Assembly: GCA_002070215.1 (NCBI GenBank)
Contig: MWCV01000003.1
Coordinates: 1-64,000 of the forward strand
Direction of reading: 5' to 3'
From: Chloroflexi bacterium ADurb.Bin180
Lineage (GTDB): Bacteria; Chloroflexota; Anaerolineae; UBA2200
Length of the DNA: 64,000 nt
The notes under the pieces are model-generated. The model was not told where the DNA came from and ran no database searches. It was given only the letters and a program-made list of their open reading frames with translations. Positions 1 through 64,000 of this stretch are shown piece by piece (position 1 is the first letter of the stretch; each line of letters begins with the position of its first letter). The translations under genes were made by a program, and so were the position numbers.

Positions 1-711
1 GGCCTTTTTGCCAGCGCGCGCAATCTCGGTGATGCGGTCATAGCCCTGTACCACTGCGGCCTCGCCCTCCAGCCACCGCTCGCGGATGGGCTTGTGTACG
101 GCGCTCGACGCATGCTGGATGCCAGTAAAGCCCAGCACAAAGGGCAGTTCTGCGACAAAGCCACCCAGAGGCTCGATCGTGGCGAAGAGCTCGGCTTCTG
201 CCTGGCGGTAGAACTGCTTGCCGCGAAAGTCCATATAGTTCAGGCCGCCAAAGGTGCACATATAGGCGTCCTGGTAACCACAAACCACTTTCAGATTGTG
301 CAGCTCCACATAGCGGGTCTGCTCGGCGATATGGTAGGCATTCCTGTATTCACCCTGCCAGACCAGGAAAGCATCGAGCAAGGCCACCATCAGGGCCGTG
401 GACCCGGCCAACCCGCTGCGCATCGGGATCTGGCTTTCGTAGGATACGTGGCAGTTCAGCTCGGGTAGCCGCAGGTACTCCAGCACCGCGCGGACCACAT
501 CGAACCGGTCACCGGCAGGACGGAGGTCGTCGCGACTAGAGATCCTGCAGGTCTGGCCCGCAGTCTCGAGAGTGATTCCGCGGCCGGGGGTCAGCTCGAC
601 TCGTGCTCTCATGTCTACCGAGCAGGATAGCACCGCCCCGCCATACATATCAGTAGGGTTGCCGATGATGCCGGCCCTGCCCGGGGCCGAACACACGACG
701 CGACGCCGCAC
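1..711 (-). CDS. Glucuronokinase-like GHMP kinase (3' end missing)
   Basis: This is a sugar or acid kinase of the GHMP superfamily, cut by the left edge; 237 codons are visible without a stop. The N-terminus reads APGRAGIIGNPTDMYGG, and the ATP-binding loop is IPMRSGLAGSTALM. Both resemble plant glucuronokinases (GNPSD and GLSGSSA motifs) more than galactokinase or mevalonate kinase. The GTG start at 711 lies 4 bases after the galU stop, so the two genes are probably translated together. With GalU it could make a UDP-sugar by the salvage route sugar, then sugar-1-phosphate, then UDP-sugar. The substrate (glucuronate or another sugar) is inferred from motif likeness only; a heptose or fucose kinase is the main alternative. 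Confidence 0.75.
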   Translation of the reverse strand, partial: MRRRVVCSAPGRAGIIGNPTDMYGGAVLSCSVDMRARVELTPGRGITLETAGQTCRISSRDDLRPAGDRFDVVRAVLEYLRLPELNCHVSYESQIPMRSGLAGSTALMVALLDAFLVWQGEYRNAYHIAEQTRYVELHNLKVVCGYQDAYMCTFGGLNYMDFRGKQFYRQAEAELFATIEPLGGFVAELPFVLGFTGIQHASSAVHKPIRERWLEGEAAVVQGYDRITEIARAGKKA

Positions 712-715
712 CTTG

Positions 716-1618
716 CTAGAGGTCATAGGCTTTGGCCTTGATGTACTTGCGCACAAGGTAGCCGTAGCGTTCATCAGCCAGCACAAAGTCGATAAAGGCA
801 TAGAAGTAGCTCTCGAGATTGCCGATGTCATAGCGCCTCTGTCCGGGCGGCAAAGACCAGGCATAGACCGGTTTGCCCATATGAATGAGTTGCCGGATGG
901 CGTCCGTAAGTTGGATTTCTCCACGGTGGTCCGCCGGTGTGCGTGCCAGCGCCTCAAAGATCAGCGGGCTGAACACGTACCGTGCCGCTACAGCCAGGGT
1001 TGAAGGAGCCGTCCCCGCGGGGGGTTTCTCAACGATACCGGTCATCCGTACCGGCTCGCCAGGCGGCGGCTCACTTCCATCGATGCTGACGATGCCATAG
1101 CGAAAGGTCTCTGCCTCCGGCACCTGCTCCACTACCACCACTGCCGCTGCATCCAGGTCAATGTGCGCCTTCATCATCGCCTGAATCGGCGCCGAGGGAT
1201 GGTCGGCGGCGATGATCGAATCACCCAGGGCTACCACGCAGTCATCCCCATCGACAAAATCGGCACCCATCGCGATGGCATGACCAAGCCCTTTGGGCTC
1301 GCTTTGCCGCGTGTAAAAGAACCTCGCCCTCTCCTCCAGGAAACGCATGTCCGCCAACAGCGATTCATTGCCCGCCTGCTGCAGAGCCGCAACAAGCTGC
1401 GGATCCGAGTCCAGGTGATCTTCGATGGCCCGCTTGCGTCGCCCGGTCACGATGAGTATCTCTCCCAGCCCCGCTTCTTCGAGTTCCTCAACCACATACT
1501 GAATGACTGGCTTTCTCCCTACCGGAAGCATCTCTTTGGGCTGGGACTTGGTGGCCGGCAGGAGCCTCGTTCCCAGGCCCGCCGCCGGTACGATCGCCTT
1601 GGAAATGGTACGTGTCAT
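716..1618 (-). CDS. galU: UTP--glucose-1-phosphate uridylyltransferase (GalU family)
   Basis: This nucleotidyltransferase joins UTP and a sugar-1-phosphate to give a UDP-sugar for envelope polysaccharides. The 300-residue length is usual for GalU. The N-terminal nucleotide-binding motif is VPAAGLGTRLLPATKSQPKE, followed by a LPVGRKPVIQY substrate loop; the VEKP motif lies in the middle. The start is ATG at 1618, with GGAGGTG 7 bases upstream. An in-frame GTG at 1627 is part of that ribosome-binding site and is rejected. The gene follows mtaB by 12 bases and is followed by the glucuronokinase-like gene after 4 bases, which suggests a paired role with it. Confidence 0.93.
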   Translation of the reverse strand: MTRTISKAIVPAAGLGTRLLPATKSQPKEMLPVGRKPVIQYVVEELEEAGLGEILIVTGRRKRAIEDHLDSDPQLVAALQQAGNESLLADMRFLEERARFFYTRQSEPKGLGHAIAMGADFVDGDDCVVALGDSIIAADHPSAPIQAMMKAHIDLDAAAVVVVEQVPEAETFRYGIVSIDGSEPPPGEPVRMTGIVEKPPAGTAPSTLAVAARYVFSPLIFEALARTPADHRGEIQLTDAIRQLIHMGKPVYAWSLPPGQRRYDIGNLESYFYAFIDFVLADERYGYLVRKYIKAKAYDL

Positions 1619-1630
1619 CTCTGGCACCTC

Positions 1631-2926
1631 CTACGAAATCTGACTCGAACTGGTTAACAGTTCCCCCTGCAGACCCTGCTCGGTCATCCCTGTGAGTCGA
1701 ACCGGCGTGATGCGATTGTGCAGGTCGGCAGCGCTCTGCGTCTCTACGCGGATATAGTTGCCGGTCAAACCGTTCCACATCCCGTCGCGCTGGCTCTCCC
1801 ACAGCACCTCGGCTGCCCGGCCAACGTACTGCGCTCGAAAGTCGCGGCTGCACCTGCGGCCCAGCTCGAGCAGGCGTGCCACTCGAGATTGAGCCACGTC
1901 AGGACAAACCCGATCCGGCATTGCCGCAGCCACTGTGCCCGGCCGCGCCGAATACGGAAAGACGTGAATCCGTGCAAAACCGACCTCTTCGGCCAGATGC
2001 ACCGTCTGGGAGAACTCGTCCTCGTTTTCGCCCGGAAACCCGACGATGATATCCGTAGCCACCGCCAGATCCGGGATCGCTGCCCTGGCCCGCTGCACGA
2101 GGTCCAGGAACAGCCCGCTGGAGCAGCGACGCCCCATACGCTGAAGGGTCGCGTCGCAGCCACTCTGGAGCGGCAAGTGCAGATGGGGGCACAGACGTCT
2201 GTCCTGCCACAGCGCGAGGAGCTCGTCAGTGAGGTCCCACGGTTCGATAGAGCTCGCTCTGATGCGCGGGATGCTCGTCTGCCCCAGAATCGCCCTCAGG
2301 AGGTCGGCCAGGCTCTCCCCCCGTTCTCGCCCGAACGCCCCGATGTGGACGCCGGTCAGCACTGCTTCCTGGTAACCTTCTCGCTCTCGCGCCTGAATCT
2401 CAGCCACAACCGAGGAAATCGATGCGCTGCGCTGCTTGCCGCGAGCCACTCGCACGATGCAGTAGGTGCAGGTATTGTCGCACCCATCCTGGATCTTGAT
2501 CAGTGCCCTCGTTCGCAGATGGGCTGGAGTCACGCCACGCTCCGTTGCGTCGTGTTCGCGCTGTCGTGCTGTTGTCTCAGCCGGCAGGTCAAGCTGTCGC
2601 ACGAGCTCGCTGACGAGGTGTTCCTTTTGTGCCGTGCCTGCCACCAGGGCTACCGATGCGAGTGCCTGTACCTCCGTCGCATTCAGCTCGGCATAGCAGC
2701 CGGTGACCACCAGCCTGGCCCCCGGGCTGACACGGCCCAGTCTCCTCACGAGCTGACGCGACTTGCGCGCCGCCACGTGGGTGACGGCACAGGTGTTGGC
2801 CACGCACAGGTCCGCCTGCTCAGGCTCGGCCACGATCTCACAGCCCAGAGCGGCCAGTTCGCGCGCCCAGGCCTCGACCTCACTCTGGTTCAGCTTGCAT
2901 CCCAGCGAGGCCAGGTGCACTTTCAT
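1631..2926 (-). CDS. mtaB: tRNA t6A37 methylthiotransferase MtaB
   Basis: This radical SAM enzyme adds a methylthio group to t6A37 of ANN-decoding tRNAs. The 431-residue protein shows the UPF0004 domain (starts MKVHLASLGCKLNQSE, with further cysteines in NTCAVT and VTGCYAE), the radical SAM triad in CDNTCTYC and a C-terminal TRAM-like region. The GCKLNQ signature separates MtaB from MiaB and RimO. The start at 2926 overlaps the stop of the MFS gene by one base (TGATG), with AGGTGG just upstream, so translation is coupled; a longer start at 2977 would run into the MFS gene. TsaD, which takes part in making the t6A substrate, is encoded about 4 kb away on the same strand. Confidence 0.9.
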   Translation of the reverse strand: MKVHLASLGCKLNQSEVEAWARELAALGCEIVAEPEQADLCVANTCAVTHVAARKSRQLVRRLGRVSPGARLVVTGCYAELNATEVQALASVALVAGTAQKEHLVSELVRQLDLPAETTARQREHDATERGVTPAHLRTRALIKIQDGCDNTCTYCIVRVARGKQRSASISSVVAEIQAREREGYQEAVLTGVHIGAFGRERGESLADLLRAILGQTSIPRIRASSIEPWDLTDELLALWQDRRLCPHLHLPLQSGCDATLQRMGRRCSSGLFLDLVQRARAAIPDLAVATDIIVGFPGENEDEFSQTVHLAEEVGFARIHVFPYSARPGTVAAAMPDRVCPDVAQSRVARLLELGRRCSRDFRAQYVGRAAEVLWESQRDGMWNGLTGNYIRVETQSAADLHNRITPVRLTGMTEQGLQGELLTSSSQIS

Positions 2927-4239
2927 CACGCCACCTGGGCCCTGCGCAGCGCCGGCGAACGCCATAGCGCATAGCAAGCGCTCCCGAGCGTAATGGCCGC
3001 GCCGATAGCCACTGCAGCGCGAACGCCGAGCATCTGCCCGAGCGTGCCCGCCATGAGTGAAGCGAAAGGAGTGCTGCCAAAGAACAGCAGGATATAGACC
3101 GCCATGACCCGGCCTCTCAGGTCGTCAGGGACCGCGCCTTGAATCATCGTATTGATGGTGGCATTCTGCGCCACGAATCCCATGCCGTTGAGGGCCAGGC
3201 ACACAGCAGAAAAGGCCAGTGAACGGGAAACCGAAAACCCCAACACCGAGAGAGGAAAGAGCAACGCACCTCCGGCCATCAGGAAGCGTCGGCCAGAGTG
3301 AGCCGCCATCGAAGCCACAAGCAGGGATCCGGTCAAAGCACCCACGCCCACCGCCGCGTTCAGGGTCCCGAGCCCCGTCTCGCCAACGTGCAGGACGCCA
3401 GCCGCATAGGCCGGCATGAGGATCGTATGGAAGAAGCCAAACAACTGACCCACACCGACCAGCGCGAGCAGAGTGCACAGCGGCCTGTTTCGCCAGATGT
3501 AGCTCATGCCAACTCGCACCTGAGCGACGACGCTCTCACTCGCTGTCCTGGGCTCGCAGGGAGCAAGTTTCATCGACAGCAGCGCTGCCAGCACGGCCAG
3601 AAAACTGAGCCCATTCATCGCGAAACACGGGGCAGCGCCAAACCTGGCCAGAATGAGCCCCCCGATAGCCGGGCCGATCACTCGCCCCGTGTTGATGATG
3701 GTCGAGTTGAGTGCGACGGCGTTCATCAAGTCGCGTCGGTCGTCGACCATCTCTACGGCCATGGCGTGCCGGGCAGGAGCTTCGAACGAGTTGGCCACTC
3801 CGTTGCACGCAGCCAACAGGGCTACATGCCACGGCTGCAGTCGGTGGAGCGCCGCCAGCCCTGCCAGGGTTAAGGCCTGCAGCATCATCGCCACCTGCGC
3901 GATGAGCACCACACGTCGTTTGGGAAGCCGGTCGGCCACTGCGCCAGCCGGAATCATGAGAAACAGTGTGGGCAGACTCCCAAAGAACTGCACCGCTCCC
4001 AGCGCCAGTTCCGACTTGGTCAACTCGTAGACGACCCACCCCTGGGCTACCGATTGAGCCCAGGTGCCTATCACAGAGAGGGTCTGCCCGACAAACCAGA
4101 GACGAAAGTTGCGATGGCGCAGAGCCGCGAAGGTAGCGGGCCAGCTCCGCGGCAGACCCGATGCCCTGCCTCTTGTGCGAGCGGGGCGGACATTGCGACT
4201 CGACTGAATCAAGAGCGGGTTGCTCCGTGGAACATTCAC
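2926..4239 (-). CDS. MFS transporter (MFS_3/enterobactin-exporter-like)
   Basis: This is an inner-membrane transporter of the major facilitator superfamily. After a basic N-terminus, the sequence ALRHRNFRLWFVGQTLS is typical of the MFS_3 exporter group, and twelve hydrophobic segments can be traced. The motif-A-like loop is GAVADRLPKRRVV. Substrate is unknown; drug or siderophore efflux is common in the group. A strong promoter lies at 4288-4315, which would put transcription start close to 4281. The start is uncertain: GTG at 4239 has GGAGAG 11 bases upstream, while GTG at 4278 would be almost leaderless. The gene is translationally coupled to mtaB. Confidence 0.85.
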   Translation of the reverse strand: MNVPRSNPLLIQSSRNVRPARTRGRASGLPRSWPATFAALRHRNFRLWFVGQTLSVIGTWAQSVAQGWVVYELTKSELALGAVQFFGSLPTLFLMIPAGAVADRLPKRRVVLIAQVAMMLQALTLAGLAALHRLQPWHVALLAACNGVANSFEAPARHAMAVEMVDDRRDLMNAVALNSTIINTGRVIGPAIGGLILARFGAAPCFAMNGLSFLAVLAALLSMKLAPCEPRTASESVVAQVRVGMSYIWRNRPLCTLLALVGVGQLFGFFHTILMPAYAAGVLHVGETGLGTLNAAVGVGALTGSLLVASMAAHSGRRFLMAGGALLFPLSVLGFSVSRSLAFSAVCLALNGMGFVAQNATINTMIQGAVPDDLRGRVMAVYILLFFGSTPFASLMAGTLGQMLGVRAAVAIGAAITLGSACYALWRSPALRRAQVA

Positions 4240-4287
4240 CTGATACGTGACTCTCCGGTCTCGTTCCGGAGCAGCCACGCACTTGAC

Positions 4288-4315
4288 AGTATAGCCAGGC
4301 CACCTGGTCTGTCAA
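4288..4315 (-). promoter_or_regulatory. Promoter of MFS-mtaB-galU operon
   Basis: On the minus strand a consensus -35 TTGACA (4315-4310) is separated by 16 bases from -10 TATACT (4293-4288). It points into the MFS gene and is back to back with the promoter at 4332-4360. Confidence 0.8.
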
Positions 4316-4331
4316 TCAGTCTACGTCAGCT

Positions 4332-4360
4332 TTGGAGGCATCCTGCCCGAGGCATATAAT
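4332..4360 (+). promoter_or_regulatory. Promoter of DUF624-like gene
   Basis: TTGGAG (4332-4337), a 17-base spacer and TATAAT (4355-4360). The gene begins 23 bases after the -10 box, with GGAGGAA before its ATG. Confidence 0.75.
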
Positions 4361-4383
4361 CGTGGCATTCACCGGAGGAAAGA

Positions 4384-4980
4384 ATGCTCTTCTTGCGTGA
4401 TGCGGCCGGGTTCATTCTCCGCAACCTATTTGAGGTCACCGTCGTGAGCGTGGCCTGGCTGGTGCTCCAGTTGCCCATACTCACTGGCCCGGGAGCAACC
4501 GTTGCCGTGTACCAATTCGCGCGCCAGGCAGTACTGCAGGACGAGGCCAGGCTGTCGGATTTCTGGCGGGGGCTCAGGCTCTACCTGTTCCGGGGCTGGT
4601 TGATCGTCGCTCCCCTCGCACTGGTCCTGCTCATTCTGGGCTACGATATCCTCTTCTTCCTCTCCGGAGACAGTCCACTGGCCCGAGTCTGGGCCAGTGT
4701 ACCGATAGCCATACTGTCAGCTCTCCTCGTCACGCAGAGCTATGTGCTGGTGCTGTACGTGCAGGATAACAGAGGTGTCTGGGCCACCATTCGCCGTGCC
4801 TATCTGCTGGCAATGTCCAACCTGCTCTTTACCATGACCCTGCTGCTGGTGACGCTCTTGTACTTTCTGGGGTTGTATGTCACGCGGATTGGCCTGGCGT
4901 TGCTGTTCGTGGGGCCGGTGGCGCTGCTGCAGACAAAAGCAGCTCAACTGCTGCTTAACAGAAAAGGTATCGAGTTCTAG
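4384..4980 (+). CDS. DUF624/YesL-like membrane protein
   Basis: This 198-residue integral membrane protein has about five hydrophobic helices. The N-terminal layout (an FxxNLFEV segment, a WLVLQLPILTGPGATVAVYQ loop, then a DFWRGLRLYLFRGW amphipathic stretch) resembles DUF624/YesL proteins, which often lie beside sugar-uptake genes in Firmicutes and have no settled function. It has its own promoter (4332-4360) and RBS GGAGGAA. It is transcribed alone, between an MFS gene and selA that both run the other way, so neighbours give no clue to its role. Confidence 0.7.
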   Translation: MLFLRDAAGFILRNLFEVTVVSVAWLVLQLPILTGPGATVAVYQFARQAVLQDEARLSDFWRGLRLYLFRGWLIVAPLALVLLILGYDILFFLSGDSPLARVWASVPIAILSALLVTQSYVLVLYVQDNRGVWATIRRAYLLAMSNLLFTMTLLLVTLLYFLGLYVTRIGLALLFVGPVALLQTKAAQLLLNRKGIEF

Positions 4981-4996
4981 CTACAGCCCACCGGCG

Positions 4997-6412
4997 CTAC
5001 ACCTTTGACAGAGCAGCATCCAGGGCTATGCGCAGGTCCTCCTCTTCCCACGGCAGAACGGTGCGCAGGTCCAACATCAGGCGGTCATCCTCGATCCGGC
5101 TCAGCACCGCGATGGCACCGCGGCGCAGTCGCTCCGCCAGTTGGCTTGCAGAGTCAGTCTGAATGCTGACCAACCGTGTGGGCAGAGTCTCGCCCGGGAG
5201 GGTGCCGCCGCCGACCGCAGAGACGCCCTCTACTAGCTCCGCCTTCACTCCCCGTGCTTTCAGCCAGGTCAACAATGCCTCAGCCCGCACGCCGATCTGC
5301 ACCGGTTGCAGCGCCATCATCTGCCAGACAGGCACGTCCCTGAGCGCCTGGCCTTGCAGATAGTGCAGCAGCGTTGCCTGCAGCCCGGCCAGGACGGTCT
5401 TGCTCACTCGCAGTGCCCGGGTGAGAGGATGCTTCTTCAGCTCGGCGACCAGCCGCTCATCGCCCAGAATGATCCCGGCCTGCGGTCCGCCTAGCAGCTT
5501 GTCGCCGCTGATACACACCAGGTCCGCGCCGCTGGCCAGTGCCTCCTGTGTCGTCGGCTCGTGAGTCAGGCCAAACTGCGCCGTGTCCAGCAGTGCGCCG
5601 CTGCCCAGGTCGTCTATCGCCAGCAGAGAGCGGGCGTGAGCCACCTCGACTAGGTCGCTGAGCGGCGTCTCGTGCACAAAGCCAGTCACCCGGAAGTTGC
5701 TGCTGTGCACATGAAGGAGCATCGCTGTGTCAGGCGTGATGGCCGACTCATAATCTCGCCGATAGGTGCGGTTTGTCGTGCCCACCTCGATCAGCCGTGC
5801 TCCGCTCTGGGCCATGACCTCCGGGATACGGAAGCCGCCGCCGATTTCCACCAGTTGACCGCGTGAGATCACCACCTCACGACCCCTGGCAAAGGCAGTG
5901 AGCACGAGCAGGACCGCCGCCGCGTCGTTGTTGACCACCAGAGCCGCCCTCGCTCCGGTCAGGCGGCAAAGCAGCGCTTCGGCATGGACGTAGCGAGAGC
6001 CTCTCTCGCCCTCATCGAGGTCGTACTCCAGGTTGCTATAGGCGCTGGTCTGCCTCATGGCCTCCAGCGCGGCCTGGCTCAAGGGCGAGCGGCCGAGGTT
6101 GGTGTGAATGATCACTCCGGTAGCATTGATTACCGGACAGAGGCTGGGGCGTACGGCACGATTGACTAGCTCCCCTACTTGCGCTGACAGAGTCGCCAAT
6201 TCCGGACAGGGTTGGCCATCCGACACGAGTTCGCGTGCCCGAGCCAGTGCGTCTTGCACGACACCTACTACCAGTGAATGGCTGTGAGCCAGGACCAGGT
6301 TCTGCACAGCGGGTTCACCCAGCAGCTTGTCAACGGAGGGTAGCCGGCGTAGCTCGCTCCGTTTCGCAGTTCGGTCAGTCGGCTTCGTGCTTCCAGCACC
6401 TTTGGTGTTCAT
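4997..6412 (-). CDS. selA: L-seryl-tRNA(Sec) selenium transferase SelA
   Basis: This PLP enzyme converts seryl-tRNA(Sec) to selenocysteyl-tRNA(Sec) with selenophosphate. The 471-residue protein has the SelA N-terminal domain (ELRRLPSVDKLL), the NATGVIIHTNLGRSPL motif and the PLP-lysine motif SGDKLLGGPQAG. The start at 6412 is chosen because its ATG overlaps the TGA of the upstream alkyltransferase-like gene (ATGA); two further ATGs at 6433 and 6424 are possible. It is the last gene of the operon that begins at xpt. SelB, SelD and tRNA-Sec are not in the window, so a working selenocysteine system is expected but not shown here. Confidence 0.93.
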   Translation of the reverse strand: MNTKGAGSTKPTDRTAKRSELRRLPSVDKLLGEPAVQNLVLAHSHSLVVGVVQDALARARELVSDGQPCPELATLSAQVGELVNRAVRPSLCPVINATGVIIHTNLGRSPLSQAALEAMRQTSAYSNLEYDLDEGERGSRYVHAEALLCRLTGARAALVVNNDAAAVLLVLTAFARGREVVISRGQLVEIGGGFRIPEVMAQSGARLIEVGTTNRTYRRDYESAITPDTAMLLHVHSSNFRVTGFVHETPLSDLVEVAHARSLLAIDDLGSGALLDTAQFGLTHEPTTQEALASGADLVCISGDKLLGGPQAGIILGDERLVAELKKHPLTRALRVSKTVLAGLQATLLHYLQGQALRDVPVWQMMALQPVQIGVRAEALLTWLKARGVKAELVEGVSAVGGGTLPGETLPTRLVSIQTDSASQLAERLRRGAIAVLSRIEDDRLMLDLRTVLPWEEEDLRIALDAALSKV

Positions 6413-6729
6413 CCTTGTTGCCATCCATCCCATCCATAAACGACCAGATCAATTCGGCCGTCCAGTTCAAAATGAACGCCTTCCGCCTCAAGCAGCATCC
6501 GCTGAGGGTTGACGTTGCCTATCTTCGGTCTGGTGCTCAGCCGGCCCTGGCCATTCACCACGCGATGCCAGGGAACGTCATTGGGGCAAGCACGCATCGC
6601 CCATCCCACCTGCCTGGCGATTCTGGGTCGCCCCAGAGCCCAGGCCACCTGACCATACGTCACCACGCGCCCACTGGGCACCTGCCTCACCAGGCCATAT
6701 ACTTGCTCAAACAGGTTGGGGACGGTCAT
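6409..6729 (-). CDS. Alkyltransferase-like protein (MGMT fold, catalytic Cys replaced by Trp)
   Basis: This 106-residue protein has the fold of the DNA-binding domain of O6-alkylguanine-DNA methyltransferase. Where MGMT has the acceptor PCHRV, it has PWHRVVNGQG (Trp54), the signature of the ATL/YbaZ/Atl1 family. Those proteins bind O6-alkylguanine and hand the lesion to nucleotide excision repair rather than repair it. The start at 6729 has GGGAGGTC 4 bases upstream; longer readings would run into tsaD. It is in the middle of the xpt-selA operon. uvrC is encoded elsewhere in the window. Confidence 0.88.
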   Translation of the reverse strand: MTVPNLFEQVYGLVRQVPSGRVVTYGQVAWALGRPRIARQVGWAMRACPNDVPWHRVVNGQGRLSTRPKIGNVNPQRMLLEAEGVHFELDGRIDLVVYGWDGWQQG

Positions 6730-6752
6730 CGGACCTCCCTTCACCCACTCAC

Positions 6753-7880
6753 TCAGCCAGTCCCCTCGACGCACCCGGCCGTGGTCGCCTCGTGGATGTG
6801 CTTGCCTGGTTGCACATCCATTTCCCATCCCGCAAGGTCGCCAGCGATGCGCTGGAAAAACCCGGCGGCAGCCACCATCGCGGCATTGTCCGTGCAGAGC
6901 GACGGAGGAGGATAGCGGACGGGCACCGATAGACGACAGCTCATCTCCTGTCGCAGCAGGGCATTGCTGGCCACTCCGCCGGCCAACAGGACCTCCGCCG
7001 CCCCAAACTCCTCCGCCGCGCGTTTGGTCTTGAGCACCAGAACGTCGACCACCGCTGCCTGAAAACTCGCCGCAAGGTCAGCCACGCGGACTTTGCCAGA
7101 AACGGCTACCGTCTCCCCGGCCGCTTTGCCCTGACGAGGTTGCCGCTTGCCCTTCACCTTCTTGGCCCCAAAATCGGAGCCCCAGCCCTGGGCAATGTGC
7201 AGCACCGCGGTCTTGAGGCCGCTGAAACTAAAGTCATAGCCCTCGTTGACAATCGCACGCGGCAGCTCAAAGGCGGTGGGGTCACCACCTTCCGCGGCCT
7301 TCTGAACGGCTGGCCCACCCGGGTAGCCGAGCGCCAGCAGCCGGGCCACCTTGTCAAAGGCCTCGCCCGCGGCATCGTCCAGCGTCCGACCCAGAACGCG
7401 GTACTGACCGTGGTTGGTCATCCAGACCAGGTCTGTGTGCCCACCGGAAACGATCAGACAAAGCGCCGGAAAGGCTGGAGGAGGCGGCGGCGCCTCGCCT
7501 TCTCTCGCCGCGTACAGCCAGTTCGCGTACAGGTGAGCCTCGAGGTGATTGACCGCCACCAGCGGCAGCCCTCTGGCCCAGGCGATGCTCTTGGCGACGT
7601 TGGCCCCCACCAAGAGCGGTCCCACCAACCCGGGGCCATTCGTCACCGCAACGGCGTCCAGGTCTTGCCAGGTCACACTGGCAATGGCCAACGCTTCTTC
7701 GATGACCGGTGCGATGTCCAGTACATGCTGTCGCGAAGCTACCTCCGGAAAGACGCCTCCAAAACGCCGGTGGATATCGATTTGCGAGGCCACGACGTTC
7801 GAGCGTATCTCTCGCCCGTCAGCTACGACCGACGCGGCGGTCTCGTCGCAGGAGGTCTCTATCCCTAGGATCAGGCGCAT
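6753..7880 (-). CDS. tsaD: tRNA N6-adenosine threonylcarbamoyltransferase TsaD
   Basis: TsaD transfers the threonylcarbamoyl group to A37 of ANN-decoding tRNAs, working with TsaB, TsaC and TsaE. The 375-residue protein has the ASKHA fold. [16 protein letters not shown] is at the N-terminus, the metal-binding motif is NHLEAHLYA, and [19 protein letters not shown] and [11 protein letters not shown] follow in order. A basic insert of about 25 residues (around [12 protein letters not shown]) sits after the FSFSGLK motif and is longer than in typical members. The gene lies in an operon after the PP2C-like/propeller gene. MtaB, which acts on the t6A product, is encoded nearby. Confidence 0.95.
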
Positions 7881-7914
7881 CTCATCGCTCTCTGGAGGCG
7901 AACGTCACTGGCGC

Positions 7915-10179
7915 CTACTGACCGGCCAGGCTGGCCTGCAGAAGCTTGTTGCCGCTGACCAGGTACACGCGCTTGTTCGCTTCGTCGACGAATAGCCCGC
8001 GCAAGTTGTCCATGTAGCCAGGCTCGACACTGCGGTACTGGCGCACGAACTCGCCCGCCTTGCTAAACTTGACGATGCGACTGTTGCCCGTATCGGCTAC
8101 GTACACGGACCCACCTTCATCCATCGACCCGGTGACAAAGATGCAGCTGGGCGCACTCAATGGAATGTCGAGCCCTTTCTGCGGAAAGGCCACTGGACTG
8201 CCCTGATGGTACTTGACGATCTTGCCGTCTGCCTGGAGCACATAGACGTCGCCGTCGATCGCAAGGTCGACACCCCCCGAGATGGCTGACGTGCCTGCCG
8301 CGCTGGCATAGTCCGACGGTGCCCCCTCGAAGCCGCTGGCACTGAGCTGGTAGCGCAGAATGCGGTTGGCGCTGCCATCAAGCACGTAGAACCTGCTCAG
8401 CAGATAGCCGGCAACCGCGACCGGATTGCGCCAAGCGCTCGTATCTGCTGTGGCAAAACGCTTGAGGCCAGTGGCGTCGTTGTACACCAGTACCTGGCCC
8501 TTGCGGTCTATGATGAACATGTTGCCTGCACCGGGCTGCGTGCCGCTGTCTACCCAGACAATATCGAGCAGCTCATCTACAGGGATGCCACCATGCTGGT
8601 CCCCTTTGCGCACTACAACTGGCTCGACTTCTGTCGTGCGCAAGGCTTGCTGCGAGTCGTCCAGCAGGTGCTTGTACACCCGGTCCAGGCCCAAATCCAG
8701 GGTCCAGACGTCGGCGCCCCGCACGATGACGGTACTCAACTGAGTCTTGGCCGCTTCCGTATCGGCGAATTCCTTCAGGACATTGAATGCGGCAAAGCGC
8801 ACCACGCCGCTGACCTGATCCAGGTACTGCGAGACGGCTTGACGCTCTTGTTTCACTGCGGCGTCATCGGGCCTCAGCTTGAGGGCCTGATCCAGTGCGG
8901 CCAGGGCCGTGGCCAGCTCGGCGCGCTGCTCCGCGGGCGACGAGCTCCGCTGAGCGGCTAGCTTGGCGTCACTGGCCTGGCTCATCAGCAGCCGGACCTG
9001 GTTCTGCTGTGACCGGTCGTACTGCAACCGACTCACGACGTAGATGGCGAGCACGAGCACCGGAATGAGCACTACGACCAAGAGCCACCGCCGCTGCTTT
9101 GCCGAAAAGATGTCGGCCATCCCCTGCGCTCCGGGCTTGTGCGCTCCGACTCCCTGCTCTGCCGGGAGCACGCGCTCAAAGAGCACCCCGGCAGCACGTC
9201 CGGCCGCCGCCAGGGTTTTCCTGACGCCATCCAGCACGGGTTGCAGGTTGAGCCTGACAACCGGACGATGCGGCGCTTCCTCGTGCTCTTCCTCCAGACC
9301 AGGCTCCTCCTCCGTTGTCTCCTCAATCGCCTTTTCCTCTGCCGCCAGAGCCGTCTGCCGTGATTCCAGGGTCTCTTTCACGCCCGACGAGATCCGCGTC
9401 CAGAGGCCGCCGCCCTTCTGCGTGTCCCCGACCTCGGTCTGAGGTTCTTCCACTGCAGCACTGCTGGCCTGGCCTACGCCAGTCACTTTGACCACCAGCA
9501 CCGACACATCGTTGCCCCTGCAGAGGTCTTGCAGGTCGTCTCTTGCTGCGGCGGCATCCTTGCCCCGTACAGTCTTGTTCAGCACATCCTCACTGGCGAG
9601 GCGTGATAGCATCGTGCTGGCCAGCAGCAGAACGTCGCCCTGTTCGAGCCGCCAGTGGAATAGATCAGGCTCAACCTCCTGACGCATTCCCAGAGGAGGG
9701 TTAAGCTTGGGGTCAATGTCCTCGAGGCTCTCGCTGCTGAGCCAGGCCGAGTCTGCCGGCAGCCGCCGCACAGCGGCCGTTCCAACCTGGTAGGCCAGGG
9801 CCGGGCCCAACTGGCCCACGTACGCATCGCGGTCCTTCAGCACCATCAGGGTCATTCCGGCGATGCAGCGCTCCTCGCCTTCTGCATGAAGGTTGTGCTG
9901 GTACAGATATGTATTGGCGCTTTTGATTGCTGCCCTAATGCCCGCCGTGATGCTGCCCACGCTGGCCAGATACTGCCTGGCAGCTTCCACGAGTTTGCGT
10001 TCTACCACCTCAGGTTGGGCCAGGGATCCCACCAGCTCCACCAGTACGTAGAGATTGCCGCGACCGCGGCGGTCAGGGATCACAGCCGTCTCTTCAAACG
10101 CACCGATGTTGCCCGGCGAGTCCACTGCCATGCCCTCAACGACGCTGAATGAATCAGTCAGGGTTTTCAGTCTGGCCAT
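7915..10179 (-). CDS. PP2C-like pseudophosphatase, membrane segment, beta-propeller fusion
   Basis: This 754-residue protein has three parts. Residues 1-240 follow the layout of a PP2C serine/threonine phosphatase, but the metal-binding aspartates look lost: the usual GDSR strand reads YVGQLGPALAY and the usual SDG strand reads LLLASTMLSRL. A single membrane segment lies near residues 364-385, preceded by an acidic linker. After a short helical stretch come repeats like NHL propeller blades, for example GGSVYVADTGNSRIVKFS. The propeller would be outside the cell and the PP2C-like part inside, so a sensor or scaffold role is likely, perhaps with Ser/Thr kinases encoded elsewhere. The ATG at 10179 has GGGGGAG upstream. 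Confidence 0.7.
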   Translation of the reverse strand: MARLKTLTDSFSVVEGMAVDSPGNIGAFEETAVIPDRRGRGNLYVLVELVGSLAQPEVVERKLVEAARQYLASVGSITAGIRAAIKSANTYLYQHNLHAEGEERCIAGMTLMVLKDRDAYVGQLGPALAYQVGTAAVRRLPADSAWLSSESLEDIDPKLNPPLGMRQEVEPDLFHWRLEQGDVLLLASTMLSRLASEDVLNKTVRGKDAAAARDDLQDLCRGNDVSVLVVKVTGVGQASSAAVEEPQTEVGDTQKGGGLWTRISSGVKETLESRQTALAAEEKAIEETTEEEPGLEEEHEEAPHRPVVRLNLQPVLDGVRKTLAAAGRAAGVLFERVLPAEQGVGAHKPGAQGMADIFSAKQRRWLLVVVLIPVLVLAIYVVSRLQYDRSQQNQVRLLMSQASDAKLAAQRSSSPAEQRAELATALAALDQALKLRPDDAAVKQERQAVSQYLDQVSGVVRFAAFNVLKEFADTEAAKTQLSTVIVRGADVWTLDLGLDRVYKHLLDDSQQALRTTEVEPVVVRKGDQHGGIPVDELLDIVWVDSGTQPGAGNMFIIDRKGQVLVYNDATGLKRFATADTSAWRNPVAVAGYLLSRFYVLDGSANRILRYQLSASGFEGAPSDYASAAGTSAISGGVDLAIDGDVYVLQADGKIVKYHQGSPVAFPQKGLDIPLSAPSCIFVTGSMDEGGSVYVADTGNSRIVKFSKAGEFVRQYRSVEPGYMDNLRGLFVDEANKRVYLVSGNKLLQASLAGQ

Positions 10180-10208
10180 TTCGCTCCCCCCTCAAGAGTT
10201 CCAACTGC

Positions 10209-11435
10209 TCAGCCGCTGGACTGCCCAGGGCCAACAATAGTCGATGCCAACTCTAGCAACCTGCGCACCCGTTCTTCGGGCATTTGCCTCGCCTGGCGGA
10301 GATAGCGCTCCAGCACGTCGATGGGGGCCAATTGCTCGATGCTCTGCTCAGAGCTCAGCCGGATGCGCGCTTCGCGCCTGACATCGCGGACCACGGCCGC
10401 CACCTTGAATGCGTCGGCCATCATCGCCTGAATCTCGCCATCTCGCAACAGGGCGTTCTTCTCCGCGTTGGTGTGAATGATCAGCCTGACGATTGCTCCT
10501 GTAAGGTCATGCCTGCTCAGCGCCTGGCCCACCTCAGCGGTCGGGTCATCGCCTTCGGCAACTACATCCACGGTGAGGAACCTGCGCGTGCTGCGCAGTG
10601 GTATGAATTCATAACTGGCCTCGCCGCGGCGTACCTCTACCAGCACAAACCCTTTGGTTTCCGCCTCTTCGCCGAAATCCACCCGGTCCACGCTGCCGCT
10701 GTAGACAGTGAGAGGGCTCCCTTGCAGCCGCTGGTGCCGGTGAATGTGCCCCAGAGCCACATAGTCAAAGGCCTGGTTCTTGAGCATCTCCCTCGGCAGC
10801 ACGAGCTCCTGGCCGAGCATCACGCTGCGCTCAGAGCCGTACGTTGCCCCCATGACCGAACCGTGAACTGCAACTACTGTGGGTAGATTCGGATTCAGTC
10901 GCTCTGCCTCGTCATTCAACCGCCGGCCAAGCTCGATCACAGCGAGCGCATCGACCTCCGCGAGGGGCAAGTTCCGGTGCTGCTCGTTGTGCAGCAAAGT
11001 GGTCCTTGTCAACCAGGGCACAGCTATGACCTGAATCTCGCCCGAGGCGGTAGGAATCACGTGCGTGCTCACGGTCCGCCCCACCCACACGCCAGGCACT
11101 TCAAGCGTAGAAAAGATGTCGAGCGTGTTGGCCCGGCCAGCGGCGCCCGGCAGGTCGTGGTTGCCCGCGAGCAAGAACACCGGAATGCCGGCAACAGTCA
11201 GACGATGAATCCGCGAGGCGAACTCTCTCTGGTGGGTCGGACTCGGGTCGCGGTTCTTGTAGGCATCGCCGCCGAACAGAACCAGGTCTACCCGCTGGTC
11301 CAGCGCATAGTCAACCAGCTCGTCAAAGGAGCGAAGAAAGTCCAGCAGACGAGAGTGCAAGCCTGTGGCTGCGTCGGTGCGGCCATAGTTCTCTACACCA
11401 AGGTGCAGGTCAGCAAAATGCAGGATCCTGACCAT
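10209..11435 (-). CDS. sbcD: SbcD/Mre11-type DNA repair exonuclease
   Basis: This calcineurin-like metallophosphoesterase of 408 residues carries the SbcD motifs in order: FADLHLG, FGGDAYKNRDPS, LAGNHD and ALGHIHRHQ. In E. coli SbcD is the nuclease subunit that opens hairpins and trims DNA ends together with the SbcC ATPase. No sbcC follows; the downstream neighbour is the PP2C-like gene, so the partner must be elsewhere or the protein acts alone. The ATG at 11435 comes 3 bases after the guaA stop (TGAGCCATG), which implies translational coupling. Confidence 0.87.
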   Translation of the reverse strand: MVRILHFADLHLGVENYGRTDAATGLHSRLLDFLRSFDELVDYALDQRVDLVLFGGDAYKNRDPSPTHQREFASRIHRLTVAGIPVFLLAGNHDLPGAAGRANTLDIFSTLEVPGVWVGRTVSTHVIPTASGEIQVIAVPWLTRTTLLHNEQHRNLPLAEVDALAVIELGRRLNDEAERLNPNLPTVVAVHGSVMGATYGSERSVMLGQELVLPREMLKNQAFDYVALGHIHRHQRLQGSPLTVYSGSVDRVDFGEEAETKGFVLVEVRRGEASYEFIPLRSTRRFLTVDVVAEGDDPTAEVGQALSRHDLTGAIVRLIIHTNAEKNALLRDGEIQAMMADAFKVAAVVRDVRREARIRLSSEQSIEQLAPIDVLERYLRQARQMPEERVRRLLELASTIVGPGQSSG

Positions 11436-11438
11436 GGC

Positions 11439-13052
11439 TCATTCCCACTCGACGGTCGAAGGTGGCTTGGAGGTGATGTCATACACGACCCGGTTCACAC
11501 CCGGCACCTCGTTGACGATGCGGCTGGAAATCCTTTCCAGCACCTGCACTGGCAGCCGTGCCCAGTCAGCCGTCATCCCATCGGTACTCACCACCGCCCG
11601 CACGGCCACTACGTTCGCGTAGGACCGATAGTCGCCCATCACTCCGACACTGCGTACCGGCGTGAGGACGGCGAAATACTGCCAGACCTCCCTGGCCAGT
11701 CCGGCCGCTGAGATTTCCTCGGTAACCACCGCGTCGGCCGACCGCAGCACATCCAGCCGCTCCCTTGTGACCGGTCCGATCACCCGCACCGCCAGACCGG
11801 GGCCCGGGAAAGGCTGCCGGTAGACTGCTTCCTCGGGCAGGCCCAGCTCAACGCCGATGCGCCGCACTTCGTCCTTGAACAGGTACCGCAACGGCTCGAT
11901 CAACCTGAGTTTCATGTCCGGTGGCAGCCCGCCCACGTTGTGATGCGTCTTGATTCGCGCCGCGGCCTGAGTGTCCGCCGCACTGCTCTCAATGACGTCG
12001 GGATAGAGCGTACCCTGAACCAGGAATGGATAGGTCTCCTCGTTCCCCTGACCCGACTCGATTCCCAGCCGGCGCGCCTCTTGCTCGAAAACGCGGATGA
12101 ACTCCCGGCCGATGATCCTGCGCTTCTCTTCGGGCTCTTGGACGTCACGCAATGCTTGGAGAAACTGCGCACTGGCATCGACATGAACCACGCGCAGACC
12201 AATCTTGTCGAACAGCGCCAGGCATCTCTCTGCCTCTCCCTGGCGAAGCAGACCATGATCGACAAAAACGCAGGTCAGCCAGCCCCCGATGGCCTTTTTC
12301 ACCAGAGTAGCAGCCACGGTAGAGTCGACTCCACCGGACAGGGCGCAGATGGCCTGCTGGCTGCCAACGCGATTCTGAATGTCCTCTACTGCACGAGTGA
12401 TGAACACCGCCGGCTGCCAGGTTCCCTTGCACTGGCAAATCTGCAAGAGCCAGTTGCCGAGGATATCGCCGCCATGCTCGGTATGTGCAACCTCCGGGTG
12501 GAACTGGAGACCATAGATCCTGCGTTTGTCGTCAGCACAGGCCGCCAGGGGAGCGCTCTGTGTTGTGGCCAGGCACTTGAACCCGGCTGGCATCGTCTGC
12601 ACCGAGTCGCCGTGGCTCATCCACACCTTCAGGCGAGGCGGAAGACCAGCGAACAGCGGATGAGGCGGCTGGTTGATTGCCAGGTCCGCCGGGCCGAACT
12701 CGCCGCGCTCGGCTGACTGCACCCTGCCGCCCAGATGTTGGGCGATGACCTGCATGCCATAGCAGATGCCCAGTACCGGCACACCCAGAGCCAGAATTTC
12801 CTCTTGCAGGGCCGGTGCTCCGGCGGAGTACACGCTGGAGGGCCCGCCAGACAGAATCACCCCGGCGGGTCCAAGCTCCCGCAGTTCGCTAACGTCGACG
12901 TCGTGCCGAAAGATGCGGCAGAAAACCCCGCACTCTCGCACTCGTCGGGCGATCAACTGGCTGTACTGCGAGCCAAAATCGATGATGGCAATGGTTTGCT
13001 CAGCCTGAGGAGTCACCAGAGCCGCTTCCTCTCTGAAATGATGGCCCGTCAC
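11439..13052 (-). CDS. guaA: GMP synthase (glutamine-hydrolysing)
   Basis: GuaA aminates XMP to GMP with glutamine and ATP. The 537-residue protein has a class I glutamine amidotransferase domain ([17 protein letters not shown], nucleophile in GICYGMQ, His/Glu in [11 protein letters not shown]), then the PP-loop [10 protein letters not shown], and ends in the dimerisation domain with [20 protein letters not shown]. The start is GTG at 13052 with GGGGAGG upstream; a second GTG 12 codons later is also possible. It follows xpt by 15 bases, a salvage plus synthesis pair for guanine nucleotides. Confidence 0.96.
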
Positions 13053-13067
13053 TCCGCCTCCCCGGGC

Positions 13068-13640
13068 CTAGGCCATGATGATCTGGCCGTCGCCCATATC
13101 GGTAATGACAACCAACGACTCGACCGGCACTGCGTACTGTTCAGCCAGCAGCCTGCGTCCGCCCTCAAAGACCTTTTCAATCACCGTGCCCACTCCCACC
13201 AGGCTCGCACCGCTCTGAGCGACGATCCTGGCCAGCGCCGCAATCGTTTGCCCGGTGGCCAAAAAGTCATCCACAATGAGTACCCGGTCGCTGCTGCCAA
13301 GCACCTCCGGGGAGACCAACAGCTCAATCAGATGCCCCTTGGTGTGGGAGGGCGCCGTGTCGCGGTATACCTGCTCCGGCATGGTAATGGGCTTGGTCTT
13401 GCGCGCATAGACGACCGGGACTCCCAGAGCCAGCGCGGTGGTCAGTGCTGGCGCAATACCCGAGATCTCCGCCGTGAGCACCTTGGTCGGTCCATACTGG
13501 GCAAACCGTAGTCCCAGTTCCTGACCCACCTCCATCATCAGGCGCGCATCGACCTGATGATTGATGAAACTGTCGACCTTGAGAATCCCCCGCCCGAGAT
13601 TGCGCCCTTCTGCGGCAATTCGTCTCTTCAGCGTCAGCAT
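13068..13640 (-). CDS. xpt: Xanthine phosphoribosyltransferase
   Basis: Xpt converts xanthine and PRPP to XMP, the substrate of the next gene product, GuaA. The 190-residue sequence aligns with Bacillus Xpt from the N-terminus (ILKVDSFINHQVD) and has the PRPP-binding loop VLIVDDFLATGQT. It is the first gene of the long minus-strand operon and has its own promoter at 13674-13702. The leader is only about 30 bases, too short for the purine riboswitch found before xpt in Firmicutes. Confidence 0.92.
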   Translation of the reverse strand: MLTLKRRIAAEGRNLGRGILKVDSFINHQVDARLMMEVGQELGLRFAQYGPTKVLTAEISGIAPALTTALALGVPVVYARKTKPITMPEQVYRDTAPSHTKGHLIELLVSPEVLGSSDRVLIVDDFLATGQTIAALARIVAQSGASLVGVGTVIEKVFEGGRRLLAEQYAVPVESLVVITDMGDGQIIMA

Positions 13641-13673
13641 GCCCTCTGCCCTGCCCTCGTTTTATGAATGATA

Positions 13674-13702
13674 AGTATAGCCTCGGCCGAACCTATCCGC
13701 AA
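13674..13702 (-). promoter_or_regulatory. Promoter of the xpt-selA operon
   Basis: On the minus strand TTGCGG (13702-13697), a 17-base spacer and TATACT (13679-13674). It is divergent from the extended -10 box at 13714-13722, so the two promoters share a compact control region. Confidence 0.7.
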
Positions 13703-13713
13703 AAGTCCTCCTG

Positions 13714-13722
13714 TGCTATAAT
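13714..13722 (+). promoter_or_regulatory. Extended -10 promoter of DUF4126-uvrC
   Basis: TGCTATAAT is an extended -10 element; I see no good -35 box at 16-18 bases. It lies 46 bases before the DUF4126 start. Confidence 0.65.
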
Positions 13723-13768
13723 GGCGATGCGAGTTCCGCCGAGTGGATTCGGAGGAAGGGTGGCGAAC

Positions 13769-14329
13769 ATGATCGAGATCATCTCCAACATTCTGACGGG
13801 GTTTGGACTGTCGGTTTCCGCCGGCCTCAATGCCTATATTCCTCTCCTGACCGTGGCCCTGCTGGCGCGCTTTACGAACCTGATTCGCCTCAGCCATCCC
13901 TACGACACCCTGACCAACGGCTGGGTCATTGGAGCGCTGGTGGTTCTTGCCGCTATCGAGGTAGTGGCGGACAAGATCCCGGCGGTCGACACGGTGTACA
14001 ACATCCTCCAATCGATCGCCCGACCGGCGGCAGGGGCCATACTCTTTGCCGCCAGCAGCAAGGTCATCACTGATGTTCACCCTGCGCTCGCCCTGATCTG
14101 CGGCTTGCTGGTGGCTGGCTCCGTCCACGCCGTCAAGACCGCTGCCCGACCGGTGATCACCGCCGCCACGGGCGGAGCAGGAAACCCGGTCGTCAGCAGT
14201 GCCGAGGACGTGGTGTCCGGCACCGTTTCCATCGTCTCCATCCTGATGCCACTGCTGGCAGTCGTACTCATCATGGTTGGTCTGTGGGTGATCCTCAAGC
14301 CCCTGAGGAGCACCGAGAGCACTTCCTAG
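13769..14329 (+). CDS. DUF4126 membrane protein
   Basis: This 186-residue protein of unknown function has four to five membrane helices. The start GFGLSVSAGLNAYIPLL, the DKIPAVDTVYN loop and the AVKTAARP segment are typical of DUF4126. The ATG at 13769 is preferred, with GGAGGAA 11 bases upstream; an in-frame GTG at 13760 is too close to that site, and anything further upstream would include the promoter. It is followed by uvrC after 15 bases and is probably cotranscribed with it. Confidence 0.8.
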   Translation: MIEIISNILTGFGLSVSAGLNAYIPLLTVALLARFTNLIRLSHPYDTLTNGWVIGALVVLAAIEVVADKIPAVDTVYNILQSIARPAAGAILFAASSKVITDVHPALALICGLLVAGSVHAVKTAARPVITAATGGAGNPVVSSAEDVVSGTVSIVSILMPLLAVVLIMVGLWVILKPLRSTESTS

Positions 14330-14344
14330 GCTCCGGCAGGAAGC

Positions 14345-16231
14345 ATGGACCAGGCACAGCTCAATGAGCGACTGAACGCCCTGCCAACCAAGCCCGGCGT
14401 CTACTACATGAAGGACGTCGACGGGCGGGTGATCTATGTCGGCAAGGCAATCAACCTGCGCAACCGGGTGCGTTCCTACTTTCACTCCCCTTCCAGCCAA
14501 CCACCCAAGGTGCGCCGCCTGGTCGAGCACGTTGCGGATCTCGAGTTCATCGTCACCAGCTCAGAGCTGGAGGCGCTGATCCTCGAGTGCAACTTGATCA
14601 AGAAACACCGGCCGCACTACAACGTCCGCCTGAAGGACGACAAGCAGTACCCCTATATCAAGATCAGCCTCCAGGATGCCTACCCGCGTATCTATACCGT
14701 CCGCCATATGGAGTCAGACGGTGCCCGGTACTTTGGGCCATTCACGTCATCCAAAGCCGTCTTCCAGACCATGGAGCTGCTGCGCAAGCTCTTCCCCTAC
14801 CTGTCGTGCAAGAGAGAGATCACCGGCCAAGACAAACGCGCCTGCCTGTACCACTACATCGGCCGCTGCGCCGCTCCCTGCATCGGTGCGGTCACTCGTG
14901 AAGAGTACCGCCGTCTCATCGACCAGATCATCCTCTTCCTGGAGGGCAAGCAGGAACGCATCATCAACGACCTCCAGAGCGCAATGGAAGAGTCCGCCGG
15001 GCGTATGGACTATGAGCGAGCGGCAACCCTGCGCGACCAGATTCAGGCCTTGCACAAGGTCATCGAGAGGCAGCGCATTGTCAGCACCACCGACTCTGAC
15101 CAGGACGTCATCGCCTTTGCCCGGGAAGACGGGCAGGCCTGTGTGCAGACCTTCTTCATTCGCCAGGGGAAGCTCATCGGTCGTGAGTATTTTGTGCTCA
15201 CCGGCACCCAGGACGAGAACGATCTGGAGATCATGAGTTCCTTCGTGAAGCAGTTCTATGACGAAGCGGCCTATGTGCCGCCCGCTATCCTGCTGCAACA
15301 CAGCGTGGATGAGGCCATGGTAATCGAGCAATGGTTGCAGCAAAAGCGCGGTACCAGAGTGACCCTGCAGGTTCCACGGCGTGGAAAGGGGCGCGAGCTC
15401 GTGCAGATGGCAGCCGAGAATGCAGCCGAGACTCTGGCCAACCTTCGGGCGCAATGGGCCGCCGACCAGGCGCGCCAGGTAACGGCCCTGGACGACCTGC
15501 AAAAGTACCTGCACCTCGACGTAGCCCCCACGCGGATCGAGTGCTACGACATCTCCAACATCCAGGGCCGCGCAGCTACTGGCTCGATGGTCGTTTTCGT
15601 CAAGGGCATAGCGCGGAAGAGTGAGTACCGGCGCTTCCAGATCAAGAGCGTGTCTGGCGCCAACGATTACGCCATGCTCCAGGAAGTCCTGCGCCGGCGT
15701 TTCAAGAGGGCCTCGCAGGAGGCTCAGCCGCCAGAGCAAGAGGCCGGCGGGCCCGAGCACCCCGCAGCCACGGGACCGCACCGCACCGCGGAGACGGGGT
15801 GGGGAGTGCTGCCCGACCTGCTGATCGTCGACGGAGGCAAAGGCCAGCTGCACGCAGCTCTGGAGGTGATGGCCGAAATGGGCGTCTCGTCCATCCCTGC
15901 CATTGGCCTGGCCAAGCGATTGGAAGAGGTTTTTATCCCCGGGAAGCCGGATGCACTGCCCATTCCGCGGGACTCGGAGGGTCTCTACCTGCTCGAGCGG
16001 ATCCGCGACGAGGCTCACCGGTTCGCGATCGGCTACCATCGCAAACTACGCACCAAGGCTGGACTCAGTTCCAGGCTGGACGAAATCCCGGGGATTGGCG
16101 ACAAGCGCCGCGCGGGTCTGCTGCGCCGATTCCGTTCGCTTGAGGCGATCCGGCAGGCATCGATTGAAGAGCTGGCCAGCGTTGCCGGAATGACGCGCGA
16201 GGCCGCGGAAAGGCTCAAGGAGCGCCTCTAG
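14345..16231 (+). CDS. uvrC: Excinuclease ABC subunit C
   Basis: UvrC makes both incisions around lesions bound by UvrA/UvrB. The 628-residue protein shows the GIY-YIG nuclease (PGVYYMKDVDGRVIYVGKA) in the first 95 residues, the Cys-rich CLYHYIGRCAAPC motif, a UVR helix near residue 210, the RNase H-like nuclease with ECYDISNIQG and LLIVDGGKGQL, and C-terminal helix-hairpin-helix motifs (EIPGIGDKRRAGLLRRFRS). An RBS CAGGAAG lies just before the ATG. The alkyltransferase-like protein of the window could feed lesions to this pathway. Confidence 0.96.
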   Translation: MDQAQLNERLNALPTKPGVYYMKDVDGRVIYVGKAINLRNRVRSYFHSPSSQPPKVRRLVEHVADLEFIVTSSELEALILECNLIKKHRPHYNVRLKDDKQYPYIKISLQDAYPRIYTVRHMESDGARYFGPFTSSKAVFQTMELLRKLFPYLSCKREITGQDKRACLYHYIGRCAAPCIGAVTREEYRRLIDQIILFLEGKQERIINDLQSAMEESAGRMDYERAATLRDQIQALHKVIERQRIVSTTDSDQDVIAFAREDGQACVQTFFIRQGKLIGREYFVLTGTQDENDLEIMSSFVKQFYDEAAYVPPAILLQHSVDEAMVIEQWLQQKRGTRVTLQVPRRGKGRELVQMAAENAAETLANLRAQWAADQARQVTALDDLQKYLHLDVAPTRIECYDISNIQGRAATGSMVVFVKGIARKSEYRRFQIKSVSGANDYAMLQEVLRRRFKRASQEAQPPEQEAGGPEHPAATGPHRTAETGWGVLPDLLIVDGGKGQLHAALEVMAEMGVSSIPAIGLAKRLEEVFIPGKPDALPIPRDSEGLYLLERIRDEAHRFAIGYHRKLRTKAGLSSRLDEIPGIGDKRRAGLLRRFRSLEAIRQASIEELASVAGMTREAAERLKERL

Positions 16232-16265
16232 CTGCGATGCTGCACCAGGCCGCCGGCTGGCGCGT

Positions 16266-16294
16266 TTGGTCACCGCTGGGATAGCAGGTATACT
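16266..16294 (+). promoter_or_regulatory. Promoter of the small membrane protein and PfkB kinase
   Basis: TTGGTC (16266-16271), a 17-base spacer and TATACT (16289-16294), 28 bases before the next start codon. Confidence 0.65.
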
Positions 16295-16321
16295 TGGCCA
16301 GAGGTTCCGAGGAGGTCACAG

Positions 16322-16693
16322 ATGACTGGTTGGCTGATCAATCCCCTGCGGCTGGGAGTCAAAACCCCCGAGTTCTCCACCAAGGAAGCGTCGCCAGTGA
16401 CCGCCATCCGCCTGCCGTTGGGCCGGCAGCTCGCCCTCTACGGCACGCTCATCTTTGGCAACTTTGCCAGCAACTTTCTGGAGGCCTACCGTGCGGGCAT
16501 CCCCTGGCGGCCGGACATCCTCACGCTGGTCTTTGCTTCGATCGTCGGGCTGGTGCTGCTTCCCGGCGCCATTGACACGAGCAAGCTGAACGGCGAGAAG
16601 GAAGAGCTCGTTCAGTTCGCGATGGTGTTCACCTATGGCATGGGCTGGCAAATCCTGCTCGGCGCGGCCATCCAAGCTGCGGCAGGAATGTGA
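16322..16693 (+). CDS. Small membrane protein of unknown function
   Basis: I do not recognise this 123-residue protein. Two or three hydrophobic helices are visible: around residues 39-52, 66-82 with a LTLVFASIVGLVLLPG core, and at the C-terminus. The ATG at 16322 has GAGGAGG upstream and its own promoter lies at 16266-16294. It is followed by the PfkB kinase after 25 bases, so the two probably share a transcript. Confidence 0.65.
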   Translation: MTGWLINPLRLGVKTPEFSTKEASPVTAIRLPLGRQLALYGTLIFGNFASNFLEAYRAGIPWRPDILTLVFASIVGLVLLPGAIDTSKLNGEKEELVQFAMVFTYGMGWQILLGAAIQAAAGM

Positions 16694-16718
16694 CCTGAAC
16701 TTGTCCCACGGAGGTCCA

Positions 16719-17648
16719 ATGAGCAAGCAAGGCGGTCATATACTGGTCATTGGCGCTGCCACTATCGATGTGAAGGGGCGTGCCAGCAAGGGCCTTCAGC
16801 TTGGGACCTCAGTACCCGGAACCATCAAGGTGAGTTTCGGCGGTGTGGCGCGCAACGTTGCCGACAACCTGGCCCGCCTGGGTCAGAGCGTCGTGCTCAT
16901 TTCCGCCGTCGGCAAAGACGGTCTGGGCAAACAGATTCTGGAGCGCACCGCCGCGGCCGGAGTTGACGTGTCCAACGTGGCCATCGTCGGCGACCACTCG
17001 GCGGCCTATGTGGCGATCCTCGACGAGGGGGGAAGCAAGACCTTTGCCGTCGACGAAATCAACATCCTGGAAGCAGTAACCCCGGCTCTGATCCAGAGCC
17101 ATGCCGAGCTCTTTCGTGGCGCAGCCATGCTCGCCCTCGACGCTAACCTCGCCCCGAACGTGCTCGCGGCCGCCATCAGGGCCGCCAGGCGCAACAGCGT
17201 GCCGGTGGCGATAGATCCCACCTCGGCCACACTGGCGCCGCGCCTCAAGAAGCATCTCGCTGACCTGGCGATGATCACCCCCAACGAAACCGAGGCCGGC
17301 CTCTTGCTGGACCGTACCGTCAAGGGTCGCAGCGAGGCTACTGCTGCAGCCCAGGAACTGGTAGCGAGAGGAGTCGGCCTGGCGGTGATCACCCTGGGTG
17401 AGCAGGGTTTGTGCTACGCCAGCTCCCGCGGCAGCGGCTACATCCCCGCTATCCGTTGTGAGGTGGTGGACTATACGGGCGCCGGCGATGCGCTTACGGC
17501 GGCCGTTGTCTACGGCATGGTCAACGACCTGCCGCTCGACGAATCAATGCGCCTGGGAGTCTCGGCAGCGACGTTGACTCTGCGCTGCCCTGACACCGTC
17601 TGCCCGGATATGAGCCTGGAGCATCTCTACGATCAGTTGGTAATCTAG
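16719..17648 (+). CDS. psuK: PfkB-family kinase, probably pseudouridine kinase
   Basis: This 309-residue ribokinase-fold enzyme has the two PfkB signatures, GGVARNVADNLARLG near residue 40 and DYTGAGDALTAAVVYG near residue 255. The N-terminal GAATIDVKGRASKG and the GTSVPGTIKVSFGG stretch match pseudouridine kinases (IDIKGR and GTSNPG motifs), which phosphorylate pseudouridine before PsuG cleaves it. No psuG is in the window, so the substrate remains inferred; another nucleoside or sugar is possible. The start at 16719 has GGAGG 6 bases upstream. A clear terminator follows the stop codon. Confidence 0.75.
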   Translation: MSKQGGHILVIGAATIDVKGRASKGLQLGTSVPGTIKVSFGGVARNVADNLARLGQSVVLISAVGKDGLGKQILERTAAAGVDVSNVAIVGDHSAAYVAILDEGGSKTFAVDEINILEAVTPALIQSHAELFRGAAMLALDANLAPNVLAAAIRAARRNSVPVAIDPTSATLAPRLKKHLADLAMITPNETEAGLLLDRTVKGRSEATAAAQELVARGVGLAVITLGEQGLCYASSRGSGYIPAIRCEVVDYTGAGDALTAAVVYGMVNDLPLDESMRLGVSAATLTLRCPDTVCPDMSLEHLYDQLVI

Positions 17649-17659
17649 TTGGCATAACA

Positions 17660-17696
17660 GAACACCCGACCCTGTGTGGGGCCGGGTGTTCTTTTT
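17660..17696 (+). terminator. Rho-independent terminator after the PfkB kinase
   Basis: A 9-base-pair stem (17660-17668 with 17683-17691) is followed directly by TTTTT on the plus strand. It ends the uvrC/kinase side before the convergent clpC. Confidence 0.9.
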
Positions 17697-17702
17697 CCTT
17701 CA

Positions 17703-20255
17703 TCAGGCGGCTACCTTGGCCGGAGGGCTCTTCGCTGGTCGCGGCTCGCCCGCATCACCCTTCGCAGCAGCCTCGGCAGACCTGCCGGCCCGGCCTTTGG
17801 TCATTGCTCCTTCAGGTGCCTCGCCAAAGACCAGACCGTCCTTCTCGACGTCAATCAGCAGTTTGGCGCCGGCAGTCAGTTCTTTGCGGATCAGTTTCTT
17901 GGATAGCGGGCTCTCGACGAGGCGCTGCAGGGCCCGGCGCAAAGGCCTCGCCCCAAAGGCAGGATCGTAGCCCTTTTCCGCCAACCAGTCGCGCGCCTTG
18001 TCGGTCAGGGTAACCTCCAGGCCGAGCTCACTGAGTCTACCGGCGATATCCTTCATCTGCAGGTCAACGATGCGCCTCACGTCATCCTTGCTCAGCCGCT
18101 CGAACACGATCACTTCGTCGATGCGATTCAAGAACTCGGGACGGAAGGCCGCCTTGAGAGCCGTGTCGATATCGCCGCGCATGCGGTCATGCTCCGCCGG
18201 CTCGCCCGGCGTTCGGAAGCCCAGACCGCCGCCCTTGGCGGTGTACTGAGTACCCAGGTTGGAGGTCATGATGATTACGCAGTTCCGAAAGTCGACTGCG
18301 TTGCCCTGACCATCAGTGAGCCGCCCATCCTCGAGGATCTGCAGCAGGGCATTCCAGACATCAGGATGCGCCTTCTCGACCTCGTCGAAGAGGATCACCT
18401 GGTACGGTCTTCGGCGCACTGCCTCGGTCAGTTGACCGCCCTGCTCATAGCCCACGTATCCTGGCGGTGCCCCAACCAGCCGAGAGACCGTGTGCCGCTC
18501 CTGGTATTCGCTCATGTCCACTCGCAACAGCGCGTCCTCATCGTCAAAGAGGAACTCGGCCAGAGCGCGGGCCAGCTCGGTCTTGCCCACCCCCGTTGGA
18601 CCCAGGAAGATAAAGCTGCCGATGGGGCGCCGGGGATCCTTGAGACCAGAACGCGCGCGGCGGATTGCGTCGGAGACGGCCGATACGGCCACGTTCTGGC
18701 CAATGATGCGCTCATGCAGACGCTCTTCCATCTGCAGGAGCTTGATTGCTTCGGTTTCGAGCATGCGACTAACCGGGATGCCGGTCCACCCGGCCACCAC
18801 GTCTGCAACGTCGGAAACGTGAACGACCTCCTCCAGGCCGCGCTCCTTCTTCCAGGCCTCTTTCCTGGCGGTGAACTCTTCCTCCAGCTTGAGCCGCTCG
18901 CTCCGGTGGACAGCGGCCCGCTCATAGTCGCGATTCTGCCAGGCCGACTCTTCCTCGCCGAGCAGCCGGTGTATCTCTACCTTGAGTGCCTTCAGGTCAT
19001 CCGGCAGGCTAAAGATGGTGATGCGCAGCTTGGACGCCGCCTCATCGATCAGGTCGATGGCCTTGTCCGGCAAGAACCGATCCTTCACGTAGCGGTCCGA
19101 AAGCCGGGCGGCCGCCTCTAGAGCCTCGTCGCTGATGGTCACCTTGTGGTGCTCCTCGTACCGCGGCCTCAGGCCCTTGAGCATGGCCACGGTATCTTCC
19201 ACCGACGGCTCGTCCACAAAGATGGGCGCAAAACGGCGCTCCAGCGCCGAGTCCTTTTCAATGTGCTGGTGATACTCGTCCAGAGTCGTCGCGCCGATGC
19301 AGCGCAGTTCACCTCTGGCCAGGGCCGGCTTGAGCATGCTGGAGGCGTCGATGGCTCCCTGAGCCGCTCCGGCGCCAACCACGTTATGCAGCTCATCGAT
19401 GAAGAGGATGATCTCCCCGGACGCCCCCTTGATCTCGTCCAGGGCCGCCTTGACCCGCTCTTCGAACTCGCCGCGAAAGCGCGTACCTGCGACCATGGCT
19501 CCGAGATCCAGGGACACGACCCGCTTGTTCATCAGCAGTTCCGGCACGTCTCCACACTGGATCTTTTGCGCCAGCCCTTCGACGATGGCCGTCTTGCCAA
19601 CTCCCGCCTCCCCGATCAGCACCGGATTGTTCTTGGTGCGTCGGCAAAGTACCTGGGTTACGCGCAGGATCTCGGCATCGCGACCAATCACCGGGTCGAG
19701 TTTCCCTTCCCGCGCCAACTGCGTCAGGTCGCGGCTGTACTTCTCGAGGGTCCGGTAGCGGCTCTCCGCTTCCGGGCTGGTCACTCGCTGCCCCCCGCGG
19801 ATTTCCGGGAGCACGCCCATCACCTTGTCGTGGGTAACGCCGCTGTCGCTGAGCAGACGTGCCGCCGGGCCATCGCGCTCTGACAGCATCGCCAGAAAGA
19901 TGTGCTCCGTTGACACATACTCGTCCTTCAGACTCTTGGCCTCTTCGTTCGCGGCGTCGAGCAACCGCTTTACGCGCGGGGTGATGTACACCTGCATCGC
20001 GGCCGAGGACGGAGCAAAGGACTGCATCATCCTCGGGCTGCTGCGCAGTATGTTGTCAAGCCTGGCCTTGAGCGGCTCGACGTCAACACCCAGCTTTTCC
20101 AGGATGTCGGGAATCACTCCCTTGGGCTGCTCTAGCAGGGCCAGCAACACATGCTCCGTATCCAGTTGGCCGTGCTTGTAGCGCTGCATGATCTCGTACG
20201 CGCGAGCAGCGGCATCTTGTGCGCGTTCCGTGAAACGGTCAAAACTCATCATCAT
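17703..20255 (-). CDS. clpC: ClpC-type AAA+ unfoldase
   Basis: This 850-residue Hsp100 protein has two N-terminal Clp repeats ([19 protein letters not shown]), a first AAA domain with GEAGVGKT, a short middle helix pair (about residues 410-470), a second AAA domain with GPTGVGKT and the C-terminal D2-small domain. The short middle domain marks a ClpC-like partner of ClpP protease, against the long one in the next gene. The C-terminus has a 40-residue Ala/Lys/Pro-rich extension. It is the last gene of the heat-shock operon. The N-terminus has three consecutive ATGs; the first is used here because GAGAGG lies at a fair distance. Confidence 0.9.
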
Positions 20256-20345
20256 AGAACTTGCCTCTCTCTAGCGGGGCACACCCTTCGATATGCTCCC
20301 GTGTTACCTGTTCACATGGGGCGATAGCCCCCGACCTGTTTGTGA

Positions 20346-22940
20346 TCAGTCGGCAGGGCTGCGCTCAAAGACAAAGCTCCCGTCGCGGTAGTCCACCTCG
20401 ATCGCATCGCCGTCGCCAAAGCCACCCTGCAGGATTCTCAGCGCCAGCGGATCTTGAATCTGCCGCTGGATGACCCTCTTGAGCGGCCTGGCACCGTAGA
20501 CCGGGTCAAAACCCTCTTCCGCCAGGCGCTTCTTGGCCCGCTCTGTGAGGTGCACCGTGATCTTGCGCTCCTTCAGCAGATTCTGCAGGCGGCGTAGCTG
20601 GATATCCACAATCTGGGTCAGTTCCTCCATACCCAGGGAGTGGAAGATGATCACCTCATCAATACGATTGAGAAACTCGGGCCGGAACTGCTGGCTCAGC
20701 GCCTCCAGCACGCGCCTCCGCATCTCCTTGTCGTCCCGCCCTCCAAGGTCCTTGATCCACTGGCTGCCCACGTTGGATGTCATGATCACCACGGTGTTGG
20801 TAAAACTGACCGTTCGCCCGTGACCGTCCGTCAGTCGACCGTCATCAAGCACCTGGAGCAGCGCATTGAACACCTCCGGGTGCGCCTTCTCCACCTCGTC
20901 AAAAAGCACCACCGAGTACGGGCGCCTCCTGACCGCTTCCGTGAGCTGTCCGCCTTCCTCGTATCCCACATATCCCGGAGGCGCACCTACCAGTCGGGCC
21001 ACCGTGTGGCGCTCCTGGTATTCGCTCATATCCAGACGAATCATCGCCTCTTCCGAGTCGAACAGGAACTCGGCCAGAGCGCGAGCCAGCTCTGTCTTGC
21101 CCACTCCGGTCGGGCCCAAGAACAAAAAGCTGCCGATCGGTCTCCTGGGGTCCTGCAGTCCTGCCCTCGCCCGCCTTACCGCGTTCGCCACGGCTGAGAT
21201 AGCTTCATCCTGCCCGACAACGCGCAGGTGCAGGTTTTGCTCCATCTGCAACAGCTTCGCCTTCTCGCCCTCGACTAGCTTGGAGACAGGAATCCCTGTC
21301 CACTTGGACACGATTTCGGCCACGTCTTCGGCGTCGACCTCTTCCTTGAGCATGGCCTTACCCTTCTGCAGTGAGCCCAGTTTTTCCTCGCCAGCCCTTA
21401 GCTCGCTCTCCAGGGTGCGCAGGTCGCCATACTGCAGCTTGCTTGCTCGCTCCAGGTCGCCATGCCTCTGTGCGTCCTCGAGCGCCTGCTTGGTCTCTTC
21501 GATACGTGTCTTGGTCTGCCTGATGGCCTGGATGGCGTCCTTTTCCTGTTGCCACTGGCCCTTCATAGCCGTGCTCTTTTCCTTCAGCCCGGCCAGTTCC
21601 TCCTCGATCTTGTGCAGCCGCTCCTTGGACGCGCTATCCGTTTCTTTCAGCAACGCCTGCTGCTCGATCTGGAGCTGCATCGCGCGGCGCTCTACCTCAT
21701 CCAGCTCTGCCGGCAGACTGTCGATCTCCATCCTCAACCGAGATGCTGCTTCGTCGACGAGGTCGATGGCCTTGTCCGGCAGAAAGCGGTCCGCGATGTA
21801 GCGATGAGAGAGCACTGCCGCCGAAACCAGCGCCGCATCCTGAATGCGCACGCCATGATGCACCTCATAGCGCTCCTTGAGCCCGCGCAGGATGCTGATC
21901 GTCTCTTCAACGGTTGGTTCGCCGACATACACCGGCTGAAAACGTCGCTCCAGTGCCGCGTCCTTCTCGATGTGCTGGCGGTACTCGTCCAGCGTCGTTG
22001 CACCGATGCAGTGAAGTTCGCCCCTGGCCAGCATCGGCTTGAGCATGTTGCTGGCGTCCATCGCTCCTTCTGCGGCACCAGCTCCCACCACTGTGTGCAG
22101 CTCGTCGATGAAAAGGATCACCTCACCCTGTGACTCGGTGACTTCCTTCAGCACGGCCTTGAGCCGTTCCTCGAACTCGCCACGGTACTTGGCTCCGGCC
22201 ACCAGCGCTCCCAGGTCCAGGGTAACGATGCGCTTGTTCTTCAGCCCTTCCGGAACATCGCCGCGGAAGATACGCAGCGCCAGACCCTCAGCGACGGCCG
22301 TCTTGCCGACTCCGGCTTCGCCCACCAGGACCGGGTTGTTCTTGGTGCGTCGGGAGAGCACCTGGATGACCCGACGGATTTCCTCGTCTCGCCCGATTAC
22401 CGGATCGAGTTTGCCCTTGCGTGCCAGCTCGGTCAGGTCGCGGCCGTACTTCTCCAGTGCCTGATACTTGCCCTCTGGATTCTGATCTGTGACCCGCTGC
22501 GAGCCGCGGATGCTGGTGAGAGCTTCATAAATGCGCGTCAGCGTGATGCCATTCTGCTGCAGGAGGTCCGAAGCACGCCCGCCGGACGCCAGGACCAGCC
22601 CCATCAACAGGTGCTCGGTCGAGACAAAATCGTCGCGCATTGTCTTCGCCTGGTCCTCGGCCCGCCTCAACACGTTCTGCAGAGCGGAGCCAATGCCCAC
22701 CTGCGTTGCACCGCCATACACCTTGGGCCGCCGCTCAAGTTCTACCTCGAGCTGCCGCTGAAGTGTTTGGGGAGACACCCCCAGCTTGGACACCACCTGC
22801 GGAACGACGCCGTCGACCTGAGTTACCAGCGCCAGCAGCAGATGCTCTGGTTCGATCTGTCCGTGATTCATGTCGCCCGCGAGGCGCTGAGCATCAGCCA
22901 GAGCCTCCTGGGCTTTTTGTGTAAAACGATTCATGTCCAT
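20346..22940 (-). CDS. clpB: ClpB disaggregase
   Basis: ClpB pulls apart protein aggregates together with DnaK/DnaJ/GrpE. The 864-residue protein has the N-terminal Clp repeats ([16 protein letters not shown]), AAA1 with GEAGVGKT, the long coiled-coil middle domain (about residues 405-525, rich in Glu/Lys, with the [10 protein letters not shown] motif just after) and AAA2 with GPTGVGKT. The long middle domain separates it from ClpC. The ATG has GAGGAA 6 bases upstream. It lies 59 bases after the eRF1-like gene and 90 bases before clpC on the same strand, downstream of hspR. ClpB genes are a known HspR target in other bacteria. Confidence 0.93.
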
Positions 22941-22999
22941 AGTTGCTTCCTCACCATGAGCAGTGGTAGTCCTCGCGACAACCGCTGCTCACGAGACTC

Positions 23000-24088
23000 T
23001 TAGTATCGCAGGATCGCTCCCACGTGTCCCGCCCTGGTCAGAACGGCACTCGGGGCGACGACCTCGACCTTGGCTCCCGAGTCGATGACCTTTTGCACCA
23101 GCCGGTTCACCGCGTCCGCAATCGGTTCCGGCTTGCCGCCACAGAACGGACACTTGCCTATCGGCTCGGCGCTGACATATCCGCATCCGTCGCACAGGTA
23201 GCCAGGCGCCTCAAAACCGCGCTCGACCACCAGCGTCCTCACGCGCCCCTGATGAGCCACGTAGAATGTGTCCGGCAGACCCGTGACTGCTCCCGCTCCC
23301 TTGGCCGCGGCGGTGATCATCTCGTCCACCAGCCGGGCCTTTTGCTCCTGCTCACCCGCGCTGATAAGCTCTGTGGCCTTTTCTCTGACCTGCGTCAAAG
23401 GCGCCTCCATATCCAGCGCCACCGTTCCGATCACTCGTTTCTGCAGCGCCTTGGGCAACATCTCACGGAAGCGAGGCAGCGTCTCCCCCAGGCCGCCCAG
23501 GATCAGTCCCGTGGCGTGCGACTGCTCCATGAGCCGCGTCGTCGCCTCGGCCGACTGGCGCAGGTTCTGGCGCGCCAGTTGATCTTCGCGGCGCTGGTAC
23601 TGCTTGGCCGAGAAACCACCCTGCTTGTGGTGCTTGACCTCCTGGCCAACCCATCCTTCCTTCTCTTCAATTCCACCCAGTTGCACCAGGAACAGTCGCA
23701 CTTGCTCCCGGTCCACCAGGGCAATGGCGTAACGCGAATAGTCCTCGAGCAGTTGAGCCATCGGCTTCAGATACGGCACTGCTCCCGCGTGTGCCTCGGT
23801 CTGCACTGCCACCGGCAGAGCAAACGTACGCCAGAGAGAGTCGTCAGCGGCCGAAAACAGTGCCAGGGCCCTGGGCTGCCAGTCATACTCCCGATCAAGA
23901 TAGTTCTCGATTCGCGATACGTCCTCTGCGTTGGCCTGGTTGCGGATCCGCTCCAGTGCCTCTCGCAGCACCAGCCTGGCACGCTCCTTGGACTGACCGG
24001 TCAAGTCCGTATTCACATAGACGCTCAGCACCGTCCCTGACTCGCTGCGAAAGCCAGCCAATTCGCGAAGCTGCTTCTGGTCAAGCAT
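23000..24088 (-). CDS. eRF1-like protein (baeRF/VLRF1-type)
   Basis: This 362-residue protein resembles the bacterial and archaeal relatives of release factor eRF1. The N-terminal part (SGTVLSVYVNTDLTG) and the central domain with KQGGFSAKQYQRR match the region that in eRF1 holds the GGQ loop, but here it reads GGF. The C-terminal part is like the L7Ae fold and carries a zinc ribbon (CDGCG and CPFCG). Relatives such as VLRF1/Vms1 act on stalled ribosomes. Its ATG overlaps the hspR stop by one base (TAATG) and clpB follows, which points to a role in protein quality control. Molecular function is inferred. Confidence 0.75.
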   Translation of the reverse strand: MLDQKQLRELAGFRSESGTVLSVYVNTDLTGQSKERARLVLREALERIRNQANAEDVSRIENYLDREYDWQPRALALFSAADDSLWRTFALPVAVQTEAHAGAVPYLKPMAQLLEDYSRYAIALVDREQVRLFLVQLGGIEEKEGWVGQEVKHHKQGGFSAKQYQRREDQLARQNLRQSAEATTRLMEQSHATGLILGGLGETLPRFREMLPKALQKRVIGTVALDMEAPLTQVREKATELISAGEQEQKARLVDEMITAAAKGAGAVTGLPDTFYVAHQGRVRTLVVERGFEAPGYLCDGCGYVSAEPIGKCPFCGGKPEPIADAVNRLVQKVIDSGAKVEVVAPSAVLTRAGHVGAILRY

Positions 24089-24444
24089 TACTGTGCCTCC
24101 TCACCCGTATTTGGAGTGACTTCTCCGGACCGCCCCGGTCTTTTCCACTCTTCGCACATCGCTTTCATCGTTTCAATCTCGCGCTGTAGCTGCTCGATGG
24201 TGTCGGTTAACCTCATAATCACTTCGACAGCGGCCAAATTGACCCCGAGCTCATCTGTGAGTCGACAGATCTTGTGCAGCCGTTCGACATCCGACTCGGA
24301 ATACAACCGCACATTGCCCGGCGACCGGGCTGGAGCAATCAGCCCGACCCTCTCATACAGTCGCAGTGTCTGAGGATGCAGGTTGACCATGCGAGCGACG
24401 ACGCCGATGGAAAACCACGGTTCAGTTGCAGCGGGACGATTCAT
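24088..24444 (-). CDS. hspR: HspR, MerR-family heat-shock repressor
   Basis: This 118-residue MerR-family regulator has the winged-helix start FSIGVVARMVNLHPQTLRLYERVGL, the signature of HspR, and a C-terminal coiled coil. HspR represses dnaK and clpB operons in Actinobacteria and others by binding the HAIR repeat (CTTGAGT-N7-ACTCAAG). The gene lies inside the grpE-clpC operon, so autoregulation is expected. I do not see a HAIR-like repeat before grpE. The start has GGAGGACAGG upstream. Confidence 0.9.
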   Translation of the reverse strand: MNRPAATEPWFSIGVVARMVNLHPQTLRLYERVGLIAPARSPGNVRLYSESDVERLHKICRLTDELGVNLAAVEVIMRLTDTIEQLQREIETMKAMCEEWKRPGRSGEVTPNTGEEAQ

Positions 24445-24485
24445 TCCCTGTCCTCCTGGAGCCCCCTGCCGCCGGTCCGTTGCAC

Positions 24486-25709
24486 CTAGTCGACGGGTCG
24501 GGCTGCCAGCTTCACACTGACCACCTGTTCCCGGCCATCCCGGATGATGGTCAGTCTGACTTGCTGTCCTACCTCGGTATGGCGCAGTATGTACACCAAC
24601 ATGTCTTCAAACTGGCGCACCGGTTCCCCATCGATGCCAATGATCACATCCCCGCCAATGGACAGGTCGCGTCCGGCTTTGTGCACCGTCTCGCTGCTGC
24701 CCTTGAGGCCGGCTTTCTCGGCCGGGCCGCCTGGCACCACCCTCAGCACCAAGGCCCCCTGTGTCACCGGCAGTTTCATCGCCTCCACATAGTCCAGAGA
24801 AAGGTCCGTCCCGGAGATACCCAGCCAGGGATAGGTGTACTTGCCATCAGCGATCAGCTTGGGCACCACCCTCTTCACCACATTGACTGGAACGGCAAAG
24901 CCAACGCCGAACGCATCTGGCTCATAGGCCGTGTTGACGCCGATCACCTGACCTCTCGAATTGAGCAGCGGCCCGCCCGAGTTACCCGGATTGATCGCGG
25001 CATCGGTCTGGATGAGCTCGGGAATGGTAAAGCGAGAGCCAATGGCCTCCGACAGGCGGCCCAGCGGCAGGCTTCGCCCCAGGGCGCTGATGATGCCCGT
25101 GGTCAGCGTGCTCCTCAAACCGTAAGGGTTGCCAATGGCAACCGCCCTCTGGCCCACTTCCAGCTCGTCTGAATCTCCCAGCTCCAGAGGCGCGAGCCTG
25201 CCTGCTGGCAGGTCAACCAGAATCACCGCCAGGTCGCTGTCCGGGTCCGTACCAACGACCCGCGCAGTCACCGACGTGCCGTCCGGGAAGCTTACCTGCA
25301 GCTCTTCGCTGTCGGCCACGACGTGGTTGTTGGTCACGATATGGCCCTGGGTATCATAGACAAAACCCGAACCGGTACCCTGCTCATAGAATGGCTTTGT
25401 TCCGGGTATCTTGCTGTCGCCTGTGCCCAGCAGAGTGATGGCCCTGATGTGGACAACTGAGGGATTCACTCGCTTGTAGATGTTGATCAGCAACAACTCT
25501 TCGGCATCGGCCGAGTTGATGATGGCCTGCGGCAACGCTGTAGGTGTGGCAACCGGTTTCTCGATTGCCGTGGGACGCACGGACGTCGGCGCGGGCTTCA
25601 CCTCTATTGGCCTCCGCCCAGTAGGCAGGCAGCACAGGCAGCCCGTCAGCGTCAGCGCCAGCAAAGCAAGAGACAGGAACACAGCAATTCGCCCATGGCT
25701 TGTCTTCAT
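24486..25709 (-). CDS. HtrA/DegP-like serine protease, lipoprotein
   Basis: This 407-residue protein starts with a lipoprotein signal peptide ([11 protein letters not shown], lipobox cysteine near residue 24) and a Pro/Thr linker. The trypsin-like domain has the triad in NNHVV (His), DSDLAV (Asp) and GNSGGP (Ser), and one PDZ domain follows (residues about 300-400, with [13 protein letters not shown]). It would sit on the outer face of the membrane and degrade or refold damaged exported proteins. Its ATG overlaps the dnaJ stop (ATGA), tying it to the heat-shock operon. Confidence 0.93.
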
Positions 25710-26668
25710 GATTCTGCTCCCCTGTTTGTCCCACTCGAATCGCGCATCGCCGCCAGCTCGGTGAAAAGCGCCTTTTCGTTGGCGCTAAGTCGCTGCGGCA
25801 GGACGACCTTGACCTCGGCGTACAGGTCTCCCCGTTGTTTGGGGTTCCGCAGATTGGGCATACCGAGGCCTTTCAAACGAAACCGGCGCCCACTCTGCGT
25901 CTCCGCGGGTATCTTGAGCATCACCGAGCTCTTGAGAGTCGGAACAGCCACCTCGCCCCCCAGAACCGCGGTGTACAGCTCGACCGGCACATCCGTGTAC
26001 AGGTCCATCCCTTCCCGTCGGAACCGTTGGTTCGGCAGAACCTGGACCTGGAGGTACAGGTCGCCCTTTGCTCTGCCACCGGCCCCCGAGCCGCCCTCTC
26101 CGGCGATCCGTACTCGCGAGCCGGTGTCAACGCCGGGAGGGATCGTCACCTCGATGCGTCGGGCGTCCAATTGCAGCAGGCGCTTGGTGCCGCTAAAGGC
26201 CTCGTCCAGGGTGATCTGAACGGGGTGTTCATAGTCCTGGCCGCGGCGTCCCCTGGCTTGCCGGGCAAAGGACGGCTCGTCTCCGCCCATCCCACCGAAT
26301 ATGGTGCGGAAAAAGTCGGAGAAATCACCGCCGAGCATATCGTCCAGATTGCCGTACTCAACCCGCACCCCGCCCGGCCCTGGTTGACCCGTGGACCACT
26401 GGCTCCAGTCGAATCCGCGTGGGTCGGCCCCGGTTCGCTGGTATTGCTGCCAGCTACTGCCGAGCTCGTCGTACTTGCGCCTCTTCTCGGGATCGCTCAG
26501 GACCTCGTTGGCTTCATTGATCTCTTTGAAGCGTGCCTCTGCTGTCTTGACGCCGGGGTTCACATCGGGGTGATACTGCCTGGCCAGCTTGCGATAGGCT
26601 TTCTTGATGTCGGCCTGAGTGGCGTTCTTGTCCACCCCGAGTATCTTGTAATAGTCCTTGTATTCCAT
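25706..26668 (-). CDS. DnaJ/CbpA-type cochaperone
   Basis: This J-domain protein of 320 residues stimulates DnaK. It has an N-terminal J domain with the HPD motif (QYHPDVNPG), a Gly/Phe-rich linker, and the two beta-barrel client-binding domains. The four CxxCxGxG zinc repeats of classical DnaJ are missing, so it is of the CbpA type. The start is ATG at 26668 with GGAGAAA upstream; an in-frame GTG two codons earlier is less well placed. It follows grpE by 39 bases. Confidence 0.92.
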
Positions 26669-26707
26669 GAGCACTTTCTCCGCCCGTGCGGAATGACTCA
26701 GATGGAC

Positions 26708-27199
26708 CTAGGAAGCCTTGCGAACTTGCACCCGTGCCGCTCGCAGAAGCCTTCCGCTCAAAGTGTACCCCTTGCGAAACTCGGCCGTGACCTCGTCTGG
26801 TTCGCCTTCGCTATCCACCGTCTCCATAGCCTCATGCAGATTCGGGTCAAACGGCTGCCCAACCGTGGCCACCTCGGCGATACCCTCCTGGGCAAGAACC
26901 TGTCGCACGTGCTGAAGGATCACCCGAACGCCCTCGCCAATCGGGTCATCTGCACTGGCGAACTGAAGCGCTCGCTCCACTTGATCGGCAAGGTCGAGCA
27001 GATGGGACAGTACTCGCTTCCTCTCCTGCCAGACGCGCTCCTCGCACAGCCTGTCCATACGCTTGCGCATGTTCTCTGATTCGGCCAGCGCGCGCAGGTA
27101 CTTGTCCTGGTTTTCAGCAGCCTCTCGCCTGGCCGCCTCCAGAAGCGCCACCGCATCCTTAGGCTGCTCTTCTTCTCGTCTTGTGGTCTGCTCTTCCAT
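26708..27199 (-). CDS. grpE: GrpE nucleotide exchange factor
   Basis: GrpE releases ADP from DnaK. The 163-residue protein has a long N-terminal coiled coil (LRALAESENMRKRMDR) and the C-terminal beta domain with QPFDPNLHEAM and FRKGYTLSGRLLRAARVQV, both typical. It is the first gene of the operon and lies 47 bases after a near-consensus promoter. dnaK itself is not next to it, which is unusual. Confidence 0.93.
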   Translation of the reverse strand: MEEQTTRREEEQPKDAVALLEAARREAAENQDKYLRALAESENMRKRMDRLCEERVWQERKRVLSHLLDLADQVERALQFASADDPIGEGVRVILQHVRQVLAQEGIAEVATVGQPFDPNLHEAMETVDSEGEPDEVTAEFRKGYTLSGRLLRAARVQVRKAS

Positions 27200-27245
27200 T
27201 GCTCAATTACCCTTTCCACCGCTGATTCACCACTCGTTCGCAACC

Positions 27246-27274
27246 ATTCTATCCCTTTAGTATGTTGTTGTCAA
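27246..27274 (-). promoter_or_regulatory. Promoter of the grpE-clpC heat-shock operon
   Basis: On the minus strand a perfect -35 TTGACA (27274-27269), a 17-base spacer and TAGAAT (27251-27246), in a locally AT-rich patch. No CIRCE or HAIR inverted repeat is visible around it. Confidence 0.8.
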
Positions 27275-27354
27275 TGTTTATGCTTTGATTCATATAAATG
27301 TCTAACGATCGACGCTTGCTCCGGGTCTCTCTGGAGGCATCGCACACGAGCACG

Positions 27355-27383
27355 TTGTGGCCAGGTAGTTGGTGTGCTATAAT
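27355..27383 (+). promoter_or_regulatory. Promoter of the DUF2148 gene
   Basis: TTGTGG (27355-27360), a 17-base spacer and TATAAT (27378-27383) with an extended TGC just before the -10 box. Confidence 0.75.
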
Positions 27384-27461
27384 GACGCTCGAGAGCAACG
27401 GGAGCGTACAGAGGGCCACCCTGGCTGGCTACTCGATTCACGATGAAGGAGAACGCGCGTC

Positions 27462-27980
27462 ATGTCAAGCGAATTGCGTCTGGTTGCCGACCTGATGTGC
27501 ATCGCAGCCCGCACGGCACCCAAGTCCGCCGGTCAGGACTATGTGGTCACGGCAGTGGTAGAGGGGCAGGCCTGCCGCGAGCTGGGCGAAGCGATGATCC
27601 GCTTTGGGGAAGAAACAGGCAAACCCAACTTTGACCGCGATGGCAAGAACGTACTCGCCTCACCAGTCGTGGTACTCATCGGCATCAAGGACGCGCGCCC
27701 TCTGGGAATCGGCTGCGGGGCCTGCGGCTCGGCTGAGTGCATCAAGCCGAACCAGTTCGAGGCCGAGTTCAAGGGGCCGCAGTGCGCCTTTCGCCTCCTG
27801 GATATGGGCATTGCGCTCGGGTCAGCCGTCAAGACTGCCGGTCTGCTCAACGTGGACAACCGCATTATGTACCGTGTTGGTTCCATCGCTCGCCGGATGG
27901 GCCTGATTGACGCGGACTATGTGATGGGTATCCCCCTGAGTGTGACCGGGAAGAGCATCTACTTCGACCGCAAGTCCTGA
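27462..27980 (+). CDS. DUF2148 ferredoxin-like domain protein
   Basis: This 172-residue protein belongs to DUF2148, small cytoplasmic proteins with a predicted ferredoxin-like iron-sulfur site and no known reaction. The central motif GIGCGACGSAEC gives three closely spaced cysteines; another Cys is in GPQCAFR. The C-terminal half has the IMYRVGSIARRMGL and VMGIPLSVTGKSIYFDR stretches typical of the family. The ATG at 27462 has GAAGGAGAA upstream. It stands alone with its own promoter before a tRNA cluster. Confidence 0.85.
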   Translation: MSSELRLVADLMCIAARTAPKSAGQDYVVTAVVEGQACRELGEAMIRFGEETGKPNFDRDGKNVLASPVVVLIGIKDARPLGIGCGACGSAECIKPNQFEAEFKGPQCAFRLLDMGIALGSAVKTAGLLNVDNRIMYRVGSIARRMGLIDADYVMGIPLSVTGKSIYFDRKS

Positions 27981-28014
27981 GCGGCGTGAGGCCATCACAC
28001 CCGGAATGTCGGAA

Positions 28015-28042
28015 TTGACCCTCAGGCCAATCCGGCTATAAT
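28015..28042 (+). promoter_or_regulatory. Promoter of tRNA-Pro and tRNA-Gly
   Basis: TTGACC (28015-28020), a 16-base spacer and TATAAT (28037-28042), ending 10 bases before tRNA-Pro. Confidence 0.85.
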
Positions 28043-28052
28043 AGCGCCGCTT

Positions 28053-28125
<73 letters not shown>

Positions 28126-28129
28126 CTTT

Positions 28130-28201
28130 GCGGGTGTAGCTCAGTGGTAGAGCCCCTGCCTTCCAAGCAGGTTGTCGCGGGTTCAAGTCCCGTCGCCCGC
28201 T
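28130..28201 (+). tRNA. tRNA-Gly (anticodon TCC)
   Basis: A 72-base cloverleaf that starts 4 bases after tRNA-Pro. The acceptor stem GCGGGTG pairs with CGCCCGC (one G-U pair), the anticodon is TCC inside CTTCCAA, and the T arm has GGGTTCAAGTCCC. CCA is not encoded. Confidence 0.95.
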
Positions 28202-28212
28202 CTTCGCCCATT

Positions 28213-28261
28213 TGCCTCCGCGTTCGATACCGCCACGTTGGCGTCGAACAAGGAGGCATTT
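28213..28261 (+). terminator. Long hairpin after the tRNA-Pro/Gly pair, probable terminator
   Basis: TGCCTCC (28213-28219) pairs with GGAGGCA (28252-28258); inside it GTTCG pairs with CGAAC and CGCCA with TGGCG. Only TTTGT follows, so termination is likely but the U-tract is weak. Confidence 0.55.
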
Positions 28262-28373
28262 GTCGCTCTTGAGCCAGAGCTTGATCGCTACACCCCATTC
28301 CTGCCACGCCCGGCAGGGCACAGCACGGCCGAGTGTTTCGCAGGGCCCGAAGACAGCCCGTCGGGGCTGACGT

Positions 28374-28402
28374 TTGCACAAGTCGCCGCCATCGCATAGA
28401 AT
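28374..28402 (+). promoter_or_regulatory. Promoter of tRNA-CAT and ftsH
   Basis: TTGCAC (28374-28379), a 17-base spacer and TAGAAT (28397-28402). It is followed by the CAT tRNA and then ftsH, with no terminator seen between. Confidence 0.7.
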
Positions 28403-28483
28403 AGCAGGACGGTCAGCACGTTCGACCGCTCTCTGCCGGTACCTGGCGGCTCCCGATTGGAAGTTGCCCGGCGCTTTCTGCAC

Positions 28484-28556
28484 GGGCCCATAGCTCAGTG
28501 GTGAGAGCCCCCGGCTCATAACCGGGTCGTCCTTGGTTCGAATCCAAGTGGGCCCA
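28484..28556 (+). tRNA. tRNA with anticodon CAT (elongator Met or Ile2)
   Basis: A 73-base cloverleaf. The acceptor stem GGGCCCA pairs with TGGGCCC, the anticodon loop is CTCATAA on a CCCGG/CCGGG stem, and the T arm is TTGGTTCGAATCCAA. The three G-C pairs of initiator tRNA (GGG/CCC next to the anticodon loop) are absent, so it is an elongator Met or an isoleucine tRNA whose C34 becomes lysidine; the sequence alone does not decide. CCA is not encoded. Confidence 0.9.
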
Positions 28557-28626
28557 CAGAACCTGCAGTCTGCCTGGCTGTTGCCGCCTCGGGCGGCCTC
28601 TTTTGCGCATCTGTCTGGAGGACACG

Positions 28627-30447
<1,821 letters not shown>

Positions 30448-30529
30448 TGGTTGCCCGGTCCGAGAACCTCTGGCCCGGCTGACGGTCACGGTCCGGGCCC
30501 TCGGCTCCTCCTGCGAGGCACAAGCGTCG

Positions 30530-30952
30530 ATGTTCCCGCAGATCCAACCTGGTTTGGAAAGCGAAATCGACAGCGTTGTCACGGCCGAGCACACTGCTCT
30601 CCACCTCGGCAGCGGCCGGGTGGCCGTCCTGGCGACGCCCCATATGATACGCCTGATGGAGACAGCGGCCGTACAGGCGGTCGATCCACTCCTGCCCGAT
30701 GGCTACTGCACAGTAGGTGTCCAGGCTGAGGTGAACCATCTGGCTGCCACTCCGGTTGGCATGAAAGTACACGTCACTGCCAGGCTCGTCGCTGTAGACG
30801 GCCGCAGGCTGACCTTCGACGTGACGGCCATAGATGAGCGCGAGGTCGTTGGCCAGGGCTCTCACCAACGAATGATCGTTGAAGCAGCTCGTTTCAAGCA
30901 GCGAGTTGCCGCCAAGCTCGCTGCCCCTGAGCCAGGAAAGGACTCGATATGA
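30530..30952 (+). CDS. FlK/thioesterase-family protein
   Basis: This 140-residue hotdog-fold protein resembles the fluoroacetyl-CoA thioesterase FlK family: VLATPHMIRLMETAAVQAV, then VNHLAATPVGMKVHVTARL, which hold the catalytic Glu and His-Thr positions of that group. Many bacteria that never meet fluoroacetate have such proteins, so it is best read as a small acyl-CoA thioesterase of unknown substrate. The RBS is weak (GAGG 12 bases upstream). Its stop overlaps the start of the DUF2207 gene (ATGA). Confidence 0.75.
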   Translation: MFPQIQPGLESEIDSVVTAEHTALHLGSGRVAVLATPHMIRLMETAAVQAVDPLLPDGYCTVGVQAEVNHLAATPVGMKVHVTARLVAVDGRRLTFDVTAIDEREVVGQGSHQRMIVEAARFKQRVAAKLAAPEPGKDSI

Positions 30953-32826
30953 ACAGGTTTACGCGCTACTGCTTGCTGCTGCTCGCTTTGCTGCTCGCCC
31001 TGATGACCTTGGCCATCAACGCGGGCCCAGTGCGGGCACAATCCAAGACCTACTACTGGGATAGTCTCGACGTCGACATCACCGTGCTCTCTGACTCGAC
31101 CGTCCGCATCGTCGAGACGCAAACCTATGTGTTCACCAGCGGAAGTTTCCATTTCGCCTACCGCGAGATTCCTCTCAGCCGCATCGAGAGCATCACCGAT
31201 GTCTCAGTGCGCGAAGGCGGCACCTCCTATCGGCAAGGCAGCGAGGATGCTGGCACGTTCAACACCTCCCGCCAGGACGGCAACTTGCGCATCACCTGGT
31301 ATTACCCCTATACCAGCAACGCCCAACGCACCTTCACCATCGCCTACACCTTGAAGGGCGCACTGCGGTTTTACGAGGGTGGCGATCAACTGTGGTGGAA
31401 GGCCGTGTTCGCCGACCGGGACTTTACGGTCCGTTCCTCCACGGTTACCGTGCACCTCCCCAGCGGCTCTACCACCGAATCCCTCAAAGTCGCCTCCTAT
31501 GGAGCATCGGCCGACTACCATATCGTCGATGCGCGGACGGTGGTGTTCACCGCAGCGGACATCGGTTCCGGGCAGGAACTCGAAGTGCGTGTTCAGTTCC
31601 CCCACGGCCTGGTCGCCGGAAAGCGAGCGGCCTGGCAGGTCCGCGAAGATCGCCTGCAAGACTATAACCAACGCTACCGCTCGATTGCCAACCTTGCCGG
31701 CGGGGTGCTCGGGCTGCTCGTCGCTGTAGCCGGTCTGGTGGGAGCCTTCCTCCTGTGGTTCCAGAAGGGGCGCGACTCTCCTACCGGCATCGTGTCGGAC
31801 TACCTGACGGAACCGCCGTCCGACATGCCGGCAGGACTGGTTGGGACCCTGCTCGACGAGAGCGCGGACATGAAGGATATCATCGCCTCCATCGTCGACC
31901 TGGGCCGCAGGGGTGTGATCACCATCACTGAGGAAGAGGAGCGGGGCTTTCTCGGCATCGGCACAAAGCGGGACTTTCGTTTTGACCTAAATCAAAGCCA
32001 AAGCGGCCTGCGGCCTTTCGAAGGGGAACTACTGAGGGGCCTTTTCCGGGGCGGGCGATCAACTACCCGGCTGTCGGACCTCAAAGACAAGTTCTACGAG
32101 GACATACCCGACATCAAAGACGAAATGTACAAGGCGGTGGTGAAGGAAGGTTTCTTCCCGCGCAGCCCCAAGACGACTCGAGAGCGCTACCGATTGCTGG
32201 GCATCGCTGTGATTGCCTTGGGCTTTGTTCTGGCGGTCGGTGGGGGCAGCCTTCTGTCGACCTATGTGGACACGGCCTTCTGCCCGGGGGCCGGCCTCTT
32301 GCTGCTAGGAGCGGTACTGACCAGCCTGAGCGGTAAGATGCCCAAAAAGACAGAGCTGGGCGTTACCGCAGCAGCGCAGTGGAAGGCCTTTCGCCGTTAC
32401 CTCGACAACATCGAGAAATACACCGACCTTAGCCAGGCCAAAGAGGTCTTTGACCGGTACCTACCTTATACCATCGTGTTTGGCCTCGAAAAAGAATGGG
32501 TCAGCAAGTTCGCCCGGGTCGACACCCCTGCTCCTGTCTGGTACCAACCTTACCGGCCAGTCGTCTACAGTGGCTCGGGCGGTAGAAGCGCTGCAGGCGG
32601 AGCACCGGACATCGGCGGGCGCGGCGCCCACCTTCCCTCCCTGCAAGGTGCCAGCGACAGCATGATGGGCTCGCTGCAGAGCATGAGCAACGGGCTCTTT
32701 AGCATGCTGAACTCGGCCTCCTCGACACTGGGCAGCTCACCCTCGAGCTCTGGCAGCGGAGGGTTCAGCGGCGGCGGGGGAGGCGGAGGCGGGGGAGGCG
32801 GCGGGGGCGGAGGCGGGGCCGGTTAG
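30949..32826 (+). CDS. DUF2207 membrane protein with polyglycine tail
   Basis: This 625-residue protein has a signal peptide (residues 1-30), an outer beta-rich DUF2207 domain (about 35-225, with YYWDSLDVDITVLSD and FHFAYREIP), a membrane helix near 245-268, a cytoplasmic region with a winged-helix-like stretch, two further hydrophobic segments near 425-460 and a conserved WKAFRRYLDN segment. It ends in a serine-rich linker and a run of sixteen glycines. Such tails are common in DUF2207 proteins; function is unknown, though a role at the envelope is likely. It converges with, and is a paralogue of, the protein encoded at 37938-39665. Confidence 0.82.
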   Translation: MNRFTRYCLLLLALLLALMTLAINAGPVRAQSKTYYWDSLDVDITVLSDSTVRIVETQTYVFTSGSFHFAYREIPLSRIESITDVSVREGGTSYRQGSEDAGTFNTSRQDGNLRITWYYPYTSNAQRTFTIAYTLKGALRFYEGGDQLWWKAVFADRDFTVRSSTVTVHLPSGSTTESLKVASYGASADYHIVDARTVVFTAADIGSGQELEVRVQFPHGLVAGKRAAWQVREDRLQDYNQRYRSIANLAGGVLGLLVAVAGLVGAFLLWFQKGRDSPTGIVSDYLTEPPSDMPAGLVGTLLDESADMKDIIASIVDLGRRGVITITEEEERGFLGIGTKRDFRFDLNQSQSGLRPFEGELLRGLFRGGRSTTRLSDLKDKFYEDIPDIKDEMYKAVVKEGFFPRSPKTTRERYRLLGIAVIALGFVLAVGGGSLLSTYVDTAFCPGAGLLLLGAVLTSLSGKMPKKTELGVTAAAQWKAFRRYLDNIEKYTDLSQAKEVFDRYLPYTIVFGLEKEWVSKFARVDTPAPVWYQPYRPVVYSGSGGRSAAGGAPDIGGRGAHLPSLQGASDSMMGSLQSMSNGLFSMLNSASSTLGSSPSSSGSGGFSGGGGGGGGGGGGGGGGAG

Positions 32827-32840
32827 TCCGGCCGGGTGCC

Positions 32841-34778
32841 CTACTGAGCGGCTCTAACGTGGAGCTCATAGGGCGAGGGGCTGTCCGCAAATCGCGTGAC
32901 GTCCGAAATGGCGACAACGGCGGGCGTGACCACCGTTACCTTTGTGTCACGCCCGCGCTCGACCCAGTAGCGCTCCAGTCGGACATCCCCGCGGTCGACG
33001 GCAAACGTCTGCAGCAGGTACCTGCGAGGAAGCACGTTGTCGGTGCGCACGAACCCTCGCCCTATCCATCCATCGTCGCCATGCTCGGCGTCGTAGGAGT
33101 AGCCCAGCTCGGGAATTCGCACGTCATCAATGCACAGGCCTGACTGACTTACCGCGTCGTCTGTGACGTATTCAAAGCGCAAGAGAACTGGACCTCCGAC
33201 GTATGGGCCCAGCTCGACGGTCTCCTCCAGCCAGACCGGCGCGGCAGGCCCTTCGCCAGCCGACCGTCCGGTGTAACCCGGGCCATAGCTCTGACCGGTC
33301 GGGTTGCTCATCGTCGTGTGTGTTCCGCTCAGCACCCGCCAGGTTCTGCCGCCATCGGGCGAGGCCTCGACGTAGGCGTAATCCCATCCGTCCTCGATGT
33401 CATACCACAACGAGAACTGCAGGTGAGCCGCGGCAAGACCGGTGAGGTCAAACGACCGGGTCAGGGTCATGTCGCTGTTGTCGGCCCGGTTTGACCACCA
33501 GAAGTGAGCACCGCTGTGTGGCGTCGCCGGCACCAGTTGCGCCTCACTTGCGGCGGAGAAACCGAGCTCGACCGACTCGCCTCCGCCCTCAAACACGACA
33601 TAGTCCGTGCCAAAAGGATTCACAGTCCCGCCGACCTTGGCCGGGTATGCCGACACCTTGGTCTGCGGCCTCACCGACACCTGTAGCGCGTCATAGGCCC
33701 AGGGCTTGACAGCACTCTCATAACCATCCGCATAGTTGGCCACGGCCCAGTCGGCAAACAGGTCCTCAAAGGTCAATCCGGTACCCAGGGCGGCCAGCAC
33801 CGTATCGTAGCCCGCTATGCCGTTCGCGCCTGTGGCTACCAGGCGACGCACCGCATCAAGCCCAAAACGTTGGGCAAAGTAGGCCGAGAAGAGAAAGGCG
33901 GCGCTGTAGTGCTGGCTGGTAGTCGCGTCATCCGCACTCCATTGGGTCAGTGCGACGTCAGGATGCCCGGCAAAGGTAGAGAGGCGGTTGGCCTTGAGGT
34001 AGCCGCACAGCAGCTCGGCGAGTTCCGAGAGTCCCTCGCTAACCCAGGACTCTTCGTTCGAGTCGGCCTGCCAGTGGATGAGGTGCTGCAGTTCGTGGGC
34101 CAGCGTCGAGTTGTAAGCGTCCGAGCCCACTTCCCCGTTGCCGGCTGCCATATAGAACATGGCTCGCTCGTTGCTGGAGGAAATGACCGAGGTCGGATAG
34201 AGATCCGAGCTCGAGAAGTAGCCGTCAGCACCCTTGAGGCGCAGATTCAAGATAGTCACCGGCTCATAGCCCACCGCGCCCTGGGCCGGCAGTGGGCCGA
34301 ACTCGCCCGTTACGACCGGCAGAATCTTGTCTTCAAATGCCCGCGCCGACTCGAGCAACGCCGCCTCGGGGATGTCGATTCCATTCTCAACCCAGATGTA
34401 AGCCGGCGGCCCGGCGTAGCGTAGGGTGGCCTCAGTCTGGTATGAGCGCGAGGAGGCGAGATCCAGCACCCAGAATGTGGCGCGAGCTCCTACCTGCTGA
34501 GAAGAGGGTGTCGCAACGGGATACTGCCTCTCGCCCTGCCAGCCGCGCAGCCGTTCCGCCAGATCATAGGGATCAGCCTCGGGGACGACCGCCCTGGATA
34601 GCGTCTCGAGCGTACTTTCGCTGCCGACAGGCAGCTCAGTGGTAACAGGTGCCGGTTTGCTGGCTGAGCCTTCGACCCACGTACCCTGGGTCAAGGCGCG
34701 GCACAGGCCAGCCCAGAGGGCCAGGCCCAGCGCCGCAAAGAGCAGCAGGACCAGCACCCCTCTCCAATATTGCCTCAA
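32841..34778 (-). CDS. Membrane-anchored HExxH metalloprotease
   Basis: After a short N-terminus and one membrane helix (about residues 6-30), the 645-residue protein has an extracellular zinc protease domain with HELQHLIHW (HELQH at 228-232) and an ESWVSEGLSELAE glutamate motif downstream, the layout of gluzincins related to hyicolysin or immune inhibitor A. A beta-sandwich domain follows in the C-terminal half (LQFSLWYDIEDGWDYAYVEA), as in M6 peptidases. The start is uncertain: TTG at 34778 has GAAGGA upstream and avoids a 91-base overlap with the preceding gene that ATG at 34877 would give. It is the last gene of the ACHS/radical SAM operon and could process its exported products. Confidence 0.75.
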   Translation of the reverse strand: MRQYWRGVLVLLLFAALGLALWAGLCRALTQGTWVEGSASKPAPVTTELPVGSESTLETLSRAVVPEADPYDLAERLRGWQGERQYPVATPSSQQVGARATFWVLDLASSRSYQTEATLRYAGPPAYIWVENGIDIPEAALLESARAFEDKILPVVTGEFGPLPAQGAVGYEPVTILNLRLKGADGYFSSSDLYPTSVISSSNERAMFYMAAGNGEVGSDAYNSTLAHELQHLIHWQADSNEESWVSEGLSELAELLCGYLKANRLSTFAGHPDVALTQWSADDATTSQHYSAAFLFSAYFAQRFGLDAVRRLVATGANGIAGYDTVLAALGTGLTFEDLFADWAVANYADGYESAVKPWAYDALQVSVRPQTKVSAYPAKVGGTVNPFGTDYVVFEGGGESVELGFSAASEAQLVPATPHSGAHFWWSNRADNSDMTLTRSFDLTGLAAAHLQFSLWYDIEDGWDYAYVEASPDGGRTWRVLSGTHTTMSNPTGQSYGPGYTGRSAGEGPAAPVWLEETVELGPYVGGPVLLRFEYVTDDAVSQSGLCIDDVRIPELGYSYDAEHGDDGWIGRGFVRTDNVLPRRYLLQTFAVDRGDVRLERYWVERGRDTKVTVVTPAVVAISDVTRFADSPSPYELHVRAAQ

Positions 34779-34786
34779 AGGGGCGA

Positions 34787-35278
34787 CTATTCCTTCGTGA
34801 TCTCCAGATTCGCCCCGCAGTTCGGACACTGGCGCATGGCGCTCTTGACCGCGAATTCGCTGCCACAGTAGGGACAACGTTTGATCGCTTTGGCTGGCAT
34901 CACACCCTTGAACAGATACGCATCGATGTCCTTACGCTGCTCACGCTGGCACTCACCCCGCCCACACAGACGTTCCAGCGCACCCAGAGCCATCGCGTTG
35001 GGGATCCGAAACTCGGCCTGCACCTGGGAAACGGTGACCTCGCCGCCCAGGCGGCGTGCCAGGTCGACAATGCCGGTGGCCAGCGCCTCCGGGCTGATCT
35101 CAGCCAGCCGGCGCAGGCGGAAGGCACCAGCCGCCAGGAGGAGCCCGCCAATGACCAGCAGGGCCAGGGCGGTCAGAAAGCGGCTCGGATTCGTGGCTGC
35201 CGCGATCAGAAAGATCAGACCAAAGCCCAGGAACGGTATGGATATGAGAATGACCAGAATAGAAGTCAGTTTGCTCAT
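34787..35278 (-). CDS. Membrane protein with C-terminal zinc ribbon
   Basis: I do not recognise the family of this 163-residue protein. Two membrane helices (about 4-28 and 34-52) are followed by a winged-helix-like region (ALATGIVDLARRLGGEVTVS) and a C-terminal zinc ribbon with CPYCGSEF and CPNCGANLE. Similar small proteins in Chloroflexota and Planctomycetes are of unknown function. It lies in the operon between the coiled-coil gene and the metalloprotease gene, 42 bases after the former. Confidence 0.7.
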   Translation of the reverse strand: MSKLTSILVILISIPFLGFGLIFLIAAATNPSRFLTALALLVIGGLLLAAGAFRLRRLAEISPEALATGIVDLARRLGGEVTVSQVQAEFRIPNAMALGALERLCGRGECQREQRKDIDAYLFKGVMPAKAIKRCPYCGSEFAVKSAMRQCPNCGANLEITKE

Positions 35279-35320
35279 GTCTCTCCTTGCTTGCGCCGGC
35301 CGCGCTTGCCCAGACGCCGT

Positions 35321-36469
35321 CTAGCGCCACTGCTTGGTGGCGGCTGTCAGGGCTGCCCCCATCTGCTCAAACATCTTTTGGATCTGCGTGGTTCCCAGGC
35401 GCGACCCAACGGCCTCTTTGACCTTCTGGCTGAACTCCAGGGGGTGTGTCCCCAGGTACTTTTCGTCCTTGACCATTGCCTGGAGCGTCGGCCAGTAGGC
35501 GTGAAAGGCGGTTACCTCATCCGGAATCGAGAGGCGGAGCTCAGCCAGCTTGTAGCGGGTTTGTTCCTCGTACACCGTGCCGACGCTGCGGATGAAGCGG
35601 TCCATCCCCTCGCCCAGGCCCTTCAGCAGGCCCAGGATCTCGGCCACGCTGGTAAGGCCGATGACATAGTTACCCACGCTCTTGTTCAGTTCTGTCAACG
35701 GAGTCAGGCGGTCGCGCCATGACCCGGCAACGGAGGGCGGCTCCCGCAGTTCGACCAGCAAGTTGCGTGCCGCGTTTTCCCTGCTCCGCGGCTCCAGGTT
35801 GCCGCTCAGGTCATCGAGAAGAGCCTGCTTCTGAGAGATCTCCACACTCAGAGTCTGCCACCTGGTCTGCATCTCCAACTGGCCAGCCTGCACCTGTTCT
35901 CGGAGCGTCTTCCATTTCTCGCGCACAGTCCGAATTCCCTGATCCATCGAGGCAACGTTCCCCGCCAGTTTCTTGCGCTCGGCTTGCAGGCGCCGCCGTG
36001 CCGCGTAGCCGGTCAGGCAGCCCATACGCTTGATCTGCGCATCGAGCTCGTCCAGTTGCTGCTGCAGCGCCGCGCGGCGTGCCTTGAGTTTCTCCTCCTG
36101 CTGGTCAAGCACGGGATTCTGCTCGCGCAGATACGCAATCTGCTTCTGCCCCTCAGCGATGAGCCGCTCCGAGTTCTGCCTCGTTTCCGTTAGCTCCTTG
36201 CTCAGTGCAGCGATTCGGTCCAACAGCAACTGCCGCTCCACCTGAACACGAGCCTCCAGAGCCTGCTTGAGCTCCTCGGTGAGGTCAGTACCTGCCAGCA
36301 ACTGGGGAGCCAGCGTGGACAAGACCTTGTTGCGCTCGTTCAGTTGGCGCGTATGCAGGTCATTGAACTGGAACTGGATCTCCTCCACCTCGCGGTAGAC
36401 ATCGGCCATCCGCTGCCGACTGGTGCGAACATAGTTGTAGAACTGGGCAAGGGTCATTGCCGTTGCCAT
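35321..36469 (-). CDS. Coiled-coil protein of unknown function
   Basis: This 382-residue protein has no signal peptide or membrane segment. Residues about 15-225 form long coiled coils (for example EEKLKARRAALQQQLDELDA). The C-terminal 150 residues are globular, with a GLLKGLGEGMDRFIRSVGTV helix. The ATG at 36469 has GGGAGGAG 6 bases upstream; a longer start at 36502 lacks one. It follows the radical SAM gene by 49 bases and may be a cytoplasmic scaffold or partner for it. No function can be assigned. Confidence 0.7.
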   Translation of the reverse strand: MATAMTLAQFYNYVRTSRQRMADVYREVEEIQFQFNDLHTRQLNERNKVLSTLAPQLLAGTDLTEELKQALEARVQVERQLLLDRIAALSKELTETRQNSERLIAEGQKQIAYLREQNPVLDQQEEKLKARRAALQQQLDELDAQIKRMGCLTGYAARRRLQAERKKLAGNVASMDQGIRTVREKWKTLREQVQAGQLEMQTRWQTLSVEISQKQALLDDLSGNLEPRSRENAARNLLVELREPPSVAGSWRDRLTPLTELNKSVGNYVIGLTSVAEILGLLKGLGEGMDRFIRSVGTVYEEQTRYKLAELRLSIPDEVTAFHAYWPTLQAMVKDEKYLGTHPLEFSQKVKEAVGSRLGTTQIQKMFEQMGAALTAATKQWR

Positions 36470-36518
36470 AGCCTCTCCTCCCGCTTTCGATGCCCGCCGC
36501 ATCTCGCCATCGCTGCGG

Positions 36519-37925
36519 CTAGCGCAGGCCCACGCCTTTGGCCTGGCCCCACAGCCGGCGTTCTACCCGCCACCGGACATCGTTCCACCACCGGCCTTTG
36601 TGGCCGGCAGCTTCCAGCTCCCCAAAACCTCCGTGAGCGTGCCAATACAACGGGCATGCGCCACAACAGATATGCTTGATGTCACACCGTTCGCAGACCG
36701 GAGGCAGAAAGCGCTTCTTGCGCCAGTACAGCGCCTGGCGGCTGAACCACAGCTCGGCGAAAGGCCGAGCCAGCAGGTTACCGATCCCACGCTCATAGCT
36801 GGAGCACGGCAGCAATTCGCCGTCCGGAGCGACCGAGAGCAGCCCATCGATGCAGGCGCAGGACTTGGACCCGAGCCCGTGTGTGACCGGGTTGAACAGG
36901 CAGTAGGGCGTGGGCGAATACCAGACCAGCTTGGTTCCCTTCTGCCTGGCCCGTGCCTGCAGCTGCTCGATCATCGCGCCTAGTTCGGTATAGGTGACTT
37001 CTTCCTCCGCATGCTTGAGCGCGGTGCCTGTGCTGATCATCACGTTCATTGAAAAGTACTCGGAATGCAGCTCGTCGGCGATATAGTCGACCAGCTCCAG
37101 CAAGTGGTCGCGGTTGCTGCCACAGATGGTGGTATTGGTATGGGTGTGAATGCCCGCCTCGCGCAGACAGTGCACGGCTTGAGTGGTCAGCTCGAACGCC
37201 CCGGGGTGCCGCACCACCAGGTCGTGCACTTGCGGGGTAGGTCCCTCGAGGCTCACCTGAGCCGAATCGAGGCCTGCCTCTTTGAGCCGGGCTACAAACT
37301 CCGGGTTGGCGCACTTGAGTCCATTGGTGATCAGGTTCACCCTCATGCCTTTGGACTTGGCATAGCTAACCAGCTCGGGCAGGTCGTCACGCAGCGTTGG
37401 CTCTCCACCGGTGAAGGAGACGGTCGGACAGTGAGCATCATCAAAGATGCGGTCGATGATGACCTTGACCTCGTCCGTCGTCATCTCGTGCACCTGCGTG
37501 CCTCTGTTGGGCGACTCGGCGTAGCAGAAAACGCACTTGTTCTGGCAGCGGTAGGTCAGGGCGATCTCGGAGAGAACTGGCAGGTCTCTCTGCTGCGATC
37601 CAAAGGGGATCTCGCGCACCGCCGGGGCGCCGCAGACGTCGTCGCGAAGGAGAGCAGCCACGCTGATCAACAGCCTCTCCAGATCCTCTCTGACGCGGGC
37701 CTCATCGACCGCAAACTCGGCGGCGACAGCGCGCACAGCTTCTTCTGTATCGACTGCGCTTCCGTGGTCGTACAAACGCGACAACAGCGCAAGGGCCGTC
37801 CGGTTCAGGCGGTGCACCCGATTCGGGCGCAGGATGAACAGGCCATCCTCGGGCCGGATGTAGATATAGTCCCTGGTCTGTGTCACCAGTTCAGTGGCAA
37901 AGGACTGCAGTTCAGCCGCTTCCAT
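36519..37925 (-). CDS. PqqD-like/radical SAM/SPASM peptide maturase
   Basis: This 468-residue enzyme has a PqqD-like N-terminal domain (about 30-95, VHRLNRTALALLSRLYDHG), which in RiPP systems binds the precursor peptide. The radical SAM core has the 4Fe-4S cysteines C127, C131 and C134 (CQNKCVFC) and GGEP at 173-176. The SPASM region has many cysteines (356, 358, 374, 411, 414, 420, 421, 424) for auxiliary clusters. The layout is that of PqqE, anSME and sactipeptide or ranthipeptide maturases. It starts 12 bases after the Cys/His-repeat DUF2207 gene, whose tail is the obvious substrate candidate. The RBS is weak, so translation is probably coupled. Confidence 0.85.
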   Translation of the reverse strand: MEAAELQSFATELVTQTRDYIYIRPEDGLFILRPNRVHRLNRTALALLSRLYDHGSAVDTEEAVRAVAAEFAVDEARVREDLERLLISVAALLRDDVCGAPAVREIPFGSQQRDLPVLSEIALTYRCQNKCVFCYAESPNRGTQVHEMTTDEVKVIIDRIFDDAHCPTVSFTGGEPTLRDDLPELVSYAKSKGMRVNLITNGLKCANPEFVARLKEAGLDSAQVSLEGPTPQVHDLVVRHPGAFELTTQAVHCLREAGIHTHTNTTICGSNRDHLLELVDYIADELHSEYFSMNVMISTGTALKHAEEEVTYTELGAMIEQLQARARQKGTKLVWYSPTPYCLFNPVTHGLGSKSCACIDGLLSVAPDGELLPCSSYERGIGNLLARPFAELWFSRQALYWRKKRFLPPVCERCDIKHICCGACPLYWHAHGGFGELEAAGHKGRWWNDVRWRVERRLWGQAKGVGLR

Positions 37926-37937
37926 CGGCCCAGGACC

Positions 37938-39665
37938 CTAGAATCGCCCTACGCAGGCGCTGTGGCAGGCGCTGTGGCAGGCGCTATGACACACGCAGGC
38001 ACTGTGACAGGCGCTGTGACAGGCATCGTGTACGCAGGCGCTGTGGCACGCGTCGTGGACGCACGCGCTGTGGCAGGCACTATGACAGGCACTATGACAG
38101 GCGTCATAGCCGGCCGCAGCGGCCGACTCTTTGCCTGTCACCTTGGCGACTGCGCCCTCGATCCCGGCCGCAACCTTGGACACCGTCGTCTCCACGCTGC
38201 GGCTCACGTCGCGAGCGAGGCTCTCGATAGGCGTCACCGCTTGCTCGGCCGCCCGGGCCAGAGGACCGGGTTCGGCTGCGGACCCTCCCCCGAGCGGCTG
38301 CGGCGCGCTGGGGCGATCGCGAATGATGATCCAGGGCGTGTAGGGCTGCCGCCACACCGTGGGCCCCTCGCGCACTGTGGTCGGCGCACGGTCGAACTCG
38401 TCCCAGGCATCACGAATACGTTTGTCGTAAGATTCCCTGGTGGCCTTGGGATCGGCGTTCCAGACCTTGGGTTGGATGGCCGCCGCCACCGCACTCAGAA
38501 TCGTCGGCACTTTGGCCTGGTCAATCGTGCCGTCCTCCAGCAGAGCATCAACCAGGGCCTTCTCATAGGCCGTCATCTCGCTCTTGGGGTTGGTGACCTC
38601 GAGCTGCAGCGGGTTGCGGTTAATGATGGATAAAACGCCGCGATTCACCAACGATAGGACAATCAACGTGATCGTCCGCGCCGAATTGCCCATGTAGAAT
38701 GCCGTCTCAATGGCATTCAGGTCCGGGACAACGCCCGCTGTCTCAAACGTCTCCAGCTCAATCTCCGGAGGCTCATAGACTGGCTTCTTGGGCCGGCGCT
38801 TGACCACCAGTGCCACGACCACAGCGACTCCGAGAACCACTATCATTCCCATGCAAAAGATGAGCCCCAGCGCCGCCCGAGTCCATCCTGTCCCGCCAGA
38901 TGGCTGGACTGGCGTTGGGCTGGGTTTCAGCGGGATTTCGGTCTCGCTCGTCGTTGGGATCGTGCTGCCCCGCAGGTAGAACGGCGGTTGAATCTTGCCC
39001 TTGGGCGGCACGTTCTTTTTTTCAACATAGATGGACAGCCAGTTCTTGCCAGTAGTCTCGTCGGGGGTTGGGAAGTAGACCCAGCGCGTGAAGTCGCTCA
39101 GCCGACCCACCTTCACGCCGGCCGCGTTCACAATCGCATCGGTCACTTGCTCGGGCCTGGTAATGTCGGCAGGCAGCTCGATTGGCAGAACGAAGGTCGC
39201 TCCGAGCACTTCGATCCCCAGTGACCACTCGCCCGATGCCCAGCCGATGATCCGATAGTCCTCACCGTCGATCTTGGTGGCGTCAAAGACAGAGCGATCC
39301 ACGGTGTAGCGGACGGTGAGCACATACTGGCTCCCCTTGCGGGTGCTGGTCGCAAAGAGCGCTGAGTACACTCCGGCGCGGCCGGTAGGCTGGAGCGTCA
39401 CCTGGAAACGCCCGTCGGGGCCAGAACCGTAGGCTTCGAGGATCGTGTGCGGACTCTCCAGCGGTGGCAGTTCCTTGATGCGGTCGCGGCCATTTTCGCG
39501 CTCGGTGAAAGTCAGCTCGTACTTGACCCGCAGTCGACCATCTTGAAGGACGGTGACGTAGTAGTCGGATTTATTCAGAGTGACTGGATCTTGGGCCTGC
39601 ACCGCGGCCGGCATGGAGACAAGCACAATCAGCAGGGCCGCCAGGGCCAATAGCCATCTCTTCAT
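37938..39665 (-). CDS. DUF2207-like membrane protein with C-terminal Ala-Cys-His-Ser repeat tail
   Basis: This 575-residue protein has a signal peptide (MKRWLLALAALLIVLVSMPA), an outer DUF2207 domain (about 25-235), a Pro/Thr linker, one membrane helix (264-288) followed by basic KRRPKK, a cytoplasmic domain with a winged-helix-like part, an amphipathic helix and a tail (about 521-575) made of ACHS repeats. The tail has nine CHSA units, two VHDA spacers, 13 Cys and 11 His, and ends ACVGRF. By the positive-inside rule the tail is in the cytoplasm, where the radical SAM enzyme of the next gene could reach it. The start at 39665 has GGAGGAGG upstream; the longer reading from 39770 would include the promoter. 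Confidence 0.85.
   Translation of the reverse strand: MKRWLLALAALLIVLVSMPAAVQAQDPVTLNKSDYYVTVLQDGRLRVKYELTFTERENGRDRIKELPPLESPHTILEAYGSGPDGRFQVTLQPTGRAGVYSALFATSTRKGSQYVLTVRYTVDRSVFDATKIDGEDYRIIGWASGEWSLGIEVLGATFVLPIELPADITRPEQVTDAIVNAAGVKVGRLSDFTRWVYFPTPDETTGKNWLSIYVEKKNVPPKGKIQPPFYLRGSTIPTTSETEIPLKPSPTPVQPSGGTGWTRAALGLIFCMGMIVVLGVAVVVALVVKRRPKKPVYEPPEIELETFETAGVVPDLNAIETAFYMGNSARTITLIVLSLVNRGVLSIINRNPLQLEVTNPKSEMTAYEKALVDALLEDGTIDQAKVPTILSAVAAAIQPKVWNADPKATRESYDKRIRDAWDEFDRAPTTVREGPTVWRQPYTPWIIIRDRPSAPQPLGGGSAAEPGPLARAAEQAVTPIESLARDVSRSVETTVSKVAAGIEGAVAKVTGKESAAAAGYDACHSACHSACHSACVHDACHSACVHDACHSACHSACVCHSACHSACHSACVGRF
37947..38105 (-). repeat. Degenerate 12-base tandem repeat encoding ACHS units
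   Basis: The 3' end of the DUF2207-like gene is built from imperfect 12-base units (GCC-TGY-CAY-AGY) with two VHD interruptions and one VC. Synonymous codons vary between units (TGT/TGC, CAT/CAC, AGT/AGC, GCC/GCG), so the repeat has been kept for its protein sequence rather than formed by recent slippage. Confidence 0.9.
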
Positions 39666-39699
39666 CAGCAATCGCCTCCTCCGTGATCCTCGCGGAGTC

Positions 39700-39729
39700 A
39701 CTATACCATAGTACGGAACGCCACGCCAA
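39700..39729 (-). promoter_or_regulatory. Promoter of the ACHS/radical SAM operon
   Basis: On the minus strand TTGGCG (39729-39724), an 18-base spacer and TATAGT (39705-39700), 35 bases before the DUF2207-like start. It lies between the end of the glycosyltransferase gene and the operon, so the operon need not be read from the upstream genes. Confidence 0.6.
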
Positions 39730-39756
39730 AAAGGGCGGCCCAAAGGAGAGAGCCAC

Positions 39757-40866
39757 CTACCCCTTGCCAACCATCTCCAGAACGCGCAGCACGGTGGCGG
39801 CGCAGGCCGGCCAGGTGAAGCGTGTTGACTGTCGGTAGCCGCGTTCTATCATGCCCTGGCGCAGGCTCTGGTCGGTCAGAACCGAGAACAGCACCTCCGC
39901 CCACTGCCCGGCGTCGTGAGGGTCCAGCAGAACAGCGGCGTCACCCGCCACCTCGGGCACGGATGAAGCATTGGAACAGAGCACCGGGCAGCCGCAGGCC
40001 ATAGCCTCCAGCACGGGAAAACCAAACCCCTCGTACAGGCTCGGCAGCACGAATGCCAGCGCTCCGCTGAACAGAGCCGGCAGATCCTCGTCGGCGACAA
40101 AGCCGAGGAAGTGAACTCGCTCGTCCAGGCCCAGTTCGTGCACGCGGGCAAACAGCGGCTCGTAGAGCCAGCCCTTTTTGCCGGCAATCACCCAGTGCAG
40201 GTCGAGGCCGCCTTTCACCAGCTCCGGCAGCGCTTCCAGAACGACGTTCAGGTTCTTGCGCGAGTGCAGGGTACCCACATACAATACGTAGGGAAAGGTG
40301 ATCTGGTGTCGCTCCAGCACCGCTCGACGCGCACGCTCATCCTCGACTCTGTGGTAGAGCGGATTGAGGCCTGGATAGGCCACGGTGATCGATTCAGCCC
40401 TGGCCAGACCGTGCTTGACCAGGTCATCGCGAGTCGCCACTGAGTCAGCCAGGATGTGAGCAGCGTTTGCGGCGTTGTAGGCGGTCGACCAGCGCAGGTA
40501 GCGGCCGGCCCAGGGCGTGTGCGCCTGCGGATAGTACAAGTAGCCCAGGTCGTGCACGGTAACGACAGAGCGCCGCGGATGAACCACTGGTAGCACGTGA
40601 GCCGGCACAAAGAGCACGTCTGGAGCCGACCGTGCCATCTCGACCGAAAGCCGCAGATGCGTCCACAGTCGAGGAAAGGGAATGATGCGTTCCTCGCAGC
40701 GATCCGACGGGGGAAATAGCCCATCCGCAGGCCTCTGATTGAAGTAAAGGCGATAGCGGTTCTGCTGGTCCAGTTCGAGCAGCGAACGCAGCAGGTGCAG
40801 CGTATAGTTCTCCGTACCAGTGCGCTGCAGGGCAGCGGCCCTGCTGGCATCGACGCCGATCAACAT
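39757..40866 (-). CDS. Glycosyltransferase family 4
   Basis: This 369-residue GT-B fold glycosyltransferase begins [21 protein letters not shown], the usual donor-independent loop of GT4 enzymes. The C-terminal half has [20 protein letters not shown] and the [17 protein letters not shown] donor-binding motif with the two glutamates of the EX7E motif. It would add a sugar to a lipid-linked or surface glycan in the cytoplasm. It starts 7 bases after the mevalonate kinase stop and shares its promoter, though no functional link between the two is obvious. Confidence 0.9.
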
Positions 40867-40873
40867 GGCTTGC

Positions 40874-41851
40874 TCATTCGCCGGCCCCGGAGCGAGAAGG
40901 CGCCGGTGTCTGTCTGACCTGCGTCGTGATCACCTGCACTGCCCCGGCGGCACGCACACTCGCGGCGACCTTCCCAGCCCCATTCTTTGAGACCAGCGCC
41001 ACCATGTTGCCACCACGCCCCGCGCCGCATAGCTTGGCCCCTTCCGCTCCTGCGGCCAGCGCAGCCGAGATGAGCTTTTCCAATTCGGGGCTGGACACGC
41101 CGGTCTCCCGCAGCAGCTCCTGGTTCTGGTTCATCAGGCCACCGAGGGATCCGGTCTGCCCGGTCTCAATCGCCCGTCGGGCCAGTGCGGCGATCATACC
41201 GATGCGGTCGAACAGGGCCTCGAACCGCTGCCGGTCGGCCTCCCAGCTCCGCCGCACGTCTTCCACGGCCACGCGTGTGGGACTGCGAACACCCGTGTCG
41301 GCGATCACCAGATTGAACGGCCGGCGAACATGCAGCAGCTCAATCGGGCTGCTTCTCACAAAGTAGATGGGGTTGGCATAGCTGACAACCGTGTTGTCGA
41401 TACCGCTCGGCGTACCGTGGTGGATTACCTCCGTCGCAAAGACCAGCGCCGAAACCTCTTCTGTGCTCAGCGACGCACCCAGGTGCTGCGCCAGGGCGCG
41501 GACCATCGCCGTAGCCACCGCTGCTCCGCTGCCCATGCCACTGGCAACGGGCACGGTGGAAGTCACCGTAATGGTCAGGTCGGGCATGTCGGGGCACCCT
41601 AGGTTGCGCAGAACGTTGCGCACCGTCGCTTCAAGGGCGAAGGCAGTCTCTCCCCGAACAACGACATCTCCCAGGTGATGGCTAACCTCGAGGTCAGGAG
41701 CATGGATCCAGATTCCTTGCCGTTGCGTGCCCTTTTCTACTGTCGCCCTGGCGCAGACCTCCGGCACCGGCACGGCGATGGCCGGCCTGCCGTACACCAC
41801 GGCATGCTCTCCGAACAGGATCACTTTGCCCGGAGCAGACGCAGAGCTCAA
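40874..41851 (-). CDS. mvk: Mevalonate kinase
   Basis: This kinase phosphorylates mevalonate in the route to isopentenyl diphosphate. The 325-residue GHMP kinase has ASAPGKVILFGEHAVVYGRP at the N-terminus, the ATP loop PVASGMGSGAAVATA, HGTPSGIDNTV with the catalytic Asp, and a C-terminal KLCGAGRGGNMVAL loop, all in mevalonate-kinase form. The start is TTG at 41851 with AAGGAGG just upstream. HMG-CoA reductase, HMG-CoA synthase and a thiolase are encoded 2-6 kb upstream on the same strand, but in a separate transcript. Later kinases or the decarboxylase of the pathway are not in the window. Confidence 0.93.
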   Translation of the reverse strand: MSSASAPGKVILFGEHAVVYGRPAIAVPVPEVCARATVEKGTQRQGIWIHAPDLEVSHHLGDVVVRGETAFALEATVRNVLRNLGCPDMPDLTITVTSTVPVASGMGSGAAVATAMVRALAQHLGASLSTEEVSALVFATEVIHHGTPSGIDNTVVSYANPIYFVRSSPIELLHVRRPFNLVIADTGVRSPTRVAVEDVRRSWEADRQRFEALFDRIGMIAALARRAIETGQTGSLGGLMNQNQELLRETGVSSPELEKLISAALAAGAEGAKLCGAGRGGNMVALVSKNGAGKVAASVRAAGAVQVITTQVRQTPAPSRSGAGE

Positions 41852-42130
41852 GCTCCTCCTTCAGTCGACGCACCGCGCGGCGACACCCCGGCTCGGATGC
41901 TGGCGGCCGAACGGTGCGCTGCTTCCCCTGATTGTCCGCCTATTCTACGGCATAACCCCCGGCTGGCCAACCCTTCGGCCCGGGTACAGTTCCACAGTGC
42001 CCACGCGAGTGCTACGCCGGGCGGGTCAGCCCGAACCCGTTGCCTCGTCTGTCGTCGAGCGCTCGCCGCATCCAGGATGCTGCACCTCGATACACGAATC
42101 CGTGACCTCTAGATTCTTTGCTGCCATCTA
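41852..42130. other. Intergenic region before mevalonate kinase
   Basis: About 280 bases between the mevalonate kinase start and the terminator of the HEAT-repeat gene. Apart from the mevalonate kinase promoter at 41942-41970 I see no gene, RNA or repeat in it. Confidence 0.6.
41942..41970 (-). promoter_or_regulatory. Promoter of mevalonate kinase and GT4
   Basis: On the minus strand TTGGCC (41970-41965), a 17-base spacer and TAGAAT (41947-41942), about 90 bases before the TTG start. Confidence 0.65.
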
Positions 42131-42168
42131 GAAAACGAAGAGGCGCCTTCCCGTTCGGGCAGGCGCCT
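42131..42168 (-). terminator. Terminator after the HEAT-repeat gene
   Basis: Two palindromic AGGCGCCT arms (42141-42148 and 42161-42168) enclose CCCG-TT-CGGG, giving a long GC stem. On the minus strand it is followed by CTTCGTTTTC. Confidence 0.8.
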
Positions 42169-42219
42169 GAGTCTGGCGAGGGGGCTCTCCCCCATCGTGT
42201 GGTGACGAGGCAGTTCGAG

Positions 42220-42741
42220 CTAGGCCTTGGCCATTTCCTTGAGCGCTTTGACGTACAGATTGCGAACGCCGCTGTTCTGCTCGGTCTCGCTCAGCGTCTC
42301 AAGTACGGTGGCCAGTTCTTTCCGCCTCTCCCGATGGTGTTTGGCGATCTCCGTCAGTGCAAATGCAGCACACCAGCGGACGACAGTGCTCTTGTCCTTC
42401 AGGTTCTCGAGCAGCTTGGGAACGGCCTTCTCAACCTCCGCCGGGTATTTCCGCGCAATGTGGCCAATCGCTTCGGGGCAGCCCCACCTGACTCGCGGGA
42501 CCCGGTAGTCAATGTACTCGACAATCACATCGACATAGGGCAGCATCAGCTCAGGCGCTTCCTGCGACACAAACTTCATTACCTCAGCCGCGGTCCCCCT
42601 GTCGACGTCATTGCCAGTTTTGAGGACATCAAAGAGCTCAGCCAGAGCCCCCTTGTCCTTACAGGCCAGCTCGGTCATTGCTGCCACCTGCTCCTTGTGT
42701 TTCAGACCCGACGACGCAATCTCGCGTATGGTCTTGGCCAT
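42220..42741 (-). CDS. HEAT-repeat protein
   Basis: This 173-residue all-helical protein is built of HEAT-like repeats. Repeat-type helices can be seen around VDRGTAAEVMKFVSQEAPEL, PRVRWGCPEAIGHIARKYP and TVVRWCAAFALTEIAKHH. There is no catalytic motif or signal peptide, so it is probably a cytoplasmic protein-interaction module. Two adjacent ATGs are possible; 42741 is preferred since GGAG then lies 6 bases upstream (42744 would leave 3). It lies downstream of the MBL-fold gene and ends before a terminator. Confidence 0.75.
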   Translation of the reverse strand: MAKTIREIASSGLKHKEQVAAMTELACKDKGALAELFDVLKTGNDVDRGTAAEVMKFVSQEAPELMLPYVDVIVEYIDYRVPRVRWGCPEAIGHIARKYPAEVEKAVPKLLENLKDKSTVVRWCAAFALTEIAKHHRERRKELATVLETLSETEQNSGVRNLYVKALKEMAKA

Positions 42742-42882
42742 CATCCTCTCCTCTCTGCTCACTGTAGCTGCTTGGACCCGGCTCCTGCTGTGGACCCACT
42801 CACAAGCCACGTAACCTGAGCAAGCCCTCAAGAATCATCCTCGCCTGCGGCGGCATCTCTGCCATCGCTTGCAGGCTCGCCT

Positions 42883-43467
42883 CTACTCCAGCCGCCTGAT
42901 CGGTCCGTGCGCAGGATAGACCCGGGTCGCCCCCCGCGCTCGCAGCAGCCTCCAGCTTGCCAGCGCGACGGGGTTGTCAAAGGCATAGGCTTCCGGCGAT
43001 AGGTCACCGGTAAAGACGGAACCATCATCGAGGAGCAGCGAGACGCAGTGCTCGGAATGCCCGGGGGTGTGCAGGATCTCCCCGCTGATTCCCATCTGGC
43101 CCAGGAGCAAGCGGCTCTGCGCGCACGGGATGACGATGTTGCCCTCCATCGTGATGTCGACGTACCTGTCTTCGGGCTTGGTCCAGGTTTTCATGATCGG
43201 AATCGCATCGACCTGGACGTCCAGCACCAGAAGAGATACGCCCTCCCGCTTCATCTCCTCGGCCAGGCCCGCGTGGTCGATGTGATAATGCGTGGCGAAG
43301 GCATAGCAGAGCTCGCCCAGAGGCACGCCCATCTTGGCGAGGTTCGCCTTCATGGTACCCATTGTACCCGGCCAGCCGATATCGACCAGCAGGCGAGAAT
43401 GCCCCGCGCTGACTACCCAGTAGTTGGTCGAGCGATAGCCCACGTTCACAATCGTCAACGGTGCCAT
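42883..43467 (-). CDS. MBL-fold metallo-hydrolase
   Basis: This 194-residue metallo-beta-lactamase-fold protein has the metal motif THYHIDHAG, followed by HTPGHSEHCVSL, TGDLSPE and the final YPAHGPI histidine, all in the order expected for a two-metal hydrolase. Thioester or lactone hydrolysis is common in this fold; the substrate is unknown. The ATG at 43467 has AGGG upstream. The preceding 270 bases contain the terminator of the mevalonate operon, so it is probably transcribed from its own promoter, which I could not place. Confidence 0.83.
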   Translation of the reverse strand: MAPLTIVNVGYRSTNYWVVSAGHSRLLVDIGWPGTMGTMKANLAKMGVPLGELCYAFATHYHIDHAGLAEEMKREGVSLLVLDVQVDAIPIMKTWTKPEDRYVDITMEGNIVIPCAQSRLLLGQMGISGEILHTPGHSEHCVSLLLDDGSVFTGDLSPEAYAFDNPVALASWRLLRARGATRVYPAHGPIRRLE

Positions 43468-43675
43468 TTGTGCCCTAGCTTGTGATTCCTGCCCCGCACG
43501 ATCATGTCGCCCTTTGCCAGGCCAGAAACACGAGGAATGCCAGCGGAACTCTGGCGCAGTATACCGCATCACAGCCGGGACGCCTCGCCACCATCTGGTA
43601 ATGGTGGGCTGCGCCCTTGGGCCAATGTACCTGCCACCGTGATGCACGATCCGCAAGGTCGGGTGCCCAGCGCGC

Positions 43676-43716
43676 AAAAAAGACAAAAAGCGCCCTCCTG
43701 GTTCGAAGAGCGCTTT
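43676..43716 (-). terminator. Terminator of the mevalonate operon
   Basis: On the minus strand AAAGCGC (43716-43710) pairs with GCGCTTT (43693-43687), followed by TTGTCTTTTTT. It lies 25 bases after the DUF35 gene. Confidence 0.85.
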
Positions 43717-43740
43717 GTGCGTTTCAGAGTTCGATGGCTA

Positions 43741-44145
43741 CTAGCGTGACGCGGCAATCACCGGCCGGAACTTGTACCCATACACCACCATGCCGTTCTC
43801 GCCCTCTTCCTTCAGCTTGCGCGTGACCATCTCGACCGGCATGCCGATTCGTACGTCTGCCTCGTCCACGTCGGTGAGCTGAGCGGTCAGCAGGGGGCCC
43901 TCCTCGAGCTTGATCAGCGCCATGGTGTAGGGCTGATACTCGGTGTAGCCAGCAGGCGCATCGGCCACGTGCGCAAACGAGTAGACCTCGCCCTTGCCGC
44001 CAAAGGTCCGCAGGTCCTGACCCGCCTCCGTGCAGTGAGGACACAGGTCACGCGGGGGAAAGATGGGCTTGCCGCACACCCGGCAGGTCTCGCCGACGAG
44101 GCCGTATCTGGTTTTCTCCGTTCTCCAATAGCGTGCTACGTTCAT
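43741..44145 (-). CDS. DUF35 OB-fold/zinc-ribbon acyl-CoA-associated protein
   Basis: This 134-residue protein has an N-terminal rubredoxin-like zinc ribbon (CRVCGKP, then DLCPHC) and a C-terminal OB fold (GEVYSFAHVADAPAGY). In archaea such DUF35 proteins bridge acetoacetyl-CoA thiolase and HMG-CoA synthase and share a CoA tunnel between them. Here the gene directly follows the thiolase and HMG-CoA synthase genes, as in archaea. The start at 44145 has GGAGG 7 bases upstream. Confidence 0.9.
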   Translation of the reverse strand: MNVARYWRTEKTRYGLVGETCRVCGKPIFPPRDLCPHCTEAGQDLRTFGGKGEVYSFAHVADAPAGYTEYQPYTMALIKLEEGPLLTAQLTDVDEADVRIGMPVEMVTRKLKEEGENGMVVYGYKFRPVIAASR

Positions 44146-44178
44146 TTCCAACCTCCAAGCTGGGGACTTGGTCCCCGA

Positions 44179-45327
44179 CTAGACTTCCAGGATATGAGTG
44201 ATGGCTGTGGCGCCCGTGCCGCCCAGACTCTGGGTCATGCCCAGATGAGCCTCGACCTGATTCGCGCCTGCTTCGCCGCGCAATTGCTGCGCCGCTTCTA
44301 CGATTTGATAGACTCCACTGGCCCCGATGGGGTGCCCGCGGGCTTTCAAGCCCCCCATAGTGCAAATGGGCATTTTGCCATGGAGGTCGAATTGACCGCC
44401 CTTGGCCAGGTGCGTTGCCTTGCCTCGTTCGGCAAAACCGCAGGCTTCCAGCGATAGTGCCGCCAGTATGGAGAAGGCATCGTGCAGTTCAAAGAACTGC
44501 ACATCTCCCGGTCCGATCCCCGCCTGCAGAAAAGCGCGCTGTGCCGAGAGAAACGCCGCCTGCAAGAACAGCACGTCATTGCGGCTGTGCAGAGCGAGCC
44601 GATCCGTTGCCGCCGCCGAAGCGCGAATCCGCACCGGCTTTTCGCTGAATCGCGAGGCAATGTCGCTGGGGCAAAGCAGCACTGCCGCCGCTCCGTCGCA
44701 CAGTGGGGCGCCGTCGAACATGCTGATGGGATCGGCCACCATGCCCGCCCGGGCATAGGCCTCGGCCGAAATGGGCGACCGATACATCGCGTGCGGATTG
44801 TTGACCCCGTTGGCATGGGCGATCACCGCGAAAGGCGCGAAAGCCTCATGCGCCACGCCATACTCGTGCATATAGCGGCGCATCATCAGCCCGGCCATAG
44901 CAGGTATGGTCACGCCCTGGTTGCCCTCATACTCGGCGTCGGTGCCATAGGCCCAGGCCGCATTTGACGTCTCTGTGTCGGCATCGGTGGTCTTTTCAAC
45001 CCCGCAGGCGATGATGAAATCGTGCACCCCGCTGGCCACGGCCAGATAGCCCTGGCGAACCGCAGCCGCGCCCGAGGCATCAGCGGCCTCGATCTTGCAC
45101 GCCTCCGCTCCGCCGAGCCCACCCCAGTCCGCCAGCAGCGCACCCAGGTGCTGCTGCGCGGTCAGCTCTCCTGAGAGCATGTTGCCGACATACAGGGCAT
45201 CCACCCTCTCAGCATGCGAGTCTTTGATCGCGCCGATCATGGCGTCAACGGCCAGGTCGCGCAGCGAGCGCTCCCAGTGTTCGCCTACATCAGTTTGTCC
45301 GATGCCAATGATGCTTACTTCGCGCAA
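44179..45327 (-). CDS. Archaeal-type thiolase (acetoacetyl-CoA forming?), catalytic Cys replaced
   Basis: This 382-residue thiolase-fold protein matches the archaeal acetyl-CoA acetyltransferases that supply HMG-CoA synthase. The His motif ELHDAFSI and the C-terminal GGLKARGHPIGASGVYQ motif are present. At the nucleophile position, normally AACASG, the sequence reads EAADASGAAA: residue 83 is Asp (codon GAT at 45079-45081). The nearest cysteine is C77. So either it is not an active thiolase or it works by another residue. The start is TTG at 45327 with GGAGG 10 bases upstream. It lies between the HMG-CoA synthase and DUF35 genes. Confidence 0.85.
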   Translation of the reverse strand: MREVSIIGIGQTDVGEHWERSLRDLAVDAMIGAIKDSHAERVDALYVGNMLSGELTAQQHLGALLADWGGLGGAEACKIEAADASGAAAVRQGYLAVASGVHDFIIACGVEKTTDADTETSNAAWAYGTDAEYEGNQGVTIPAMAGLMMRRYMHEYGVAHEAFAPFAVIAHANGVNNPHAMYRSPISAEAYARAGMVADPISMFDGAPLCDGAAAVLLCPSDIASRFSEKPVRIRASAAATDRLALHSRNDVLFLQAAFLSAQRAFLQAGIGPGDVQFFELHDAFSILAALSLEACGFAERGKATHLAKGGQFDLHGKMPICTMGGLKARGHPIGASGVYQIVEAAQQLRGEAGANQVEAHLGMTQSLGGTGATAITHILEV

Positions 45328-45371
45328 GAGAAAGGAACCTCCGTTGCGCCAATGCCTGTTGCGGCGCTCAT

Positions 45372-46418
45372 CTAGTGCATCTCCAGCTTGCGCCGGTAAC
45401 GCACGTAGACGGCGTAATCGATTCGCTTGCGCCGGGCCATATAGTCCCTCGTGGCCGGCGCCAGCGCCTGCCGCTCCTTGATGAAATCGGTGACCACGAA
45501 CGAGAACGCATCGCTCCCTGCCCCCGACCCAAATGAGGCCAGGAGAATCCGGTCTCCGGGCCTGGCCGCGTCGAGCACGGCCGTGAAACCCAGCATCGCC
45601 GCCGCGGCGTAGGTATTGCCTACCATCCCCGACAGCAGACCAACTTTGATCTGATCCTTGTTGAAACCAAGCATCTGCGCCACACGCTGCGGAAACTTGA
45701 CGTTCGGCTGATGAAACACGGCTGCCGCAAAGTCACTTGGCTTGAGGGCCAGCTCTTCGAGCAGCGCCTGCACCGAGCCCGTGATGTGCCTAAAGTACGC
45801 CGGCTCGCCGGTAAACCTTCCACCGTGCTCCGGATAGTGCCTGTATGGCCGACGGAAAAAGTCGGGCGTGTCAGTCACGAAGGAGTAGGACGCCTCCAGA
45901 TAGGCCAGGCTCTGCTCGCGCGGACCGACGATGTAGGCCGCACCGCCCGCGGCAGTGGTGTACTCCAGAGCATCGCCCGGTCGACCCTGAGCCGTGTCGG
46001 CGCCGATGGCCAGGGCATAATCGCCCATGCCAGAGCCTACCAGGCCAAACGCTGCCTGAAGCGCCTCCGTGCCGGCTTTGCAGGCAAACTGCCAGTCACC
46101 TGCGCTCACCGACGGCGTCGCGCCGATGGCCTCGGCCACGATTGTCCCCGTCGGCTTGACCGCGTAGGGGTGCGATTCGCTGCCCACCCACACCGCGCGC
46201 AGCTCCTGCGCATTCACCTGGCCGCGCTTGAGCGCATTGCGTGCGGCTTCAATGGCAATGGTGGCGGTGTCCTCGTCCAGCCCCGGGACAGACTTTTCCT
46301 CAATCGGCACGCCGCCGTGCCCGCCCGTCCACACGCGCGAGACCTCGGCCGCGGGCAGCCGATAGCGAGGCACATACGCCCCGTACCCGACGATGCCCAC
46401 GCCCCTATTTGGCTTCAC
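45372..46418 (-). CDS. mvaS: Hydroxymethylglutaryl-CoA synthase (archaeal type)
   Basis: This enzyme condenses acetyl-CoA and acetoacetyl-CoA to HMG-CoA. The 348-residue protein has the archaeal-type layout: [15 protein letters not shown] at the N-terminus, the nucleophile C113 in [13 protein letters not shown], and the His motif [15 protein letters not shown]. The start is GTG at 46418, with GAGG 8 bases upstream, and overlaps the end of the HMG-CoA reductase gene by 14 bases, so the two are translationally linked. The thiolase and DUF35 genes follow, reproducing the archaeal gene order. Confidence 0.93.
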
Positions 46419-47700
46419 GCTTTGTCCTCAGTTGCTTCAAGATCTCCTCAGCCCGATCAACTCGAACCGCTCCGGCGGCCAGCATGCGCTGCACAACCGG
46501 GTCGATCTCCTCGCCTTCAGCGCCAGCGGCCATAGCCACCTGGCGGGCGTGCAGCTTCATGTGTCCCTTTTGAATTCCCTCACTGACCAGCGCCCGCAGG
46601 GCCGCCAGGTTCTGCGCCAATCCCACTGCCGCGATGATCGCCGCCAGCTCGGCCGCCGTCTTGACCCCAATCAGCTTGAGTGCAGCCCTGGCCGTGGGAT
46701 GAACTCTCGTCGCTCCGCCAACGATCCCAACAGCCATGGGCAGTTCCAACGATCCAATCAGATCCCCGGCGCTGTCCAGACCCCACGTGCTCAGCGAGCG
46801 ATAGCTGCCGCTCCTCGCGGCGTAAGCATGAGCTCCCGCCTCGATGGCGCGCCAGTCGTTGCCTGTAGCCAGCACCACCGCGTCGATGCCATTCATAATG
46901 CCTTTGTTGTGCGTCGCCGCCCGGTATGGATCGGTCGCCGCCAGCGCCCAGGCCTCGACGATGCCCTGCGCCACCTGTTTGCCCTCAAAGGAACCCACCG
47001 TCAAAGAGGCTGCCGGCACCCGGCAACTGGCCCGCGCCAGGCGCCGGTCGGCCAGATTGGTCAGAATCCGCAGAAGCGTCCTGCCCTCGCTGATCTCGGC
47101 CACGGTGGGGGCAATGGCTTCGAGCGCTGTGTTCACGGCGTTGGCGCCCATCGCATCTCGGGCATCGTAGATCAGGTGCACCGCCAGCATCGGTCCGGCG
47201 GGACTGGAGTCGATGACTCGGACCTCAACGTCCCGGGCACCGCCGCCAAGCTTGACCATAACCGGGTCCTGCTCGTTGGCCAGTGCGAGTAAGCGCTCTC
47301 TGGCCTCCAGCAGCCTGCTCCGAGCGGCCTGCAAGTCGCTCAGGTCGAGCACCTGGATCTGACCGATCATGAGGGGAGCGTCCGCGGAGGCAACGAACCC
47401 GCCGCCGTCGCGAACCAGCCGCGCCGCGAGGCTGGCTCCAGCGATGACTGAAGGCTCCTCGATGGCCATGGGCACCAGCACATCGTGCCCATTGATGACA
47501 AAATTGGTCGCCACGCCCAGCGGCAGGGCATAGAGCCCCACCACATTCTCCGCCATGTGGTCGGCCTGTTCGACCGCCAGACCACCTTCCGTGAACGCGG
47601 CGGCGTCATCGGCCGATAGTCCTGCTTCTTGCCGCAGCAGCGCAGCTCTTTCTTCGATGCCGAGCTTGAAAAACCCGCTCAGTCGTGAGGACTTGACCAC
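46405..47700 (-). CDS. mvaA: Hydroxymethylglutaryl-CoA reductase (class II-like)
   Basis: HMG-CoA reductase makes mevalonate from HMG-CoA with NAD(P)H. The 431-residue protein has the class II layout: [20 protein letters not shown] with the catalytic Glu, [20 protein letters not shown] with the catalytic Asp region, and [20 protein letters not shown] with the Lys. The first 15 codons of the longer reading are dropped: GTG at 47700 has GGAGG just upstream. It is the first gene of the mevalonate operon. Confidence 0.93.
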
Positions 47701-47895
47701 GAGCCTCCACACCCTCCGCGGAACCGACTGCCTGCCGCGGCGCAATCATTTGCCATAAGAAAGCACAACAAGCCTGCGCGCCAGAAGCCCGCTCGGCTTG
47801 CTAGGGTCAGTATATCGCGCCTATCCTGCCAAAAACTATCAGGTTGGTGCCGAGCGCCCTGGCGCGGCGCACCTGCCTGACCGATTGCGCTGCAC
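47701..47895. other. Divergent intergenic region between HMG-CoA reductase and mtaD
   Basis: No gene is visible. A minus-strand TATACT at 47814-47809 may be the -10 box of the mevalonate operon, but no -35 box stands at the right distance (a TTGGCA is only 12 bases away). Confidence 0.4.
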
Positions 47896-47923
47896 TTGAC
47901 AGAGCCACAGACTGTGGTATGAT
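47896..47923 (+). promoter_or_regulatory. Promoter of the leader and mtaD
   Basis: Consensus TTGACA (47896-47901), a 16-base spacer and TATGAT (47918-47923). It leaves an untranslated leader of nearly 200 bases before the amidohydrolase start. Confidence 0.85.
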
Positions 47924-47958
47924 GCTGTCACCATCCTAGGCTCAAGGAGGTGATGCCC

Positions 47959-48009
47959 GTGATAGATAGTTTTGAACACCTGGGCGTCGCCGGAGGTGGC
48001 GCGCGCTAG
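47959..48009 (+). CDS. Putative 16-codon leader peptide
   Basis: GTG at 47959 has a near-perfect RBS AAGGAGGTG (47944-47952) at the right distance and opens a short frame MIDSFEHLGVAGGGAR ending at TAG 48007-48009. An in-frame ATG at 47953 is too close to the RBS. The peptide has no run of one amino acid that would mark a classical attenuator. The strong ribosome site in an otherwise non-coding leader, followed by hairpins at 48025-48044 and 48067-48094, suggests control of the mtaD gene by translation of this frame or by RNA folding. It could also be a chance frame. Confidence 0.45.
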   Translation: MIDSFEHLGVAGGGAR

Positions 48010-48024
48010 CCGCGCTGCCTGGGC

Positions 48025-48094
48025 CTCGCCATGAATCTGGCGAGTTTCCACGGTGATGCCCGCACGGAGGGCCTCTGATCATTCAGAGGCCCTC
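48025..48094 (+). promoter_or_regulatory. Leader RNA hairpins before mtaD
   Basis: Two stems lie between the small frame and the amidohydrolase gene. CTCGCCA (48025-48031) pairs with TGGCGAG (48038-48044), with GGGC/GCCC arms that could close it (48021-48024 and 48058-48061). GAGGGCCTCTGA (48067-48078) pairs perfectly with TCAGAGGCCCTC (48083-48094) around a 4-base loop. The second looks like a terminator stem but lacks a U-tract. GGTGATGCCCG occurs twice, at 47950 and 48052. Confidence 0.55.
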
Positions 48095-48124
48095 TCTGCT
48101 ATCTGCCACCTGAAGAGGGACCAA

Positions 48125-49462
48125 ATGCCCACACCCGGCTCGCTCCTCATTCGTGACGTCGACGTCCTGACCCTCAACGACTCGAGCGATGTCTTGCTCA
48201 AGACCAACATCCTCATCGTCGGCAATCGTATCCAGACCATCGGCCAAGTACCGCCGGAGGTGCAGCCGTCTGAGGTCATCGATGGCAGCGATCACCTGGC
48301 TATGCCTGGCTTCTTCAATGCCCACACCCATGCTGCGATGACTTTCGAGCGCGGCTGGGCCGATGACCTGCCCTTCGACCGCTGGCTGAACGAGCGCATC
48401 TGGGTCGCTGAGTCAGCACTGACCGCCGAGGATGTTCGCTGGGGCGCCTATCTGGCCGCGGCGGAGATGATCCGCGGCGGAACGGTAGGTTTCTGCGACC
48501 ATTACTTTTTCATGGACGAGGTAGCGCGCGTAGTGGAGGAATCTGGCCTTCGCGCCACGCTGGCCTGGTGCGTGTTTGGCATGGGGGAAGGCACCGAGGT
48601 CGGGCGTGGCCTGCCGGAAACCGTCGACTTTGTGCAGCGGTGGCAAGGGGCCGCTGACGGCCGAATCAAGACGGTGCTGGGGCCGCACTCACCCTACGCC
48701 TGCCCGGCGGATTTTCTCGTCACCGTGGCAGCCAGGTCCGCCGAGCTCAATGTCGGCCTGCACCTGCACCTGGCCGAGTTCCGCGACCAGCTCGAGGCGT
48801 CACTGGCCAGGCACGGCAAGACCCCGGTGCGGTATCTGGCAGACCTGGGGGTCCTCGACCGCCCGACCATCGCCGCTCACTGCATCTGGATCACCCCGGA
48901 GGATATTGCGCTGCTGGCGGAGAAGCGCACCCATGTCGTACAGTGCCCGAACACCCACATGAAGCTGGGTATGGGCGTGACTCCGGTGCCGGAGCTGCTC
49001 GCCGCCGGGGTGGACGTGGCTCTGGGAACGGACGGGCCTGGCTCCAACAACGACCTCGACATGCTCGAGGAGTGCCGCCTGGCCACGCTGCTGCAGAAAA
49101 GCCACCACCTGAGCCCAACGATTCTTCCCGCAGAGGATGCGCTGCGCCTCGCGACTCAGGGCGGCGCCAGGGCAATGGGTTTTGCACAGAGCGGGGTCAT
49201 TGCCGAAGGTCGTCCGGCCGACCTGATCCTGCTGGACCTGCGCAAGCCACACCTGCGGCCGCGCCACAACCTGTTGTCCAACGTTGTCTATGCGGCCAAG
49301 TCGCCGGACGTCAGCTACGTGATCGTTGATGGCCAGGTCCTGCTGAAAGACGGCCGCCTGACCACACTGGATGAAGAGCGTATCCTGTACGAGGCGGAGA
49401 AGCGCGCTTTCCGCATGGTCAATCAGGATATGCACATCGTGCGCGCTTACGACCTGGGGTAG
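48125..49462 (+). CDS. mtaD: MTA/SAH deaminase-like amidohydrolase
   Basis: This 445-residue metal-dependent amidohydrolase resembles 5'-methylthioadenosine/S-adenosylhomocysteine deaminases, which turn these by-products of SAM use into inosine forms. The metal ligands are in NAHTHAAM (HxH), HLHLAEF, AHCIWI and the aspartate in GTDGPGSNNDLDM. The C-terminal beta-domain strands (ADLILLDLRKPHLRP) are usual for the family. ATG at 48125 has GAAGAGGGA upstream. Other cytosine/guanine deaminase-like substrates cannot be excluded. It is preceded by an unusual structured leader. Confidence 0.85.
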   Translation: MPTPGSLLIRDVDVLTLNDSSDVLLKTNILIVGNRIQTIGQVPPEVQPSEVIDGSDHLAMPGFFNAHTHAAMTFERGWADDLPFDRWLNERIWVAESALTAEDVRWGAYLAAAEMIRGGTVGFCDHYFFMDEVARVVEESGLRATLAWCVFGMGEGTEVGRGLPETVDFVQRWQGAADGRIKTVLGPHSPYACPADFLVTVAARSAELNVGLHLHLAEFRDQLEASLARHGKTPVRYLADLGVLDRPTIAAHCIWITPEDIALLAEKRTHVVQCPNTHMKLGMGVTPVPELLAAGVDVALGTDGPGSNNDLDMLEECRLATLLQKSHHLSPTILPAEDALRLATQGGARAMGFAQSGVIAEGRPADLILLDLRKPHLRPRHNLLSNVVYAAKSPDVSYVIVDGQVLLKDGRLTTLDEERILYEAEKRAFRMVNQDMHIVRAYDLG

Positions 49463-49468
49463 GACGAC

Positions 49469-49490
49469 ACGCCGGTGCGGAAGCCGGCGT
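49469..49490. terminator. Weak hairpin between convergent genes
   Basis: ACGCCGG (49469-49475) pairs with CCGGCGT (49484-49490) between the convergent mtaD and histidine kinase genes. No T-run follows on either strand, so its role as a terminator is uncertain. Confidence 0.35.
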
Positions 49491-49494
49491 CAGT

Positions 49495-51084
49495 TCAGAC
49501 AACGCAGTCTGGAATGACCACCGTGAAGGTGCTGCCCCTGCCCACTTCGCTCTCTACCCAGATGCGACCCCCGTGCAGCTCGACCAGGTTCTTGGACAGC
49601 GCCAGCCCGATGCCCAGACCGCCGTGCTCACGGCGGAGAGAGCTCTCCACCTGGTAAAAAGGCTTGAAAATCCACTCCCATTCTTCCTGAGGAATGCCCA
49701 CGCCGGTGTCGTGCACGGCGATTCTCAGCGCCTTGCCTGCGGACCAGGCCTCCACACGAATGTCGCCCTTCTCCGGAGAAAAGCTGATGGCATTGCTCAT
49801 CAGATTCTTGAGCACCACCTGCAGCTTGGGACCATCGGCAACGATCTCATTGAGGCCAACCTGCACCGAGGTGGTAATGGTCTGGCCCTTCAGTACGGCC
49901 AGGGGTCTGAGCTGTTGGATGGCATCCGACAGCACTCCTACCAGCGAGAGACGGGTGGCGTGGAGCTCGATCTGTCCCGCCTGGAGAAACTTCAAGTCAG
50001 TGATGTTGTCCATCAGTTCGTTCAGGCGGCTGGCCGCTCGCTCAATTCCGGTGAGGAATGGCGGACCGGCTCCTGCTTCCTGATCGGACAGGGCGAGATA
50101 GGTAGAGATCTCTGCCAACGGCGTGCGTAGCTCGTGTGCTACCACGTTAATGAACTCGCTCTTGAGGTCATCGAGCGCCGCCAGCTTTTCGTAGGCGTGG
50201 CGCAAACGAGTAAACAAGCGTGCGTTCTCAATCGCCGCCGCTGCCTGGCTGGCCAGAACGGAGAGAAACTCGACATCACCCTGCGAGAACGACTCTTCCG
50301 GCTGTGACTTGCCAACGCCCATCACCCCGGTGCGTTCGGTACGCACGATCAGAGGAACAACCACCCCAGCCGACGGGGTTTCCCTGCTCCGCCCTCTGGC
50401 AAAGAAGGTGCCGCCCTCTGGCGCCGGCCACAGTACGGCCTGATCGCCTTCGATGGCCCGGCTGCTGAGGTCGCGATCCAGCTCGTACGCCTGTGGGCCC
50501 TGCCCTTCTATCGAGGGAGCGTTGACTGCCCTGACCTCGAGCTCGCCCGAACCACGGTTGCGCAGCATCAGCACCGCCAGGTCCGATTGCGTGTCCCTCA
50601 CCGCAACCCGCAAGATCTGCGATAGCAGGGCATCCAGGTCGGTAACGGCCACCAGCGCCTTGCTGATCTCGAACAGGGGAATAAGGGCTTTCAAACGGGT
50701 GTTCTCACGCTCCAGGCGCGCCCTGTCCAGCGCTTTGGCCACCGCCGCTCGCAGGTCATCCAGGGAGAAGGGCTTGAGGATAAAGTCCTCCATGCCCAGC
50801 TTGAGGGCTTCAATGGCTGTTTCAACAGAGCCATAACCCGTGATGGCCACGCCGATGATATCAGGCGCCTGGCGCTTGATTTCGCGGTACGCTTGCAGAC
50901 CACTCAGGCCAGGCATCTTGATATCAGTCAGCAGCAGGTCAAACGACATCGACTTGACCATCTCTATCGCTTCCACGCCGCTGCGGGCACCGGAGACGTG
51001 ATAGCCCTCGCGCGAGAGCGCGCGGACACACATGTCCAGCACCTCTGCCTCATCCTCAGCGACTAGAATGCGTTCGTCGGGCAT
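49495..51084 (-). CDS. Response regulator-GAF-histidine kinase hybrid
   Basis: This 529-residue signalling protein begins with a receiver domain ([12 protein letters not shown], phospho-acceptor D54 in [10 protein letters not shown], conserved Lys in FILKPFS). A short coiled coil and a GAF domain (about 155-300) follow, then the HisKA helix with the H-box [14 protein letters not shown] and a HATPase domain ([37 protein letters not shown]). There is no membrane segment, so it senses a cytoplasmic signal or is fed by another kinase through the receiver. No output regulator is adjacent. Its promoter lies at 51136-51164. Confidence 0.93.
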
Positions 51085-51135
51085 CTACCGCTCCTACCTC
51101 GTCTGGGGTGACCCCATCTTGAACTGCCTACCCCC

Positions 51136-51164
51136 ATTATATCCGCCTGGCCGGTTCATCTCAA
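51136..51164 (-). promoter_or_regulatory. Promoter of the REC-GAF-histidine kinase gene
   Basis: On the minus strand TTGAGA (51164-51159), a 17-base spacer and TATAAT (51141-51136). Confidence 0.75.
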
Positions 51165-51174
51165 ATGCCTCTGC

Positions 51175-51204
51175 TTGCTCCAGCACGGGCAGCAGGGCTA
51201 TAAT
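51175..51204 (+). promoter_or_regulatory. Promoter of tryptophanase gene
   Basis: TTGCTC (51175-51180), an 18-base spacer and TATAAT (51199-51204). It is divergent from the kinase promoter and only about 10 bases from it. Confidence 0.7.
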
Positions 51205-51256
51205 GGCCACCAGCAGAGCGCTTCGACCTCAAATCAACCAGCGGAGGTTCACCCCT

Positions 51257-52633
51257 ATGCCACGATTGGTGCCGGAACCCTATCGCATCAAGGTCGTCGA
51301 GCCGATCCACCTAACTACCCACGCCGAGCGCCAGGCATTCCTCTCCGCCGCCGGATTCAACCTGTTTTCCATTCGCAGCCAGGACGTGTACATTGACCTG
51401 CTTACCGATAGCGGGACCTCCGCAATGAGCGACAGCCAGTGGGCCGGAATGATGATCGGCGACGAAGCCTATGCTTCCTGCCGCAGCTTTTTCAGCCTCA
51501 AGGACGCTGTCTCCGACATCTTTGGCTTCCGCCACTTTCTGCCCACGCACCAGGGTCGCGCTGCCGAGAAGGTTCTGTTTGCCGCCAAACTCAAGCGTGG
51601 CGACTATGTGCCCAGCAACACCCATTTTGACACCACCCATGCCAACATCGAGGCGGTTGGTGCTCAGGCCGTAGACCTTCCTGTGCCCGAAGGTCTGGAT
51701 CCGACCAATCGTTCGCCCTTCAAGGGCAACATGGATGTCAAGCGGCTGAGGAGCTTCATCGATGAGGTGGGCCCGGCCAGAGTGCCGCTGGCCATGCTCA
51801 CCATCACCAACAACTCGGGCGGGGGACAGCCGGTCTCTCTGGCCAACATTCGTGAGGTCAAGCAGGTGCTGTCAGGCTATGGCATCCCGCTCTTCATCGA
51901 CGCCTGCCGCTATGCCGAGAACACTTACTTTGTGCAAGAACGCGAAGAGGGCTGCGCACAGCGCTCGCTCAAAGACATCGCTGCCGAGTTCTTTGCTCTG
52001 GCCGACGGCTGCACCATGAGCGGCAAGAAGGACGGCCTGTCCAACATCGGCGGCTTTCTGGCTATGAACGACGATAACCTGTTCGAACGCGCCAGCCAGT
52101 TGCTCATCCTGTGGGAGGGTTTTGTTACCTACGGCGGACTGGCCGGCCGGGACCTTGAGGCTATGGCCCGCGGGCTGCGCGAAGCTCTCGACGGACGCTA
52201 TCTGGAACATCGCATCGGACAGGTCCGCTACGTGGCGGAGCGTCTTCTCGAAGCAGGTGTCCCGATCCTCGAGCCGCCCGGTGGTCATGCCGTCTATCTG
52301 GATGCGCGGCGCTTCTTGCCGCACATCCCCCAGGACCAGCTCCCGGGCCAGGCCCTCACGGTGGAGCTCTACCTCGCTGGCGGCATCCGCGCCGTCGAGA
52401 TCGGCAGCGTGATGAACGCGACCAAGGACCCGCAATCCGGCCGCTGGACGTACCCACAGCTCGAGCTCGTGCGCCTGGCCATTCCGAGGCGCGTCTACAC
52501 GCAGACGCACCTGGACTATGTCGCGGAAACGATCATCGAGCTCTACCAGCGCCGGCAGGAGATCAGGGGCATGCGCTATACCTACGAGCCGCCCTTCCTG
52601 CGTCACTTCACGGCCCGCTTCGAGTTCGTGTGA
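51257..52633 (+). CDS. tnaA: Tryptophanase/tyrosine phenol-lyase family, probably tryptophanase
   Basis: This 458-residue PLP beta-eliminating lyase splits an aromatic amino acid to pyruvate, ammonia and indole or phenol. The N-terminus aligns with both families ([20 protein letters not shown]). The PLP lysine lies in [15 protein letters not shown] (K257/K258). Two places favour tryptophanase: GIRAVEIGS, where tyrosine phenol-lyase has its phenol-binding Arg, and LRHFTARF at the C-terminus, with the tryptophanase-type His instead of Phe. ATG 51257 has GGAGG 9 bases upstream. There is no TnaC-like leader. Its stop overlaps the next start (GTGA). Confidence 0.88.
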
Positions 52634-53121
52634 AGCCAGACCAGTGGCCGGCCACCCCGGGAACCTACGCGCTGGTCCTTGAGCTCGCCCGACCGGCCAG
52701 GGTTCGCATCGGGCGTCTGGGCACCTTTCGTTTTCCCGCGGGCTGCTACATCTATGTGGGCAGTGCCCTGGGCCCGGGAGGGCTCAGAGCCAGACTGGAA
52801 CGCCACTGCCGCCGCCGCAAAAAGATGCACTGGCACATTGACTATCTATTGGCCAGAGCCAGAATCGCTGCTGTGAGGCACGATGCGTCAGGCGAGCGCC
52901 TTGAATGTGCCTGGGCCCGGAACTATGAGAAATGCCCGGGCGTCAGTATCATCGTGCCCGGCTTTGGAGCATCCGATTGCTCCTGCCGATCCCATCTCTT
53001 CTACTGCGGTAGCAGCCCGCTGGAAACCCGAGGACCAATTGGACAAGCGTTGGATTGCGCTGATCCTGATCATCTATCTCGCCCTGGGGACGCTCTACAG
53101 CATCAAAGTACCCCTCTTTGA
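52630..53121 (+). CDS. DUF123/GIY-YIG-like protein
   Basis: This 163-residue protein matches DUF123, a GIY-YIG-like fold found in archaea and bacteria. The start [19 protein letters not shown], the [20 protein letters not shown] motif with conserved Tyr, Gly and Arg, the [10 protein letters not shown] histidines and the final [14 protein letters not shown] cysteines are all typical. The role is unknown; a nuclease is possible. It starts at GTG 52630, overlapping the tnaA stop. The last 30 codons overlap the start of the next gene in another frame and are not part of the family's usual length, so the C-terminus may be an extension without function. Confidence 0.82.
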
Positions 53122-55288
53122 AGCCCCCGACGAGGTCTGGCACTACCTCTACGTCAAGCATTATGCCGATGGTCACGGGCTGCCCGTCTATCGGGAAGGA
53201 ACCGAGTTTCCCATGCGCCAGGAGGCGAGCCAGCCACCCCTGTTCTATGTGCTTGGTGGTCTGGCCAGCTCCTGGATTGACACCTCAGATGTACAACAAC
53301 TTGTCCAGTACAATCCGCATGCCGCAGTAGGCACCACCCTCCCGTGGGGCAACCGCAACATGGTAGCGCACACCCCGCGCGAGAGTTTTCCCTATCGAGG
53401 CACGACCTTGGCCGTGCACCTGGTGCGCCTTATGAGCGTGCTCATGGGCGCCGGCACCATACTGTGCACCGCAGCAGTCGCAGCCGCGCTGTTCCCATCA
53501 GTTCGCTGGCTGCCTGCGGTGGCCGCTGCCCTCGTTACGTTCAATCCGCAGTTCGTGTTCATCCATTCCTCCGTCAGCAACGACGTGCTCGTAACGTTGC
53601 TTTCAAGCTGCGCACTGTACCTGGTGGTGCTGATGTGGCAGAAGGGCGCCTCTCGCCTGCGGCTGGCGATGCTGGGGATTGTTCTGGGCTTGGCAGCGCT
53701 GACCAAGCTGAACGGGCTGCTTCTGTTCCCGTTGGTGGCCCTCGCTCTCTTCACCCTGTGCCGCAAGTCCAGCCATCGCCAGATTGGCCTGCCATGGATG
53801 TTGTGGACGTTCGTGCCCAGTGCGCTCGTAGGCGGGTGGTGGTATGCCCGCAACTGGATACTCTACCGAGACCCTCTCGGTCTCAAGCTGATGTTCTCGG
53901 TGATGCCTATGCGAGACCAGGTCCCCTCTTGGAGCGAGGTTCTCAGCGAGCTATCTGGTCTGTTCAAGTCGTTCTGGGCGGTGTTCGGGTGGTTCAACAT
54001 CCCCGTCGAGGGTTTGGTCTACTGGCTGCTCGCGATAGCCACACTTCTGGCGTGCATAGGCTTGATACTCATGCTCACCCGGTCTCGGACACAACTCGCG
54101 TCCGCCCCGCCGGCGCCGGGCGGCGCGGCGGCTGCCCGGAGAGTGTTGGGGATCGAGATGGCACCTCTCTTCCTGCTGGGCTCCTGGGCTCTGGCCTATT
54201 TCCTGGGGGCGCTGTACTGGATGCGCACGATCTCCAGTCAGGGACGACTGGCCTTCCCGGGGATCTCGGCCCTGTCCATCCTGCTGGCCCTGGGGTTGGC
54301 GCACGTCCTGCCGCTACGCCTGCGCCCTGTTGGTCCAGGCCTGATGGCCGTTGGTCTGCTGTGCCTGGCGGCAGCCGTACCGTACCGCTACATCGCTCCT
54401 GCCTATGCCCATCCTGCGCCGCTCACCACGGATGAACGGAAGGCCATTGTCAGCAGCACGCCTCTCTCACCAGCGCTAGGCGGCCAAGCCCAGCTGCTGG
54501 GCTCGGAGATTCCTGACACCACAGTGCGCCCAGGCGAAAGCCTCTGGGTTATTCTCTTCTGGCAAGCCGCCGCGAGCATCGACCGCAACTACAGTGTGTT
54601 TGTCCATCTGGTCGACAGCCGGGGGGTGATCCTGGCCCAACACGATAGCTGGCCCGGCGCCGGCAACGATCCCACCAGCGGCTGGACCAAGGGCGACCTG
54701 AGGCGGGACATCCATCGCCTCGACGTGCCAACGGCGTTTCTCGCCGAGGGACCCTGCCGCCTGCTGGTCGGGATGTACGATTGGTCTACAGGCAAGCGCT
54801 TGCCGACCCCGGGGGCAGAGGACAGGCTGCTGGACCACGTGGTGCTTCCCGTAGAGCTAGTGCTTGAAAGCCGTCCCGGCCCCGGCCTGTTCTCCCTCAG
54901 CGAAGTGTTCGCTCAGCAGGTCGCCCTCACCGGCTATGCTGTAGAGCCGATCGTCGCCCGACCAGGCTCCGCGCTGAGGGTTACGCTTCGCTGGCAGGCT
55001 GTGAGGCGCATGGACAAGGACTATACGGTCTTTGTGCACCTGACAAACGAGCGAGGGCAAGCCGCCGGACAGGCCGACCACGTGCCAGTGGACGGTTCGA
55101 GGCCAACCTCCACCTGGGGTTCTGGTGAGGTGGTCACGGAGACCTTCGAGCTGCCTATCTCGGCCGAAGGCGCTCCCGACCGCTACACGCTCACCATCGG
55201 TCTGTATGAACTGCAAACGATGACGCGGCTCAAACTGTCTCAAGGAGGCGACACAGTCATCCTGGGGCAGATTCAGGTCGGAGAGTAG
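53039..55288 (+). CDS. Large membrane glycosyltransferase-like protein (DUF2142/GT39-like)
   Basis: This 749-residue protein has about ten to twelve membrane helices in the first 480 residues. The first outer loop has [20 protein letters not shown], whose acidic DE pair is characteristic of GT-C enzymes that use polyprenyl-phosphate sugars. Two C-terminal beta-sandwich repeats follow (RPGESLWVILFWQA, then RPGSALRVTLRWQA, each with YxVFVHL), facing outside. TTG at 53039 has GAGG 5 bases upstream and avoids most of the overlap with the DUF123 gene; ATG at 52883 is the alternative. The end converges with, and overlaps by 32 bases, queH. Substrate unknown. Confidence 0.8.
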   Translation: MDKRWIALILIIYLALGTLYSIKVPLFEAPDEVWHYLYVKHYADGHGLPVYREGTEFPMRQEASQPPLFYVLGGLASSWIDTSDVQQLVQYNPHAAVGTTLPWGNRNMVAHTPRESFPYRGTTLAVHLVRLMSVLMGAGTILCTAAVAAALFPSVRWLPAVAAALVTFNPQFVFIHSSVSNDVLVTLLSSCALYLVVLMWQKGASRLRLAMLGIVLGLAALTKLNGLLLFPLVALALFTLCRKSSHRQIGLPWMLWTFVPSALVGGWWYARNWILYRDPLGLKLMFSVMPMRDQVPSWSEVLSELSGLFKSFWAVFGWFNIPVEGLVYWLLAIATLLACIGLILMLTRSRTQLASAPPAPGGAAAARRVLGIEMAPLFLLGSWALAYFLGALYWMRTISSQGRLAFPGISALSILLALGLAHVLPLRLRPVGPGLMAVGLLCLAAAVPYRYIAPAYAHPAPLTTDERKAIVSSTPLSPALGGQAQLLGSEIPDTTVRPGESLWVILFWQAAASIDRNYSVFVHLVDSRGVILAQHDSWPGAGNDPTSGWTKGDLRRDIHRLDVPTAFLAEGPCRLLVGMYDWSTGKRLPTPGAEDRLLDHVVLPVELVLESRPGPGLFSLSEVFAQQVALTGYAVEPIVARPGSALRVTLRWQAVRRMDKDYTVFVHLTNERGQAAGQADHVPVDGSRPTSTWGSGEVVTETFELPISAEGAPDRYTLTIGLYELQTMTRLKLSQGGDTVILGQIQVGE

Positions 55289-56042
55289 CCGTGCCGGCGG
55301 CGCGCGGCGAGGCCCGCTGGCGCGCCGTAGCCGCTTCAACCTCACTGTAGATACAGCCGCAATAGTGCTGCTGGTACAGATGATGCTCCCGCGCCAGGCG
55401 GCCGCGCTCGCCCCAGCCGCGCCTCAGGTTCTCAAAGAAGAACTGAATCCCGTTTTTCTCCGCCAGCTCTTCACCGATGCTCCGGATCACGCTCTGCTGC
55501 TGGTAGGGACTGATGAGCAGCGTGGTGGTGAAAGCGTCAAAGCCCCGCTCTCGTGCCTCCTGGGCGGTTCGCGCCAGGCGCAACCGATAGCAGGTGGCGC
55601 AGCGCTCGGGACGCTCCTCGTGCCCGGCAACCTGGCGGAAGTACAGGGGCATCTCGTAGCCCTCCGACCAGATCATGGGCAGACCCACTTCTGAGGCGTA
55701 CGCCGCCACGCACTCCCTGCGCCGCTCGTGCTCGGCATAGGGGTGGATGTTGGGATTGTACCAGAATCCTGTGACCGAAAATCCCAGCTCGCGCAGGCGG
55801 TTGATCGGGTAGGTGCCACAGGGTCCACAGCAGATGTGGAGCAGAAGCATCGTGCCCTCGACCGGCTGATCAGGGGCTGCGGCACGCTTCTCATGCAGAG
55901 TGGCGACCAGCGGCAGCTCAATGACCAGAGGATCCTCGTTCACCAGCCTGGCCTTGCCCTCGGTCACCAGGCGTCGCGCCTTGTCCTTAGAGCAGGGAGT
56001 TAGCTTCTGCCCGTGCTGGTCCAGGACGACTGCTTGGTCCAT
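55257..56042 (-). CDS. queH: Epoxyqueuosine reductase QueH with N-terminal RRXRR/PLMP-like extension
   Basis: QueH makes queuosine from epoxyqueuosine in tRNA. The catalytic part (from about residue 65) has HICCGPCGTYP (C71, C72, C75), the FWYNPNIHPYAE loop, ERCATCYRLRL (C148, C151) and HYCGCIYS (C228, C230), which cover the iron-sulfur ligands of the family. Residues 4-45 (VLDQHGQKLTPCSKDKARRL onward, ending PLVIELPL) resemble the RRXRR/PLMP domain of IscB and HNH nucleases, an unusual partner. A second possible start lies at 55850 with GAGG upstream, which would give a QueH of normal length. The gene starts 4 bases after ruvB. Confidence 0.88.
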   Translation of the reverse strand: MDQAVVLDQHGQKLTPCSKDKARRLVTEGKARLVNEDPLVIELPLVATLHEKRAAAPDQPVEGTMLLLHICCGPCGTYPINRLRELGFSVTGFWYNPNIHPYAEHERRRECVAAYASEVGLPMIWSEGYEMPLYFRQVAGHEERPERCATCYRLRLARTAQEARERGFDAFTTTLLISPYQQQSVIRSIGEELAEKNGIQFFFENLRRGWGERGRLAREHHLYQQHYCGCIYSEVEAATARQRASPRAAGTATLRPESAPG

Positions 56043-56046
56043 GGGT

Positions 56047-57072
56047 TCAGAGGAGCAAGGGCTGAGCGGATGGTCGCTGCGGGCAGGTTCTTCCCAAGTG
56101 CTCGTATGCTCGTGCGGTAGCTACTCGTCCACGAGGCGTTCTCTCGAGAAAACCAAGTTGCAGGAGATAGGGCTCGCATACGTCCATGATCGTATCTGCC
56201 TCTTCGCTGAGCGAAGCAGCTATGGTCTCCAGTCCGACCGGCCCCCCGTCGAACTTGTCAATGATGGCCTGCAGGATTTTGCGGTCAATGTCATCGAGCC
56301 CCAGTGCGTCCACCTCCAGCAAGCCCAACGCTTGCTGTGCTACGGCAGCAGTGACGACTCCCTCTGCGCGCACTTGGGCAAAGTCCCGCACTCGCTTGAG
56401 AAGACGATTGGCCACGCGTGGCGTGCCGCGGGCTCTCCTGGCGACCGTGGATACTCCCTCACCATCAATCGGAATCCCGAGAATACGCGAAGAACGTCCC
56501 ACAATGGCTTCCATGGCCGGCTCGTCGTAAAAATCGAGCCGATAAACGATGCCAAAGCGGTCTCGCAGCGGTGAGGTCATCATTGCGATCCGCGTAGTAG
56601 CGCCGATGATGGTGAAGTGAGGCAGCTTCAGACGGATGCTGCGTGCGCTGGGGCCCTTGCCAATGACGATGTCGAGGGCATAGTCCTCCATCGCCGGGTA
56701 GAGCACCTCCTCGACCGCGTGGCCCAGCCGGTGCACTTCGTCGACAAAGAGGATATCGCCCTGGCGGAGGTTGGTCAGAATCGCCGCCAGGTCCCCCGGC
56801 CTTTCGATGGCCGGCCCCGAGGTCACCTTGATACTGACACCCATCTCGTTGGCAATGACGTGGGCCAGCGTGGTCTTGCCCAGTCCTGGCGGGCCATAAA
56901 GCAGAACGTGGTCCAGGGACTCGCCTCTGGCCTTGGCTGCAGCGAGACAGATGCCCAGGTTCTGCTTCACCCGCTCTTGTCCAATGTACTCAGCAAGGAG
57001 CTTGGGGCGCAGGCTTGTGTCTTGGGTGGCTTCGTCGGCCAGACGCCGGGCAGAGATGATTCGTTCGTCCAT
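56047..57072 (-). CDS. ruvB: Holliday junction branch migration helicase RuvB
   Basis: RuvB is the hexameric motor that drives branch migration with RuvA. The 341-residue AAA+ protein has [19 protein letters not shown], Walker [13 protein letters not shown], Walker [11 protein letters not shown], the sensor region IGATTR and a C-terminal winged helix with GPVGLETIA and [17 protein letters not shown]. An extended -10 box lies at 57099-57107 and the ATG has a fair RBS (GAGG). It is followed by queH; ruvA and ruvC are not in the window. Confidence 0.96.
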
Positions 57073-57098
57073 AACGCGGCAGACCTCACTGCCAGGGG

Positions 57099-57107
57099 AT
57101 TATAGCA
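57099..57107 (-). promoter_or_regulatory. Extended -10 promoter of ruvB-queH
   Basis: TGCTATAAT on the minus strand, 26 bases before the ruvB start. No clear -35 hexamer stands at 16-18 bases. Confidence 0.65.
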
Positions 57108-57205
57108 CAGGCGAGCAGCAAAGCGACCCTAATGGAACCAGAGTGAGCGCCCATTCGGTCATCTCGCTCCGGTGAGGTCCTGCATTGAGCGGAAAAGACG
57201 GTCGC

Positions 57206-58183
57206 CTACGCCGGTGCACCTACGCTGGCCGACGCACGCGCTCCGCCGGCAATCGGCTGATGGTCGTACACTGACGTGCACCAGTGCCTGTACTTGGGAA
57301 CCTTACCTCGAACAATGTCAAAGTACAGGTCCCGCAGGCGCCGGGTGATTGACCCAATATGGCCATCACCAATCACCCGGTGGTCAATGCTGGCTATAGA
57401 TGCGATCTGCACGCCAGTGCCGCACAGGAAGGCCTCGTCGCACACGTAGAGCTCGGTACGGTCGACGGTGCGTTCTTTGGTCGGGATGTGCAGCTCGTCG
57501 CGGGCCAACTGCAGGATGGTCTGACGAGTGATCCCTTCCAGAATATCCGAGGTGACACCCGGAGTGATCAACACTCCGTTACGCACCATGAAAAAGTTCT
57601 CGGCACTGCCTTCGGACACCGATCCACCCCTGGTCAGCACAATGGCCTCGTCAAAGCCGTTCATCTCGGCCTCGCTCTTGCACAGCGCCGAGTTGACATA
57701 GGCGCCGGTGCACTTGGCCCGAGCCGGGACGGAAGTGTCGTAGATGCGGCGCCAGGAGGAGACGCAGACCTTGGCGCCTTCCTCTTTCTCGATGTACTTG
57801 CCGAAAGGAGTGGCAAAGATCGCCAGGCTGTCTTTGACGCCCTTCAGCCGCACCCCAATGCCCTCCTGTGACTTGAAGGCCAGGGGCCTGACATAGGTAT
57901 CTTCGCGAAAGCCTTCGCGCCGCAGCAGTTCGACCGTTGCGTCGCACAACTGCTGTACCGTGTAGGGGAGGTCAATCAGCAGAATCGCGGCCGAGTTGTG
58001 GAGGCGCTGGTAGTGTTCGGCCAGTCGGAACAGCAAGAGCTGCTCCTCTTCCTCATTCCAATACGCGCGAATGCCCTCAAAGCAGCCTGTACCGTAATTG
58101 AGGCCATGGGCCATGACGCTGACTTTGGCGTCCTCGATGCGCACGAACTTGCCGTCGAAGAAAGCGTGTTTCGTTACGGGCAC
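57206..58183 (-). CDS. ilvE: Branched-chain amino acid aminotransferase
   Basis: IlvE carries out the last step of leucine, isoleucine and valine synthesis. The 325-residue class IV PLP enzyme has HGLNYGTGCFEGIRAY near the N-terminus, YVRPLAFKSQEGIGV, the PLP-lysine stretch WRRIYDTSVPARAKCTGAY, then EAIVLTRGGSVSEGSAENFF and ILEGITRQT. The start is GTG at 58183, with AAGGAGGT 4 bases upstream; ATGs at 58207 and earlier lie before that site. Its promoter is nearly consensus. No other branched-chain genes are adjacent. Confidence 0.94.
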   Translation of the reverse strand: MPVTKHAFFDGKFVRIEDAKVSVMAHGLNYGTGCFEGIRAYWNEEEEQLLLFRLAEHYQRLHNSAAILLIDLPYTVQQLCDATVELLRREGFREDTYVRPLAFKSQEGIGVRLKGVKDSLAIFATPFGKYIEKEEGAKVCVSSWRRIYDTSVPARAKCTGAYVNSALCKSEAEMNGFDEAIVLTRGGSVSEGSAENFFMVRNGVLITPGVTSDILEGITRQTILQLARDELHIPTKERTVDRTELYVCDEAFLCGTGVQIASIASIDHRVIGDGHIGSITRRLRDLYFDIVRGKVPKYRHWCTSVYDHQPIAGGARASASVGAPA

Positions 58184-58274
58184 TTCTACCTCCTTTGATC
58201 CCTTCATCGGGTTACTCCGAGGCAACAAGCTTCTGCCCGGACCGCTGTGTCACCAGGCAACGCTCCCGGGCAAG

Positions 58275-58304
58275 ATTATAGCTGCGGCGGTCAGCCTCTG
58301 TCAA
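58275..58304 (-). promoter_or_regulatory. Promoter of ilvE
   Basis: On the minus strand TTGACA (58304-58299), an 18-base spacer and TATAAT (58280-58275); both hexamers are consensus. Confidence 0.85.
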
Positions 58305-58307
58305 AGC

Positions 58308-58826
58308 CTAGTCGAGTCTAGAACTCACCTCGTCCAGCGTGCGCCTGGGTGCAGCCTCTGGAGACTCTGCTGGCACCCCCAATGGCACGAGGGCCACCGG
58401 CCTGAGGTGCGCCGGCGGTGCCACTGCCCTGGCCGCGGCCGCCTCGTCAAAAGCCCCAACCCAGCACGCGCCCAATCCCAGTGCCGTAGCTGCCAGCAGG
58501 ATGTTCTCGACCGCAGCCGCGGTGTCTTGCAGGCAGTAAAGTCTTCTGCCTCGCTCCCCGTATCGTGCGGCCGACCGCTCCGGCTCGGCACACACCACAA
58601 TGACCACCGGGGCCTCACCAACAAAGCTCTGCCCGTAGGCAGCCTGCTCGAGCGCTGCCCTGACCTGCGGGTTGCGAACGATGACAAAATGCCATGGCTG
58701 CCTGTTGCCGGCCGACGGCGCGCGTATAGCCGCACCCAGCAGGCGCTCAATGGCATCGTCACCCACCGGGGAGGATTGGAACGCCCTGATACTGTGCCTT
58801 TGTTCGATCACCGACCAAAAATCCAT
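58308..58826 (-). CDS. Nitroreductase-family protein
   Basis: This 172-residue FMN-dependent flavoprotein of the nitroreductase fold has the N-terminal FMN motif RHSIRAFQSSPV, the PSAGNRQPWHFVIV loop and a C-terminal AATALGLGACWVGAF stretch, all usual for the family. Such enzymes reduce nitro compounds or quinones with NAD(P)H; the natural substrate is unknown. ATG 58826 comes right after the surE stop (TGAGGAGATG, which contains its RBS), so it is the last gene of the glycosyltransferase/surE operon. Confidence 0.88.
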   Translation of the reverse strand: MDFWSVIEQRHSIRAFQSSPVGDDAIERLLGAAIRAPSAGNRQPWHFVIVRNPQVRAALEQAAYGQSFVGEAPVVIVVCAEPERSAARYGERGRRLYCLQDTAAAVENILLAATALGLGACWVGAFDEAAAARAVAPPAHLRPVALVPLGVPAESPEAAPRRTLDEVSSRLD

Positions 58827-58830
58827 CTCC

Positions 58831-59601
58831 TCAACCGCCAATACCCAAGTTCCAGGCCCGCAGTTCATCCATTATCGGGTAGCTCGTCAGGTCAAGCTGC
58901 AGCGGCGTAACTGACACCCTGCCGGCCGCCAGTGCGCCGACATCGGTCCCTTCATCGTCTACCCCCGTTGGCGGCTCGCCACCGATCCAGTAGTACTTGT
59001 GCCCCCGCGGGTCACTGCGTTCGACTAGCTTGTCGCGGTAGATCCTACGTCCCAGCCGCGTGATCTCGACACCGTTTAGCCGCTCGAACGGCAGCGCCGG
59101 GACATTGACATTCAGCAGCACCTGGTGTTGCCCTTGCTCGAGGATACGCCCGGCGATGATCGCTCCCACGCGGGCGGCGCAGGCAAACTCGGGCAGAGTG
59201 CCCTCCTCGACCGCCACCGAGAGGGCCATCGACGAGATGCCACTGATCCAACCCTCCAGAGCCGCCGCCACGGTCCCCGAATAGGTCATATCCTGCGCCA
59301 CGTTGGAACCAGGGTTGATCCCGGAGATGACCAGGTCGGGTGCACGCGAGAGCACACCCAGAACAGCCAGCGCGACGCAGTCCGACGGTCCGCCATTGGA
59401 GGCCATCGCGGTGCTGCCATCTGCCAGCTTGACCTCCTGGACGCGCAGCGGCTTGTGCATAGTCTTGGCATGGCCGCCCGCGGACCAGTTGTGGTCCGGT
59501 GCCAGCACTGCCACTTCGCCGACGGCTCCAAGGGCCTGCTTCAAAGCGAGCAGCCCCGGCGACTGTACTCCGTCGTCATTGGTCAGCAGGATGAGTTTCA
59601 C
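58831..59601 (-). CDS. surE: 5'/3'-nucleotidase SurE
   Basis: SurE is a metal-dependent nucleotidase linked to stationary-phase survival. The 256-residue protein has the N-terminal metal motif LLTNDDGVQSPG, PDHNWSAGGHA, the SNGGPSDCVALAV motif and SGINPGSNVAQDMTYSGTV, all diagnostic. The start is GTG at 59601, overlapping the stop of the glycosyltransferase before it (GTGA) with AAAGGTGG upstream; a longer reading to 59949 lies within that gene and is rejected. The next gene is a nitroreductase. Confidence 0.95.
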   Translation of the reverse strand: MKLILLTNDDGVQSPGLLALKQALGAVGEVAVLAPDHNWSAGGHAKTMHKPLRVQEVKLADGSTAMASNGGPSDCVALAVLGVLSRAPDLVISGINPGSNVAQDMTYSGTVAAALEGWISGISSMALSVAVEEGTLPEFACAARVGAIIAGRILEQGQHQVLLNVNVPALPFERLNGVEITRLGRRIYRDKLVERSDPRGHKYYWIGGEPPTGVDDEGTDVGALAAGRVSVTPLQLDLTSYPIMDELRAWNLGIGG

Positions 59602-60485
59602 AGGCCCACCTTTCTCTTTGCCGGCGGTCGCAGCAGGTTCACCACGAGGGCCGTCGCGCACAACCCGACCGTCCCGAGAGCCGTCAGCCAGTTGAGTAAG
59701 AAGAAGGTCTTGCTGGCATAGTGCTTTTCGTGGAACAACCACATAGCGCGGTAGAACTGGATGTTCATGCGCAGGGCGTCCTTGCGCATCGCCTGGCTCT
59801 TGTAGTGCGTGACCACTACCCGTGGATTGTAGTACACCTTCCAACCCTGCTCGACCTTGATGCGGTAGCACAGGTCGATGTCCTCGCCAAAGGCGAAGAA
59901 GCGTTCGTCCAGCAGGCCGGCCTGCTCCAACGCCTTTCGCCTGATCCACATAAAGGCGCCGACCACCGCATCGACTTCGGTCATCTCGTCAGGGTCGAGG
60001 TAGCAGAGGTTGTAGCGGTTGAAGCGAGGACTGTGGGGGTAGCGCCGGCTCAGGCCAATCAGCCGGTAGAAAGCCACCTCCAGGGTTGGAAAGCTGCGCC
60101 GACAGGCCAGATCCAGGCTGCCATCGGCCCGCACGAGCTTGGGACCCGCTACTCCGACCTCGGGGTGGCTGAGCACAAAGTCATACATGTCCTGCAGCGC
60201 CCGGGGCGGCAGTACTGTGTCCGGATTCAGGAGCAACAAATGCGCACCGCTGGCCGCTCTCAAACCCAGGTTGTTGGCGTAGGCATAGCCACCGTTGATT
60301 GGACTCTCGATCAACCGCGCCTGCGGGTACTCGCTGCGCACCATCGCCACACTGTCATCTGGCGACTTGTTGTCTACCACCAGAATCTCGTAGGACAGCT
60401 CGACCTGGCTGGCCAGGACCGAACGCAGGCAGTCACGCAACAGGTCGCAGGTGTTATAGTTGACAATGATGATGGAGAGGTCCAT
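59598..60485 (-). CDS. Glycosyltransferase family 2 (WbbL/rhamnosyltransferase-like)
   Basis: This 295-residue GT-A enzyme starts MDLSIIIVNYNTCDLLRDCL, the form typical of WbbL-like rhamnosyltransferases. It has LLLLNPDT with the DxD-like metal site, VDAVVGAFMWIRRKALEQ, and FGEDIDLCYRIK with the ED catalytic pair. A hydrophobic segment near the C-terminus may tie it to the membrane. The ATG at 60485 is 2 bases after the stop of the preceding glycosyltransferase. The product is probably a step in a surface polysaccharide. Confidence 0.9.
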   Translation of the reverse strand: MDLSIIIVNYNTCDLLRDCLRSVLASQVELSYEILVVDNKSPDDSVAMVRSEYPQARLIESPINGGYAYANNLGLRAASGAHLLLLNPDTVLPPRALQDMYDFVLSHPEVGVAGPKLVRADGSLDLACRRSFPTLEVAFYRLIGLSRRYPHSPRFNRYNLCYLDPDEMTEVDAVVGAFMWIRRKALEQAGLLDERFFAFGEDIDLCYRIKVEQGWKVYYNPRVVVTHYKSQAMRKDALRMNIQFYRAMWLFHEKHYASKTFFLLNWLTALGTVGLCATALVVNLLRPPAKRKVGL

Positions 60486-60487
60486 GG

Positions 60488-61501
60488 TCAGGCGAGGTTC
60501 TCCCTGGTCGAATCGACGGCTCGCCAGTTCGGGAGCTGTTCGCGGCGCTTCAGTCGCCAGAGCACACCAACGGGATAGCCGGCCATTTTGGCCAGGTCCC
60601 CCGTGACACGGATCACGGGCACCCACAGCACCGCCGCAACGCGTTCAGGAAACGAAAGAGGGCGCAGCTCAGGCCAGAGCCGCTTGTAGGGAGTGAACAG
60701 CATCGCCGCTGCGCCAGCCACGAGAACCCCCAGCCAGGCCGGGCTTGCCCTGGCGGCCAGGGCGAGGAGCACCGGCAGGGCCACCAGGTAGGTGACATAG
60801 CGGACCAGGTGCCTCACCCGCCACAGGTCCGCCTTGCCGTCGCCTCTGGCATAGCGAAAGTACTGCACGGCGAAGGACCGGAGGTCAGGCCGCGGACGAA
60901 AGTGCACCAGTGCCTCGGGCACAAACACCAGCCGATAGCCCATGGCCAGCAGACGGAGGTCAAAAACCAGGTCCTCGCAGTAGTCAAGCCACTCTGGATA
61001 GCCCCCCACTGCCTCCCAGGCCGTGCGCGCAAAGGCCACTGAGCGGCTGGATGGCAGGAAGCGCTCCGGTCGCACGTCTTTGCGTCGCGGCAGCACCGTT
61101 GCTCCCATCGCCACCTCAAAGACAGAGCGCGGGTCAGGAAGGAAGAAACCACAGGCGACACGCCTGGCAGTGCTCCCCTCGGTCAGAGGCCTGGCCAGGC
61201 TATCCAGCCAGCCAGCGTCAAGCCGTACGCCGGCGTCGGTGCTGGCAATCAGCTCCGACTTGCTGGCCGCGATGGCCAGGTTCCGGCCGCGAGAAATGCT
61301 GCACCCGGGCTCGCTCAACAGCCGCAGTGGCAACCTCCGGCTCTCTTCCCAGGTGCGCAGAACCTCGAGGGTGCCATCCGTGGAGCCACCATCGACGATC
61401 ACCACCTCGTCTGGTTGGTGAGTCTGCGCGCAGAGCGACTCGAGGAGTCCTTCCAGGCTCCCCGCCTCATTCTTGACCGTTATGACAACCGCGATGGACA
61501 C
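60488..61501 (-). CDS. Glycosyltransferase family 2 with C-terminal membrane helices
   Basis: This 337-residue enzyme starts with AVVITVKNEAGSLEGLLESL, then VIVDGGSTDGTLE and the DAGVRL metal site, typical of GT2. The C-terminal third has two to three membrane helices (VTYLVALPVLLALAARASPA onward). The start is GTG at 61501 because the ATG at 61534 lies inside the -10 box of the promoter (61533-61561). Being the first gene of the operon, it probably acts with the next GT2 on a polyprenyl-linked glycan. Confidence 0.85.
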   Translation of the reverse strand: MSIAVVITVKNEAGSLEGLLESLCAQTHQPDEVVIVDGGSTDGTLEVLRTWEESRRLPLRLLSEPGCSISRGRNLAIAASKSELIASTDAGVRLDAGWLDSLARPLTEGSTARRVACGFFLPDPRSVFEVAMGATVLPRRKDVRPERFLPSSRSVAFARTAWEAVGGYPEWLDYCEDLVFDLRLLAMGYRLVFVPEALVHFRPRPDLRSFAVQYFRYARGDGKADLWRVRHLVRYVTYLVALPVLLALAARASPAWLGVLVAGAAAMLFTPYKRLWPELRPLSFPERVAAVLWVPVIRVTGDLAKMAGYPVGVLWRLKRREQLPNWRAVDSTRENLA

Positions 61502-61532
61502 AACCAGCCTAGCACCTCCACCATACCGTTCC

Positions 61533-61561
61533 ATTATAGCGGCGACGCGGCGCTATACCAA
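61533..61561 (-). promoter_or_regulatory. Promoter of the GT2-GT2-surE-nitroreductase operon
   Basis: On the minus strand TTGGTA (61561-61556), a 17-base spacer and TATAAT (61538-61533). It decides the start of the first glycosyltransferase. Confidence 0.8.
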
Positions 61562-61613
61562 TTGCCCGCACCAGGAGGCAATCCCGGCCAGACGGCCCCG
61601 GGCCAAAAATGGT

Positions 61614-61642
61614 TTGCCTGACGAGCCGCCGGCGGGTATAAT
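61614..61642 (+). promoter_or_regulatory. Promoter of the OmpR-type regulator
   Basis: TTGCCT (61614-61619), a 17-base spacer and TATAAT (61637-61642). Confidence 0.75.
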
Positions 61643-61711
61643 GGCGATTAGCCCTTGAGCTCATATCCTTTTGACCGGCCAATGCGTCTCCAAGGATAAG
61701 GGAGTGCAACT

Positions 61712-62398
61712 ATGCGCATCCTGATCGTCGACGACGATGCCCCCAACGTGAAAATGATCTCCTTCCTGTTGCGCGAGGAAGGATATGACGTTGTCAGCGT
61801 GGACAACGGGCCCGCCGCCCTGGAACTGGTGGACCGCGAGCGACCAGACCTGATCATCCTGGACGTGATGATGCCCCACATGGACGGGTTTGAGGTCTGC
61901 CGGCGTATCCGCCAACGTCTGGATGTGCCTATCATCTTCCTCTCGGCCAAAGGGGAGACGGCGGACAAGGTCACGGGCCTGCAGTTGGGCGCCGATGACT
62001 ACCTGGCCAAGCCCTTCGAGCCGGCCGAGTTTATGGCCAGGGTCAAGGCAGTCCTGCGACGCGCAGACAGCTCTACCGCGGATGAAGCGCAGACCAAGCT
62101 TACCGTAGGGGAACTGTCGCTCGAGCCGTTGAGCAACCGGGTGCTGTTTGCCGACGGACGAAAGGTCGACCTTACACCGATCGAGTTCAGGCTGCTCTAC
62201 TGCCTCATGCGCAATGCAGGGCGCATCCTCAGCCACGACCTGTTGATGAACGCTGTCTGGGGCTACGACTATGAGGGGTACAGCAACCAGATTGCCGTGT
62301 ATATGCACCGTCTACGACTCAAGCTGGAGCAGGATCCCGAACGTCCCAGGTACTTGAGCACGGTGCGCGGCCTCGGCTACAAGTTCGAACGCATCTAG
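61712..62398 (+). CDS. OmpR/PhoB-family response regulator
   Basis: This 228-residue protein has an N-terminal receiver domain (acidic DDD at 7-9, phospho-acceptor D51 in LIILDVMMPHMDG, Lys in YLAKPFEPAEF) and a C-terminal winged helix that binds DNA (LTPIEFRLLYCLMRNAGRIL, RGLGYKFERI). No histidine kinase is next to it, so its partner is encoded elsewhere. It is divergent from the glycosyltransferase operon and upstream of a secreted repeat protein, either of which could be a target. GGAG lies 7 bases before the ATG. Confidence 0.95.
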   Translation: MRILIVDDDAPNVKMISFLLREEGYDVVSVDNGPAALELVDRERPDLIILDVMMPHMDGFEVCRRIRQRLDVPIIFLSAKGETADKVTGLQLGADDYLAKPFEPAEFMARVKAVLRRADSSTADEAQTKLTVGELSLEPLSNRVLFADGRKVDLTPIEFRLLYCLMRNAGRILSHDLLMNAVWGYDYEGYSNQIAVYMHRLRLKLEQDPERPRYLSTVRGLGYKFERI

Positions 62399-62543
62399 AG
62401 CGATTCTAACGGCAGACGAGGAACGGCCTGACGCCGGCCTGCACGGGTGGCCGCCGGGCCGATATTCCGTTGTCTCTGCCGTACCGCGCTGGTATCGCTC
62501 TGGCATCAAGGTACGTTGAGCTGGTGAAGGAGGGAATTGGATC

Positions 62544-64000
62544 ATGAGGGCAATCGCCCTTGCTGGAACCGCAGCTCGTCGGACGCTCTGCGTCGCTCTG
62601 ACCCTGGGCGCGCTGTTCGCTCTACTCGCCCTTTCGGTGCGCGCGCAAATCCCGGCAGAGATACATCTGGCGCTGGCCTCCCTCGAGTCCTGGGAGAGCT
62701 TCCAGCCCAGCACCTGGGTCGCTCAGGCGCCAATCACCAGCTCGGTTCAGGTTCATAACGAGGCCGGATTCCACACGGGCGCTTTCTATCAGACTGCCGT
62801 CAACGGCACCTGGAGCGGCTGGACGTCCCTGAACCTCCAGGTTGTGGAGATCAGCCCCAGCCGTCGGGGGCTCACGGTATCTGGCCTCAGCTTTGCTCAT
62901 TCGGTCACCGAAGACCAGAACCAGATCCAGTTTCGGATCAAGTCATCGGCGGACCAGTGGCTGCTTAGCCCGGTCTATCCCATTCGCGTCGATGCTGTTC
63001 CACCTACTTCCACGGTTGGCATAGCCGGCTGGTACGCGTCTCCGGTTCAGATTATCGGGACTGCCTCGGACGTTGGCTCGGGCGTAGCGCGCGTGGACCT
63101 CCAGTTGCAGAGGGAGACAGACGGAGCCTATTTCAACGGCTCGGACTGGCAGGGCACAGAGTGCTGGTTCTCCGCCTCCGGCACCACCAATTGGACGTTC
63201 CTTTTCACCGCTACCGTGCAGTCGGAATACTCGGTATCCTCTCGCGCCGTCGACCTGGTCGGGCTGGTTCAGAGCGTGCCGGTTACGGCGTCGTTCTTTG
63301 TCGACGTAGAGTTGCCTCAGTCTACTGTCGCCACCTCAGGCGACTATCGCTCCGCAACGTGGCCGGGGGCGATTTCGGGAACGGCCACCGACGAAGGCTC
63401 GGGGCTGGCGGTGGTTCAGCTCAGGCTGCAACGGTCGCCAGACGGCTTCTTCTTTCAGGGGGCAGGGTGGGGTGCCAGCCCAGTCTGGATTACCACTACC
63501 GGCACCGACACGTGGTCTCTGCCCTTCGTGCCTTCAGCCGAAGCACACTACAGTGCTACGTCGCGCGCTACGGACAACGTCGGGAACATCGAGGATCAGC
63601 TTGAGATTGTCACCTTCTCCTACGACGATACGCCACCACTGTCGTCCCCGAGCACCGCAGGTTGCCACGATTCGTGGACCGGCGTCATCACCGGAACGGC
63701 CAGCGATGCCGTCTCGGGCGTGGCCGTGGTTCAGGTAACCATCCAGCGGGCGTCCGATAACCTGTTCTACAGCGGTTCGGGGTGGACTCCCGTACCCACG
63801 TGGCTTTCGGCCCTGGGAACGGAACTATGGAGTCTGTCTTTCGCCACCACCCGCGAAACCACCTACCAGGTTTCATCCCGTGCCACCGACCGCTCGGGCA
63901 ACGTTCAAACGGTGCCAGGAACCGCGGCTTTTACCTTTGACATCAGCCCGCCCCAGTCGACCATCTCCACTACCGGCAATCTCAATTCGTGGCCTGGTGC
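62544..64000 (+). CDS. Secreted protein with Ig-like repeats (3' end missing)
   Basis: The reading frame opens at ATG 62544, with AAGGAGGG upstream, and runs past the window edge (485 codons visible). A signal peptide (TLCVALTLGALFALLALSVRAQ) is followed by a unique domain of about 115 residues and then at least three repeats of about 105-110 residues. Each repeat carries a SGTATDEGSGLAVVQLRLQR-like strand, a GSGW or GAGW turn, a TWSLPF-like strand and a SRATDNVGN-like end, as in bacterial Ig-like or fibronectin-like folds. It is probably an adhesin, surface structural protein or the front of a larger cell-surface enzyme; the C-terminus would decide. Confidence 0.85.
   Translation, partial: MRAIALAGTAARRTLCVALTLGALFALLALSVRAQIPAEIHLALASLESWESFQPSTWVAQAPITSSVQVHNEAGFHTGAFYQTAVNGTWSGWTSLNLQVVEISPSRRGLTVSGLSFAHSVTEDQNQIQFRIKSSADQWLLSPVYPIRVDAVPPTSTVGIAGWYASPVQIIGTASDVGSGVARVDLQLQRETDGAYFNGSDWQGTECWFSASGTTNWTFLFTATVQSEYSVSSRAVDLVGLVQSVPVTASFFVDVELPQSTVATSGDYRSATWPGAISGTATDEGSGLAVVQLRLQRSPDGFFFQGAGWGASPVWITTTGTDTWSLPFVPSAEAHYSATSRATDNVGNIEDQLEIVTFSYDDTPPLSSPSTAGCHDSWTGVITGTASDAVSGVAVVQVTIQRASDNLFYSGSGWTPVPTWLSALGTELWSLSFATTRETTYQVSSRATDRSGNVQTVPGTAAFTFDISPPQSTISTTGNLNSWPG

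Follow-up and report, generated by a model that had tools for sequence, protein, structure and literature searches.

We have identified, in a stretch of 64,000 nucleotides from Chloroflexi bacterium ADurb.Bin180 (contig MWCV01000003.1, positions 1 to 64,000; hereafter the window), a gene pair that probably constitutes a dedicated post-translational modification system, in which a PqqD-radical SAM-SPASM enzyme would modify the Cys/His tail of a retained membrane protein (M), with a coiled-coil and a zinc-ribbon protein as partners (Table 1). We suggest from sequence comparison that the tail is the dedicated substrate of the enzyme, as this is the simplest account of a near-obligate, bidirectional and cross-phylum pairing with an enzyme of the peptide-maturase type, and that it probably serves M as a working part in chemically modified form, of a kind so far unnamed.

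Table 1 Features of the modification system, its surroundings in the window and its sister system.
Feature	Coordinates	Strand	Basis
PqqD-radical SAM-SPASM enzyme, 468 aa, candidate tail-modifying enzyme	36519..37925	-	Pfam domains, AF2
PqqD-like domain of enzyme (peptide-binding type), residues 31-86	37668..37835	-	PF05402, 30.6 bits, cut-off 23.4
CxxxCxxC radical SAM motif (C127, C131, C134)	37524..37547	-	invariant in 46/46 homologues
SPASM region, 7 invariant Cys (C342, C356, C374, C411, C414, C420, C424)	36654..36902	-	46/46 homologues
Membrane protein M (P0001), 575 aa, one TM	37938..39665	-	AF2 and remote TIGR04222 match
Conserved cytosolic core domain of M	38331..38768	-	homologous to core of CACA-tail proteins
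Tail of M, residues 520-575, candidate substrate	37941..38108	-	most conserved M segment
Coiled-coil protein, 393 aa, conserved third gene	35321..36502	-	homologue in 57/80 loci
Small zinc-ribbon protein, 163 aa, conserved fourth gene	34787..35278	-	in 59/80 loci
Membrane-anchored protein with HELxH metallopeptidase-like motif, after the zinc-ribbon gene	32841-34877	-	homologue in 18 Chloroflexota loci
True DUF2207 protein (P0004), Gly-rich tail, near the operon	30949-32826	+	
CACA sister system	L046:6531-11569; also L019-L044		membrane protein with tail CACACACAGCACACAGGGR and active-looking PqqD-rSAM-SPASM enzyme

The M gene starts with the ATG at 39665, a few bases downstream of an AGGAGG read off the sequence, and its stop (37938) is separated from the ATG of the enzyme gene (37925) by 12 bases, the spacing given in the initial annotation. 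The AF2 model of M (pLDDT 74 overall and 85-97 across most of the folded part) corresponds to a layout of a signal peptide, an exported beta domain (residues 29-232), a single transmembrane segment (263-290), a cytosolic domain (about 300-445) and a long helix (468-509), followed by the tail. As the basic stretch KRRPKK directly follows the transmembrane segment, positive-inside logic places the tail in the cytosol, that is, on the same side as the enzyme; the predicted signal peptide, the one transmembrane segment and these basic residues support the inner-face location that had been proposed. The description of M as DUF2207-like holds only as a remote relation: M itself has no Pfam match, DUF2207 included, and the homologues L014 and L098, at 25.5 and 26.3 bits, just exceed the gathering cut-off of 24.4 for PF09972. 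Against the NCBIfam model TIGR04222, M scores 33.2 bits (below the cut-off of 43), and 23 of 28 relatives match this model at E<=0.01 (best E 1.1e-9). The cytosolic cores of CHSA-tailed M proteins and of the CACA-tailed proteins of a sister system are homologous (hhalign profile comparison, probability 99.9%, E 2e-34), which, together with the weak TIGR04222 match, suggests one membrane-protein scaffold with several tail types. The core domain is also a possible docking site for the enzyme. A fold search with M returned a weak likeness to the N-terminal beta domain of M1 aminopeptidases, which we set aside as uninformative.

The tail (YDACHSACHSACHSACVHDACHSACVHDACHSACHSACVCHSACHSACHSACVGRF) holds nine CHSA units, 13 Cys and 11 His at its minus-strand position, as first counted, and is predicted to be disordered (AF2, pLDDT about 36). 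In 27 M proteins of equal tail length, the tail codons have a pS of 0.77 and a pN of 0.12, compared with a pS of 0.5-0.83 and a pN of 0.25-0.6 for most other segments of M; a few other segments have a low pN with an equally low pS, which we attribute to recent divergence of near-identical rows. Among 554 C-x3-C units, 528 are C-HSA-C and 17 are C-HDA-C, and the order of units is fixed across Chloroflexota. Given that synonymous change is saturated and the peptide is fixed, codon comparison indicates that purifying selection acts on the tail peptide rather than that a DNA repeat has drifted. The tail ends (VxxF, GGFR, SCAGxF and GGxH) vary by enzyme clade, and end types cluster on the enzyme tree, in which no weight was given to the deep position of the CACA clade or to the very long branches of L122 and L127 (probably a wrong reading frame). 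The last five residues of M (37941-37955; CVxxF in Chloroflexota) are modelled as a strand with a pLDDT of about 70.

For the enzyme, the PqqD-like domain, CxxxCxxC motif and Cys-rich SPASM region that had been read from the sequence are borne out by Pfam scores above cut-off (PqqD 30.6, Radical_SAM 100.8 and SPASM 29.8 bits) and by the invariance of the Cys residues. The SPASM region fits CX9-15GX4C-gap-CX2CX5CX3C, that is, the first six positions of the full motif (CX9-15GX4C-gap-CX2CX5CX3C-gap-C; PMC6231123), whose final Cys is absent; C342 is an extra invariant Cys in the linker. Seven Cys ligands for two clusters would leave one site open or held by a non-Cys ligand, as has been discussed for AlbA, CteB and PqqE (PMC6231123). 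In the AF2 model (pLDDT 90), the nearest folds are SkfB, SuiB, BlsE and CteB, and its structural neighbours belong to the RRE-bearing peptide maturases.

Pairing of tail and enzyme in Chloroflexota is seen from both directions. Starting from the tail, three of the 301 Chloroflexota genomes searched contain the CHSACHSAC DNA pattern (reversed control, 0 of 301); the three sites turn out to be one and the same gene in one and the same setting (M, enzyme, coiled-coil protein, in this order), and the enzyme is present in all three genomes. Starting from the enzyme, 29 of 400 Chloroflexota genomes contain matches (E<=1e-60), 30 in all, and each of these adjoins a Cys-tailed membrane protein. The tail is of the CHSA type at four of them (where the enzymes are 52-100% identical) and of a sister type at the other 26 (31-37%), the latter being found in 25 of the 400 genomes and as a second such enzyme in G011. 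The sister (CACA) tail shows little variation in its 26 Chloroflexota loci and contains no His, and in the examples examined its operon continues with a second PqqD-radical SAM protein without CxxxCxxC and a methyltransferase. CACA tails occur in 13 of 150 Anaerolineae genomes, each of which has the enzyme (adjacent or on another contig), and each of the seven genomes sampled from the order to which the window belongs has the CHSA-type enzyme.

In a wider scan, a profile of four enzymes run against 84,980 genomes yielded 80 loci, a count that draws on two peptide patterns only and that members with neither pattern escape. By record title, these loci fall in Chloroflexota, Armatimonadota, Caldisericota, Spirochaetota, Cloacimonadota, Acidobacteriota, Myxococcota, Wallbacteria, Riflebacteria, Gemmatimonadota and Calditrichota and in the archaeal Thorarchaeota, Heimdallarchaeota and Thermoproteota, which amounts to about a dozen phyla of bacteria together with archaea of the Asgard group and Thermoproteota. 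The genomes are mostly MAGs, and some of the phylum names may result from misbinning (L103 and L104 are almost identical but carry two different ones). A CHSA tail gene adjoins the enzyme in 67 of the 80 loci, mostly just upstream, divergently in Thorarchaeota and downstream of the coiled-coil gene in L085 (order enzyme-coil-M); gene order varies between loci and the pairing is kept. In L079, L080 and L082 the tail lies on another contig of the same genome, so that tail and enzyme co-occur even when unlinked; in L086 M is cut off at a contig end, and in L064, L065, L070, L078, L109, L112 and L114 the contig begins within 1.2 kb of the enzyme. A genome search detected no tail in L106 and L076, both MAGs that may be incomplete; these two loci speak against the substrate reading. 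Enzyme homologues that regularly occur without a tail protein, which the initial annotation named as the observation that would speak against its proposal, were looked for and were not found, either in Chloroflexota or in the wider scan. Directly upstream of the CHSA-type enzyme of the Thermoproteota MAG locus L086 lies an open frame of 310 aa (L086:3-932) that contains CPTG-like units by the dozen and a transmembrane segment at its C-terminus, possibly another Cys-repeat protein. Three viral records (L137, L138 and L141) contain short CHSA/CNSA repeats, probably 12-base tandem repeats, with no enzyme on the DNA examined; other viral CHSA matches are single or scattered and come without a tail protein.

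Two further genes accompany the pair. The coiled-coil protein, for which no specific family was found in NCBIfam or Pfam, would serve as a scaffold or partner, and the small protein encoded next combines N-terminal hydrophobic stretches, a helical middle and a C-terminal zinc ribbon whose matches lie slightly below the Pfam cut-off (in Thorarchaeota, the match to its gene is weak and on the opposite strand). The co-occurrence of tail and enzyme could stem from a shared pathway rather than from an enzyme and its substrate, which is a point against the substrate reading. In a rival reading, the tail would bind metal (Zn, Cu or Fe-S) through its Cys and His residues without being modified, as a module of a stress or metal sensor, and the enzyme would act on another partner or a small molecule of the same pathway. 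Cys and His are classic metal ligands, a zinc-ribbon protein is encoded in the operon, and the models of the haem enzymes AhbD and NirJ2 give the enzyme its top NCBIfam scores, albeit far short of the cut-off (141.6 of 500 bits). However, the His-free sister tail still pairs with the sister enzyme, the enzyme combines a PqqD peptide-binding domain with structural neighbours among RRE-type maturases, and the tail is more constant than any third partner; we thus consider an unmodified module unlikely.

Building on the established pairing, conservation, domain make-up and predicted topology, we infer that M would span the cytoplasmic membrane, exposing its beta domain on the outside and keeping its core domain and disordered tail on the inside. 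The enzyme carries at its N-terminus a PqqD-like domain similar to the one with which RiPP maturases bind peptides; it would dock on M (probably at the core domain or at the stretch preceding the tail) and proceed along the CHSA repeats using 5'-deoxyadenosyl radicals and its SPASM clusters. Given the known chemistry of SPASM maturases and the Cys content of the tail, the likeliest chemistry would be oxidative crosslinking of Cys (for example, thioethers from the Cys sulfur to a backbone or side-chain carbon), each crosslink changing the mass by -2 Da; against this, SPASM enzymes cover many chemistries, the bond type is not readable from sequence, and CACA tails give few acceptors besides Ala, Cys and Gly. 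The product would probably stay attached as a metal- or redox-active Cys/His module (a guess at its role made from composition), which the coiled-coil and zinc-ribbon proteins would use or sense.

Retention appears likelier than cleavage, given the size and conservation of M and given that the loci compared share no dedicated protease or exporter throughout. In a conventional RiPP pathway, M would instead be a carrier from which the tail, once modified, is cleaved and released, for example as a metallophore. The repeats and the PqqD domain suit RiPP logic, and 18 Chloroflexota loci have a metallopeptidase-like gene downstream, yet the product of this gene is predicted to lie outside and the tail in the cytosol, and M is unlike a leader, which makes release decidedly unlikely. 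Much less probable still is a variant of the TIGR04222-MNIO pathway in which an oxidase encoded at another site also acts on the tail: M has a remote relation to TIGR04222, and membrane proteins of this family with Cys-rich C-terminal regions often adjoin MNIO (DUF692) genes and are proposed substrates of the encoded enzymes (PMC12452194), but the window's genome (95% complete) has no match to the MNIO model PF05114. A chance low-complexity tail or DNA repeat expansion independent of the enzyme, as might be suggested by simple 12-base CHSA repeats without the enzyme in some viral contigs, is already refuted by saturated synonymous change under a fixed peptide, by the fixed unit order, by bidirectional pairing across phyla and by the reversed control of the DNA pattern.

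Modification of a retained tail by the adjacent enzyme would tie a so far unexplained family of proteins to a so far unnamed family of enzymes in one testable system that spans about a dozen bacterial phyla and several archaea. No model in NCBIfam (June 2026) or Pfam covers the M-enzyme pair, and the literature searched contains no paper that links DUF2207 with radical SAM enzymes or describes the pair and no mention of the tail strings CHSACHSAC, CACACACAG or CHSAC, for which earlier mention in subscription papers is possible; the Asgard/RiPP and His-Xaa-Ser literature provides background only. A paper on 5-thiohistidine mentions DUF2207 and itself concludes that the link is not functional. 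The published proposal nearest to ours pairs TIGR04222 proteins with MNIO oxidases (PMC12452194) and nowhere refers to SPASM, PqqD or Chloroflexota. If the tail is retained, the reach of radical SAM maturation would no longer end at short peptides but would include the tails of large membrane proteins, and an array rich in Cys and His on the inner side of the membrane could hold metals or sense the redox state in a new way; the system also suggests a partner enzyme for some Cys-tailed membrane proteins without MNIO genes. As a tentative generalization, which we rate at somewhat below an even chance, widespread membrane proteins of bacteria and archaea (Asgard included) would bear a permanent, radical-SAM-installed cytosolic Cys/His polymer as a metal or redox element within a membrane complex rather than as a peptide to be released, with CHSA, CACA and MNIO-linked TIGR04222 tails as three enzymatic solutions on one scaffold.

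Among known systems, the Gly-tailed DUF2207 protein encoded near the operon (SMU.243 of S. mutans is an example of this family; PMC10457818) resembles M in its exported N-terminal domain, transmembrane segment, cytosolic domain and low-complexity C-terminus; it differs in its Gly tail and in the absence of an adjacent maturase, and is possibly an unmodified counterpart of M. Homologues of this protein are convergent to the system in L056-L059. The ACGX-repeat and His-Xaa-Ser (HxsA-D) systems likewise combine a repeat peptide containing Cys or His/Ser with a SPASM-type enzyme, whereas here the repeat is CHSA and stands at the end of a membrane protein; the enzyme reaches the NCBIfam cut-off of neither of these types, which the initial annotation mentions (ACGX, TIGR04340, 105.9 of 400 bits; HxsC, TIGR03977, 79.8 of 267.9 bits). 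Nearest by profile and fold are the maturases of sactipeptides and ranthipeptides (SkfB and CteB), which share the combination of RRE, radical SAM and SPASM/Twitch domains and Cys-rich substrates (the score for SkfB, TIGR04403, is 69.8 of 300 bits, also below cut-off); their precursors are short and free, whereas the candidate substrate here is the tail of a membrane protein of 500-1000 aa. The TIGR04222-MNIO systems share with ours a membrane protein with a remotely homologous core domain and a C-terminal Cys-rich low-complexity segment that is the candidate substrate of a co-encoded RiPP-type enzyme. They differ in that this enzyme is an MNIO rather than a PqqD-radical SAM-SPASM protein, in tails of Gly/Ser with interspersed Cys rather than a strict C-HSA-C repeat, and in the placement of these tails, which the authors of the MNIO survey assign to the periplasm (PMC12452194), whereas the tail of M, itself below the TIGR04222 cut-off, is predicted to be cytosolic.
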